Shown: in pieces, positions 1 through 64,000 of the stretch
Numbering within the stretch: the first letter of the stretch is position 1
Layout of the letters: each line of letters opens with the position of its first letter
Origin: Malus domestica
Lineage: Eukaryota; Streptophyta; Magnoliopsida; Rosales; Rosaceae
Direction of reading: 5' to 3'
NCBI RefSeq assembly: GCF_042453785.1
Contig: NC_091673.1
Coordinates: forward strand, 255,501-319,500
Length of the DNA stretch: 64,000 nt
Translations under genes and position numbers: made by a program
The notes under the pieces: model-generated
Told to the model about the DNA's origin: nothing
Seen by the model: the letters and a program-made list of their open reading frames with translations, nothing else
Database searches by the model: none

Positions 1-1430
1 ATGCCAATGGCATCTTGCGAAAATGGAAAATTAAAGCAGGCAAAGCGATGTTTGCTTTAAAAACCACAATTGAAGAAGAAATGTTGGAGCACATTCGGGA
101 TGCCAAAACGCCAAAGGAAGCATGGGACACTTTTCTTACACTCTTCTCAAAGAAGAATGATACAAGACTGCAACTTCTCGAGAACGAGCTGTTATCGATG
201 GCGCAATGCGACATGACGATTGCCCAGTACTTTCACAAGGTGAAGTCGATATGCCGCGAAATTTCAGAGTTACATCCAACAGCTCCTATTGGGGAAACCA
301 GGTTGAAGAGAATTATTATCCATGGTTTGAGACCCGAATATCGTGGGTTTGTTGCCGCTATACAGGGATGGCCGACACAACCATCACTTGTTGAGTTTGA
401 AAATTTGCTTGCAGGTCAAGAAGCTATGGCCAAGCAAATGGGAGGAGTTTCGTTGAAGGGTGAAGAGGAAGCGCTCTACACCAACAAAAGCAAAGGCACT
501 TTCAAGCGGTACACTGGTAGTGAATCTAAAAAGGATGGAGACAAGGTGAAAAATCACCAAGGAAAGGAAGGCTCTCGTCTAGGGAAAGCTTCGAAGAATC
601 GCGTTAATAGTAGAAAGTTTGATGGCGAATGTTACAACTGTGGGAAAAAGGGCCACATGGCGAAAGATTGCTGGACCAAGAAAGAGCATGTTGAAAGTAA
701 TACTGCTACTTCCAGTTCAAAGGAGAATAATGAAGATGGCTGGGATGCTGAAGCTGAGTATCGAGCAGCAGCAATAGTAGCTCAAGAGAGTACATGGCTG
801 ATACAGCTGATGAATAATCTACATCAATCAGTAGATTATGCTGTTCTGTTGTACTGTGACAATCAATCGGCAATTTGTTTGGCAGAGAATCCAATTTTTC
901 ATGCAAGAACTAAACATGTTGAAGTGCACTACCACTTTATCAGAGAAAAGGTTCTGCAAGAAGAGATTGAGATGAGACAGGTTAAGACGAATGATCAAGT
1001 TGCGGACTTGTTCACAAAAAGTTTGAGTACAGGTAAGCTCGAAATATTTCGCTGTCTGCTTAGCACAGTGCAAAGAATGAGAGCTGACATTGAGGGGGAG
1101 TGTTGAGAGTCAATGTCAAAGTTAGGCAATGTTAGGCAATGTTAGGCAATGTTAGGTATGGTTGTGTGAAAAAAATAATTAGGTGCAATTAATGTGTTTT
1201 GTGTGGTAGTAAATAATCTTAGTTTAATTAAGTAGCTTTCATTTGGTTTGCTATAAATACCCAAGTCCCCAAGCCTTGTACATCATCCAAAGGAAAAACA
1301 AAGCTAAGTGCTAAATAAGAAAAGCTTTGCTAATTAGTGTTTTTTGTGAGCTTTCTTTAAGAGTGTGCTTTATTTTCTTCTTCTTGGGATAATTAGAGTT
1401 ATCTTGGATACTCTTTTTGTTCAACAACAC
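1..1430 (+). mobile_element. Ty1/Copia LTR retrotransposon, 3' part (broken)
   Basis: Reading from the window edge, a frame (15-1106) encodes a Copia gag of the UBN2 type with a CCHC zinc knuckle (CYNCGKKGHMAKDC, near residue 208), followed by sequence matching the RNase H end of Copia pol (YCDNQSAICLAENP, TKHVEVHYHFIREK, VADLFTKSL). The polypurine tract TGAGGGGGAG leads into a 3' LTR that starts TGTTGAGAGT. The 5' LTR lies outside the window. The copy is incomplete, with at least one large loss, and is best read as a non-autonomous fossil. It lies downstream of an SCPL first exon, so it may sit in the intron of that gene. Confidence 0.9.
1101..1430 (+). repeat. 3' LTR of the Copia element
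   Basis: Begins TGTTGAGAGTCAATG directly after the polypurine tract. A 10-bp unit GTTAGGCAAT is repeated about three times near its start (about 1122-1152). A TATA-like CTATAAATACCC lies at about 1250, followed by a leader-like stretch. The right end is uncertain (between about 1426 and 1440) because the 5' LTR is not available for comparison. Confidence 0.75.
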
Positions 1431-2355
1431 ATACAGACACAGCTCCGTTCTTTTCAATTTTTATTTTATTTTAAATATTTTTAAATGAAAAATCGAGGGC
1501 ATCTCTATATTAGGCAAATGAAGCCAGAGACAAAGTCAGATTCAGAGCAATGATAATCATACTTGCGGTTGAAACTTGAAACTGTATATTATTCAAGGAA
1601 AAGGAATTGGGAATTAATCCATCATTGTAGGATCTGACAGCTCCTCTTTTAGTCCGATGAGGATATGGAAATTACACAAGCGCATGTACATATATTATTC
1701 TTTTCATTTGCATGCATGGTATCCTGATTTTCAAATGCGGTTTAGAAGAATTTATTAATTTGAAAGTCTCCTTCTAATTGAACCTATCTATATGAAACAA
1801 AAACATAATTAAGCTCACAATTATATATGACTATGGAAAATAAGAAAAAAATGATGACAGGGAAAGAATCGATGGCGAATGCACAACAAAAAGATGAATG
1901 CATGATTGTGACAGGTTGGATATTTTGCTCACAACAGGTAGATAGGCTATCTTTGGGGTAATTTCTAGGGAGTTTTAACGAAAAACCCACGGTACTGTTC
2001 ATTTTAACGAAAAACCACATTTTTACACTAAAAAGTCAAACCTGGTACTATTCATTTTACCCTTTATTTTGTCCTTATCATTAAAACTCAAAGTTTTCAA
2101 ACCCTTTTCATTAGTTTTCCTTAATTTCTAGTGATAAATGGCAAGAAACGAATAAAATTTACCTTAAAAACTAATAAACTAGGTGATCATGAGAATATAA
2201 TGTATACGAAATTATTTTGAGTGAAAATTCTCCATCAAAAAAAAAAAAAGAAATTTGTGAATGAATTTTTGAAGAATAACTAGAAAAGTTGTTTAACGAG
2301 GAATTGTGTGTTAACTACAGTTAAGGAGTGGTGTGGAAATGACGTAGTCACGTAC
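1431..2355. other. Non-coding stretch, probable intron 1 of the SCPL gene at 2356-2647
   Basis: No exon of a carboxypeptidase or any other gene is recognisable here. In the minus direction this follows a good splice donor (GGAG|GTACGTGA at 2356/2355). It holds the Mutator-like MITE and a poly-A run at about 2238-2250. Confidence 0.5.
1968..2121. mobile_element. Mutator-like MITE (154 bp), copy 1
   Basis: Ends are GGGAGTTTTAACGAAAA on the left and the complement of AGGAAAACTAATGAAAA on the right. It is flanked by a perfect 9-bp direct repeat TAATTTCTA (1959-1967 and 2122-2130), the target-duplication length typical of Mutator-like elements. A reverse-complement copy of the same family lies at 23263-23408. 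No coding capacity. Confidence 0.75.
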
Positions 2356-2647
2356 CTCCATTAAGCCAAAGGAGGAGGGGTTTATCTTGAGGGTTGTTGA
2401 TGGCTTCAAAGAACCAATAGAAGAGTGCTCTTCCGTGAGTCTGGTTGACGGTAACATATCCGGCGTAATGCTTGAAGCTCACCGGAGGCTGGCCGGGGAG
2501 TCCAGTCACCTGGTCTGCCTTTTGCTGTCTCATATGATCATGATGCTGATGCAGTCTAGCGCCTAGGGTTCGAGTAGCACAACATATGCTAAAAGCAAGC
2601 AAATAAAGAAGAATAATATTCAAAGGAAACGAAGAAGAAAAAGCCAT
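2356..2647 (-). CDS. Serine carboxypeptidase-like protein, exon 1 only (gene runs off the window or is broken)
   Basis: The ATG at 2647 opens a first exon of 292 nt (97 codons plus 1 nt). It has a hydrophobic signal peptide (about residues 4-25), then the family motif [16 protein letters not shown] and FYWFFEA...LLLWLNGG, the start of the oxyanion-hole motif LNGGPGCSS. The donor GGAG|GTACGT falls at the same place and phase as in the complete paralog at 20738-26691. A TATA-like CATAAATAGG lies about 80 bp upstream (about 2725-2735). Exon 2 is not found in the 2.3 kb left to the window edge. The paralog's intron 1 is 3.2 kb, so the remaining exons may lie beyond the Copia element, outside the window. 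Enzyme role (secreted or vacuolar peptidase, or acyltransferase) cannot be judged from exon 1. Confidence 0.75.
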
Positions 2648-2822
2648 TCAAGTTGGGAACTTGGGACTGAGACTTTCTTCTCTCTCTCTATCTATCTAAT
2701 TATTATCTACAGAGAAATCCTATTTATGAGGCACGTCAACAGCACAAGTAGCTAGTAGTAGTCGTAACAGTCGGACTATTCCAAATCCAAATGGTAAAGC
2801 CAGACAGATCATTCATTCATAC

Positions 2823-3222
2823 ATAGAATGAGACCCTGATCGTCTAAGCGTGTGGTTTATATATTAAGTTCGAGTGGTCCAAAGACACATAAGAATGCTA
2901 GTTTTTCTTATCGTTGCCATTGATATGGTTTCATCTTGCATTATTACCGAACTATTATTGATACTGTAAAAATTTAATTGTGCACTACAATTTTTTTTTA
3001 TATTTAGATATAAAAATACTCTTGCAAGAAGTGCACAATTAGATTTTTAGAGTATCAATAATAATTTTCTATTATTATTATTATTAGAAAATGATTTTTT
3101 ACACGCTATTTTTTTCTACATCTTCTATTTGAAAGTAATATATGTAAATTGTAACATAATTATTGATTTGAACAAATCAAGGGTCAAAATCAAGAATCAA
3201 TAGATTATGTGCACAAATCACT

Positions 3223-3255
<33 letters not shown>

Positions 3256-3866
3256 TCTTTTTTTAAGTTTATTCTCAATTGCTAGTTGTCTGGCCATCTC
3301 CTTTTGGAAGTATACATGTAAATTGTAATGTAAACTTGAGGATTTGTATCATAGAATGAGACCCTGATCGTCTAAGCGTGTGGTTTATGTAGTAAGTTCG
3401 AGTGGTCCAAAGACACATAAGAATGCTAGTTTTTCTTATCGTTGCTATTGATATGGTTTCATCTTGCATTATTACCGAACTATTATTGATACTGTAAAAA
3501 TTTAATTGTGCACTACAATTTTTTTATATTTAGATATAAAAATACTCTCGCAAGAAGTGCACAATTAGATTTTTAGAGTATCCATAATAATTTTCTATTA
3601 TTATTATTATTAGGAAAATGGTTTTTTACACGCTATTTTTTTCTACATCTTCTATTTGAAAGTAATATATGTAAATTGTAACATAATTATTGAATTGAAC
3701 AAATCAAGGGTCAAAATCAAGAATCAATAGATTATGTGCACAAATCACTCTCATTATTATTATTATTATTATTTCTTCTTTTAAAAGTTTATTCTCAGTT
3801 GCTAGTTGTCTGGCCATCTCCTTTTGGAAGTATACTTGTAAATTGTAATGTAACCTTGAGGACATA
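2823..3866. repeat. Tandem duplication, two units of about 528 bp
   Basis: Unit 1 (2823-3350) and unit 2 (3351-3866) both begin ATAGAATGAGACCCTGATCG and both end in the stretch around GGCCATCTCCTTTTGGAAG and TTGAGGA. They differ by a few substitutions and by the length of an internal ATT trinucleotide run (about 3227-3254 and 3754-3772). No coding content. It lies in the 5' flank of the SCPL exon at 2356-2647. Confidence 0.9.
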
Positions 3867-5553
3867 GTATGTAAATGCATCAATATACTAGTAAAATATG
3901 GTATAAATTGTCATTTTGTATTTGATTTTTTGTTTGCTTGCTTGGGTAGACTTGAACCAAAGGGACTCTTAATTTGGACTATTAAAAGCGTACGTTTCAA
4001 CATGTATATGTAGATAATGTATATTTTAAAGGGAATTGACGTAGATACACCTTCACATTGAAGATGTACTTTATTTTACACATGCACGAAATATAAAAGC
4101 TAGTCATAAATACAAGGATCAAATTTGACACCCATATTCTCCTTGATTTGATCTGTGAAATATATTTGTATATCACGACGGAGAGATTTGTGTTTGGCTC
4201 AGTCAATTGCTTTGACTTGTAACCTCATTTTCTAAACCCTAACGTTATCTGTATATTTTTTTTTTGTTGAATACATTAATATTTGTATGTACTTGACCAA
4301 TGTAGTTAACAGCTATTACGTACGTAGCAATATGGCAATATCCAAATAGCTAAAAGCTCAAAAGCCATATTAAGATTATCTTTAATTTCAAAAGGGAAAA
4401 AAACATCTCAATTTATCTCGGGTTTGAAAACTATATTTCTCTATTTATATTAATGTTAGAAGTGTACATCAAGAGTTTCATTTAGCGACTATTAAGTATG
4501 TCATCAATCACCCCTTTATGCATGTTCCATTATAATTCTTATATGTGAACCGTTCCATTATTATATATAGACACACACACACACACACATCACCAATTGA
4601 ATGATGGCGAAGTAATAATTTGATATTTGTGCATGGCATTGGCATACTAACATGTATCTCATTCTCACTATTAAACTAGCATTGGCTAGCTGAAGTTTTT
4701 AATAATTGGACATAAAAGACTCCTAATTCCAATAGTAAAAGGCTGTCCATGCAACGTACAAATCCAAGAATAAAAAAACACCATACAAAACGATAGTACT
4801 TTTAATTTTTATGTAGGAAATAGCAGATCAGAGCTTATATCAAAATGCGACAGATGGCAGCCTATGGTTTGCCAAAAAGTGTCTGATGATCCGGAGAGAA
4901 CGCCTGGGAGCAAATGTGGGAAAATGGCCTGCGCCTCTCGTTAAGAAAGTCAACCCCTCGTATCTATGCTCCACCCTCCAACCTAATTAGTAATAAACCA
5001 TGCATTCATATTTCATACATTCATTACCTCCTTATTTCTAAATCATTGTTATTAACCCAATATAATCTCCAATGATCATAAATTTGATACTATTTTACTT
5101 TACCGCCGCGAGCAATTAACCTTTTTTTTTTATTCATTTTTCTGTTTTATCAAACGCTTGTGATTAACTGTAGGTAGAATTTTACCAAAGAAAGAAAATA
5201 AATATGAAGTAGGTAGACCTACGAATATTCCAAGGAAAGCTTAAGATTCCTTCCTTTGAATGGTTTGATCTTTTTCTATCCAATCCTTTTATAGATAATT
5301 AGACATTCAATTTAGACACTGATTTCAGCTAAACCCCACAATTTATTTATCTATTTATCTTACATGTTTTTTTCTTTCCTTTTCTTCCTTTTATTGACAT
5401 TTTTGGCATTTTAAGATACAACCAATTATCTCTCTACGTCTACAGTGTAGATGATGTTTTGCCACATTAGTGCAAAGTATTATGCGCTCTTGTGCGGATT
5501 CAATGCCCATTGATCATCTTCCTCCTAACAATTAACAATTTAAGCCATTAAAG
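3867..5553. other. Intergenic, nothing recognised
   Basis: AT-rich sequence between SCPL copies. A short CA run (about 4568-4588) is present. No similarity to SCPL exons, no tRNA-like cloverleaf and no long frame was seen. Confidence 0.5.
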
Positions 5554-6578
5554 CTATGGTTTGTCAAAAAACAAAATTATTAGCTCTCTATGGTTGTACC
5601 GTGGGGTCCAGTCCTCGGTAATGTTTAGGCCAAGTTTGTTCAATGCATACCTTGTTGAGGTCACCGGAACCCTACCATCTGCATCTCCACTATTCACAAG
5701 GAAATAAAGCAAAAATAAACTTAAAATTCCAAATTACACAATGAATTTGCACGAAAACTTGAATTAGTTGTCTTCATCTTTTATATCTTGGAATTATGTT
5801 GCACACATTCTACCTATTTAATTGTCTTTATCTTATTCGTTTATTTAATTAGTTTTTAGGTAGCTAGCGAGAGAGTGGATTGCAATTACGTAGTACGTAA
5901 ATATACCTGTAGATCCATACACGAAGATCTCCATCAACGAGTTTTTGGATAATTGGAAGAATTGAAAAGGCCCAGTCCGTCCATGCATTGCTTACATTAG
6001 CACTAGTACGTGATAGAAAAGTTAACGGTCGATATGTTTAAGCAAACTAATTATATACAGCGCAATATAATCAACAAATTTATGTTAGAATTCCTCTGTC
6101 TTACATCGACCAAAAGGCTTGAGAACAAGTTCTTTAAATAGAATTACCCCACTCTAACTATTACCGAGACATTTTGTATTAAAATCTCACACCTGACGGA
6201 TTGAGCAAGTGCCCAAGTGGGGGACATTATCGGTGTTGTTGGAGTAGGCCCATTGCCCGTCTACCTAAAATTTAAGATGGTATCAGAGCCAGGGGACGTG
6301 TCCGTACATCCACGTGAACGGGTGGGTCCCCTTTGACCCCGCGCGAACGGATGAGCCATGGCTTGACTCCACGTAGGCCAAGAGATGCCACGTGAACAGG
6401 TGGGTCCCCATTGGCCCCGTGCAAATGGGTGAGCCCTAGCCTGGCTCCATATGGTTGCTAATGTGTGGAACTTCACGTGTGACCCATAAAATGGGGTCTC
6501 ATGTGCGAGTGATTGTTAGAATTCCTCTATCCCACATCGGCCAGAAGACTTGAAAACAAACCCTTTAAATATAATTAC

Positions 6579-7217
6579 AGTCACATCCCGGTCCGGGACA
6601 AATCACTTCCCAAGCCCGCTCCACCACCGTAGCACGATATTGTCCGCTTTGGGCCCCGACTATACCCTCACGGTTTTGTTTCTGGGAACTCACGAGCAAC
6701 TTCCCTGTGGGTCACCCATCCTGGGAGTGCTCTAGCCACCTTCTCGCTTAACTTCGGAGTTCCTACGGAACTCGAAGCCAATGAGCTCTCAAAAAGCCTC
6801 GTGCTAGGTAGGGATGAGAATATACATTTAAGGATCACTCCACTAGGCGATGTGGAATGTTACAATCCACCCCCCTTAGGGGTGCGACGTCCTTGTCGGC
6901 ACACTTCCGGTCAGGGATTGGCTCTGATACCATTTGTCACATCCCGGCCTAGGGAGGATCACTTCCCGAGCCTGCTCCACCACCGTAGCATGATATTGTC
7001 CGATTTGGACCCCGACTACGCCCTCACAGTTTTGTTTCTGGGAACTTACGAGCAACTTCCCAGTGGGTCACCCACCTGGGAGTACTCTAACCCCCTTCTC
7101 GCTTAACTTGAGTTCCTATGGAACTCGAAGCCAGTGAGCTCCCAAAAAGTCTCGTGCTAGGTAGGGATGGGAATATACATTTAAGGATCACTCCCATGGG
7201 CGATGTGGGATGTTACA
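6579..7217 (-). mobile_element. Cassandra TRIM (5S rRNA-containing LTRs), looks whole
   Basis: Read on the minus strand: 5' LTR 7217-6935 (starts TGTAACATCCCACATCG), primer-binding site TGGTATCAGAGCC (6932-6920), short internal region, polypurine tract AAGGGGGGTGGAT (6877-6865), 3' LTR 6864-6579. LTRs are 283 and 286 bp and closely similar. The 5-bp target duplication ATTAC is intact (6574-6578 and 7218-7222). Each LTR carries a segment like plant 5S rRNA, which is the hallmark of Cassandra. The family has no protein genes and is mobilised in trans. It sits inside the right LTR of the older TRIM at 6083-7351. Confidence 0.93.
6699..6770 (-). promoter_or_regulatory. 5S rRNA-like pol III promoter segment in the Cassandra 3' LTR
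   Basis: On the minus strand AACTCCGAAGTTAAGCGAGA and then GGATGGGTGACCCA match the box A region and box C of plant 5S rRNA genes. The equivalent segment of the other LTR lies at about 7050-7120. In this family the 5S-derived region is known to be transcribable by RNA polymerase III; activity of this copy is unknown. Confidence 0.75.
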
Positions 7218-8591
7218 ATTACCCCACTCTAACTATTACCGAGACCTTTTGTATTAAAACCTCACACCTGACGGATTGACTAGGTGACCAAGTGGGAACA
7301 ATATCAGTGTTGTTGGAGTGGACCCATGACCCGTCTACCTAAAATTTAAGAACTTAATTCTAAATGAGTAGTGATCATTCTAAATTTTCTTTGATATACG
7401 TATATTAAAGTATAATCTTAATGAAATTACTTGCAAAGCCTCCGTTCCATGAATACGGTACTTTGGTTACGTTTGCATGCAATGTTTCTTGAACATCTGG
7501 ACGATTGAAGTATGTTGTTGCATAGGTCATTGTACACGGATCGTAACCTCCTCCACTACCTGCAGGTATTCTCCGCAATGTATCCTGCTCCATTGCAAAT
7601 TAAAGAAAAATTAATCTTAATTAATTTTCCTTTATTCTTGTCTTGCAATTTGCACGGTGAAACAAGAAAATAAAGGAACATTAACTAACATACAAATCGA
7701 GAACCGAATTTGAGTGGCAGTTTCTGCTTATCTTATTATTCATTACTGATGACGACGACGACTGGGTGAAGGGTCTATCGAGGCGACAAGTCCGAGAGTA
7801 TATGCTATATATATCGATGAGACTGTAAAGATCGTAGTACTTGAGTAAGTAGTTTCCAGCATTCTGTGGTTAAGTTTTGTTTGCTAAAATCACAATTTGC
7901 CTTAATTGATTTGTACAAAACATCAGATATCAGGGCATGTCCCCATGCATAGTCAATCATCCAAGTTGTGTCTGTTTCATCGTCCAACAAGGCATTCCCA
8001 ATCTGCATTTTTCACAATTCATTAATTAAGGATTTAAGTGATATTCTTCTCTGTGATGACATGCGTGAATATATACGTCTTGAGACAATTAATTACCATC
8101 AAACCCTTGAGGTTTATATAATCATCCTTTGTTGATTTCTTGTGTATATAACATCTGCCAGTTGTGGAACGTAGTGGTGCCCTATATATTATTTATAGAA
8201 TACTTAAGAACATAATACTAATTAATTCGAGTATGAAAACCCAACACCAGCCGGTGCGTCCAAAAATAATAAATTTGCCGATGATGATCAAGTACGTACA
8301 TTCATGTTTAACGAAAAACCATAACAGAACCAGATCAGACAAGACAACAATTAGTAATTCTGTATTAATTTTCAATCTTCCAGTTAGCCAGAGGATTACT
8401 TAAAACTAGCTGCATAGCATGCCTTCATCAAATTGTTGCTATATTAGTTTAGAAATTGAGAAAGCTGGAGATTCAAGATGACGTGCCTTTATTCCAAGTG
8501 TAGTTATTGAATTTTACTGTCGGGCCCTCCTTCACTAAAAATGGGCCAAGCTCTTGGGCCTCCCCGAAACCAACGGAAGAACATCCTGGAC

Positions 8592-9009
8592 TTGCGGATA
8601 AGAGTAGGTCAACTTGTTATAAACTCATGTAAAAACATTTTAATGTTGAACAACTCTTCTCATCATTACACCTCCATTGATCCATATATGGAGAGTGACA
8701 ATTTTTGCTATTATTATTTTAGGGAATTGTTATTAGCATTAAAAAAAATCTTATTTTACACTCCAAACTTTCTATAATTAGAAATAAAAATACTATTGTG
8801 AGGAATGTAGAGCAAGATTTCTAGAGCTTTTTTATTGTAACGTTACTCCACTAAGCTATAATAAGGATAAGGGAAAATGTTTGAACTCTTAAACGGAACG
8901 GATGGATGACAATTGGGAAATATGTTTTTTTTTTTTTTTCAAATTGTGAATTGAGAAATATGTTTGGCTAACCCCACTTAGGAAGATAATGATTTGTTGT
9001 CATCGTGGT
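8592..9009. other. Flank of the SCPL pseudogene, no gene
   Basis: The sequence upstream of pseudogene exon 2 where exon 1 would be expected (together with 16995-17622 on the other side of the Gypsy insertion). No LPGQPP-type exon is found. Ends in GTGGT, the target duplication of the Gypsy-like element. Confidence 0.5.
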
Positions 9010-9754
9010 TGTGGAGCCAAAAATATTCTCAAGGCGACACGTGAATTTTTGGACAAAAATGACAAAAATACCCTTGCAGTACAACGAGGTTCCTACGCGC
9101 AAGCAGCGGGCAACCCTCTTTCAACCAAGACAGAAGTGCCCAAAATAGGTAACAATTCAAAGTCCATCTCATCAAATCCTTTCTACAAGGTAATTCCCAA
9201 ACACATTCCTTTTAAATTATGTTAATTGTCTAATTAATGGGTTTATTGCCTAATTAACCCATTAATTGTCAATTAAACCATCCATTATATCCAAATAACC
9301 ACAAAACACATCCAATTCAACCCTAAAACACCACATGGCCGGCTATCCCCATTCAAAACCTAATCCATCACTTTTTTTCTACATTTTTCACCATTTCTTC
9401 CTTTTTATTAGCCAATTAATTCCATAACCACAAAAATATTTCCTTTTATGTTTAATTAGCCAATTAATTGGCTAATTAATTGGCTAATTAAACCAAAATA
9501 AAACCTAAACCAACCTAGCCCTATAAATAGGCTCCTATTTTCACCAAATATTCACTCCAACACTTTGGCAAAAATCTCAAAATTCTCTAAACACTATTTC
9601 TCTCTAAATTCTAACTTTGGCATCGGAGGTTCTTCGGCCAAAGCCCCCCCCATTCATTGTGGGCGCGTGAGGCTCTTGGCCTTAACCTAAGGTGTTAATT
9701 GTTTTGTAGGTGCAAAATTGTCCAAGATCAAGGAGGAAGAAATTTGCATCCACA
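9010..9754 (+). repeat. 5' LTR of the Gypsy-like element
   Basis: 745 bp, TG...CA ends. A TATA-like CCTATAAATAGGC lies at about 9521. Contains short direct and inverted repeats of TTAATTGGCTAATTAA (about 9450-9490). Confidence 0.9.
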
Positions 9755-10199
9755 AATTGGTGCTTTCATTGAGAGTTGAAATCCATACTCGTAGAAGACT
9801 CTCGCACAAAAAGGTTTTTTCTTTATTTTCTAGTCCATTTGAATAATTTTCATATGTTCTTATTATTAGAATTTTTTACTTGCAAAGGTTCTTTGATAAA
9901 ACGTATAAGCAAAATATAATGGCTAGAAATTTAGAAAATTCCACAAGTGAAAATTCTAATGTTCAAGAAATGGGATTGCGGAGATTCGTGAGGCTAAATG
10001 CGACAATAAGTGGAGCAGCACCACCACCACGAGTTTCCAACATGGGAACCACCACGGTGGCTACCTCGGTAGCCACTCGTGGCGAGGTCCATGGTGCATT
10101 CACCACGGCTCGAGTCGTGCCATCAAAGGCTCACGACACCAAGGCCATTATCCAAGTCGTGCCATCCAAGTTTGCACGGGCCTGGGCCCAAACCTCGCA

Positions 10200-10745
10200 T
10201 TCGCATGCATCACATACTAAGCAGCCTGCTCCCGCCAAGCAGCCTGCTCTCGTGACCCAGCATGCTCCCGACGAGCAGCCCACTCCCGTGGTCCAGCCTG
10301 TTCTGCCAAGCAGCCTGCTCTCGTGACCCAGCATGCTCCCGACGAGCAACCCACTCCCGTGGTCCAGCCTGTTTCAGTTGAGCAGCCCACTCCCGTGGTC
10401 CAGCCTGTTTCCGTCGAACAGCCCACTCCCGTGGCCCAGCCTGCTTCCGTCGAACAGCCCACTCCCGTGGCCTAGCCTGCTCCTGCCAAGCAGCCTGCTC
10501 TCGTGACCCAGCCTGCTCCTAACGAGCAGCCCACTCCCGTGGTCCAGCCTGCTTCCGTCGAGCAGCCCACTCCCTTGGCCCAGCCTGCTTCCGTCGAGCA
10601 GTTCACTCCCGTGGCCCAACCTGCTCCTGCCAAGCAGCCTGCTCTCGTGACCCAGCCTGCTCCCGACAAGCAGCCCACTCCCGTGGCCCAGCCAGCTCCA
10701 GTCGAGCAGCCCACTCTCATGGCCCAACCTGCTCCTATGGCTTTC
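10200..10745 (+). repeat. Pro/Gln/Ala-rich coding tandem repeat inside the Gypsy-like element
   Basis: Imperfect repeats of CAGCCTGCTCC and GAGCAGCCCACTCCCGTGG give protein units such as QPTPVVQPASVE and KQPALVTQPAPDE in the plus frame. Several overlapping frames are open because the repeat is GC-rich, so open length here is weak evidence for coding by itself. Confidence 0.8.
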
Positions 10746-11699
10746 CAAGCAGCCCAAGTCGGCCCAAGACTATCTCAACCATCCAGACCTACCATCGAGC
10801 CGGGGGCATTCTCACCACATTTTTCACGGATTTGACATTTCCCACTCAAATCTCGCACCCGGAGTCTACCACCATTCCACTGCCTAAGGAAGCGCATTCC
10901 TTCCAAGCTCTTCCAATCCAAATGGCGAACAACACTTGTCTCGACAAGTTATAGAGTTGACAAGCGCCCTTGCACAATAGACGGCCTTGGTGAATTAACT
11001 TTTGCAACGCATCGGGATCCAACTTGCCCCGGACGAGGTATCTCGAAGTAGGACAAGGGCAGACGGACCTTTCCAGCAGCGTCCCAGCAAGCGGCCACTC
11101 AACCAGCCACGAGCCGAACGTTTGGGAAGTGTACATTCCCGTCTTAGCACGCGGAGGAGCATGCACTCTCGACTAGGCCCACGGATGGGCATACATTCAC
11201 GGTTGGGGTCATACTCTGATAGTCAACATAAGCAACCTTCCGGGCAAAGTGTTCATTCGCAGCTAAGCCCACAAGGAGCATCATTCACCTCACATCAGAG
11301 TAGGCAGCACGACGGACGGAGAGAAGTAGTCACTCAATCCAGCTCAAGTTCAACCAGCAGCCTGCGAAGAACTCGCTCGCCTGCTAGGAACGCACCACAT
11401 GCACTGCATCCGCGGCATAGACGAGCCAAACACCTGGAAGAGCAGCTTAGACCAGCAAGTCATGGCTGGGGGCAGTCGAGAGCTCAGTTACCCTAATAAA
11501 GGTAAATTCAAAAAGAAGTAGAGAGACTCTTGACTAAGCGATTGCATGATTTCCAACGCAACGAGGTCACCGACGAGGCACTTCGACGGAACATGACCAA
11601 ACATAAGCAGGTCACCCTTCACAGACGAGATCGAGCAGGCAGAGCCTCCACGCGAGTTTAGCATGCCACATTTCACATCTTTCAAAGGGGATGAAGACC

Positions 11700-12190
11700 C
11701 GGAGAGACACATAAAGCGCTACTGAAGCGCAATGATCCTTTATCGAAACAATGATGATCTCATGTGCAAGATATTCGCCATCACTCTACAAGGCGAGGCG
11801 CAAGATTGGTTCTACACCCTGCCGCCACAATCCATTCGGAATTTCTACGAACTTTCTTTGGTTTTCACCAAAAAATATTCATCTTATCGTTCAATCAAAA
11901 AGAAGTCTGACCATTTGTTCGACGTCAAGAAGAACCCAAAGGAGTCGCTTCACGACTATGTGAGGAGGTTCAAAGTAGAGAAGGCAAAAATAGTCGGATG
12001 CAACGACTCGATAGCTAGAGCAGCCTTCCAAAAATGACTTCCAGCAGACCACCCGTTATTAGGAAAATTGATCATGAAAGAAGATCTAACTCTGGCAGAC
12101 TCTTTTACTTTGGTAGAAAAGTATGCACTTTGGGATGAGGCTCGCCAATGCACATTCAAAGACTTGAAGAAGTACCCGACATCACCTCAA
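11700..12190 (+). other. Retrotransposon gag domain region (fossil)
   Basis: Encodes segments typical of the Retrotrans_gag family: LQGEAQDWFYTLPPQSI, FTKKYSSYRSIKKKSDHLF, ESLHDYVRRFKVEKAKI. In the family this domain packages element RNA into particles. The copy is broken. No protease, reverse transcriptase, RNase H or integrase was recognised downstream. Confidence 0.8.
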
Positions 12191-14307
12191 TAGAAGCAGC
12201 GGAGAACTTATTCACATGTTTGACGGTATCTAAAGTAGTAATAAGCTCTACCATCATGCGAGAAGAGATGGGGGCCCAACTACCTGTATTCTACAGTTAC
12301 CTGTATTTTACAGTTCAAAAGCTCTCCTCGATGCTATTAAAAATTCAAAAGCTAACTTTGGTGATAGTTGTTGCAACCCGGAAGCACAAGTTTTACTTTC
12401 AAATGCATGCAGTCATCCTCATGACGTACTATTCTGCCCAATCCAGACGCGCGACGATAAAGGCATAGACCCCAGCGGATATAAAGTTTTCTGACGAACG
12501 CAACACTGGAAGGACACACTCAGAAGCAAGTTTTATCCTCGTCACCCTAAAAGATTATACATATGAGCAACATGTACCGGCAGTTGAGTACCACTTCTTG
12601 CTGCGCACCACACGGCCCTAGCGGACCCTTGCTCAATGATTCAACTCTAGAGTGGCCCAATACCGGCAGTTGAGCATCTCATGCTGCGTATGACATGGCC
12701 CCATCTCCACAGCTCCCTACTGCGCCTTCACGCCGAGCCTAGGTGACGTAACAGAGCTGCCCAACGATGCCTCAGAAGTAGCCGAGCACACTCTAGCCGC
12801 GCCTACTCCACCGATGGAGACTTCTGGCATTTGCATGTCGATGGCGCAGAAAAGCCCTCATCACTGCCTGCAGAGAAGGATCCAAAAAGACGAATCTCAT
12901 CTGTGAAGGTTTGTACAAGATCAGCAGAGTAGGCGGCAAAAGTAATTACACCCTCGCCACCATGAAACGGCAAAAAGATCGAAAAGCAGTGGATGGCCTA
13001 CAATCTGAAGAAGTACCATGTGTGACCTCCCGCTACATCAAAACCCGAAGACTCAAAAAGCTCAACGGACACCACCTCACAAGCTGAGGACTATCCAGTT
13101 GTTATGCAGTTCCTACCTTACAGCTAAAGTTCTCGTTCGTTTCACTCGTTTTTCAATGAGGAATTTAGAAGTAATCACAACTTGGCTTGGCTGCATGCTT
13201 ACAACAACTAATCACTCATGCACTTCAAAAGAAGACTGCGCCCTTCTTAGGGACTCATCGCAGGAATTGCACCCCCCGAGGGACCAACCATGTTCTCCAG
13301 TGCGATAGGGTAAACCAATTCCCCGACACCCATATGGGTTAGCTCTCCAAGATGGGAGGATAAACTTTACACTCCGAATATCAAGACGTGGATGAGCCTG
13401 GCTACCCTAGTATAACTAGATGCACGATGGCTTGCGCCGGGATTCCTATAATTAGCCACAATGGTCTTTTTCAAGGCTTAGCTAACTGAAGGATTTTGGG
13501 TCTCTTGGCCTAATCCGTGGGAAACCGGGCCCTAGATACGGAGGGGGCACATTATGCAGTACGCCCTACAGACGGCTGCCCTGGAACCCTAAAGTTGCTA
13601 CCAAGTGCACTAAGGTAGCCTACGGATTCCGGAAGACTGCCTACGGCTTGCCCTTCAAGCAGTAAAGTCGCACTAGACTTTTACAACCGCACATTCTTGT
13701 GAAAGGTTAAACAAGCTAGCACGCATATACTAAGTTTTATCCACTGTCGACATGCTATGTAGTCGATAAGCTTCACCTCTGCCAAACGCGAAACAACCTA
13801 CACCAAGTCATAAAGTGTTGTGATACTTACTACGCAACCTACAGAATTGGAGAAAGTCAAGTTAACAGCCTAGTGGTTACGCGGACTTGTCTGCTTCTGT
13901 AAGTAAGGCATCCGGCTGCCAACCCTATGGCTAACAACTTTGCAAAGTTCTACACCAACACCTACGGCTGCATAGGCTACGCGGGCTTGTCTGCTTATAA
14001 AAAAGTAGCATGTCTGCCACTGGTCTATCAAGTCTAAAGGTTAAGGCATGAACAAAAGAAGCGAAGATGAAGAAAAGCGAAGGAAAACATATTTATAAAC
14101 AACTAGCAAAGGCCGAAGGAGTTCAAGCAAAACAAGAGCTACAAGAAAAAACAAATAAAATCCTAAAGGCTATCTAAAAGACTATAGCAGCTTGGACATC
14201 CCACGACTACTCGGTCGCCACACCTTCAGCAGCCACGACGCTCTTAACAGCGGTATCATCCAGCGTTTCACCCCCGGCTACCCCAGCCTAGGCACTAACT
14301 TCTCCAA

Positions 14308-15332
14308 CTACTTCACCAATGGAAGCCTCAAAAGTAAAATCAAGCAAGTCTTCCGGAGAAATAAAGAAGGTCTCAAAACCCCGAGCCCAGCCTTTTCACC
14401 TTTCAGCTGTTCATCCTCCTCGAGCAGACCAACATGGATGCTCTGCAGCTCATCCACTTCCTTCTTCAGACTTTCGTTGATCTTCAGTATGCCTTGAAGT
14501 TCCAACACTTGGGGTTCAAGCCTATCGATGATTCTCTTGAAGTGGATCACTTAGTTATAAGCAGCAATAAACTCTTCATCCTTTGTAGCAAAATGAAGCT
14601 CAGAAACGACATGCTTAAGATCTTGAATCTAAGGTATGTGACATCCGATCTTCTTCTCTGCACTTTCATGCTTAACTTGGATCGCGTCAAGCCTAGTCTT
14701 CAAGTTAACGATCTCTTGGCGAGCGGTCTCAAGCTGCAAAGAAATGGGGGCAGAAATATTAGACCCCTTCAAAGTAATGAGCTCATAATCTGCCATAGTA
14801 TTTGCCATCTCCTTAGCAGCCTTGCTATATCTGCATCATAGCAAGCAAAGCAGTTCTTCTATATTGGGTCGTATGCTTCGCAAACGAGCTTAGGCAAACA
14901 CCTTTCTGACGCCATCAACAAACTTGGCACAAGCGTCCATGTTTTCAAGAGATCTGGTTTCAAAAGCACATAAATCTCAGCAGCCTCCCCAGAAGCAGGC
15001 TTAGTGGATTTCTCACAGCTACCTACGCGAGCAGTCTCTTCATTCCCAGCAGGCGAATCAGTCTCAGCAGCATAAGAAATGGGCCTTGGCGCCACTTTAG
15101 CAGCAGAGTCCACCTTATCACTCTTCATAATAGCAAGCATCTCCAAAGGTGAACCAGACTTAGCTCCCAACAGACGCCTTGGTACAAAATTCGGTACTAG
15201 GGGCATGACAGGACCTTTATGCCGAACAATCCTATTAACAATCGTACTAGCCATTCTTGACATGGCAGGCGCCACATGCTCAGATCTAGCAGCCTCATTT
15301 TTCATCCTCTTGGAAAAAGTCAAGTCAATCAC
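14308..15332 (-). other. Antisense open frames in the Gypsy-like element, function unknown
   Basis: Two minus-strand frames (14308-14550 and 14859-15332) encode a short coiled-coil-like segment (LQGILKINESLKKEVDELQS) and a 157-residue basic and Ser/Ala-rich segment with no recognised domain. Antisense genes between pol and the 3' LTR are known in some Tat-lineage Gypsy elements. That these frames belong to such a gene is inference; they could equally be chance openings. Confidence 0.35.
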
Positions 15333-16262
15333 AAGCCTGGAGGCAGTCGACGAACCCGCGCGAGCGAAAGAAGTCTTTGGTTTTTCTCAGCCGGCTTCTC
15401 TTGAGCAGGCAGGGAATATCCTTTTTTCCCACCTTCACTTGCAGCAGGATCCACAATAGTGATTGGACGAGCCAATGCATCCGCCTTGATCCTATTCACC
15501 TCCTCTTTTGGGAGCAGCCCATGTTTCTCTTAACGAAGAGAGTTAAAGTAGCCAACGTCATTCGTGGTACCTAGCAGGGGAGTTCAACCCAACATTCCAG
15601 CAGCTCATGAAGCCCGCAACCTCTTCATTTCTCTCAATCACCAGCCTAGCTCGCGTCGTGTCCAAAAGCCTAAAAGGACATGAACCATGTGACTCGCCTA
15701 GTACTGCGCCCCAGCACAACAATCCGCGGCCCCAGCCTCACAAGCTGCCCTTGGTTCTAGCCAAGTCAAGCAGCTTAAAGCAGTGGTCCCTACCACAATA
15801 CCTCCTCGGCCCATGCCGAGCCGACTTCTGGCCCATGCCAGCCGACGTGCCGCACCACCCCAACGGCTGCCCCGCGGTAGCACCATCCAAGAAGAAGACA
15901 AGGAAAATTAATTTTTTCTTACCTCAGTGTGGCACGAAGAAGACGAAGAAAGTAACGAAAGACGGTCCTTCGCACGGGTAAGATGTAAAAGATTGCTAGA
16001 GGAGGGGGAACAAATATCCTCTAAGCTATCTCTCTCTTGTATGGTAGAATAAATCGCTCTCCAAAGTTGATTTAATAACCCACTTAAGGTGGACTTAAAT
16101 AGGCTTTGAGAGAAATTTATTTCCCTTTCCTAGAAGGATCTAATTTCTTATTAAAGAGAGAATCTACATCAAAATAGGAAGCATTCCTAAGTTTCCTAAA
16201 GCAAGAAGATCTCTACACCTGCTGCCCTTTTCTGCGAGCAGCCCAACAGGTGTGGGGGCATT

Positions 16263-16994
16263 TGTGGAGCTAAAAATATTTTCAAGGCGACACGTGGATT
16301 TTTGGACAAAAAGGACAAAAATACCCTTGCAGTACAACGAGGTTCCTACGCCCAAGCAGCGCGCAACCCTCTTTCAACCAAGACAGAAGTGCCCAAAATA
16401 GGTAACAATTCAAAGTCCATCTCATCAAATCCTTTCTATAAGGTAATTCCCAAACACATTCCTTTTAAATTATGTTAATTGTCTAATTAATGGGTTTATT
16501 GCCTAATTAACCCATTAATTGTCAATTAAACCATCCATTATATCCAAATAACCACAAAACACATCCAATTCAACCCTAAAACACCACATGGCCGGCTATC
16601 CCCATTCAAAACCTAATCCATCACTTTTTCTACCTTTTTCACCATTTCTTCCTTTTTATTAGCCAATTAATTCCATAACCACAAAAATATTTCCTTTTAT
16701 GTTTAATTAGCCAATTAATTGGCTAATTAAACCAAAATAAAACCTAAACCAACCTAGCCCTATAAATAGGCTCCTATTTTCACCAAATATTCACTCCAAC
16801 ACTTCGGCAAAAATCCCAAAATTCTCTAAACACTATGTCTCTCTAAATTCTAACTTTGGCATCGGAAGTTCTTCGGCCAAAGCCCCCCCCCATTCATCGT
16901 GGGCGCGTGAGGCTCTTGGCCTTAACCTAAAGTGTTAATTGTTTTGTAGGTGCAAAATTGTCCAAGATCAAGGAAGAAGAAATTTGCATCCACA
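16263..16994 (+). repeat. 3' LTR of the Gypsy-like element
   Basis: 732 bp, closely matching 9010-9754 apart from small gaps, including one fewer unit of the TTAATTGGCTAA repeat. Confidence 0.9.
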
Positions 16995-17622
16995 GTGGTG
17001 AAATGGCAAGATCTAATCACATACATACAAATTAATAGAGCAGGTTCTCGAATTGTTGGAAAGTCATGGATGAAAGTGTTGTAAGTGTGTGCAATGTTAT
17101 ACACTAACTTCCAAAATATGAATCAAGAGGACCAAAGGGGATATTTTGGCCCAACTAAAGAATGATGGTTGTAAAAGGGTTGAGGATCGTCGTCCACCAA
17201 CCCTCATCGTTGATCAATGTTTTGTGTGTGTGTGTGTGCACATATGGAATAGATCCTAACCTCGTTGTCTTTACTCTTTAGACCTGTTGTTGAATCCAAA
17301 CAAGCAAACTATACTAGTTCTAAAAGCTCAAGCTCCACATTGTTTTGCTTGGTTTTCACTCAAAGAAAGATCATCGCAACTAAATCAAACGAAAACAAAT
17401 GGGAGAGACCGTTCGCAACATAAACGCTTTGGATGACGGAGGCAAAGACTTAACTTTGAGCATCATGATTTCTGCAAGTCTAGATAACCTTCAGCTTTTC
17501 AGATCTTTAATACCAAAAGACAGAAAAAGTCCCCACCCAGCAAGAACCAAAAGTACGCTCATCATCAGAAAGAACCGGTTGAAAGTAATACATAAAACAC
17601 AAGATGGCAACTTTGACAAAAC
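16995..17622. other. Intergenic between the Gypsy-like element and the SETD9-like gene
   Basis: Contains the right target duplication GTGGT, a short TG run (17221-17238) and the 3' flank of the minus-strand SET-domain gene. A 75-codon plus-strand frame (17399-17626) shows no recognisable domain and overlaps the gene's 3' flank, so it is not called. Confidence 0.5.
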
Positions 17623-19776
17623 TTAGCTCCACCTCCTTCGATCTTCCTCCTCATCAACAGGATTATACCACTCTGGCCGACGCTTGGAGTTGCTCAACCT
17701 GTAGTTCAGAAGCACTTCTTCATCGCTAAGTGCCCTTGTAGCCACCAGGGCAAGACTCTTCAAAACAGGAACGTCTGAGCCGCTATTTTTTGAACCTCCA
17801 AGCTTGAACCAAAAGCTTCCAAATCTCTTCATCTTCACTTCTTCTGCATCTCCAAATATTACATTTGGAATATAGACCCTCATTTCTTTTTCTGTCAACG
17901 GGAAGTCATAAGGGCAAACCATAACATTTGGAGACATATCCTTTCCAGGATGGTTGGCAAAATGAGCCAAAGCTAATGGATTCCTCCGCTCTATTATGTC
18001 GCCACCGTTTCCCAATTTCTTCTGATCCAAAGGCTTACTGAGAAGTCTCCAGATCCGATCTCGACCTTTCTCATCTCCCTGCATATTAGGCCTGTTTTCT
18101 GGAACAGTTAAACCATCCCAAAATTCACGGGTTTCGCCCCCATAACCCCAAGGTTGTGCATTGATCACAGTCCCATCATACCTTGTGATCAAATATGAGT
18201 TTTGAGCATTAACTCTTGGGTATCCAGGTATGTAGCGGTAATACGCAGGGGAATATACTACACCAGGGTACACGGCCACGACGGCACCAACATCACATTC
18301 ACCATTTAGAAATAAACCTTGGCCTGCTTCCTTGTGGGGTATTTGAGAAGGTTTGATATCAAGCGTGTAGCCGAAGAGATCTTTTAACTTTTGAGAAACA
18401 TCAGTGCTCTGTAATGGCCTTGTTTCGGGCACATCTGTACTGAAAACCATAACTAATCAGTATAGTAATCAAACGTTCTGAAAAATTGCTGAGAAGAGAG
18501 GAATAAGAAGCCAAAAACAGAAGTAAAAAGCTCACCACGATGTTTAACTGGTGGACCATTCCTACCAATGGCAAAACTAAGACCACTTCGTCGAGTAGAA
18601 GCATTTGATTGTTTAGGTGATTCAGTTCCCTCATTTAGCTTCTTAACATCAGGGAGTAGAACTTCATCCATAGACATGCAGAAGTTTTTAATTTGGAGAT
18701 GAACGTTTTCCTGGACTTGTTTCTGTTGATCGGCAATGGAGGCTTTATTAGCCATGTCAATGATCTCATCCACATCTGCCTCATCCGCATCCCTTCCCAA
18801 GCGATTGTAGCTGGATACACAAGAATTTCATAATAAACATCCAAGATGCACAATATGCGATAGGAGTGAGAAAGGTACAAGAATTTCATAACAAACATCC
18901 AAGATGCACAATATGCGAATGAGTGAGAAAGGTACAAGTATTTCATGATCAACATCAAAGATGAACAATATGCACAATATGCACAATATGGATATACAAG
19001 TATTTCATAATCAACATCCAAGATGTACAATACAAGTATTTTTTTTCTTTTGAAACGAAAGGGCCTTAGTGGTGGAAAAATTAGTAGTTTTGTTTTCATA
19101 TGGGAAGATGGTGGTGTGAGAGCAACCTGGTATATAGGAAGAGGCGATTCATATCTGCCTCAAACTGCAGTTGCCTTGGATTCCTGTTAAACATGGGTTG
19201 TTTAGCAAGAGTTCTCACACCCTGAAAATAAAAACAATTATAGCGTTAATTTTCACATATAGCATGGCGAAGTGCGGTAGCCCATTTGGAATTGGAAGTG
19301 CATTAACACCAAATCCTGACGAAAACCTGACCTCAGGATGAACATGTCCAATGCCCATTTCTCTAGTCTAGGGAAATAGGATTTGTGTAATGCAACTTAG
19401 GAAACTCAAATTGTAAAGTACGTTTCTTTGCAAGTCGTAATTTTTATTGTTGCGTCTTGGTTCTTATGGAGATCCTGTCAGCAAAATTCAATCTTTTTCA
19501 TGGGTTTGTTAATTTTCTCAAACTGGAATGTGGTAATTTCATCCAACTGAAGAACACTGAGAATGATTCAAAGCCAAATTTGTGGTCACTAAATAAATTC
19601 TAGTGCAAATAAATATACATAAACGATGAAGAATTAGAAAAAGTGACAAGACAGCAGATTTAATACGAAAATCACTGAAAATAGAGATGCGAAATGTTTG
19701 GTTTAGGGAAATTGAGAAATAGAGAGAGAGAAGGATTTACGTTTACCTCCTGAAATTTGTGGAAAAGGAACGCCAT
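17623..19776 (-). CDS. SETD9-like SET-domain protein, 403 aa, 4 exons
   Basis: Exons (minus): 19747-19776, 19127-19221, 18536-18810, 17623-18434, total 1212 nt, all with GT-AG borders and consistent phase. The first exon is only 30 nt ([10 protein letters not shown]). Exon 4 must use the acceptor CAGTACAG|ATGTG to keep frame; an AG five bases earlier would break it. The C-terminal two thirds resemble the SET domain of SETD9: [22 protein letters not shown] (about 170-191), a conserved [10 protein letters not shown], and [12 protein letters not shown] (285-296), the SET-N-type Asn/His segment. SET proteins usually methylate lysine with S-adenosylmethionine, but the substrate of this family is unknown. 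The N-terminal part holds an acidic helix-forming region. No signal peptide. It lies within the SCPL cluster but is unrelated to it. Confidence 0.9.
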
Positions 19777-20312
19777 TTGGATTCAAATGATTGGGATGAA
19801 TACTCTCACTCTCAATACAAGTCAGTCGTCAGTAGACAGACACTTAGCAGCAGACGACGGAGGAAGGAAGGAAGCTATGAAGCCGCTCGCAACTGTAAAA
19901 GTTCAATTTCTGCATCTAATTCGTTTTGGGTTCCAAGAAAACCAACCAAACCAATTGGACTGGGCCAGCTTTAAAGAAAAAATAAATAAAGTGGGCTAAC
20001 ATTAAACGATGAAGATATAACTGGACAAGCACTCCCTTGTACAATTCTAGGGCCTCTTCCATCAAATTAACGGTCCAGATCAAACAGACTGGTATCGATT
20101 CATTTTATTAGTGGGAAATGATTTTCCTTGTGTTAATTTTTGAGAGACATGGAATCTCTCCCGTGGACGCTGTCAAGATGATGAATGGGGGAGTGGCTGC
20201 GCCTATGGTAGGGCTGCTTGCAATTATGTTAATTATGCGTATATAAAATAAACTCGTGATATCATTGATAAACATATAGTCTTTGTCCATGTGTATTGAC
20301 TTTAGTTAATAA
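19777..20312. other. 5' flank of the SETD9-like gene
   Basis: Short promoter region, then AT-rich sequence. Frames here (about 19757-19999) start inside the antisense of exon 1 and lack family features, so they are not called. Confidence 0.45.
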
Positions 20313-20540
20313 AGGCTCGTTAGAAACTGATTTTAAAATGATTGAAATCGTTTTTTGTAAAAATATTTTTGAATCAATCTTTAGTAATGCAAAATTAGGT
20401 ACAAGCAATTCAAGTGCTTCTTACCAAAAGCACATAACTGGTGCTTCTTGCAAGAAACATTTTTAAATGCTTTTACAACAAAAAAACATTTTCTCTAAAA
20501 AAACGTTTTCAACCATTTTAAAAGTCTTCTAAACAAGCCC
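20313..20540. mobile_element. Tourist/PIF-Harbinger-like MITE (228 bp)
   Basis: Imperfect terminal inverted repeats AGGCTCGTTAGAAACTGATT (left) and GGGCTTGTTTAGAAGACTTT (right, complement) flanked by TAA on both sides (20310-20312 and 20541-20543). Internal sequence is AT-rich, with complementary AAAATG and CATTTT tracts, and non-coding. Confidence 0.7.
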
Positions 20541-20737
20541 TAATTTATCTGATGAAAAAGATATATAACACGTAATATTGGAATATATATTATTAATAAA
20601 TTATGAGTCATAGTACACCTTGTTGGCTGTAAACTTGCAAATGCAACGATGGCTAGCTAGTAGCATCGTATTCCTATGTGTAAAAGACTAGAGGGGTAGG
20701 CAGCTTAATTTTTATTATTTTATTACTAGGTAAAAGC

Positions 20738-26691
<5,954 letters not shown>

Positions 26692-26740
26692 TGGAGAATC
26701 TCAGACAGAGACTGCTAGCAATTACTACTGCTGTCCACTG

Positions 26741-26763
26741 ATCGTATATATAATAATATTGGT
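26741..26763 (-). promoter_or_regulatory. Putative TATA region of the intact SCPL gene
   Basis: On the minus strand ATTATTATATATACGATC lies about 50-70 bp before the ATG at 26691. Position fits a short 5' leader; no transcript evidence. Confidence 0.45.
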
Positions 26764-26881
26764 CTGCGTGCAATTTGGGAGCTTTTTGTGTGAGTGAGAC
26801 TCCGACTTGAGGGAGGTTATTATAGGTCTGTGTGCAATTTGGGAGCTTTTTGTGTGAGTGAGACTCCGACTCTAGGGAGGG
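26760..26881. repeat. Tandem duplication (about 63 bp, two copies) in the SCPL promoter
   Basis: GGTCTG(C/T)GTGCAATTTGGGAG...GAGTGAGACTCCGACT occurs at about 26760-26817 and again at about 26825-26881 with few differences. It lies directly upstream of the TATA-like sequence (read on the minus strand). Confidence 0.85.
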
Positions 26882-27366
26882 AGAGAGTTGAATCTTCAAC
26901 GGGATAAAAAGTAGAATTTGTGTCCGTTGGATAAGACAGACCGCCTTTTATATATTTCAAAAGGAATGGCCACGGCCCAATCGCGTGGGGGGATTGTCCC
27001 AACATGGTAATACAACTTTCGATAGGATAATACAATTGATTTCTCACTACTTCTTATCCTTTTCTTAAATTCCCTTTTTCCTTCTTTTTTTTTTTCTTTA
27101 CCTGAAATAGCCTTTTTCTCCTTTTCTTAATTTTTTTTAAACATGACTAATTATAATAATTGGGTTTGTAATCAAAGAAAAAAAAACATAAATTTTTTCA
27201 CTTGCAAGTGTAGAAAAACAACACTACAATACGAATTTGCTAATTTAATAAAAAGAATCCAACATAATCATTCAACTTCAAACAATAACCATCAACAAAT
27301 ATTAACATTAATCCTAATATAGTACACATGTCTAATTAACATCCACTAGCTAAAAGACAGAAGAAT

Positions 27367-30300
27367 CTATCGCCCATCATCATGTGGCATTATTATATGG
27401 TTTTTCATGCTATCAAACCCTGCATAACTAGTATTACTAGTACTGCAATTTCCACCAGGTTCATCCCCGTCTCCGTTGTAACGCTCAGAATTAGGGTTGA
27501 GCAAGTACTCAGTCTCTTCGAATCCAAACCCATCTCTTCCCCACGGATGCTTCCCCAAACTGATCAGTCCGTCTAGCTCCGCCGTGACTTCCTTCATAGT
27601 AGGCCTGTCGTCTCCTTTTACCTTCAAACACCTCTTTGTAAGAATAGCTACTTCCCGTATTTGCTTGATAATTATTTCCTCATCGACATTCACATGATCA
27701 TCAAGAATTTCGATTAAGCGATCCTCTTTCATCGAAGAAACAAAGTACATTGCTAGGTTTCTCTCGCTCTCTGGCCTATCAAAAGAAAGTGCCTTTTTAC
27801 CCGTTAGCAGCTCCGCTAGAACAACTCCGAAACTATAGACGTCACTTTTTTCTGTCAGCTGACTGCTGTGGAAGTATTCAGGGTCTAAGTATCCGAGTGT
27901 TCCTTGTACTAGAGTGGTTAGCTGAGTTTGATCGATAGGAATAAGCCTTGAAGCTCCAAAATCAGCAACTTTTGCTATATAATTATCATCCAATAGAATA
28001 TTGGTAGTCTTCACATCTCTATGTATGATAGGCATAGAAGTTGCAGAGTGCAAGTATGCAAGTGCCCCAGCTGTTTCTGCTGCAATTTTAAGGCGCATTT
28101 CCCAAGGAAGCAACGAATAGTTTTGGCCATTATCATGAATATGATCGGAAAGAGTACCATTTGTGATGAACTCGTAAACTAGTAAGGGTACTTCGGTCTC
28201 CAAACAACACCCCAATAGCTTGACCACATTACGATGATTTACTTGTGAAAGCACGATTACCTCGTTTATGAATTGTTCGATTTGGCTTTGGTCGCAAATT
28301 TTGGATTTCTTAATGGCAATAACTTTGTTATCTGATAGCAATCCCCTGTACACTGTCCCGTAGCCTCCTTGGCCAAGAACCCTACTTTCATCGTAATTAT
28401 TAGTCGCATTTTTCAGTTCCTCTGCAGTGAAAATTTTGGCTGTCTCGACAGATCCTTTGTGACAAGAGAGTTGCTGCTGCAGCAATATGCCACCATTTTG
28501 TTGGAAAAATTTCTCTCGAAGTTGAATGTATTTTCTTCTTTTGGTTCCCCAATAAATCCAAAAACCTCCAACGAGCAATGCCAACATGCCTATACAGATG
28601 CCTGCATTAATTGGCACATACGCTGACACATGAATTGCTAAACAAATTTCGTACATATATAAATTTGATGACACTAGCACGCAATTTAAGCGTACACTAG
28701 AGTCCATTATTTTACTTTGAGAGAGAAATTTCCTTTGTACATTTGTAAGCTACCAGTAAAGTTTTACAAATTAATTGAAACATGAACTGACCATAAATTG
28801 GGTATGACAATGCATGTTCAGTTCCCCTTGCTGACCATAAATTGAGGTTTAGAAACAATGAAATTCCCAAATTTTGTTCTAAGAAGAAACTATAGAAATA
28901 TGCAGTTTTTCTTGACTTGTTAACTCAAAGAAACCAATAGCATAAAACATGATTAAAATGCTTTTACCAAAAATAATAAATCAATAAAAAAAAAAGCTAC
29001 TAAATGTATGAAAACTAAGATAACAAGGCAAACCATTGAATAAATCGACGACTACTGCATATATAATAAGAAGCCCCAGTCCACAAGAGAACAAAGTTGA
29101 ACTAGTCTTGAAGATAATGATGTTTGCATTTGTAATTCCAACGTTGTTTACTTCGTCCATATTCTATATCTTCTAGGTCTTTCTTTAACTTCATGATTTA
29201 GTCAATTAGATTTATCATTTGATTTATATCATTTTCATTTGCTGTGATATTAACACTAGCTGGGAAAGTTGATTTCTCAAAGTCTTCATGATTAATGCCA
29301 CACCTAGGCAACCCTCAAATTAATTATATGTCTATGTGTATTTAAGTCAGATTTTTGACATTTTTATATTTAAAAGCAAACCATGTCAGAGAAGAGACCA
29401 AATCTTCTGAACTTGTTAATCAATGATAGAGGTCACAGAAAAAACTACACGCAAAATGAATGCAGAATATTTGAACTCGTTAGAGAAAATCTAAATAGAG
29501 GATCGATCCACTCTAATGAGTATGAAATATAATTGAGAATATTAATCAATTCATAAATAATGTTATTGTGCTCACCTAAGGCAATAGCAAGTTTGAGAGA
29601 TTGAGTACTACGTTTATCAATTGGGCTGCAGCCTTCTCCGTTTCTCATTCCGTCCCCGTCGTGTCCCTTGGGACACAAGCAATTCACGCTTCCAAGGATA
29701 TTGTTGCATGTTGCTGTGCTGCTGCACGGGTTTGAAACCTCGCACTCGTTTATATCTGAAATTAACAATTAATCCATCAGAAAAATTAATTAATTAAGAG
29801 TACAATTAACCAACCGTATGATTATTAATTAAGCTTAAAGAACGAAGAGGATAGGTTTCCTAGCTGTCACAAAAACTACGGTTTAGTAATATTTATAGAT
29901 GAGTTTAATTAGTACCTTGACATCCATCAAGAAGGTATGGATTTCCTTGATAACCCTTATTGCATTTGCAGATGTAGCCACCCCCGTTGTTTGATTCGTA
30001 ACACTCACTGTTGTTTGCCAGACATGCATAAGTAGCACTGGTTTTAGCTTGTTGGCATGTTTGGTTCCCAACAGCCCAATCAACCACCACCGGGACACTC
30101 TCCCTATTCTGAAAGTTTCCAAGATCCAAGGAGGAAAAGTTGAAGGCGTCTTCTTCCACAACAAAAGCGTAGCCGCACGGATTGAAGCCTCTGACGTCCG
30201 AATGGTTTCTCAAGCTCGCAGTTGCCGTGGCATAATCTATCACATCTTCCGGTATAGGTATTTGGCAACAACCAATGCCGGAGCATGTCCCGTTCTCCAC

Positions 30301-30795
30301 ATCCTCAAACTTTGTACAAAGGGATACGCATCCGGTCGTGTAGCTTCGCCCTTTCGAGCTTACGATAACCCCGACAGTGTCACAGCCGACAGCCGTGAAC
30401 CTATTGCGGCTACTTGAAATAGGGAACTTGGAGAACGTGAGCATGGAAGAGACTCTGTTGCTGCTGCTGCTGAGATGGCCTGAGTTGTCGTATTCGTAGC
30501 AATCGTAGGATATGGAGCTGGAGACTCGTATTTCGTGATCAACGAGCGATATGCCGAGGATGGTTACGTTGCTTTTTGGGAAAAATAATGCTTTCTGACC
30601 GTTTGACGTGTTGTTGCAGGAAATGAGAAACGACTCGTCGAGGTAACAGCCTGGACTTGTGCCGAATGGATATGGGATGCTCTGAGAGCCGCAGGTGCCG
30701 GGGCAGCCTGACTTTGGTTGCCCGAATGCTGTTTTTGGTGTCAAGTAGAAGATGATGATGACCAGAAATAGCAGAAGTTGTTCGTGGTTCGACAT
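27367..30795 (-). CDS. Wall-associated receptor kinase-like protein, 764 aa, 3 exons
   Basis: Exons (minus): 29916-30795, 29576-29755, 27367-28601; total 2295 nt, phase-consistent. Layout: signal peptide (about 6-25), cysteine-rich GUB_WAK galacturonan-binding region ([15 protein letters not shown]), a C-terminal WAK-associated Cys region and first EGF-like module at the end of exon 1, a calcium-type EGF module [11 protein letters not shown] in exon 2, a transmembrane segment (about 355-371), then a Ser/Thr kinase: glycine loop GQGGYGTVY (430-438), Lys451, HRDVKTTN with Asp549, DFG 567-569, [11 protein letters not shown]. All key kinase residues are present and it is an RD kinase. WAK and WAK-like proteins link pectin in the wall to intracellular signalling. 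The kinase exon acceptor is fixed at AATGCAG|GCATC by phase. A decayed second copy lies immediately upstream. Confidence 0.95.
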
Positions 30796-30959
30796 GGCTG
30801 ATCGGTCATCAAGTAGGCTAGGTGCAAGTCTTTGATTAGCTCATTTGTTAGAAAGCACAATATATACAGAATGCCGAAAGTACCCGCGCTGTCATCATCA
30901 GTGAGAAAGTAGGCGGATACTTCCATGGGAATTAAGACCTGGCCGTCGAGTTGGAAATA

Positions 30960-31489
30960 AATATAGTGTTAGAAAATTATACAAAATAGGGTTTTGACAA
31001 TATTCCTGAAGCCGTTTGCAAGTGGCTGGCCTGCCAAGCGTGAGAGCTGCCTAGCCAGACAGACGTAATGAGGTGTCTCTCCAAACTCAAATGTATGTCC
31101 GTCCCTTGAATTGTTGTTCAATTCCCAAAATGGACAATGCACAATGGTTAGACTTTAGAAATTAATACTCTGCACAGCACTAGTCAACTGAACAAATATG
31201 CCAAAAGAATTTGTTTCATCTTCTGTTGATGATCCTCATTGTCTAATTAGAAAACGAATAATCAAGAAAGAGTAATGACAAGTAGACTAAAATAGATTCA
31301 ATTTGCAAACTAAATAACGTGTCACTAATAAGATTTAAGCACGTTAATCAACAATTAAGTATATAATAATTTAATCGTCAACTTCCATATCATTTAGTTT
31401 ATAAAATTTAGTCTACACATTTAGTCTTCGTAGCATTATCCATCAAGAAAAGGCTTGGAATAAATATTCTAACTAGGTCTAGGTAACAT
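30960..31489. other. Intergenic between the WAK-like gene and its relic
   Basis: Promoter side of the intact gene and 3' flank of the relic. No frame or repeat recognised. Confidence 0.5.
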
Positions 31490-32639
31490 ATACACTACGA
31501 CTTCAAAAAATTTCATGTACAGGAGCTCTTCTAACTTAGTCTTGACTTCCTCCATATTTGGTCTTTCCTCTCCTCTCTCTTTTAAGCACGTCATTGCAAG
31601 GTCAGCAACCCTCTAGTTACTCAAAGATTAGCTCACTGACACCGATTACCAATTGATCGTCAAGAATTTCGCGCAAGTGATTACCTTCCCTAAAAGTAAC
31701 AAAGTACTTTGCCAGATTAATCCTTTTAGAATCTAGCTGGTTATTAGTAAAACCAGCTTCCTTACCTGTTAATAGCTCCACCAAAACTGTACACGTCCCT
31801 TTTTCTGTCAATTGGCCACTTGCGAAATATTCTGGGTCTAAAATCCAAGTTTTCCCTGCACCAAAGTCGCTAACAGAGTTCGATCAATAGGATTAAGTCT
31901 CGAGCTCCGAAGTCGGCAACCTTTTGCCGTGTAGACATCATCCAACATGATATTGGCAGTCTTGATATTTCTATGTATGATGGGCACACAAGTTCCCTAG
32001 TGCAAGTACGCAAGCGCCCCTACAGTTTCCGTTGCAACTTTAAGGCACATCTCCCATGAAAGTCTAAGTGAAAACGTCTGCTGATTAAAGTTATTAATGT
32101 GAATATGACTTGCAAGAGTCCCGTTTGTGATGGACTCGTAAACTAGTAAGGGCACTTCCATCTCCAAGCAACAACTGAATGGCTTCACCATACCACGTTG
32201 CGATGGTTGATTTGTGAAAACAAAATTACCTCGTTAAGTGCGATCTGGATTTAGTCACAAATATCGGACTTCTTAATGGCAACCACCTTGTCGTCATGTA
32301 GAACTCCCTTGTAAACAATTCCATTTCCTCCTTGGCCAATGACTTCACTATCGTCATAATTGTTTGTGGCGTTTTCGAGCTCTTCTGCAGTGAAATTTTC
32401 TATTAATTCCACGTACGGAACCTTTATGATCGGAGATGAGTTGTTGTAGTAACAATAAGCTATCATTATGTTGAAAGAACTTCTCTGAGTTTGATGAGAT
32501 TTCTTTTCTTTATTCCCCAACAAATCCAAAAACCTCATGTGATCAACACCAAAATGCCTACGCAAACGCCTGCCCTCACATGGTAAATAAAAGAAGGGGA
32601 AAAAAATGAGGTTCACCTCTAATTATTAGAGAAATTCTT

Positions 32640-34251
32640 AAGTGTTCTTTTAGCCTTCTCGACGTGGATTCTTACTCATTTAGTGAGGAATTCACAATCG
32701 ATCGATTTGGCGGAAGCGTACGCCCAATTCTTATCGATTTGGACAGGAATGTTGGGAGCATAATCTGTTCACAAGCTTACCAGACTTACCATAAAGAGTT
32801 CATCGTGGGTGTGAAGTTTGAGTTGTCCTTTGGTAAGAGACTGGTGAAGATTTTGGTGCAGAAGGTCAGCATATTGTATCACCATCTTACTAGAATTCAT
32901 GGGCATCACATCGGTTATTTTCCAACGATATGTGTTCGTCTCAACGCATATTTCCATTGCTTCACTTTCGAACCTTATTGTTGTGAGTACGTGGTTGTTA
33001 AAACATTTCTAGCAGATCTGTTTGGTGCATTTTGGAATGGCACTACAGGACGGTCGAAGCGAGAATTGGATAATCTTTACACTTCTCTTGAAAGGTGTGT
33101 ACTCTCTTTTGTTTTTAGGTTGACCATTTGCGAGTCGTTCTTCTTTCCACCAACTTTGACCTTGTTTGACTAGAAATCTGCAACTAAGCAAAAATGGAGA
33201 GGTGGATTGAGCACTACGACAGTTCCCAAGAGATACTGCGTGTTAAGGAAGATGACTTCTCGTTTTCTGCTTGCTTGGTTCGAGCTTTTGGGTCTACTAT
33301 TAACATGGTAGCCACTTCTCTTGAATCCCAAGGTACAGTTTTCAAATGGGTTAATTATTGGCAAAATTTTGAAGTAGTTGGTCACATTTGGAAGAACTGA
33401 GGAGAATATGATGCTTGGTGATGGATAGAGTTTTACGACGGCAGTTTCTGTTTTATTTGGTTTGGGTATGGCATTATTGCGACATGGTACTAGAATTTCT
33501 GCAGGTAACATTGGTTGTTAGAGGAGTTGTGCGAGCTTGTATTCAGGGGATCGAATTTACGACGTGTAAAATTGTGCATCCTCAGGGAATTACTGCTTAC
33601 TTATCGAGACAACAAATGTGTGATCAATATCACGGGCGCCCGACTGTGATATCGATAGCTTATTTGTTGGGTTCATTAAGCAAGTGCACAACAAGATTCA
33701 TCTACAGCAACTGACGCAGATTCAGAATTGTTATTCTTGGGACTCGACCCAAAGACACATATGTTTTCGGAGTACGTGACGTTTCGAATTCTTGGGCGAG
33801 ACCCACTCTTATTTTTCAGTTTTGGTTTTCAGTGTAAGTATTTTAACTTCATTTACTCTAGTTAATTGTTTTGACGTTACAAATGTTTTGGAAAAGTATT
33901 GCTGTTTTCGTTTTTAAGTTGATTCGAGTTTTTGGAATATATGTTAGTACATATCTATTTTGACGTTATCTGGCCTTAAATTATTTTGTGTTTTCGACTT
34001 TACATTTTATTAAAGTATGTTTCCTATTTTTTTACACAGATGGGGAAATAAAGTTTGAGCCTGGAGGCACGGAAGATGGAATCATTGCAACCCGATCGCG
34101 ACGGGATGGCATTTTTCCTTTGTGCAACCGCTCTGATTTGATTTCTTCGCTACGTATATATATGTGTATCCTTTTTCGTATTTTCGAGTTTTTTAGTGTA
34201 GTATGTTATTTTAAATTTCGATGACGAAATTTTTTTATAAGGGTGGTAGAT
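32640..34251 (+). other. Unrecognised sequence upstream of a Gypsy LTR, possibly decayed internal region
   Basis: The right end (GACGAAATTTTTTTATAAGG then GTGGTAGA) resembles the end of a chromovirus internal region before its 3' LTR. The rest shows no recognised gag or pol motif. A 169-codon frame (32664-33173) is open but matches nothing I know. It lies inside the WAK relic. Confidence 0.4.
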
Positions 34252-36645
34252 TGAAACACCCCAACCCCCTTTTTATATTTTAAAATTGGTTTAGTCCTTA
34301 ATTGGTGAGCCCGTGGGGCCCACCTTGTTTTATTTTATGTTTTCTGGTCTCCCTCTCTCTTCTCTCAGTTCTCTCTTCTCCCTCACCTCTTCCGCAACTC
34401 TCTCCCCCTCACTCTCTCGGCTCTCTCTATCTCAACCCCTCCGAGAGTTTTTCTTACCAACAATCATCACCATCGTCTTTATCTCGTCGCTACGAACTCA
34501 ACCATAGTCTTGGCATCTTGAAAGTCGAACCACGAAGCCCCGTACACGAGCTCCGGCGAGCACCCGCCCCTTTCAAGGCCATTTCCGGCCAAACCACGGC
34601 GAGTTGGCCGGCGTGTAAGGTATCAATCTCTTTGTCTCGTCGAGTACTACAACTTTCCTTTTTGTTTCACTCAATTTCGTTGAGTATTGAAGAGGTTATA
34701 CTCATTTGAATCTTACCCAGTTTCCGGCGCGTCCGACGGCTTTCGAGGAATTTTACGGCCAAACCACGGCGAGTTAGACATCGTGTGAGGTACCATTCTC
34801 TTCGTCTCTTCAAGGGCTACAACTTTTGTTTTTGTCTTGCTTGATTTCGTTGAGTAGTGACAAAGTTATAGCCGTTTAAAGATGGGTGGTTTTCCGGCCG
34901 AATTTCCGGCCTTCTTCTTCGGCAAAACCAGGCCTCTCAGGCCGTTTAGAATCCCACGGGCCTTAAGCCCGTTTTTCCTTAGCCCAAATCCCCAGCCCGT
35001 TTGATTTTTATTTTTAGTTATTTGTTTTAAAGACCCCAAAGGCCACGGGCCTTATTTAGAATGGCCTTGGGCCGGTTTTTGGTTAAGGGGCTCTAAGCCC
35101 AGCCCTTTAATAAGGCCTTAGGGCCTGTGTGTATATGTGTATGGGCTGTGTGTGTGTAGCCCGTGCATGTGTGTGTGTGTTAGTGGTGTATGTGCGTGTG
35201 TTTGGGCTTAAGCTCAAACCACCATTTTTCATCCTAACCCTTTTTAACCAAAAACCTTAAAAAACCCAAAACCCAATATATCCTAATCCTATTTAACCTA
35301 AACCCTAATCCGGATTTCAAGCCTAGAACCCGTTAGACCTAATTTGACCGTTGACCCCCGGTCAACGTTGACTTTAGGGTTGACTTTTCGGGTTTCGTCC
35401 GAGACTCTTCTTAGGGTAATTCAACGTTCTGAATCCATTTCCAACGTCCGTTTTCCCAAATTCAATTTCTATTATATAGTTTTATTTATTGGACTCTTTA
35501 TGTGCTTAGGGGCAATTATTGTGACGTTCCCGTCTTCGCTAGTGGCGCAGTTTTTGGCAACTAAGTGCTGTGAGTGGACGCCTTTTAAAATTACATGATT
35601 TGATAATTTAATTGCATAAATGATTAGCATGCCTACGGATTTATAATTTGATTTATGTGAAATTTGTTGATTTAATATATTGATTTTCGTCTCGTGTTTT
35701 GGTGAGGAAATAAATTGTTAGCCTATTTTGAGCTATATTTTAATATATCGTATTTTCTATAAAAACCATGAACTGGTAGACTATCTGACATATGACGATA
35801 GGATGCTAGAACATGTTTTTGAACCCTTCTTTATAGTGTAGACGATGATCGGTATCTATGCTATGAAGTGGTTATTTATGAGATGTGTAACTATTTGTGC
35901 GTACTTAGTAGACATTATGCCGCCCGGGGCGAGGATCTAGTGTTGGCAGTTAGGCCGGGAGAAATAATCCCTAGCGAAAGGCTGAGGGACACGGTGACAG
36001 GCATTGGGCCGGGAGGGAGTTGTCTCTGGCTACGGGCACAGAGACTTAGGTGCAGGCATTGGGCCGGGAGTTATGTTTATTCGATGATCTTACTAGCAAC
36101 ACACCGCGTTTACGAGACAATCTGTGAGACGATTCATGCTTTGGTTTTACGCGATGATATTCTGCAATATGGCCTTTGAGATATTTTTGGCATGCTAGGA
36201 TTTTTATTAAATCCATCACTTATTATGCTAATAGTTTTCACTATTAAACTGTGGGGGTTAATATCTTGATAACTGTTTTATTATTATTATATATATATAA
36301 ATTTGGTCCACTCACCTTTGTTTTGCGCCCCCATTCAGGACTTAGGATTAAGGCACCTAATCCCGGCGTCAAGACACTTCCGCAGCAGCATCTTTGAATT
36401 CTCTCGATGTAGGACCCACTTCTTTATTCATTCAATTTTATCTCAATTCTTTTTAGTGATTAGGTTTAGTTGTATGTTCTGAATACGTTCCTAAATTATT
36501 ATGTCATTGTACTTTAAATTCATAACCCTTATTTATTTCTTATTCTTAGCTTTTGTATCAATTAATGGCTTTTGTCACCCCCGGGTGTCGGCCAGCACGT
36601 GTCGATCCTAGGATTCGGGGAATATCATGGTCGGGGCGTGTCACA
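34252..36645 (+). repeat. Long LTR of a Gypsy/chromovirus-like (Tekay/Del type) element
   Basis: Starts TGAAACACCCCAACCCC after a purine-rich tract and ends TCGGGGCGTGTCACA, the usual ends for this LTR group in plants. About 2.4 kb. It carries a CT-rich leader-like segment (34340-34460), a TG-rich tract (about 35125-35205) and the CCCATTCAGGACTTAGGATT segment near its end that is common in such LTRs. No matching second LTR lies in the window and flanking 5-mers do not match, so the element is broken. An open frame at 34302-34709 is part of the LTR and not a gene. Confidence 0.65.
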
Positions 36646-37264
36646 TACTTTCTCTTCATTTCATTATCTTTCTCTTCAATTCCAATAAATTAAATTATTT
36701 TTCCCCAATTTAAAACCAACGATATGAAAAGGCTAAGGGAGGCGAGTGTGGACTGAGCTGCATCAAACTATGATTTCCCTGCACTTCGCAAACGCCGCGT
36801 CGTTCCTACCAGCGCAAACGCCGAGTTTTTCCCTAGAAGGAAGTGTGTTTCGGTCTGTTTCGTTGATATTTCGGCGGATTCGTCTCCGACTCAGCCCGGA
36901 AAGCTCGAAATTGAGCTCGAATTCATCTGGGTTGCTGGGTAACGAAGCATTTGGGTTGCTGGGTTTATGGTGGAGGATGAGGATACAGGAGAGAGGGAGG
37001 GTAACAAAGCTACGGGAGAGGAAGGCTGCAGGAGAGAGAGGGAGGGTAGACAGTGGAATTTTTGTGTTCCACATACGTGGAACAACCCGTTTCAGGAGGG
37101 GGGAGGTGGGACGCAAAAACACCAAATTTCTATCCCGTGGAACATCATGTTCCACCCATTTTTGACGTATTAAACGCGGAACGGAACGCCTCGTTCCGTT
37201 CTGTCACATCCTGTCCCACGTACCAAACGCAGCCTTACATATTGACTGCCAGACTTTTCCTCTA
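36646..37264. other. Unclassified insertion-like sequence in the WAK relic
   Basis: GC-richer than its surroundings and open in several frames on both strands. Its right end reads (complement) GCTGCGTTTGGTACGTGGGA and then GAACGGAACGAGGCGTTCCG, resembling the end of a plant MITE or hAT-type element, but no matching inverted end was found on the left. Not called a gene. Confidence 0.35.
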
Positions 37265-37543
37265 AGCTTCAACCACTCCGTTTCTCATCCCATCTCCTTT
37301 GTTTTGTTTTGGACAACTGCAATTAAAGCCTCCAGGCAAGTTGACCCGTCTTTTGGGCTAACGCAAAGGATTGATACCTCGCAATCGTTAATATCTGTAA
37401 TTATATTATAACAAGGCAAACTAAGTCCGTTGCAGTTAAAAGAAGATTAATAACGGGTTAATGGATCTAGCTAGCTAGCTTGCTGATTATGATCAATTAT
37501 AGCAATATATTGTTTGTATCACAATTGTTATTAGCACTCCATA

Positions 37544-37929
37544 AGACCATCTCCAATGATTCGGCTAAAAGCCAAATATTTTAGCTTTTAGCCCATAAAC
37601 AGTTTTTCTACTCTAACCGTTCTATCCTAAAATTTTAGCCCGGGATTATTAAAGAATGAACTTATGCTATTTTTTTTGTTAAATTATTATTTTTTAAATA
37701 AATATATAGACTATCGTAAATTAATTTTATGAATATTTTAATCTAAAAAAAATTAAATTCCAATAAATATTGAAAAAATTAAATTCCAATTTATGGGTTA
37801 AATTTGGGGGGAATATGGCCTTGGTTTAGCATTTAGCATTTAGCCAAAATTTTCCCCTTAGGTTGGATTGGGTTTGAGAGGAAATTTTTGGGAGTAATTT
37901 GGCTTTTAGCCCACCATTAGAGCTTGTCT
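37544..37929. mobile_element. MITE with inverted ends (about 386 bp)
   Basis: Left AGACCATCTCCAATGATTCG followed by GGCTAAAAGCCAAAT; right complement AGACAAGCTCTAATGGTGGG followed by CTAAAAGCCAAATTA. The 'CATCTCCAATG' type end is a common plant MITE signature. Lies between the exon 1 and EGF relics of the WAK pseudogene. Target duplication unclear. Confidence 0.65.
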
Positions 37930-38282
37930 AATAGTCATTCGTCATTACTTCGTTAGAATGACTATAGCAGTACCATCACATATATATTGCAAAGCAAAAA
38001 TACTACTCTTACCATATCTTCATACCACTTTTCACCATTTTTTTATAAAGATAAGACCTACATATATTAGCGGATTTTACTTTTATTAAAAAAGTGATAC
38101 AAATTTAGTATGTAAAAATATAGTAGGAGTAACATTACTCGCAAAGTTGTATCTTGGCAACCATCAAGAAGGGTAAGGGTTTCCTTGATAACCTTTCCAG
38201 CATTTTCGTTGCTATCCAGGGCCGTTGGTTGACTTCTGACGTTCACTGTGGTCAGCCAGACATGCGTAATATAACTGAATAT

Positions 38283-38984
38283 GAATTTTTTTTTTTTTAA
38301 ATTAAAATTGATGAACGTTCAGAAATAAAATTTAGTCCCTGTATAAAGAATCACTCTATGTATTTGCCTTTTTAGCCCAACATTAACGTGTCCACCGGTT
38401 ACGAAACCCCAAGGCTTAAAGCCCAGTTCTGTACGCTCTGTTACCCTTCACCATTAATTCATTAGGTTTTCATGTCCAGTTTTTCTTATAACTAGAAAAA
38501 TTAATTTCATTTGAATATATCTATTTTTGTTTTGACAAATATTAAGATAATTAATTAAATTAACTTAAACTTTGAAAAATGAGATTCAAACTTGGTTGCA
38601 GAGCTTGAAGCATATCGATTGCTTTAGCTAACTTAGCTAAAGTCGTATGTGCATTTGAAAACACGTGTTAATTTGGGTTAAATTTTAGTTAACTAACTCA
38701 TCATCAAACAGTATACAAAAATCTTCGAAATATTTTGCCACGTATGTATGTGATGTTGTTACGTATACGCATGTTGGTCACCATAGTTTTTTGGCCCATG
38801 CATTTAACGCGATCCTAATTCCTAAAGTAAGGATTATGACACTAAATAATTAAAAATTACGTAGTATAAAAATATTAGGAAACTTGAGAAACTAAAACTG
38901 TAGAAATAGTTGCATCTTTTAGGTTATGCTTTTCATCCACTTCACAACCTCCACTCTCCACTCCCACTCTCCCACTCCAAAAGC
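38283..38984. other. Intergenic, nothing recognised
   Basis: AT-rich; a poly-T run at about 38287. No gene or clear repeat seen. Confidence 0.45.
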
Positions 38985-39475
38985 TGTCTTACGAAAGCGT
39001 CAACCTTTTGCTTTAAACTTCAAGACATACATGTATACGCCATATTCTGCTCAAACCAGCACACACAGAGACCGACATCCCATTCGTTTGCTTTACACAG
39101 ACAGACCATATTCTCCAAAGTGAACAGTGATATATTCATATATTCACGCTAGGTAGCTAGATAGCTCAAGAATAGTGATCACTCCATATATGGAAAAGGA
39201 AATTTTGCATATTTCCTAATGTGAATTGTTAGTTAGTAGCACATGCACACGAAAAGAAAGTTTATGAATAATCTCTACTCTTTATATAACTTTATTTGAG
39301 GAATATGTTGTGAGAGCACTATAAATTTTATTTTAATGTCTGAATTGTCTAATTTTATAATTCTTCATTTAGTTTTTTTATCAAAAAAATTAAACAGATC
39401 AGAAAAATAAAGAACATAGTATTTCATAAAACTACCAAAATTACAATCATTTAATTGTAAGAAAAACTAAACAAC
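38985..39475. repeat. Dispersed direct duplication, copy A (partner at 41225-41650)
   Basis: Shares with 41225-41650 long near-identical blocks such as TTTTGCTTTAAACTTCAAGA, CATATTCTCCAAAGTGAA and GATAGCTCAAGAATAGTGAT, and continues into AATTCTTCATT(T/C)AGTTTTT. Copy B is nearer the CYP86B1 start. The two are about 2.2 kb apart and have no terminal features of a transposon. Confidence 0.85.
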
Positions 39476-39853
39476 ACCCTTGAAATCGAACCAAAACTAA
39501 ACCGCGCTGCAAGTATTAAAAAAATATTTAATTAAATACCCATATTAGTTGTTGTGTCCTAATTGGTTGGTTGTTACAGTTCATACTAAAAACTCAACCA
39601 CACCATAATTTGACCACTTTCTCAATCTTCGCCCGCTCAAAGTCAGTGTTTTCAGTCTCATTAATATCTTTCTCACACACTGTGAATCGGTGGGTCTCAA
39701 GTCTCAACGAGTATGCAAATCTTTCCACTTCACACAAAAGCTCCGCAAATCAGTTGGCCCCAAGCCCTCAACTCTCATCCCCAGATCCCCTTCATACCGC
39801 GAATCCAATCCTTCCACTCCAGTGCCTTAAACTGTGATTTGTGAAGAGAGTTA

Positions 39854-40448
39854 GAGCCTGTTTGGTACTCTACTTGAATCCAACTTTTTAAACTCAAAAA
39901 CAATTTTCAAGTTTTAGGCCTTAAAAACTTGTTTGGTGGGATTATTTTCAAAAACTGAACTCAAGACTAACTAAAAAATATAGTCTATTATCTAAAAACA
40001 TAAAAAGTGAGTTTTTAGAGTTTTTAAACTTAAACTCACTCATTTCTTTTCTTTCCCTCCTCCACACTCTCACTCCAAATCTATCTCTCTCTTTTCTTCT
40101 TTCTCTCCTATCTTATTTTTACCTTTTTCGTCTCTCCTCCAATCTGCTCTCTTCATTATCTCGGTTATTTCTCTCACTGATCTTCCTCTCTATCTCGTCC
40201 AATCCTCTATCTTATTTCTCTTTCCTTCAATCATATCTTACTTTCTTTCCTCCTCTCTCTTCTTTTTCTCTCTTATGTGACCCCCTCTTTTTAGATCTCT
40301 TTGTCTAATTTAAGTCGTAAGATTTAAAAATTTTAAATTGCAAACCAATCAAATTTTTGAATCTTAAATAAAATTGTTTTCAAGAGATCTTCTTAAGAAA
40401 TGTTTTGAGAAATGATAAAAAATTTCAAATTGGATACCAAACAGGCCC
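39854..40448. mobile_element. PIF/Harbinger-like MITE (595 bp)
   Basis: Ends GAGCCTGTTTGGTACTCTAC and (complement) GGGCCTGTTTGGTATCCAAT, with TTA duplicated on both sides (39851-39853 and 40449-40451). Inverted similarity continues inward. The centre is a long pyrimidine-rich CTCTC/TTCTT tract (about 40050-40270). Non-coding. Confidence 0.75.
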
Positions 40449-41224
40449 TTAAGGTTCCACCATAAAACTAATTGGTAATATGAGAAGTAGCTTAACCTCT
40501 TATAAGTTCATGCAAGATCCCTCCTCCCATTAATGTGAGATTCATTCTCAACAATTATCTCCCCTCCGCTTCGTTCCAGCTAATATGGTAAGAACTTAGA
40601 ACTTATATTAGTTAATTTAGTTAATCATTTGTGATTAATTTTAGGGTTAGGGTTCATTTGAATAAAAAAGGAACTGGGCTTTTTTCTCTTTTGGGTCATA
40701 ATAAAAAAGAGATTTGATCTAGCTCAGCAGTGGTACGACCATTTTACTGCAAATTATAAAGCCTTTTGATGTTGAAATTTATTTCAAATTTAAATTGTAA
40801 TATTGTGATTGGTGATAGTTGAATTTTAGTGACTGTGAAGTGTAAAATTCAAAACCCTCTGATGGAAGGTATCGACTTTTACTCTCAAAGGTATCGACAT
40901 TTACTCTCAAACGTATCGACTTTCTTAATTTTTAAGAAAAAATGGCAACTTAATTTCTAGAGAAAATGGAAGCCGCCAAAAAGCCCAAGTGGGAAAAAAA
41001 GCCGAAAAGAAGGAAAGATCCAGGAAATGGGGGAGTTGGAAATACTAAGAGCACATTCTATGTAATATACTAATGTTGTTGATAGAGAGAATTTTCTTCA
41101 TTTTATATGTAAATGGTTTGAAACTGAACATAAACTGTTTGAAATTGCAAAAACTTTTTATTTTAGTTTCGATTTCGCTCAAAACTGCATTGGAACGAAC
41201 TGTGCCCACCCTTAGTTTGGCGGC

Positions 41225-41650
41225 ACTTAGGAAAGCATCAGCATTTTGCTTTAAACTTCAAGAGATATATATATATATATATATATACACCATATTCTAC
41301 TCAAACCAAAACACACGGAGACCGACATTCCCATTCGTTTGCTTTACACACAGACCATATTCTCCAAAGTGAATTGTAATATTTTCATATATTCACGCTA
41401 GGTAGTAGCTAGATAGCTCAAGAATAGTGATCACTCCATATATGGAAAAGGTTCGGACAAAAAAAGAAATTTTACATATAATCTCTAGACTTTTTAATTA
41501 ATGTGAGAGTATTGTGAATTTTATTTTAATGTCTAAATTGTCTACTTATAATTCTTCATTCAGTTTTTAGTAAAAGAATTAAGCAAATAAGAAAACTAAA
41601 GAAATTAATATTTCAAGAAACTACTAAAATGACAATTATTTAATGGTAGG
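41225..41650. repeat. Dispersed direct duplication, copy B, in the CYP86B1 upstream region
   Basis: See copy A at 38985-39475. Copy B carries an expanded AT run (about 41266-41286) where copy A has ACATACATGTATACG. It ends about 400 bp before the CYP86B1 start codon, so it may overlap promoter sequence. Confidence 0.85.
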
Positions 41651-42055
41651 AAAATGCTAAGAAGATCACACTATTTAATTGAAAAAAAGTCCTAAACACG
41701 ACACGGTTCGAACCATCAAAATGCTTTCCATGGTAGGGCCCGCAAGAATATACAAGGATGAACTCGAATAAGCTTATATGAATGGGTGGGCAGCCACTTC
41801 TGTTGCCCAGGACACATTTCAGCTCACCAAATCGAAAGCTCTTGGGTAAAAGAAAGAAGTAGAAAACATGCACGCCAAGAAACACACAAATGATGAATCA
41901 TGACCGCCCCCCATATAACACATGACCTCCACCGTGCCACTCCTCAACCTAATTAAACCAACCCATTCATTTCAATTTCATCATAGTGTTAGTCTGCCAA
42001 TATTAATAAACCACACACTCTCATCACATATAGGCTCTCCTCTCATTCCAACAAC

Positions 42056-43586
42056 ATGATCACCACTCCTCCTTCTCCTCCCATCAATAATCTCACCTGC
42101 CCCTCCTTCTCCGAGACTTTCGTGGCCAGAAACTTGGTTTCGGGGCAACTCTTTTTCCTTCACCACATCCAAATCTTGGAGCTCTTTCTGGCTCTATGCG
42201 TTTTCATAACCATACACTCGTTGAGGCAGAAGAAGCGCCATGGCCTACCCGTTTGGCCGGTGCTTGGCATGCTACCCTCTCTCTCTTTTGCCGTACTCGG
42301 ACTCCAAACCAACAACCTATATGAGTGGCTTTCCCAAGTTCTTTGCCGCCAAAACGGCACGTTTCTATTCCAAGGCCCTTGGTTTAGCAGCCTCTTTAGC
42401 GTCATCACTTCAGACCCTCGTAACTTGGAGCACCTTCTCAAGACCAAGTTCTCCAATTTTCCCAAAGGCCCTTATTTCCGAGACACCGTTCGAGATCTTC
42501 TCGGGGATGGCATATTCAACGCGGACGACGAGACGTGGCAGCGACAAAGGAAGACGGCTAGCATCGAGTTCCACTCAGCTAAGTTCCGGCAACTGACCGC
42601 GGATTCGTTGTTTGAACTTGTCCATGGTAGGCTTCTGCCCGTTTTAGAGGACTCCATCAAACACTCGACCGCAATCGACCTCCAAGACATTCTTTTGAGG
42701 TTGACTTTTGACAATGTTTGCATGATCGCGTTTGGGGTCGACCCTGGTTGCTTGCAGCTGGGGTTACCCAAAATACCATTCGCTCAGGCCTTTGAGGATG
42801 CGACGGAAGCAACAGTTATGCGCTTTGTGACCCCATCCTGCTTGTGGAAGACCATGAGGTACTTAAACTTGGGTGCTGAGAGGAAGCTAAAGAGGTCCAT
42901 AAGAGGAGTGGACGAGTTTGCGGAAGACGTCATTCGGACAAGGAAGAAAGAGCTCCCGCTACTAATTTCTGCCACCAACAATTCTAATGCTTCTAATGAT
43001 GATGATAAGAAGAATAAGCAGATTAGATCAGACTTGTTAACGGTTTTTATGGGTTTGAAAGACGAGAGGGGGGAGGCGTTTTCGGACAAATTCTTGAGGG
43101 ATATATGCGTCAACTTCATACTTGCAGGGAGAGACACGTCATCGGTGGCACTGAGCTGGTTCTTCTGGCTGCTTCATCACAATCCGGAGGTGGAGCATAA
43201 GATTCTTCAAGAAATATGCCGGATTGTGGGCGCAAGAACATCATCTGATCGTGATCGTGAAATTAAAAATGACGATGATGAAGCAGTAGTATTCAAGCCA
43301 GAAGAGATCAAGAAGATGGAGTATCTTCATGCAGCTCTATCAGAGGCTCTAAGGTTGTACCCTTCAGTTCCATTAGATCACAAGGAGGTAAGTTCAGTTT
43401 AGTTAATTACACAACTTACACCTTGATTTTCTTTTTCGTTTTAAACATTAGTTTACTCAAACTAATAACCATTTTAAGTGCATGCATGGCATGTTATGGG
43501 ACTTGTCATGCCTCAAACATTCTTCAACTAATCATATAGCTAGTCATGATATAATTGTGAGATAAATACACACACACACACACACA

Positions 43587-43618
<32 letters not shown>

Positions 43619-44265
43619 TACTAATTATCTATTTTTTCCTGAGGTGAATTATAATTAAGTGAATAACTGGTTTTTGTTTTTCGGTCAACGACGATGACAC
43701 CCTAGACGGATATAGTCTTAATTTAATGAGATTCTTGTTTACCTAACCGGTTAAATCTGTGACTCTGTCTATATTATCCCTTGCAAACAATTGTGTAGCA
43801 GTTACTAGTTAGGAAGATTGCAGAGGCTATAGCTAAGTTTTTTTAATTGAATTGAATTGTTTATATGCGTAGGTAGTTGAAGATGACGTATTTCCAGATG
43901 GAACAATATTGAAGAAGGGAACAAAAGTGATATACGCAATGTACACCATGGGGAGAATGGAGGCGATTTGGGGGAAGGACTGCAGGGAGTACAAACCCGA
44001 GAGATGGCTGCGGTCATCAGACGGCCGCTTCATGAGCGAGTCTGCATACAAATTTACGGCTTTCAATGGAGGTCCTCGCCTCTGCTTGGGCAAAGACTTT
44101 GCTTATTACCAAATGAAGTTCGTCGCTGCCTCCATCATTTACCGGTACCGTGTGAGGGTGGTCGAAAATCATCCGGTGGAGCCAAAGCTGGCACTGACCA
44201 TGTACATGAAGCATGGGTTGAAGGTCACTCTCCAAAAGCGTGACCATGCTGGGCGCCACAAATGA
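42056..44265 (+). CDS. CYP86B1: Cytochrome P450 CYP86B1, very-long-chain fatty acid omega-hydroxylase, 574 aa
   Basis: Two exons, 42056-43387 and 43873-44265 (donor GAG|GTAAGT, acceptor GCGTAG|GTAGTT, phase 0), 1725 nt. N-terminal ER membrane anchor (about 40-55, LELFLALCVFITIHSL), proline-rich hinge GLPVWPVLG, I-helix AGRDTSS, K-helix ExxR within SEALRLYPS, PERW, and heme loop FNGGPRLCLG with Cys515. Long blocks such as YFRDTVRDLLGDGIFNADDE and ESAYKFTAFNGGPRLCLG agree with Arabidopsis CYP86B1 as I remember it, which makes omega-hydroxy C22-C24 acids for suberin polyester. The linker before the K-helix is expanded with Asn/Asp-rich stretches. The first ATG is used; a leader ATTCCAACAAC precedes it. 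No defects seen. Confidence 0.95.
43568..43612. repeat. CA microsatellite in the CYP86B1 intron
   Basis: (CA)n with one interruption (CACACAACACAC), then a TATATA run. Confidence 0.9.
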
Positions 44266-45463
44266 CTAAATATATGATATATGATATTAATGGGGATTAA
44301 TACAATAGAGATTATAGTGTGTTTGGCGTTTTTTGTTGTCGTTTGTAATAATGATATCGTTCATATACAAATAGTGGCATTGCCATATCCCACATACATG
44401 GGAAGATGATTGAAAATCTGTAGAGTGATATCGACTTGTGTAATCTTGGATTCTTCCTCGTATATGTATTTGAATAATACATGTATTCTCTCTCTGTAAC
44501 AAATAAGTTCATCTTTCCCTTTCACTAATTTGTGATTAATCCTAACGAAAGCTAAACCTAAACACCAATTTGCCAATATAACTAACTACTTGAGTCACAA
44601 AAATGGTAGCCACTCCGATGCCTGCAGACAAACTTGTAATTCTATGGTAAAATCTTAGCCGCAAGCGGTGATTTATTACCATGTGTCTTTCTTTCTCACA
44701 CATCACGTGAGACGATTGCGTGGGCTCTTCCTCTTTGGTATTTATTCAACTCTCAATCCAACCGGAGCAAGTAAAACTTCTGACATTTCACACTTACACG
44801 TGTAAAGCAAGCCCTTTCTGCCCTTCTTCATTCTTCTCAACTCTAAGGCATTTCAATTACGAAAGCCTTGAGGGCCAAATACAAAAGAAAAAGGCAAAGT
44901 TTGGCGAGCAACTCAGGACCTCGACATTCCAGTCGTGTCTGTTTTTGCTTCATTGACCTCTACCTCTAGTTGGATACCTCGGCAGTACGAGGCACTCAAC
45001 CTTAAAGTTAACGGACATATTTTTTTACACGATGAAGAAAATTGCTACACCCCACCAACTTTGCCTACCGAGTTTAGTTTTGTCGCATAATGTAGCCAGT
45101 TTTCATTTGGTCACATAGAATTTAAATTCCATCCACAGATTTCATATTCTCATCAAATTGATTACTTATGCTTCAATCCAGGAAAGAGGGTTCTAATTCT
45201 ACCCTACCTAGTACCTGTTCGTACAATACTCATCAAAGAGATAATTGACTTCCTTGGTATCCACCAACATATTACAGTCCTATGAGAAAAGACTCATTTT
45301 ATAAAATATATTTTGTCATACAGTTGGTTTGAATATTATAGCCCGCATCTTCAAGCAAGTTCCGCTCCAGGAGCGAAGTTGACAAGTTCTAACATAATCA
45401 CAAAATTCAGCACTGTTAGAATGATTACATTCTAGATTCTCTTTTCTTTGTTTAGAACACTAG
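44266..45463. other. Intergenic downstream of CYP86B1
   Basis: 3' flank of CYP86B1 and then sequence with no recognised gene. A 78-codon plus-strand frame (44720-44956) has no family features and is left out. Confidence 0.45.
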
Positions 45464-45759
45464 GGCCATGTTTGATAGGAAGGACCGACTTGGATATGAC
45501 TATTCACTATATTGAAGGCATTTTGAAGGAAGAAATGGATGAAAACTTCCATATTTCGTCCAACTTGAAGGTTACTCATGAAGAAAAGACATCCCTGCTG
45601 ATCCCAAAAAAAATGGTAGGATTAAAGGGAACAACTTTTCTTCATGAGTAATCTTCCACTTCGACAAAATAGGGAAGTTGTCATCCATTTCTCCCTTCAA
45701 AATGTCTTTAATATAGTGAATAGTCCTATCCAAGCTGATCCTCTCTAACAAACAAGGCC
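45464..45759. mobile_element. Foldback MITE (296 bp) with long inverted arms
   Basis: The two halves are near complements: left GGCCATGTTTGATAGGAAGG then GACTATTCACTATATTGAAG; right, complement, GGCCTTGTTTGTTAGAGAGG then GACTATTCACTATATTAAAG. A TAG flanks both sides (45461-45463, 45760-45762). The RNA would form a hairpin of over 100 bp. Frames on both strands here are products of the inverted repeat, not genes. It ends 70 bp from the 3' end of the HD-domain gene. Confidence 0.8.
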
Positions 45760-45829
45760 TAGGAGTGCTATATAATTTGCATCTGACTGTTCTGAGATAA
45801 ATAAATAACAATAAGAAAAATTACCTCGT

Positions 45830-48174
45830 TCAAGCTCTCCCATCCCACTCTTCATAGAACTCTACAAGAAACTCCTCCATGAACTTGTGCCGTCTCTCAG
45901 CTCTCTTCTGCCCAGCCTGAAATCAATGGTCAAACCTCATATCACAAACTGAATGGATGATAATATACATACATATGTAATGCATGCAAATGAGGAAGAT
46001 TCCAAGTGAGGAACGTGTAATGTCATGTCCATGTTTCAACAAATTTACCTTTGTTTTCATCAAAGCCTTTAGCTTAAGAAGCTTCTCGTGAAAGTGATTC
46101 ACAGTAGTCTGCTCATCCTTTTTCATGTACTTTTCCTTGGATAAGTCACATCGTGGCAGAATCTTAGGATCATGTAGCACTCTGTTCCTACTTCCACCAA
46201 AAGTAAAGCAACGAGCAATTCCTGTGACCAAAAGACTACTTAATATTGTGCAAAAACAGTTACACCCACAGTTGCTCTTGAAGCAGTCATCCCAATTTTA
46301 AACTTACATAGAGATAGTAGGTAGACAAAATCTAATGTTTAGAATTATCAAGTACAGAGATTACCAATAGCACCAATTGCATCGAGACGATCAGCATCTT
46401 GAACAACCCCAAATTCTGGAGGAAAATCGTTATTTGTTCCTGCAAGCTCATCTTTGAAACCTGGAAAGTAGAAGTACTTGTATATCAGAGCTCATATGCA
46501 CAATAAGGTGCTTGGAATTAAACATTCTATTACAGCAAACAGCTACAAAGGGTTAACAACCACAATAACGTCCACAAAGGATAAAAAAAGGTCGTACCCA
46601 GTGCACAAGGCTCCCGCTTTACGCAGGGTCTGGGAGAGGTGAATGTCGGCTAGCCTTACCCCCATTTATGGAGAGGCTGCTCCCAAGGCTCGAACCCGAG
46701 ACCTACCGCTCATGGGCGAAGGCACTTGCCATCGCACCAAGTGCGACCTCTTGTCCACAAAGGATATTGAACAAAAATCAGAATTGCATAAATATTAAGA
46801 ACACAATGAAACTGAAAAAATTATATGGTTCTAAAGTGATATAAACCGTAAATGGAGAAAATACGGATGCATATATTGGTGCATGTGTGGAAACATACAA
46901 TATTTTCCTATGTAGAAAAGAGACATGGCATTTACATTTTGGCAGTATGAAATTCTGATTTAGAATACAGGATTAAACTCAAATGATTTTTACATCACGT
47001 AAGCAGAACAGGGGAGAAATAACATGACAGAAAGGAGCAGTAATCGGCTCACCCATTCCCTTGATGATCGTTATAATCTTCATTTTCTTAGTCTCATCTA
47101 TGCCCTCCTCATCGAGAAAGTTCTCAACAATTTTTTCCTCTGAGGGATCTCTACATTCCAAAAATAACATGAGGGAAACGATGAATCGATGGAAGAGCCA
47201 GACAAAACAACAGAAAAGGAAAATATAAGTTAAAGGAAACAAAGAATGAGAAACGTACAAACCTCAAGTACTTGTAATCACCTGCAGCAAGCAATCAACA
47301 ACTTGAATGATCAGTAGGCTATACCGTATCAGAACAAGAAAATAAAAGCAAAGCTGAAAAGATGCAGGAAGAAACATAGAATGAAAGCCACATAGAAGTA
47401 CTACTGCACGTAACAAGTAGCCAACAAGAAGATAGATAAAAGTAGACATTTAATAGGAATGGGTGCAGTGTGTCGCACATCCATTTATAAGCAAGCACAC
47501 AAAGATATGTTATAAAGTTTGGTTGTGAACACTAACTGACCTATATCATGGAGAAGTGCAGCCACTTCTATCTGTCGACCAAGAAAAGTAGAGTACAGAT
47601 TAACAATAATGTTATTTAAAAGGACAAAACTGATTACATTAACATTGCTGGCACTGTCATTGTATGCGGAACCGACTTGTATCAGAGAGCGTTAGTAATG
47701 TGATGAGCTTGGTATGTTTAGAAAGGGCGGTGCTATCCACTTTTTACCTTCCAGACACCTCTTGTTAATTTATATTCTTTGATATTCAATTCATTCCATC
47801 CGACTGCCGGAATGAGAGAGGGTCGGGGGATAGAAAGTGGTGCATGGATAGCACCACCCCTAAAGAAATCTTCTTTTGTGAAGAACTCAACTGTTCAATC
47901 TGCAAATGTTGGCAATTCAGTACCAAAATCAAGCTTTAGATAAATTAATGCAATTGTTATTTTCCCTTTAAAAGTTACTGGTAGCGAGAGTAGGAGTTAC
48001 AATTTGCATGGAGTCGGAATTGGAAGAGAGGCCTTCTTCACGGGCGAGAGAGAGAGCGAGGTCTCGGACCCGCCACACGTGAGCAGCGTCGTGGGACGCG
48101 TCGTTCTCCTTCATGGCTTCCTCCACCAGCTTCTCCGCCTTTCTCACCGTCTCTTCCCATCCCAATGACCCCAT
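45830..48174 (-). CDS. HD-domain metal-dependent phosphohydrolase (YedJ-like), 225 aa, 7 exons
   Basis: Exons (minus): 48001-48174, 47541-47571, 47263-47281, 47053-47150, 46365-46460, 46049-46221, 45830-45916; total 678 nt with GT-AG borders and unbroken phase. The HD-superfamily metal site is complete: His32 (SHDAAHVWRV), His66-Asp67 (LLHDIGD), Asp131 (QDADRLDAIGAIG). The closest bacterial family I recognise is YedJ; the plant substrate is unknown (nucleotide or other phosphate esters are the usual class). Exon 3 is a 19-nt microexon encoding GDYKYLR together with its neighbours. An in-frame ATG further upstream exists, but the ATG at 48174 begins family-like sequence (MGSLGWEETVRKAE). Intron 4 holds an Au-like SINE, and a large Helitron starts about 340 bp upstream of the start codon. 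Confidence 0.93.
46584..46753 (-). mobile_element. Au-like tRNA-derived SINE
   Basis: Minus-strand orientation: a tRNA-like head with box B GGTTCGAGCC (in TCTCGGGTTCGAGCCTTGGG), then the Au-type body ending CACTGGGTACGACCTTTTTT. A perfect 13-bp target duplication TCCACAAAGGATA flanks it (46571-46583 and 46754-46766). Located between exons 4 and 5 of the HD-domain gene. The undamaged duplication suggests a fairly recent insertion. Confidence 0.9.
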
Positions 48175-51104
48175 CGCCTGCGACTGCCTGCTTTTCTTCT
48201 CTCTCGCCGCCGCCGCCGCCGTGGCTGGGTGAACTGTTGTTGGAGGTGAAATTTGTAGACAAACAGGATATGAATAATGGAGTGAGGACGGAAGGGGATG
48301 AAGTGAAGTGAATCTGAATAATGGAAACAAGTCAACGGTCAACATAATACAACACAACTGACTGCCATGACATGACATCTCCTTCGTCTCATACAACTCG
48401 AGTTAGGGTTCGTAGTTCGTACCGAATCAGTCGGAGCGTGGGCTGTGCCGAGGCCGAAACGGATCTGTGGATCTCAACCCACGGCCCACGTTTTTATCTA
48501 TATATTTTATCAAATTATACCTATACTAAAACCCCAAAACCGCGTTACTGTTCACGGACAGTGCGCGGACTAAAATACCCCTCGATTTGTTTGTTAAGCC
48601 AAATTTTTGCCATCTTTTCCACAGTGAAAAGACTGCCTTGCCCTCGAAGGCCACGCGTTGATCCTTTCCTGTTTCGATTTCTTTGGATGCTCTTTCCTTT
48701 TTTCTAAATTGTTGTCGCCGTTCTCAGCCATTTTGGGATTAGCTTTCTTTATCTCTCAAACCCTAATTTTTCTCCCTTTTGAATCTCATCTCTGTCCGCT
48801 CGCGCCGGTCAATCGGTTTATAAAAATTTCCTCTGTCCGGTCGCTGTCGCTGCTTCGTATAAAAAGTTAGCTTTGCTGTGGTGAGGCATGGTCTCGAACC
48901 CTAATTTTTCTACCTTTATGTTCTCATCTCTCTCTGCTCGCTCCGAACGGTTCGTTTGTAAAAATTCATCTCTGTGCCGTCGTTGTCACTGCTTGGTATA
49001 AAAAGTTGGCTTTGCTGTCTTCAATTCCTTTTTCGTGAGTTTTGTGATTTCCTTCTGTCTACAGTTTTTATTTTTTTTATTTTTTTTATTTTTGATATGT
49101 TTACATGCGTTTTGTCTGTCAATTTTTTTTTTCTTTTCTAGATATCGTTTGGACCGATGGTGTGAATGTGTTCTTTGGTTTTGTTTTTTATTTCAGAAGG
49201 TGTGGCTGTTCTTTTTTTTTTTTGACCCTTTGTTATCTGCTGTTGTAACATTTTTCATGATTTCTGGAACTTGGGTTTTAAACAATTGGAGTACTACTAG
49301 ATTCTTATCATTATGTGCAAATTACTGGTGATTTGGATTGCTGCCTGAGATTTAGAGAATGGCTTGCAGCTTTAATTTCTTTTTGCTTCATTATTACTGT
49401 TTTCAATTTTTTTTATTGCTGGTTATTGATGATTTGTAATCTGTGAGAGCTTCAATCTGTTGGAATTTTGGGTTATTGCTTCATCGGAATTTGGGTGGTC
49501 CAAAATTTGAATTAGAAGAAACCCATTTGATTAATATTTTTGGTGGATTGACTCTCTCTGTGTTTTCTCTGTTATTTCTTGCCCAGTTGGAAAGTGGAAG
49601 CCCCAAATTTGAGCTTAGAGCTTTAATTTCTTAATCATTCGTTTCTCTGCACTCTCATCAGTCAGTCTTGATACTCTCTCAGAGGAGCCTACATATTTAA
49701 ACGTGTTGCTGGTATGTGATTCTCGCTCCATCTCATCTTTTTTTTTTTTAATCTTACTGGGTAATTTTCAAACCTTTTATAGTAGTTTTCCAGGTCTGTT
49801 AAATAGTTCTCCATTTGATTCCAGTTGATTGCTTAATTGAGGTTTTTTGTTTCTATTTTTCGCTCTTTCATTAGTTCATTGGCTTTCATGTTGGGCTTAA
49901 GGAAATGGGAAATCATTAATTGGCATTGTTCAAGATATGATTCTGTTTTTTTATTTATTTGTGAAACGATTTGGCTGATGAAGAAAGTAGTTTTTTGCAT
50001 ATAGATTACACACATATGGGCTGATCTATCTTTCCTAATAAATTTCCCATTTGTTTCAGGTATAAAATTTTCTCATCTATTTGCAAACAAGTTTGGGTAT
50101 GTTCTTACTTCTCGCAAAATGTTTTGTTTTTAGTAATTAGGCAGGCTTAATGTATATGACATTATTTTTGTTTTTGGCAGCAAATCACAGTACAAAGGTG
50201 AGCCAATTATTCTCATGGTCTTCATTTTTATAATTTATTTCCTTGGTTAATTTATTAATCTTAGTGAAGGTGTAATTATTGTGTAATTAACTTTTTTTCT
50301 TGATTCTATTCCTTTTATTTATGTGATTTTAAGCGGTGGGAAGCTGTTGCATACCTTGCATGCAATAAGTATAAAATTTGATGTCTTTTTATGAGCTTTC
50401 CCAAACACCCCCCCCCCCCCCCCAAAAAAAAAAATTAGTGGAAATGCTCAATCTTTTTGTTTACAAAGGATATCTCCAATTTTGGCTTGGGTATCAGGCC
50501 TTCTTAATTATCATCTATTAATCTTTCCATTCATAGTGAAGCTTAATTTTCAACCTGTTTTGGGGTGGCCACGTGAACCATTCTTTGTCTTTCTGTTCAC
50601 CAAGCACATTTTCATCCTGAATGTTATTTGTACACTGTTTGTTTTTTCATGTGTGTCGATTTTGTTACCGATGATTTTTTTTATTGATATAATGTGATGA
50701 TTTCTCTTGACAAATACAGGTGCTTGAAAAATTTCAACTCTGCAAGTTGGAAAAAAAAAGAGGGTTTCAAAATACTGTGCTTTCACGCTTTGGCGTCTTT
50801 GTCTTTGTGTTTGAAAGATTTCTGTAATAAAGGTGAGTGAGCTAAAATTTTGGAATTGTTAAGATCAAATTTTAAGTATTTGTTTCGATTTTGTTTTATA
50901 AAGTATGAATAAACTTGGTATTTCCTTTAACTTTAATTGTGTTTAAATTGAAATCCTAATTTTGATGGTTTGTTCATAATTAATGTTTGTTATGTTTTTT
51001 TGCTGTGTGATTTATGTGTTAATTTTTTTTCACTTTTTTTTTCTTTTTTTTTTCCAATCTTTTTTGCAGCTCTTCGCTTTTCCTCATAACAATTTGTTTT
51101 CAAC

Positions 51105-54100
51105 ATGTCTAAAAGATCTATAAATGCGTTGGTCAATGATGATAACAACAAAAAACAAACAAATAGTGATAATGAATATAATGTCTTGGTTCAGTGTGAC
51201 CATCAGCCAAGAAAAGTGTGTAGAACCAGTTATCTTGAAAATCATGAAAACGCTGTTTTATCTCAGATTGATACATTTCTTCGAACTCCATATTTTAAAC
51301 ATCAGTGTAGTAGTAGTGGATCAGCTGTTGTACAATGCGATTTGAAAAATGCTAATTATGATAAAGTGCAGCATACTGCATCTGTTGAAAAAATTGTTCA
51401 GCCTTCTGATCGAAAAGGTAAAAAACCTATTAATTTGTTGGATAATTCTGATAACATGGCTGAAAAAACGATTGATCCTCAAAATTACAATCTTATGAAC
51501 AAGGGCCAAGCATTCTTCCAGAAAAGCAGAACTGGTATGTTTTTTAATTTATATAAAAATATATTTCTGTTATCGTGTAAATTTATATTTAGTTTATTGC
51601 ATATCTTTCCTAAGTCCCGTTTTCTTTCTTTTCTTTCCTGTGTATTTTTTTTGCAGGGGTTTTAAAAGATTACTAGATATTTGTGCCCGCGCGTTACTGC
51701 GGGATTGAAAATTTCATGAAAGATTATGCAACTTCATTCTCTTCGTAAGCAATGTTTGAGTTAATTTTGTTCCACTTAAGCAGCAATGAGAAATTGTAGA
51801 AATTGTAGAAAGGCAGAATTAACGTATGCCAAATGTATTTCAATGGAACTAATTATATAGAATTGGGAAGTCAAATAAATCATATATAGCCACAAAATAG
51901 TAACAGGTACAGATGAGATTAATCAACATCTACCAAATCAAAAGTAGATGTGGAAATTGAAATAATAAACCTTGTTTTCTGTTCAAAAAGTCATGCAACA
52001 ATGGGAACATGACTAACCAGATAGAACTGTGATTAACTCACTTCATCCGTAAACAAAAGAAACCCAAACCAAGTTCAGCAAGAATTATGCACGACCTTTT
52101 TGAAAACTATATAATGAATTATAACAAATTGTTAAACAAACATGGACCGGAGGTTATCTTAAAATTCATTTAAATGGAAAATGGTAAATTTGGTTCACTT
52201 GAGATGCTAACCTTTCAAAATGCGATACTAATATAAGTTGCATATTAGGATGAAATGCATTAACGCTTACACTTCATAAAAGAAAAAACCAACAAAATTC
52301 TAATTTGTTTTTCTACTCAATGTTCCAGGAAATTGCCTAAATAGCAAGAACAATTGCACATGGAGCCTACCTTCTGAGTAGCACTTAAAAGCTCTCTTTG
52401 AACTCTCCTGTGCTCATATGAGAGGGAATTTTGTCGTCGCTCAATTTCAAGTCTAGCCTCTCTTTCCATAATGAGAGATTCCATTGCAGCCTGATAGACA
52501 TATTCAAACATTTAATAATGTACAGAAGTTACCTAAATTCAGCCACAATGAATATCAAACCCATCTACTTACCATCTTATCCAACTCTTATTTCGTAAAT
52601 TTCTCTTGTAAAGAAGCATAGTTTTTCTTGAGCCCCGCAATAATCTAATTCAATTCTTCTTCCTTGCTTTTCAATAAGATCCCTATTATCAAACAAACAC
52701 AATTACTGTAGTAAACAACTTCATTGAGGATTCAAACGCACAAAATATGTTAATTCATACCCATTTCATCGCGATGCCGCTCTAACCATGAAAAATTAAA
52801 ATTATAATCACTCAAATCAATTACAGTATATCACAAACTATGTCATCTAATAATCAATAAATTTAAGAAAATTTAAAATGAAATCAAAATCTTTAAATGT
52901 CCTAATTTTCTCAAATCTCAGAAGCCAAACAATATAAAAAGAAAGAAAAAAAAAAGGAGACGGATGAGAAGTGAAGGTTGAGTAACTAACTTGTCAGGAT
53001 TTGGATAAGAGGCAGGAAGAGAAGGCCATGATCGGAACGCAATCTTCCTCTTCTTCTTGTAATTTCTGTTTCTCCTTTCAGATTTCAAATACAAAACGAC
53101 CCATACTTAAATGAACTTAATCCCTGTAAAAAGTTTGGTATAAAACTTTCATGACACTTCTATAAAAATCCAGCATGCATGGTTCTTTTAAAATCAAAAA
53201 AAGGAGACGGATGAGAAGTGAAGGTTGAGTAACTAACTTGTCAGGATTTGGATAAGAGGCAGGAAGAGAAGGCCATGATCGGAACGCAATCTTCCTCTTC
53301 TTCTTGTAATTTCTGTTTCTCCTTTCAGATTTCAAATACAAAACGACCCATACTTAAATGAACTTAATCCCTGTAAAAAGTTTGGTATAAAACTTTCATG
53401 ACACTTCTATAAAAATCCAGCATGCATGGTTCTTTTAAAATCAACACATAACTTCATATTAAACTTGTATAGACACAAACTTAATCAATTGATTTATATT
53501 TAAATAGAAAGAATGTAGTGGTCAGTTTTACCTATATTTTGTTTGTTGTCACTCCATTTCTATTTTTAATTAAAAGCTTGTAACTTATACGCATTTGCTT
53601 ATAATTTTTACTTCCCTTCCCTTCCCCTGCTGCATAAACAGTAGAGTAGCCCTCGTTTACCTACAACAAATCGAAAACCATTTGGAGAAAATAACTAAGC
53701 ATTTGGTTATTAGATTCTTAGTAGGCAAAGCAAGAAAATTACACATAACGAAACTATTGAAACTTTAAAACCCACTTCCCAAATTAGGTTCTCAGACTGG
53801 CTAATGAGCATATTGATTTTAAACTATCATCCCAAACCTACAATGCATGAGGTTTTTTATTTTTTATTTTTTTGGACAGTGTAATTAATCATTTTTAATA
53901 GAAGAATACAATTCATATAACAATAATTAGTAGAGAAAACGAACGCAGTAATGTAAAAATCATGGGGTTACTTAAATTTTGAGGGCTTAGGAGGCACCAA
54001 GTTCCATTTTTAGTCAGAGTTCGAAACTGAATTTGAGACTCTTATAGGTTCTTGTTAACAAACATAACATGGTGGACCAAATTAAAAACATATTTAAACC

Positions 54101-57100
54101 AAAAATTATAATATGAGTTTTTCTAATTTTTTCTATAAGAATTCTCATAACTCTAAACAAAAAGAAAAGTTCACCGCAAGGTTGGAGCTAACTGGGGTCA
54201 ATTCTCCTTGCTCTGCAATCACACAAAACAAAAATCAAAGTTCAAAACTTAATATAACCTCATCAGCCAATTCAAAGTCCAAACAATTAACTAAAAAAAT
54301 CCAGAATTTATAAAGTGAAAACCATAATTATTGAGGTTAGATTGCAGGACAACCAACCTCTACTCGTTTTCTGGCAAATTTGGGGTCCTTTGATTTCTAG
54401 ACTTTGAGTAGAAACTGATTATACCATGGGCTAATATTCAAGTACCACAAAATATAATTTTATCGTAGTAAGCTTTTCGATTCACTCCAAACGAAGGTTT
54501 TATATGTTCACATACATATATTCACAACCATAAGAAAGAAGAAAACAACTCTTGGTACAGAGCAAAAATGAAGCACTAACGGATTCCCACACACCAAACT
54601 TTGAGAACAAACAAAAACAGAACCAAATTATATAGCAGCATGCAAGTCACGAAGGAACAAAGAAAAAAGAATACTCATTTGCAAATCCAAAATTAGAAAA
54701 AAGAGCATAGACAAAACTGGAAAACTCACCACAAAACGCTGGTCGTCGGAGTTTTTTTTTTTTTTTTTTTTTGGCAACGAAATTGGAAAATCTGAAAAAA
54801 CTTGTAGCCGCAATTTTTCAGCAACAAACCTTCGGCGTCAACATTTTATAACAGAGACACACAAAAGTTGGACACGAAGAGAAAACGATGCATTGAAAAT
54901 TCTGGAAAAAAAAAGGACTTACAGTGACGGACGGCGGAGGACAGAGCAACAATCGCGACTCAGAGAAAACCCTAGCTTGATCCACGCCGCTAGTTTTGGA
55001 CAGTGTAGAAATCGAAGGAAAACCCAAATCCAAGGAAAAGCAAATGGCTTTTCGAATTCCATTTATTTATTTATTTTTATTTTTCTAGAGTTTGGCCACT
55101 GTGATTTATAGTTTTTGAGAGAGAGAACTGGAGAAATTTCTACTGGGTTGGTCTTTTTCAGCAGGAAAGTGAGAGAGAAATCGAGATCGGAGAGCGAGGG
55201 AAGGCAAGCTTTAGCAACATAAGGGTTTGTGGGAGAGATCGAAATGGATGGAAGGCTTCTTGGGTAGAGAAAGAAAGCATGAGAAAGAGTGAGAGATGAG
55301 AGAAGACCGCAAAGTGAAGGAGAGTTAGAGGAAAAGTCGAGAATGAGTCGAAGCAGAGCCCTTCGACGATGATCGACACGTGGACAGGATGATTGAAGAG
55401 GAGGTGTGCAGAGCGATGAACGCGTGGGCAAAAATTAGAGGAATTGCGAGGAATGACGTGCGGAATAAAGGAAAGACGTGATGAACATTGGTGGGGAACT
55501 GTTCCAGATGTCATGATGTTGTTTTTTTAATTATTTTTTTTCTGGTGATGGACACCCTCTCTCACAATCCATGCTCAGCTTTTGTTTCTCTCTCTCTTTC
55601 TTTTTCCCCTTTTCTATCCATTTTATTCTGCATGTTCCAGATTTTTGGTTTTTTAATTATTTTTTGGTGGAAAGGCATGCATCATTGCTGCCAGATGTGG
55701 ATCAGGTATGGTTTTTTAATTATTTTTTTATGGAAAGGCAGGTACCATTTGCTGCCAGGTGTGGATTAGGTAAGGGAAAAACGCTGGAATCGAAGAGGGA
55801 GTCAGAATTTAAAAGAAGATACACATGATGAACAGTAGCCCTCTCACAGGATGAACAGTGGACGGGAACTGCTTTAGTAGATAGCTACAACAATATAGAA
55901 AAAAAAAAGGAAACAGGAAAGTATCAACCCGTGGCCTTTGAGGGCAAGGCAGTCTTTTCACTGTGGAAAAGATGACAAAAATTTGGCTTAACAAACAAAT
56001 CGAGGGGCATTTTAGTCCGTGCACTGTCCGTGAACAGTACCACGTCGTTGGGGTTTTAGTATAGGTATAATGTGGATTTTGGGGATAAGAATTATAAATG
56101 TAGTCACTGCGGTGCCTATTTTTGGTTGAAAGAGTCTCTTAAGCAAGTATGTAAAAAAGATGAACCTATTCTCACTCTTTGTTGTCAACAAGGAAAAATT
56201 GCTTTTCCAAATCCAAAACCAACACCGCCTTTTTTAGAATCTTTGCTTGATCCAAATGGTGGTCCAAAAAGTTTATCATTTCGAGAAAATATTAGAGCTT
56301 ACAATTCTATGTTTTCATTTACTTCGATGGGAGCCAAAATTGATCACTCAATTAATGATGGTTCAGGTCCTTATATTTTCAAAATTAGTGGTCAAGTTTG
56401 CCATTTGATGGGATCTCTGTTGCCTGCTGACAATGAGTGTCCAAAATTTGCACAATTATATGTCTATGATACATACAATGAAGTGCAAAATCGATTGAAG
56501 GCTTTTGAATCTGATGGAAATAATAGAAAGCTTGATCCAAAAATTGTTGAAGGTTTGATTAAGATGTTTGATATGTCAAATGAGTTAGTTAAGCTTTTTC
56601 GAACAGCAAGAAATAAGTTTGAAACTAATAGACTCACTTCTTTGAAAATGAGATTATCAGCAAGAGAAACAACAGATGGTAAACAATATGACCAACCAAC
56701 AAGTGATGAAATAAGTGGTCTGATAGTTGGTGATATAGGACTTGCTGATTCTAATAGAGATATTATTATTGAGTCTAAAAGTGAAGGATTAAAGCGTGTT
56801 ACAAAATTAAATCCAAAATTTATGTCTTTGCAATATCCTCTTCTTTTCCCATACGGTGAAGATGGTTATAGACCTGATTTAAAATGGAACAAAAATTATA
56901 AGGGTTCAGAGACTAAAAGACAAAGGATACCCATGAGAGCTTTTATAGCGTATCAAATTCAAGAACGAGAACCATGCTTAACAACATTGTTAAAAGGGGG
57001 GAGACTTTTTCAACAATATTTGGTTGATTCTTATGCAACACTTGAAGAAGATAGGTTAGATTACATTAGGCAAAACCAAAAAAATTTAAGAAGTGAAGTT

Positions 57101-60100
57101 TACAAAGGAATTTATGATGCGATGTCAAGGGGTGATAATGATGCAAACAATTTGGGACAAAAAATTGTATTGCCTGCTTCATACACAGGGAGTCCTAGAT
57201 ATATGATTAATAATTATCAAGATGCAATGGCTATTTGCAGAGAATATGGACATCCTAATTTATTCATAACATTCACATGCAATATAAAGTGGCCAGAAAT
57301 CATAAGAGAATTTCAGAAAAAACCAGGATTCAAACCTGAAGATAGGCCTGATATAATTTCCAGAGTATTTAAAATGAAACTCGATGATATGCTTCACTTT
57401 ATAAAATCTGGAAAACCTTTTGGAGAAGTTGAAGCAAGTAAGTCTCTAAGAGTCCTTCTTTTCCTTTATTAATGTTTATTTATTTTTTTCTGACCTAACA
57501 TAATTTTTTTTCTCTGTTTGTTTGTTTTCTTTTATTTTTCTTATAAACAGATGTTTGCACGATTGAATTTCAAAAAAGAGGTTTGCCTCATTCTCATATA
57601 TTAATATGGTTAAAATCAAACTTCAAGTGTCATTCCTCATGTGATATAGATTCTATTATTTCAGCTGAAATACCAGATAAAATTGTTAATCCAAAGCTTT
57701 ATGAAATTGTTAATCAATTTATGATTCATGGTCCATGTGGTCACATTAATTCAAAGTCTCCTTGCATGCGAGAAAATAAGTGTTCAAAAAATTTTCCAAA
57801 ACCATATAAAAATGAAACACTATTTGAGCCTAATGGTTTTCCAATTTATAAGCGTTGTGACGATGATACAAAATTTTTCATAAAAAATGGCATCAAAATT
57901 GATAATAGCTTTGTTGTTCCTTATAATGCAGAACTACTTTTGAGATACAATGCTCATATAAATGTTGAATCATGTTGTCAATCTATGCTTATAAAGTATT
58001 TGTTCAAATATATTAATAAAGGTTCAGATAGAGCACGGTTACTTCTTCAAGAAGATTCAAATGATGAAATATTAGCATATCTCAATTGTAGATACATATC
58101 ACCATATGAGGCTGTTTGGAGATTGTTCCAATATTCAATACATTATAGAGAACCTTCTGTTGAGCGATTACCTGTCCATTTACCATTAGAACAAAACATT
58201 GTTTTCAGTGGTAATCAATCATTGGAATCAATTATTAATCAAAGAGCTTCTGAACATACTATGTTAACAGCTTGGTTTGAAGCAAATAAAATTTATAATG
58301 AATCACGCTTGCTAACTTATGCTCAGATGCCATCCAAGTTTTTATATGATGGACGACAGAAGTTTTGGAAGCCAAGGAAACACAAAGGATCAATTGGTAG
58401 GATAGCATATGTGCACCCTGCATCTGGTGAGTTATATTATTTAAGAATGCTTTTAAATTTGAAAAAAGGTGCATTGAATTTTGATGATATCAAAACTGTT
58501 AATGGTGTTCTCCATTCTTCATATCAAGCTGCATGTAAATCATTAGGATTATTAGGTGATGATAAAGAATGGTTAGATGCTTTATCAACTGCTACACATG
58601 TTGCATCATCTCCTCAGTTAAGACAATTATTTGTTACAATTGTTTTGTTTTGCGATGTTGCAAATCCTGAAATTCTTTTTGATACTCATTGGAAAAATAT
58701 GTATGACGATATTTTATACAAGCTGCAAAAAACTTTTGCAATTCCTAATATGATTGTTCCGGAAGATGAACTAAAAAATTCTGTCTTATTTGAGCTAGAA
58801 TTACTTTTTAACAATGCATCTAGCTCTTTGCAAAAACATTGTTTGCCAATGCCTGATGAAAAAAAGATGCTAGAAATAAAAAATAAACTTTTAAGAGAAG
58901 AATTAAATTATGATTGTCAAGAATTATATAGAAAACATGAAATATTGAAATCACAACTTAATGAAGAACAAAAATATGTATATGATACTGTTATAGATAC
59001 TGTAAATACAAGAAAACAAGGATTATTTTTTGTCTATGGCCATAGAGGTACTGGAAAAACATTTTTATGGGATACAATTATAAGTAAGCTTAGATCTGAA
59101 GGCAAAATTGTTTTAGCTGTGGCATCATCAGGAATAGCATCATTATTATTACCAAATGGTAGAACAGCTCACTCTAGGTTTAAAATTCCGTTGGTTATTA
59201 CTGATACATCAATTTGTCCAATAAAGAAAAAAACTCATCTTGCCACATTAATTGAAAAAACTGATTTGATTATATGGGATGAGGCACCTATGAATCATAA
59301 ATATTGTTTTGAAGCATTGGATAAATCACTTTCTGATATTCTATCACATTTACATGCTCCGAATAACATTGTTCCATTTGGTGGTAAACCCCTTTTATTA
59401 GGAGGTGATTTTCGACAAATATTACCTGTTATTCCTGGAGCAAACAAAGAAGATATAATAAATGCTTCTTTAAACAATTCTTATTTGTGGCCACATTTTA
59501 AAATTTTTCGTTTAAAAGAAAATATGAGGTTGTTAAGAAATGATATAAGCATTGATGAAAAACAAAAAATCAAAGATTTTGCAAATTGGATTTTAAAAGT
59601 AGGTGATGGAGAAATTGATAACATAGATGCACTAAATGATTCAAATGACATTGATACATCTGTGATTGAAATACCTAAAGATTTAATAATCCATTCTTCC
59701 ACAAACCCAATTGCTGCAATCTCTTGTGCAACTTTTCCCAATTTTGAAAATTCTTTTGACGATTTTGTATATCTAAGAGAACGAGCTATTATTACACCTC
59801 GAAACACAACTGTGTCGGATGTAAATGATTATATAACTAATTTATTACCTAGAGAACATCATACATTTTTAAGTTATGATTCTTTGTGTTCTTCAAATGG
59901 AAATTTTGAAAATCTTGAAACAATGTATCCTACAGAATTTTTAAACAAACTTGATTTCAACGGTTTGCCTACACACAATCTCATTTTAAAAGTGGGAATG
60001 CCAATTATGTTATTACGAAATTTAAACCAATCTTTGGGTTTATGCAATGGAACTAGATTGATTGTGACACAATTATTTGATAGAATTATTGAGGCTAAAA

Positions 60101-60432
60101 TTCTTGCTGGAACTAATATTGGTCACAAAGTTTTCATACCAAGAATCACTCTTGCAGCAACTGAAAGCAAATGGCCTTTTATTTTAAAAAGACGCCAATT
60201 TCCAGTTAGACCATGTTATGCAATGACCATTAATAAAAGCCAAGGACAATCTTTGAAACAAGTTGGATTATATCTTCCTGAACCTGTTTTTACTCATGGT
60301 CAATTATATGTTGCATTATCTAGAGTTACATCAAGAAAAGGTTTAAAAATATTGATAGGAAATGGAGAAAACAATTTAAACAATTATACAAAAAATATAG
60401 TATTTAAAGACGTGTTACAAAATTTACAATAA
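51105..60432 (+). CDS. Helitron Rep-helicase (RepHel), about 1564 codons, exon 2 split by a nested Helitron
   Basis: Exons: 51105-51534; 51657-51672 continued at 56071-57437; 57551-60432. Donors and acceptors are GT-AG and phases agree; the sum 4695 nt is a multiple of three with no internal stop seen. Domains: N-terminal region with a zinc-finger-like C-x2-C (CSHCGAYFW), the Helitron_like_N Rep domain with the HUH motif RGLPHSHILIW (His618, His620) and the tyrosine helix KYLFKYINKG (about 753-762), then a Pif1-type SF1 helicase with Walker A GHRGTGKT (about 1102-1109), Walker B LIIWDEAP, QILPVIPG and a C-terminal INKSQGQS/YVALSRV. Rep nicks and joins DNA for rolling-circle transposition; the helicase unwinds it. 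The nested element at 51673-56070 lies between two codon halves of exon 2, so this copy cannot give a normal mRNA unless it is spliced out. Confidence 0.88.
51673..51710 (-). other. 3' terminus of the nested Helitron (hairpin plus CTAG)
   Basis: Stem CCCGC(A/G) paired across a short loop, 12-13 bp before the terminal CTAG, the standard Helitron termination signal. On the plus strand it begins CTAGATATTTGTGCCCGCGC. Confidence 0.9.
52317..52511 (-). other. Coiled-coil exon-like fragment in the nested Helitron, possible gene capture
   Basis: Minus frame contains AAMESLIMEREARLEIERR and then SLSYEHRRVQRELLSATQK, highly charged and helix-forming, unlike transposon proteins I know. Nearby minus-strand segments at about 52575-52690 (SKEEELN, GLKKNYASLQEKFTK) have a similar character but stops interrupt them. 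Splice-like borders are present. Source gene not recognised. Confidence 0.45.
52955..53443. repeat. Tandem duplication, 247-bp unit, two near-identical copies
   Basis: Copy 1 from 52955 and copy 2 from 53202, both starting AGGAGACGGATGAGAAGTGA and running to CATGGTTCTTTTAAAATCA. I saw no differences over most of the length, so the duplication is recent. It contains the exon-like segment encoding RKIAFRSWPSLPASYPNPDK on the minus strand. Confidence 0.92.
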
Positions 60433-60839
60433 TTTGTTTATAATCATGAATACATATTGAGCAATTTATATAGTTATCATTTGATCACCTTCTTTTGTTA
60501 AATACTTTCTTACTGCTACATTAATATTCTTACCCACTTTTGTTCAACCAAATGCAGGTTACCTTCATTGGAACTACTGTTTTTAGTTTGCTTACATAGG
60601 AAATAAATGCTGCAATTGCACATTGATTTTAATTATGGTAAAGCCTCAAAACTATTCCATCTGCCTATCCTATTTTTTAATATTTCCTTAAACATATAGT
60701 ATATATCCATTTCCAATTTTCTACCTAAATTAAAAAAAGAATTCAAACATTTTCAAAGAGATTAAACATGTTCTAATAAACAAAGTTTTTACAATTGCTT
60801 TTTCAATGTACAGTGAGATGTTAACCTCTTCCTCCGCAG

Positions 60840-61099
60840 ATTCAATGAAAAGAAGACACATGACAAATTCAACAACCAAGTTGCAGCTACAACAAATATG
60901 TTTAAGCACGGTATAAAAGCAAAGATTATTAGGTATGGCCTAAATCCTCAACTACAATGGAATGACTTAATGGTATGTTTTTCTTAACTTTCTTTTCTTT
61001 GCTGATTCCCGTTTAAATTCAATATTTACTAACCTTTCTCTTCAGAGGAATTCGTTGCTACCAATGTATGTATATACAAACGATCTTCTTTTTACCTAA
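60840..61099 (+). other. Two exon-like segments in the Helitron 3' region, possible captured gene end
   Basis: Segment 1 (60840-60972) lies between CCGCAG and GTATGT borders and is open for 44 codons (FNEKKTHDKFNNQVAATTNM, then KIIRYGLNPQLQWNDLM). Segment 2 (61046-61099) follows CTTCAG and continues in phase as RNSLLPMYVYTNDLLFT with a stop. Phase agreement across both borders suggests the last two exons of a gene taken up by the Helitron. The protein is not recognised; chance is not excluded. Confidence 0.4.
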
Positions 61100-61318
61100 T
61101 CTGAATACATAGCTTATTCCTTGCTTGACCATTGATGAGTTAAGGGGGACATATGTACAAAGTATATCTTCAATGAGAACATCTTCATCTATACTTTTGT
61201 ATGTCCAACTCAAACCTCTCATTAGACAACCAACCAATTAGCCATGTGTTCACAATACGTCAAAAGGAGAAAGTTTTTGTGTATAAATTGGTAGCAACCA
61301 ATTCCTCTGAAGAGAAAA
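61035..61318. repeat. Inverted repeat (about 35-bp arms, about 215-bp loop)
   Basis: TTTCTCTTCAGAGGAATTCG then TTGCTACCAAT at 61035-61068 recurs as its complement at about 61283-61318 (ATTGGTAGCAACCAATTCCT, then CTGAAGAGAAA). It overlaps the second exon-like segment, so that exon start exists in both orientations. Confidence 0.8.
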
Positions 61319-62391
61319 GATGGAAGTGATGATTATTTCTCCAAATGATGAAGGCTGAAATAACTCAGCATACTTTGTCTCTATATTACAAAGAGGCATC
61401 TAACTAGCTATATCTGATCCATCTTTTTACATGTTTCACTTCACTTTTACAGATAAAATACTAATGAATTAACTCTTGATTAACAATGTCATTGTTTAAA
61501 TTATTTCAAGTGTTGCTTTTATTCAACCTGTTTGAATTTTGCCATTTACACACTCCTATAGGATTTTGGATTTTTGTGAATTTTCAAGATTTTCCTTGGC
61601 TTCAATTTTTCTTTTTCAATCTGTCTATCATGTTTCCATTGACCATTTCATCATTTTCGCCCCACAGTAAAATTACAATTATCAATATGGATCCTACCAA
61701 CAATGCATTGCCATATCGTTTTCATTTTTTTCCTGTTTTGTTATTTGTAGTTTTCGTTGTGTGATTAGTATAAGGAAAATCATATAAGATTTTGGTTTTT
61801 TGTGGGTTTTCAACTTTTTTCATGGCTTTTTGACCATTTAATTGTTTTTGGCTCCAAAGAAAATTACAGTTCTCGATTTGCATTCTTCCAAGGGTGCATA
61901 ACCGTATCATTTTCTCATTTTTGTTTTTGTTTTTCTGTTGTTTCTAATTTGCTGTGTAGCATTCTATTCCATGTACAAAGTTGAGCCTTTAATAAATTTA
62001 GTTATGAATGTTTTGTAAACATGGAAGACCTTATAAAACTCAATCATGTGATGGTGGAGCACTCTTTTGCTCCCAATTGAGGTTAGTGTTCTTTATTGAC
62101 TCTATAAAAGTTCAATGGTTGGATAAAGTAAACAGAAGATTTTTTTTGGGTTTGTGAATGAACAAGGAAAACAACGGAAATATAGGAACTTATATTAGAC
62201 TCTCAAAAATTTTCTTTAAAACATAGGTCAATTTTCTGTTTACTAACATCATAATACCTCTTCCTCTATTTGAATTTAATCCCTTTGTTCTCATTTTCTA
62301 TACAAATGGTTCTGCACCCTTCATTCAAACTTGATCATTCTATAAATATCTATATTATTTTATCCTTTTGAAACATATTTTCTCATACATT

Positions 62392-62428
62392 TTCTAATCC
62401 CGCAGCAACGTGCGGGCACTATTTCTAG
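62392..62428 (+). other. 3' terminus of the outer Helitron (hairpin plus CTAG)
   Basis: CCCGCA-GCAACG-TGCGGG stem-loop followed by CACTATTTCTAG; the next base is T. Confidence 0.92.
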
Positions 62429-63360
62429 TTTTTATATCTATTTGCTAAACCAAAAACCAAAAAAAGGCTTCTAGGTGGTTAACATTCAATTCTTCCATTT
62501 TTCACCATCACTTGTAGTTAAATATACAGAAACAAAACAAAACCCAAGAAAATGCAATAATTATAATTTATTTTAATTTAATTTAGTTAATTTATACGAG
62601 TGACTAAATAGTTTTCAATTTGATTTTATTCTTTTATACATAATTATGATATTTGTATGATAAAATGACGAGTAATGTTAGTTAGACCAAATTTGCAAAT
62701 GATTTGATGTGTAACTAATGGAAATAAGCTTGTTAACCAACCCTTAAGTAATAATTTAATTATCAACAATCACATCTTATGATTTACAAAATATGATTTA
62801 AATATATTTTATTTCACAAAAAATACCTTAAAATGACGTCATGTATGCCATCATTAAAGAAAATGAGTAATACTATACCTTTTAGCATTTTCATTATATG
62901 TGAAACGTGAACGTGTCAAACATGAAAGGTGTGAAATGTAATTAGTCCCTTAATTTAATTACTTATTTGGTAACATATTCGAAACTTAATTCGTCAACTC
63001 AAAACTAGTACTTACTATTTCACAGTTGGGTTTTTAGTTATAAACAACAGATATGTTTGTCTTATTTTTCCTTTTGTCCTTTGAGGCTTGGACATCTACT
63101 TCAAATCAAGCAAGACGTGAATGGCATGCAACCACACGTCTTAAAGTTCAAGATTTAAAATGCCCCAGCAGATCTTTAGAGATTACTTGTTAATAAATAT
63201 TTTTTTTTCTTTAATTTATCTGGAAAACGTTTTTATTAATGAAAGTAGCTGGAAATTCAGTGTCACATCATTGAACAAATCCTATATCCTTTTAAAATAT
63301 ATGAATAATATATTAGTTTCTCATAAGAAAAAAATATTGGAATTTCCTCTGGGATATAAT
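62429..63360. other. Intergenic, nothing recognised
   Basis: AT-rich sequence right of the Helitron. No gene, tRNA or clear transposon end seen. Confidence 0.45.
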
Positions 63361-63701
63361 GGAGGGTTTCAAATTCTAATTTTCCTTCTCTCATCTATCT
63401 TCTTACCCACCCTCACCACTAGGTTAATCTCAGTGACTTGCTAAAACTGTAAATTTGAGTTTGGATACATGGAGATGGAGGGTTTCGAACTCTTAACTTT
63501 CCTTCTCTCATTTATCTTCTTACCCACCCTCACTACTAGATTAATCTTAGTAACTTACTAAAATTGTAAATTTGAGTTTAGATAAATGGAGGGTTTCGAA
63601 CTCTAACTTTTCTTCTCTCATCTATCTTCTTACCTACTCTCATCACTAAGTTAATCTCAATGACTTACTAAAGCGGTAAATTTGATGAGTTTGGATAAAA
63701 T
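63361..63701. repeat. Minisatellite, three tandem units of about 111-116 bp
   Basis: Units begin GGAGGGTTTC at 63361, 63477 and 63588, each with TCTTCTTACC(C/T)AC and TAAATTTGAG blocks. Units differ by scattered substitutions, so the array is not new. Confidence 0.9.
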
Positions 63702-64000
63702 GGAGTATAACACACGGGCCTAATTATAGAGAGATTTTTTAGTGTTCCCGTCACACGAAATGATACATCACGTATCCCTCTACAAATGGTGGGTTATGTG
63801 TGTTAAAAGGTTAATAACTTAAAAATTAAAATTTTCTATCACTTATATAAAAACACGTGATATATTATCCGTGTTTCCTTCATAACTAAATTTTTTTCCT
63901 AATTATGAGTCTGATTCTTGTAATGTTGCGAGGTGAGTTGAAAGTGGATGCAAACGAGTGACGCCGTAATTGATGATGTCTTCCAGATGACCAGACAATT
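63702..64000. other. Intergenic to window end
   Basis: AT-rich, no recognised feature. Confidence 0.4.

Follow-up and report, generated by a model that had tools for sequence, protein, structure and literature searches.

How a Helitron comes to land inside another Helitron, and what in the DNA marks the landing site, are the questions raised by a locus in apple (Malus domestica) at which one such element interrupts another. The locus lies in a 64,000-nucleotide stretch of contig C13, referred to here as the window, and an earlier note on it had described a same-family nest in opposite orientation with all four termini visible. This description holds: the outer element lies on the plus strand, the inner element lies on the minus strand, and all four ends can be placed (Table 1). 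The outer element is preceded by A, opens with TTATACC at 48515, and closes with CTAG at 62428, after which comes T. On the minus strand, the inner element runs from TTATACC at 56070 to CTAG at 51673, with plus-strand A51672 and T56071 just outside. The 5′ terminus and roughly 150 bp that the two elements had been said to share are borne out by an alignment with 93% identity over 161 bp, and the shared ends form an inverted pair of 174 nt (48511-48684 and 55901-56074) at 91%. Both 3′ ends have the CCCGC-type hairpin and CTAG that had been claimed for them, and each hairpin folds (-10.6 and -8.9 kcal/mol with RNA parameters). These left ends, together with the related right hairpins and CTAG, place the two elements in one family. 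A pattern scan of the window gave just these two 3′ and two 5′ ends and no additional Helitron ends.

Table 1. Features of the nested Helitrons, in window coordinates
Feature	Position	Strand	Details
Outer Helitron (autonomous type)	48515..62428	+	9,516 bp minus inner; flanks A48514, T62429; contig C13
Outer left terminal sequence	48515..48680	+	begins TTATACCTATACTAAAACCCC; at least 41 matching genome places
Upstream open frame of outer, 191 aa, left of inner	51090..51665	+	putative coding
Left side of inner's target	51670..51672	+	..GATTA, then inner's CTAG; empty site in three paralogs
Inner non-autonomous Helitron, 4,398 bp	51673..56070	-	5′ end 56070, 3′ end 51673
Inner right terminal sequence	51673..51703	-	hairpin CCCGCAGTAACGCGCGGG, then CACAAATATCTAG
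Host gene fragment within inner	52368..52781	-	captured exon; 90% identity to C11:31623998-31624411, the presumed donor
Tandem duplication (247 bp) within inner	52949..53442	-	halves 100% identical
Right side of inner's target	56071..56075	+	TGTGG
Rep part of RepHel, Helitron_like_N	56072..57472	+	PF14214 E 2.3e-44
HUH (PHSH), Y2 (YLFKY), PIF1-like helicase part of RepHel	57547..60432	+	961 aa open frame
Outer right terminal sequence	62399..62428	+	hairpin CCCGCAGCAACGTGCGGG, then CACTATTTCTAG

The outer element belongs to the Helitron superfamily by virtue of its RepHel protein, in which an HUH/Y2 Rep is joined to a PIF1-like helicase (PF05970, E 3.9e-93; PF21530, E 3.9e-23), and each element ends in CTAG with a hairpin, in keeping with the superfamily's 3′ CTRR and a hairpin about 11 nt upstream. 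The canonical 5′ TC is absent from both elements, which open with TT (TA if the boundary is moved by one base). We therefore keep them out of the TC subset of Helitrons; the empty site excludes TC. The upstream frame of the outer element has no Pfam match. Among the open reading frames of the inner element there is no long RepHel-type frame, and for that reason it is taken as non-autonomous. The Rep frame opens a few codons to the left of the inner element, which splits it; in three uninterrupted copies the frame spans 486 codons from stop to stop and continues across the site. Because the inner element is inserted in the Rep exon, this RepHel copy is broken. The disruption of the Rep gene is a point that the earlier note had missed.

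The uninterrupted copies are near-identical, inner-free paralogs of the outer element in the same genome, on C11 (9,495 bp), C8 (9,489 bp), and C10 (9,500 bp). The inner element had been placed between an A and a T, with the proviso that inner-free flanks joined in any other way would speak against it; in all three paralogs A joins T, and the empty site reads GATTA|TGTGG. This settles both the boundaries, within one base, and the proposed order of insertion, outer and later inner. The boundary can be moved by one base and no more (A|TTATACC..CTAG|T or AT|TATACC..CTAGT), since the first T of the element equals the target T. All four outer copies have A/T flanks, and a target duplication is absent. 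That the nest is an artefact of assembly, or of recombination between two elements, is hardly credible to us. A single assembly is the basis of the work, but the termini are exact at both junctions, the frame is continuous at the same base in three other copies, and recombination would not be expected to yield an entire element flanked by A and T. The outer element's own insertion can be compared with a probably homeologous region of C16, which is similar and colinear but too diverged for an exact join, and hence a weak test. The window flanks 48240-48307 and 62849-62904 are 279 bases apart in this region, and searches of it for the ACTAAAACCC and CCCGCAGCAACG motifs found no Helitron end. The right flank of the outer element, searched by itself elsewhere in the genome, gave repeat-like matches only.

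On the minus strand the target of the inner element reads CCACA|TAATCTTTTAAAACCCC, and TAAAACCCC is common to this target and the 5′ end of the elements. When the 2,049 AT sites of an uninterrupted outer copy were scored for likeness to the left end, the site of the inner element ranked 11th to 15th, with ten sites above it and four tied; of those ten, eight fall within the left end of that copy or within its 3′ end and flank, and two are internal to the element. The inner element's own site has TTAA, which fits YTAW (14% of window AT sites) and not CTAW. The earlier note had left this likeness unremarked.

The same features recur at other Helitron insertions, as judged from sequence counts within this one genome. 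At 137 places, each a match to one 3′-end pattern, CTAGT N5-8 CTAA occurs in 73, versus 1 of 137 for CTAA at the control distance (N20-23). Of the 137 places 100 were listed, and the first 45 of these, minus five that had been viewed before, gave a set of 40 ends taken with no regard to the flank; CTA lies 5-9 bases past the T in 32 of these ends, compared with 6.7% of window AT sites, and is missing at that spacing in eight. Upstream of 36 distinct 5′ ends (hits lacking one of three start strings at the terminus were excluded), A stands at -1 in 34 and at -3 in 34, and G never stands at -2, whereas window AT sites have A at -3 in 34% and G at -2 in 17%. Eleven complete elements remain once C4_26565 (no 3′ end detected) and the inner copy on C6 (5′ terminus altered) are set aside; AHA precedes all 11, CTAW follows in nine and YTAW in ten, and one has neither. 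These counts show statistically that the insertion target of Helitrons in this genome is narrower than AT and follows AHA|T N5-6 CTAW. A preference for A|T wherever the DNA is AT-rich and melts easily, with the downstream motif reflecting base composition, is an unlikely substitute for this consensus. Positions 1-5 after the target T are indeed AT-rich, and Helraiser in HeLa cells inserted at AT with an AT-rich flank, most strongly on the 3′ side (PMC4778049), but AT-richness does not explain the C at offset 6-7 with TA after it in the counts given above. The 40 ends also resemble the left end (mean score 14.6 versus 9.4 for half of the window AT sites, drawn at random, p 1e-12), whereas the reversed left end, a control of the same composition, showed no likeness on the same ends (p 0.15). 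Two of the four outer copies, those on C11 and C10, occupy sites that are ordinary in this respect, with 30% and 13% of AT sites scoring as high.

The consensus AHA|T N5-6 CTAW resembles the left end of the element itself as it sits in the host DNA. The family ends read T-TATAC-CTAT, and AHA precedes the left ends in place. A doubtful but more substantial alternative accepts the motif as real and assigns it to a separate target pocket of RepHel, for the target-strand nick alone, with the likeness to the left end incidental. The related sub-lineage starting TTCTATATATACTAAAACCC has an end that lacks CTA at this distance, and the TTCTATATATA sub-lineage, whose own end lacks CTA at offset 6, nonetheless has two of its three complete copies at CTAW sites (C14_129 and C10_12734, not C15_2247), as a separate pocket would allow. 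Against such a pocket, YTA at offset 6 is present both in the T-TATAC-CTAT ends and in the maize consensus TC[TC][CA]TA[CT]TA (PMC2267711), and the AHA in front of left ends matches that of the targets.

Further copies of the inner element were found on C10, C12, and C6. The 247 bp duplication is missing from those on C10 and C12, and the C6 copy may not be a single element, because its 3′ piece lies 4.9 kb from its body. All three directly precede the 5′ end of a different Helitron, with 5, 8, and 12 bases from CTAG to the ACTAAAACCC core of the neighbor. Such head-to-tail neighbors could in principle be rolling-circle concatemers or products of read-through instead of target choice, which we consider very unlikely. 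Head-to-tail junctions and tandem arrays have been cited in support of rolling-circle transposition (PMC5876387), and concatemers would also predict what was seen among 61 unique ends (35 family and 26 genome), where no neighbor has the opposite orientation. The downstream 5′ ends beside the three inner copies, however, differ from one another and the spacings vary, and for one maize pair consecutive insertion was concluded (PMC2267711). Another reading, highly improbable in our estimate, treats the downstream motif as remnants of older Helitron 5′ ends, with no preference elsewhere. A recognizable 5′ end does lie downstream of 11 of 75 ends (7 of 35 in the family set and 4 of 40 in the genome set), by a test devised after examples had been viewed; one of its three alternatives fits only L136, and otherwise the genome set would give three. 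CTA nevertheless persists once these ends are removed (23 of 28 and 28 of 36), and the target of the inner element is a Rep exon. The strict CTAAAACC core is reached after 3-16 bases in just 7 of the 137 genome places.

We consider it likely that one account covers the outer element, the later nesting of the inner element in a Rep exon, mobilization in trans, the narrow target consensus, and targeting of pseudo-left-ends. In this account, a RepHel Helitron first inserted on contig C13, and a non-autonomous Helitron with related ends later integrated in the opposite orientation, exactly at an A|T site of its Rep exon; both steps we regard as shown. The RepHel of a sister copy would have moved the non-autonomous inner element in trans. 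This protein would read the same consensus at its own left end, where host AHA|T.. is followed by CTA/ACTAAAACCC, and the sequences suggest that it may treat targets as pseudo-left-ends when it nicks them, in which case it would favor the 5′ ends of resident Helitrons and sequences that look like them by chance. The minus-strand TTTTAAAACCCC in the exon of the outer element would be one such look-alike, and favored targets of this sort would yield both head-to-tail neighbors and nested copies. More tentatively, and as a proposal that we hold to fall a little short of evenly balanced, plant RepHel may have one recognition mode, AHA|T N5-6 YTA, for left end and target alike. Elements would then land on pseudo-left-ends, their own left ends would be the best targets genome-wide, and Helitron clusters, head-to-tail arrays, and doubled 5′ ends would all arise in this way, as would nested insertions that kill a helper.

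A consensus that resembles the left end would link donor and target cleavage to one protein pocket and would account for the clustering and nesting of Helitrons; if landing sites are like short copies of the left end, this could explain why Helitrons land on each other. The consensus would also help software that locates Helitron ends, since the sequence beside a putative 3′ end offers a check on it. IS608 and IS91 are prokaryotic HUH transposons that use single-strand HUH chemistry, and the target tetranucleotide of IS608 is part of its left cleavage site. HUH chemistry is common to these systems and the apple elements, whereas in apple target and left end resemble each other in a statistical sense, over about 12 bases. 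IS608 is site-specific (PMC5876387), and in the portions of the literature covered here the target choice of Helitrons is described as AT. The covered parts of PMC6591975 and PMC3789558 give no target motif beyond AT, and within the text covered AHA|T N5-6 CTAW was not met as a Helitron target, although it could appear in the sequence logos of PMC13286980, PMC4778049, and PMC2575219. Helraiser of bat (PMC4778049) and Xuan-Feng of wheat, an autonomous RepHel element that mobilizes a non-autonomous partner (PMC13286980), share with the apple elements a RepHel protein, a 3′ hairpin, CTAG, and insertion at AT. As described in the parts of those sources covered, they start with TC where the apple elements start with TT, and their target is AT (with AT-rich flanks for Helraiser) and not AHA|T N5-6 CTAW. 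Maize Helitrons reportedly favor insertion in or close to other Helitrons (Yang and Bennetzen 2009, cited in PMC12477314 and PMC3288121), and adjacent head-to-tail elements, like the neighbors seen here, are on record (PMC2267711). For these Du et al. proposed two orders, in one of which the second element enters the AT that a host A forms with the 5′ T of a resident Helitron (PMC2267711); from the apple data we offer a sequence rule that predicts adjacency and covers non-Helitron targets too. Nesting as an event is of a known kind, and the earlier note overstated its case in calling such a record rare, given the nested and adjacent Helitrons of maize and Fusarium (PMC3288121, PMC2267711, PMC5148889). 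Nested and multi-terminus Helitrons are described in maize and Fusarium oxysporum (PMC3288121, PMC5148889), and in the latter a non-autonomous Helitron lies within a putative autonomous Helitron, while another is inserted 2 bp before the 5′ end of a second Helitron (PMC5148889). A Helitron within a Helitron is common to those nests, as far as the sources covered describe them, and to the apple case, which is set apart by its four intact ends, its three uninterrupted sisters, its target in a Rep exon, and the consensus derived from it.

The earlier note had proposed a Helitron nested in another of the same family, in opposite orientation. Both parts of this reading hold, with all four termini at A/T and three uninterrupted copies of the outer element elsewhere in the genome. 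The two elements share the start TTATACCTATACTAAAACCCC, their left ends (Helitron 5' termini) are 93% identical over 161 bases, and each has a CCCGC hairpin plus CTAG as its 3' terminus. As judged from domain matches in its protein to Helitron_like_N (E 2.3e-44), PIF1 (E 3.9e-93) and Pif1 2B (E 3.9e-23), the outer element encodes a RepHel protein; a second frame carries PHSH and YLFKY motifs. A minus-strand open frame occupies 47968-48402, about 110 bases left of the outer 5' end, and the outer Helitron may therefore lie immediately upstream of a host gene. To the right of the outer element, at 63364-63701, a 111-nt unit stands three times in tandem (100, 86 and 76%).

Features of the nested pair, in window coordinates
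Feature	Position	Strand	Remarks
Outer Helitron	48515-62428	+	A precedes, T follows; 9,516 bp without the inner element
Inner Helitron	56070 to 51673	-	RepHel-type frame not found in an open-frame scan of the window
Tandem duplication	52949-53442		247 bp, perfect; in the window inner copy, missing from the C10 and C12 copies

The window corresponds to C13:255501-319500 in a genome of 651 Mb and 19 contigs. A search of this genome with the outer ends returned further copies on contigs C11, C8 and C10 (9,495, 9,489 and 9,500 bp), each flanked by A and T. The window copy differs from these by 0.55-0.64% substitutions and they differ among themselves by 0.37-0.57%. At the inner element's position all three read ..AAAAGATTA/TGTGGATTTTGG.. 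(slash, insertion point), and the first frame is open across the site for 486 codons in each; the second frame has 961 codons in two of them and 816 in the third. The inner element was therefore inserted later than the outer one, within a Rep exon and without target duplication. Its boundary is exact except for a one-base ambiguity, which arises because the element's first T is also the target T; under either assignment of this base, neither element begins with TC.

Other copies of the inner element lie on C10 (4,153 bp, 0.9% divergent from the window copy) and C12 (4,149 bp, 1.3%). The C6 copy has an altered 5' terminus and a 3' piece about 4.9 kb from its body (C6:30016334-30021221), and may not be one single element. 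The inner copies have diverged from one another somewhat more than the outer copies have, which points to an inner family at least as old as the outer burst. The tandem duplication in the window copy is recent. Gene-fragment capture is usual for Helitrons, and by its sequence matches the inner element's 414-base stretch 52368-52781 (minus strand) is a captured host gene fragment: it is 90% identical to C11:31623998-31624411, the presumed source, where the matching strand encodes a peptide with the same block, and 88% identical to a place on C3. Three inner-like 3' ends fall within 64 kb at C9:10116444-10179575 and may form a local cluster or belong to a duplicated block.

The target consensus comprises AHA 5' of the insertion point and T-N5-6-CTA 3' of it. 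Of 36 distinct 5' ends of the inner-outer family, 34 have A at -1, 34 have A at -3 and none has G at -2 (window AT sites: A at -3 34%, G at -2 17%). CTA begins 5-9 bases past the T in 29 of 33 unique family 3' ends, compared with a mean of 1.84 and a maximum of 5 in equal-width windows farther downstream. A genome set of 40 3' ends, taken from a genome-wide pattern with the flank ignored in the choice, gave 32/40 (offset 6, 18; 7, 10; 8, 2; 9, 2). The pattern GCAACGCGCGGGCA-N4-8-CTAGT occurs at 137 genome places, with N5-8-CTAA at 73 and with N20-23-CTAA at 1. Complete elements have AHA upstream in 11/11 and CTAW downstream in 9/11 (YTAW, 10/11); the joint form AHA/T..CTAW describes 1.2% of window AT sites. 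Once ends that meet another Helitron are removed, CTA is retained in 23/28 family and 28/36 genome ends, so the rule is more than Helitron-on-Helitron landing. Against it stand the inner element's own target, which is TTAA and not CTAW, one complete element of 11 with neither CTAW nor YTAW, and the 8 of 40 genome ends that miss CTA at that spacing. All target counts come from one genome.

This consensus resembles the Helitron left end, which in place reads AHA/T-TATAC-CTAT-ACTAAAACCCC. When flanks were locally aligned to the first 21 left-end bases, the 40 genome flanks had a mean score of 14.6, versus 9.4 for a random half of window AT sites (p 1e-12); with the reversed left end as control, the means were 10.3 and 9.9 (p 0.15). 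Among 2,049 AT sites of the uninterrupted C8 copy, 10 outscore the inner element's site and 4 equal it; of those 10, eight belong to the left end itself or to the 3' end plus its flank. Speaking against the likeness, two of the four outer copies sit at unremarkable sites, equalled by 30% and 13% of AT sites, and the TTCTATATATA sub-lineage's own end has no CTA at offset 6.

Mutually different Helitron 5' ends lie downstream of the C10, C12 and C6 inner copies. Four bases before the C10 copy (C10:31297395, start of fetched stretch L074) lies the 3' end of another Helitron, and a further Helitron 5' end follows the copy immediately; all of them share one orientation. These neighbours prompted the general survey of 3' flanks for CTA given above. 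By a neighbour test devised after examples had been seen, a same-orientation Helitron 5' end follows in 11/75 (7/35 family, 4/40 genome), against 14/11,538 window AT sites, and no opposite-orientation neighbour was found among the 61 ends tested for it. By a stricter genome count, the CTAAAACC core lies 3-16 bases after the 3' end in 7/137. Two junctions in fetched stretches (L064 184 and L052) read CTAG/TACATAT..CTAAAA, the downstream Helitron seemingly without its first bases, as if a newer element had inserted inside a resident left end.

In the usual model, nicks by an HUH/Y2 Rep fall at the left end of the donor and at AT in the target. From the likeness of target to left end, we infer that a single set of contacts would serve both nicks, with AHA recognised 5' and T-N5-6-CTA 3' of the cut. 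Such sharing would account for head-to-tail neighbours and for a non-autonomous copy in the gene of its likely helper at TTTTAAAACCCC, the outer type being the likely helper of the inner element.

As a nesting event the pair is ordinary. The earlier note's rare exact record keeps its exactness, to within one base, but "rare" overstates it: the available text of published work already describes nested Helitrons (PMC3288121, PMC5148889), head-to-tail pairs (PMC2267711) and, as cited in PMC12477314, an insertion preference near other Helitrons. The interest lies in the insertion rule to which the nesting points. A fuller target consensus was not found in the running text of the passages covered, and we do not claim that it is unpublished. 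In the same partial text the target is AT (PMC4778049, PMC13286980), with AT-rich flanks for Helraiser (PMC4778049); in rice, and less so in maize, an A flanks the 5' end and the 3' flanks are AT-rich (PMC2575219). The maize consensus TC[TC][CA]TA[CT]TA (PMC2267711) places YTA as far from its first T as does the left end of the family described here. The order that Du et al. call canonical in maize, in the portion of their paper available, is insertion between a host A and the 5' T of a resident Helitron (PMC2267711), and shared contacts would account for this order as well.
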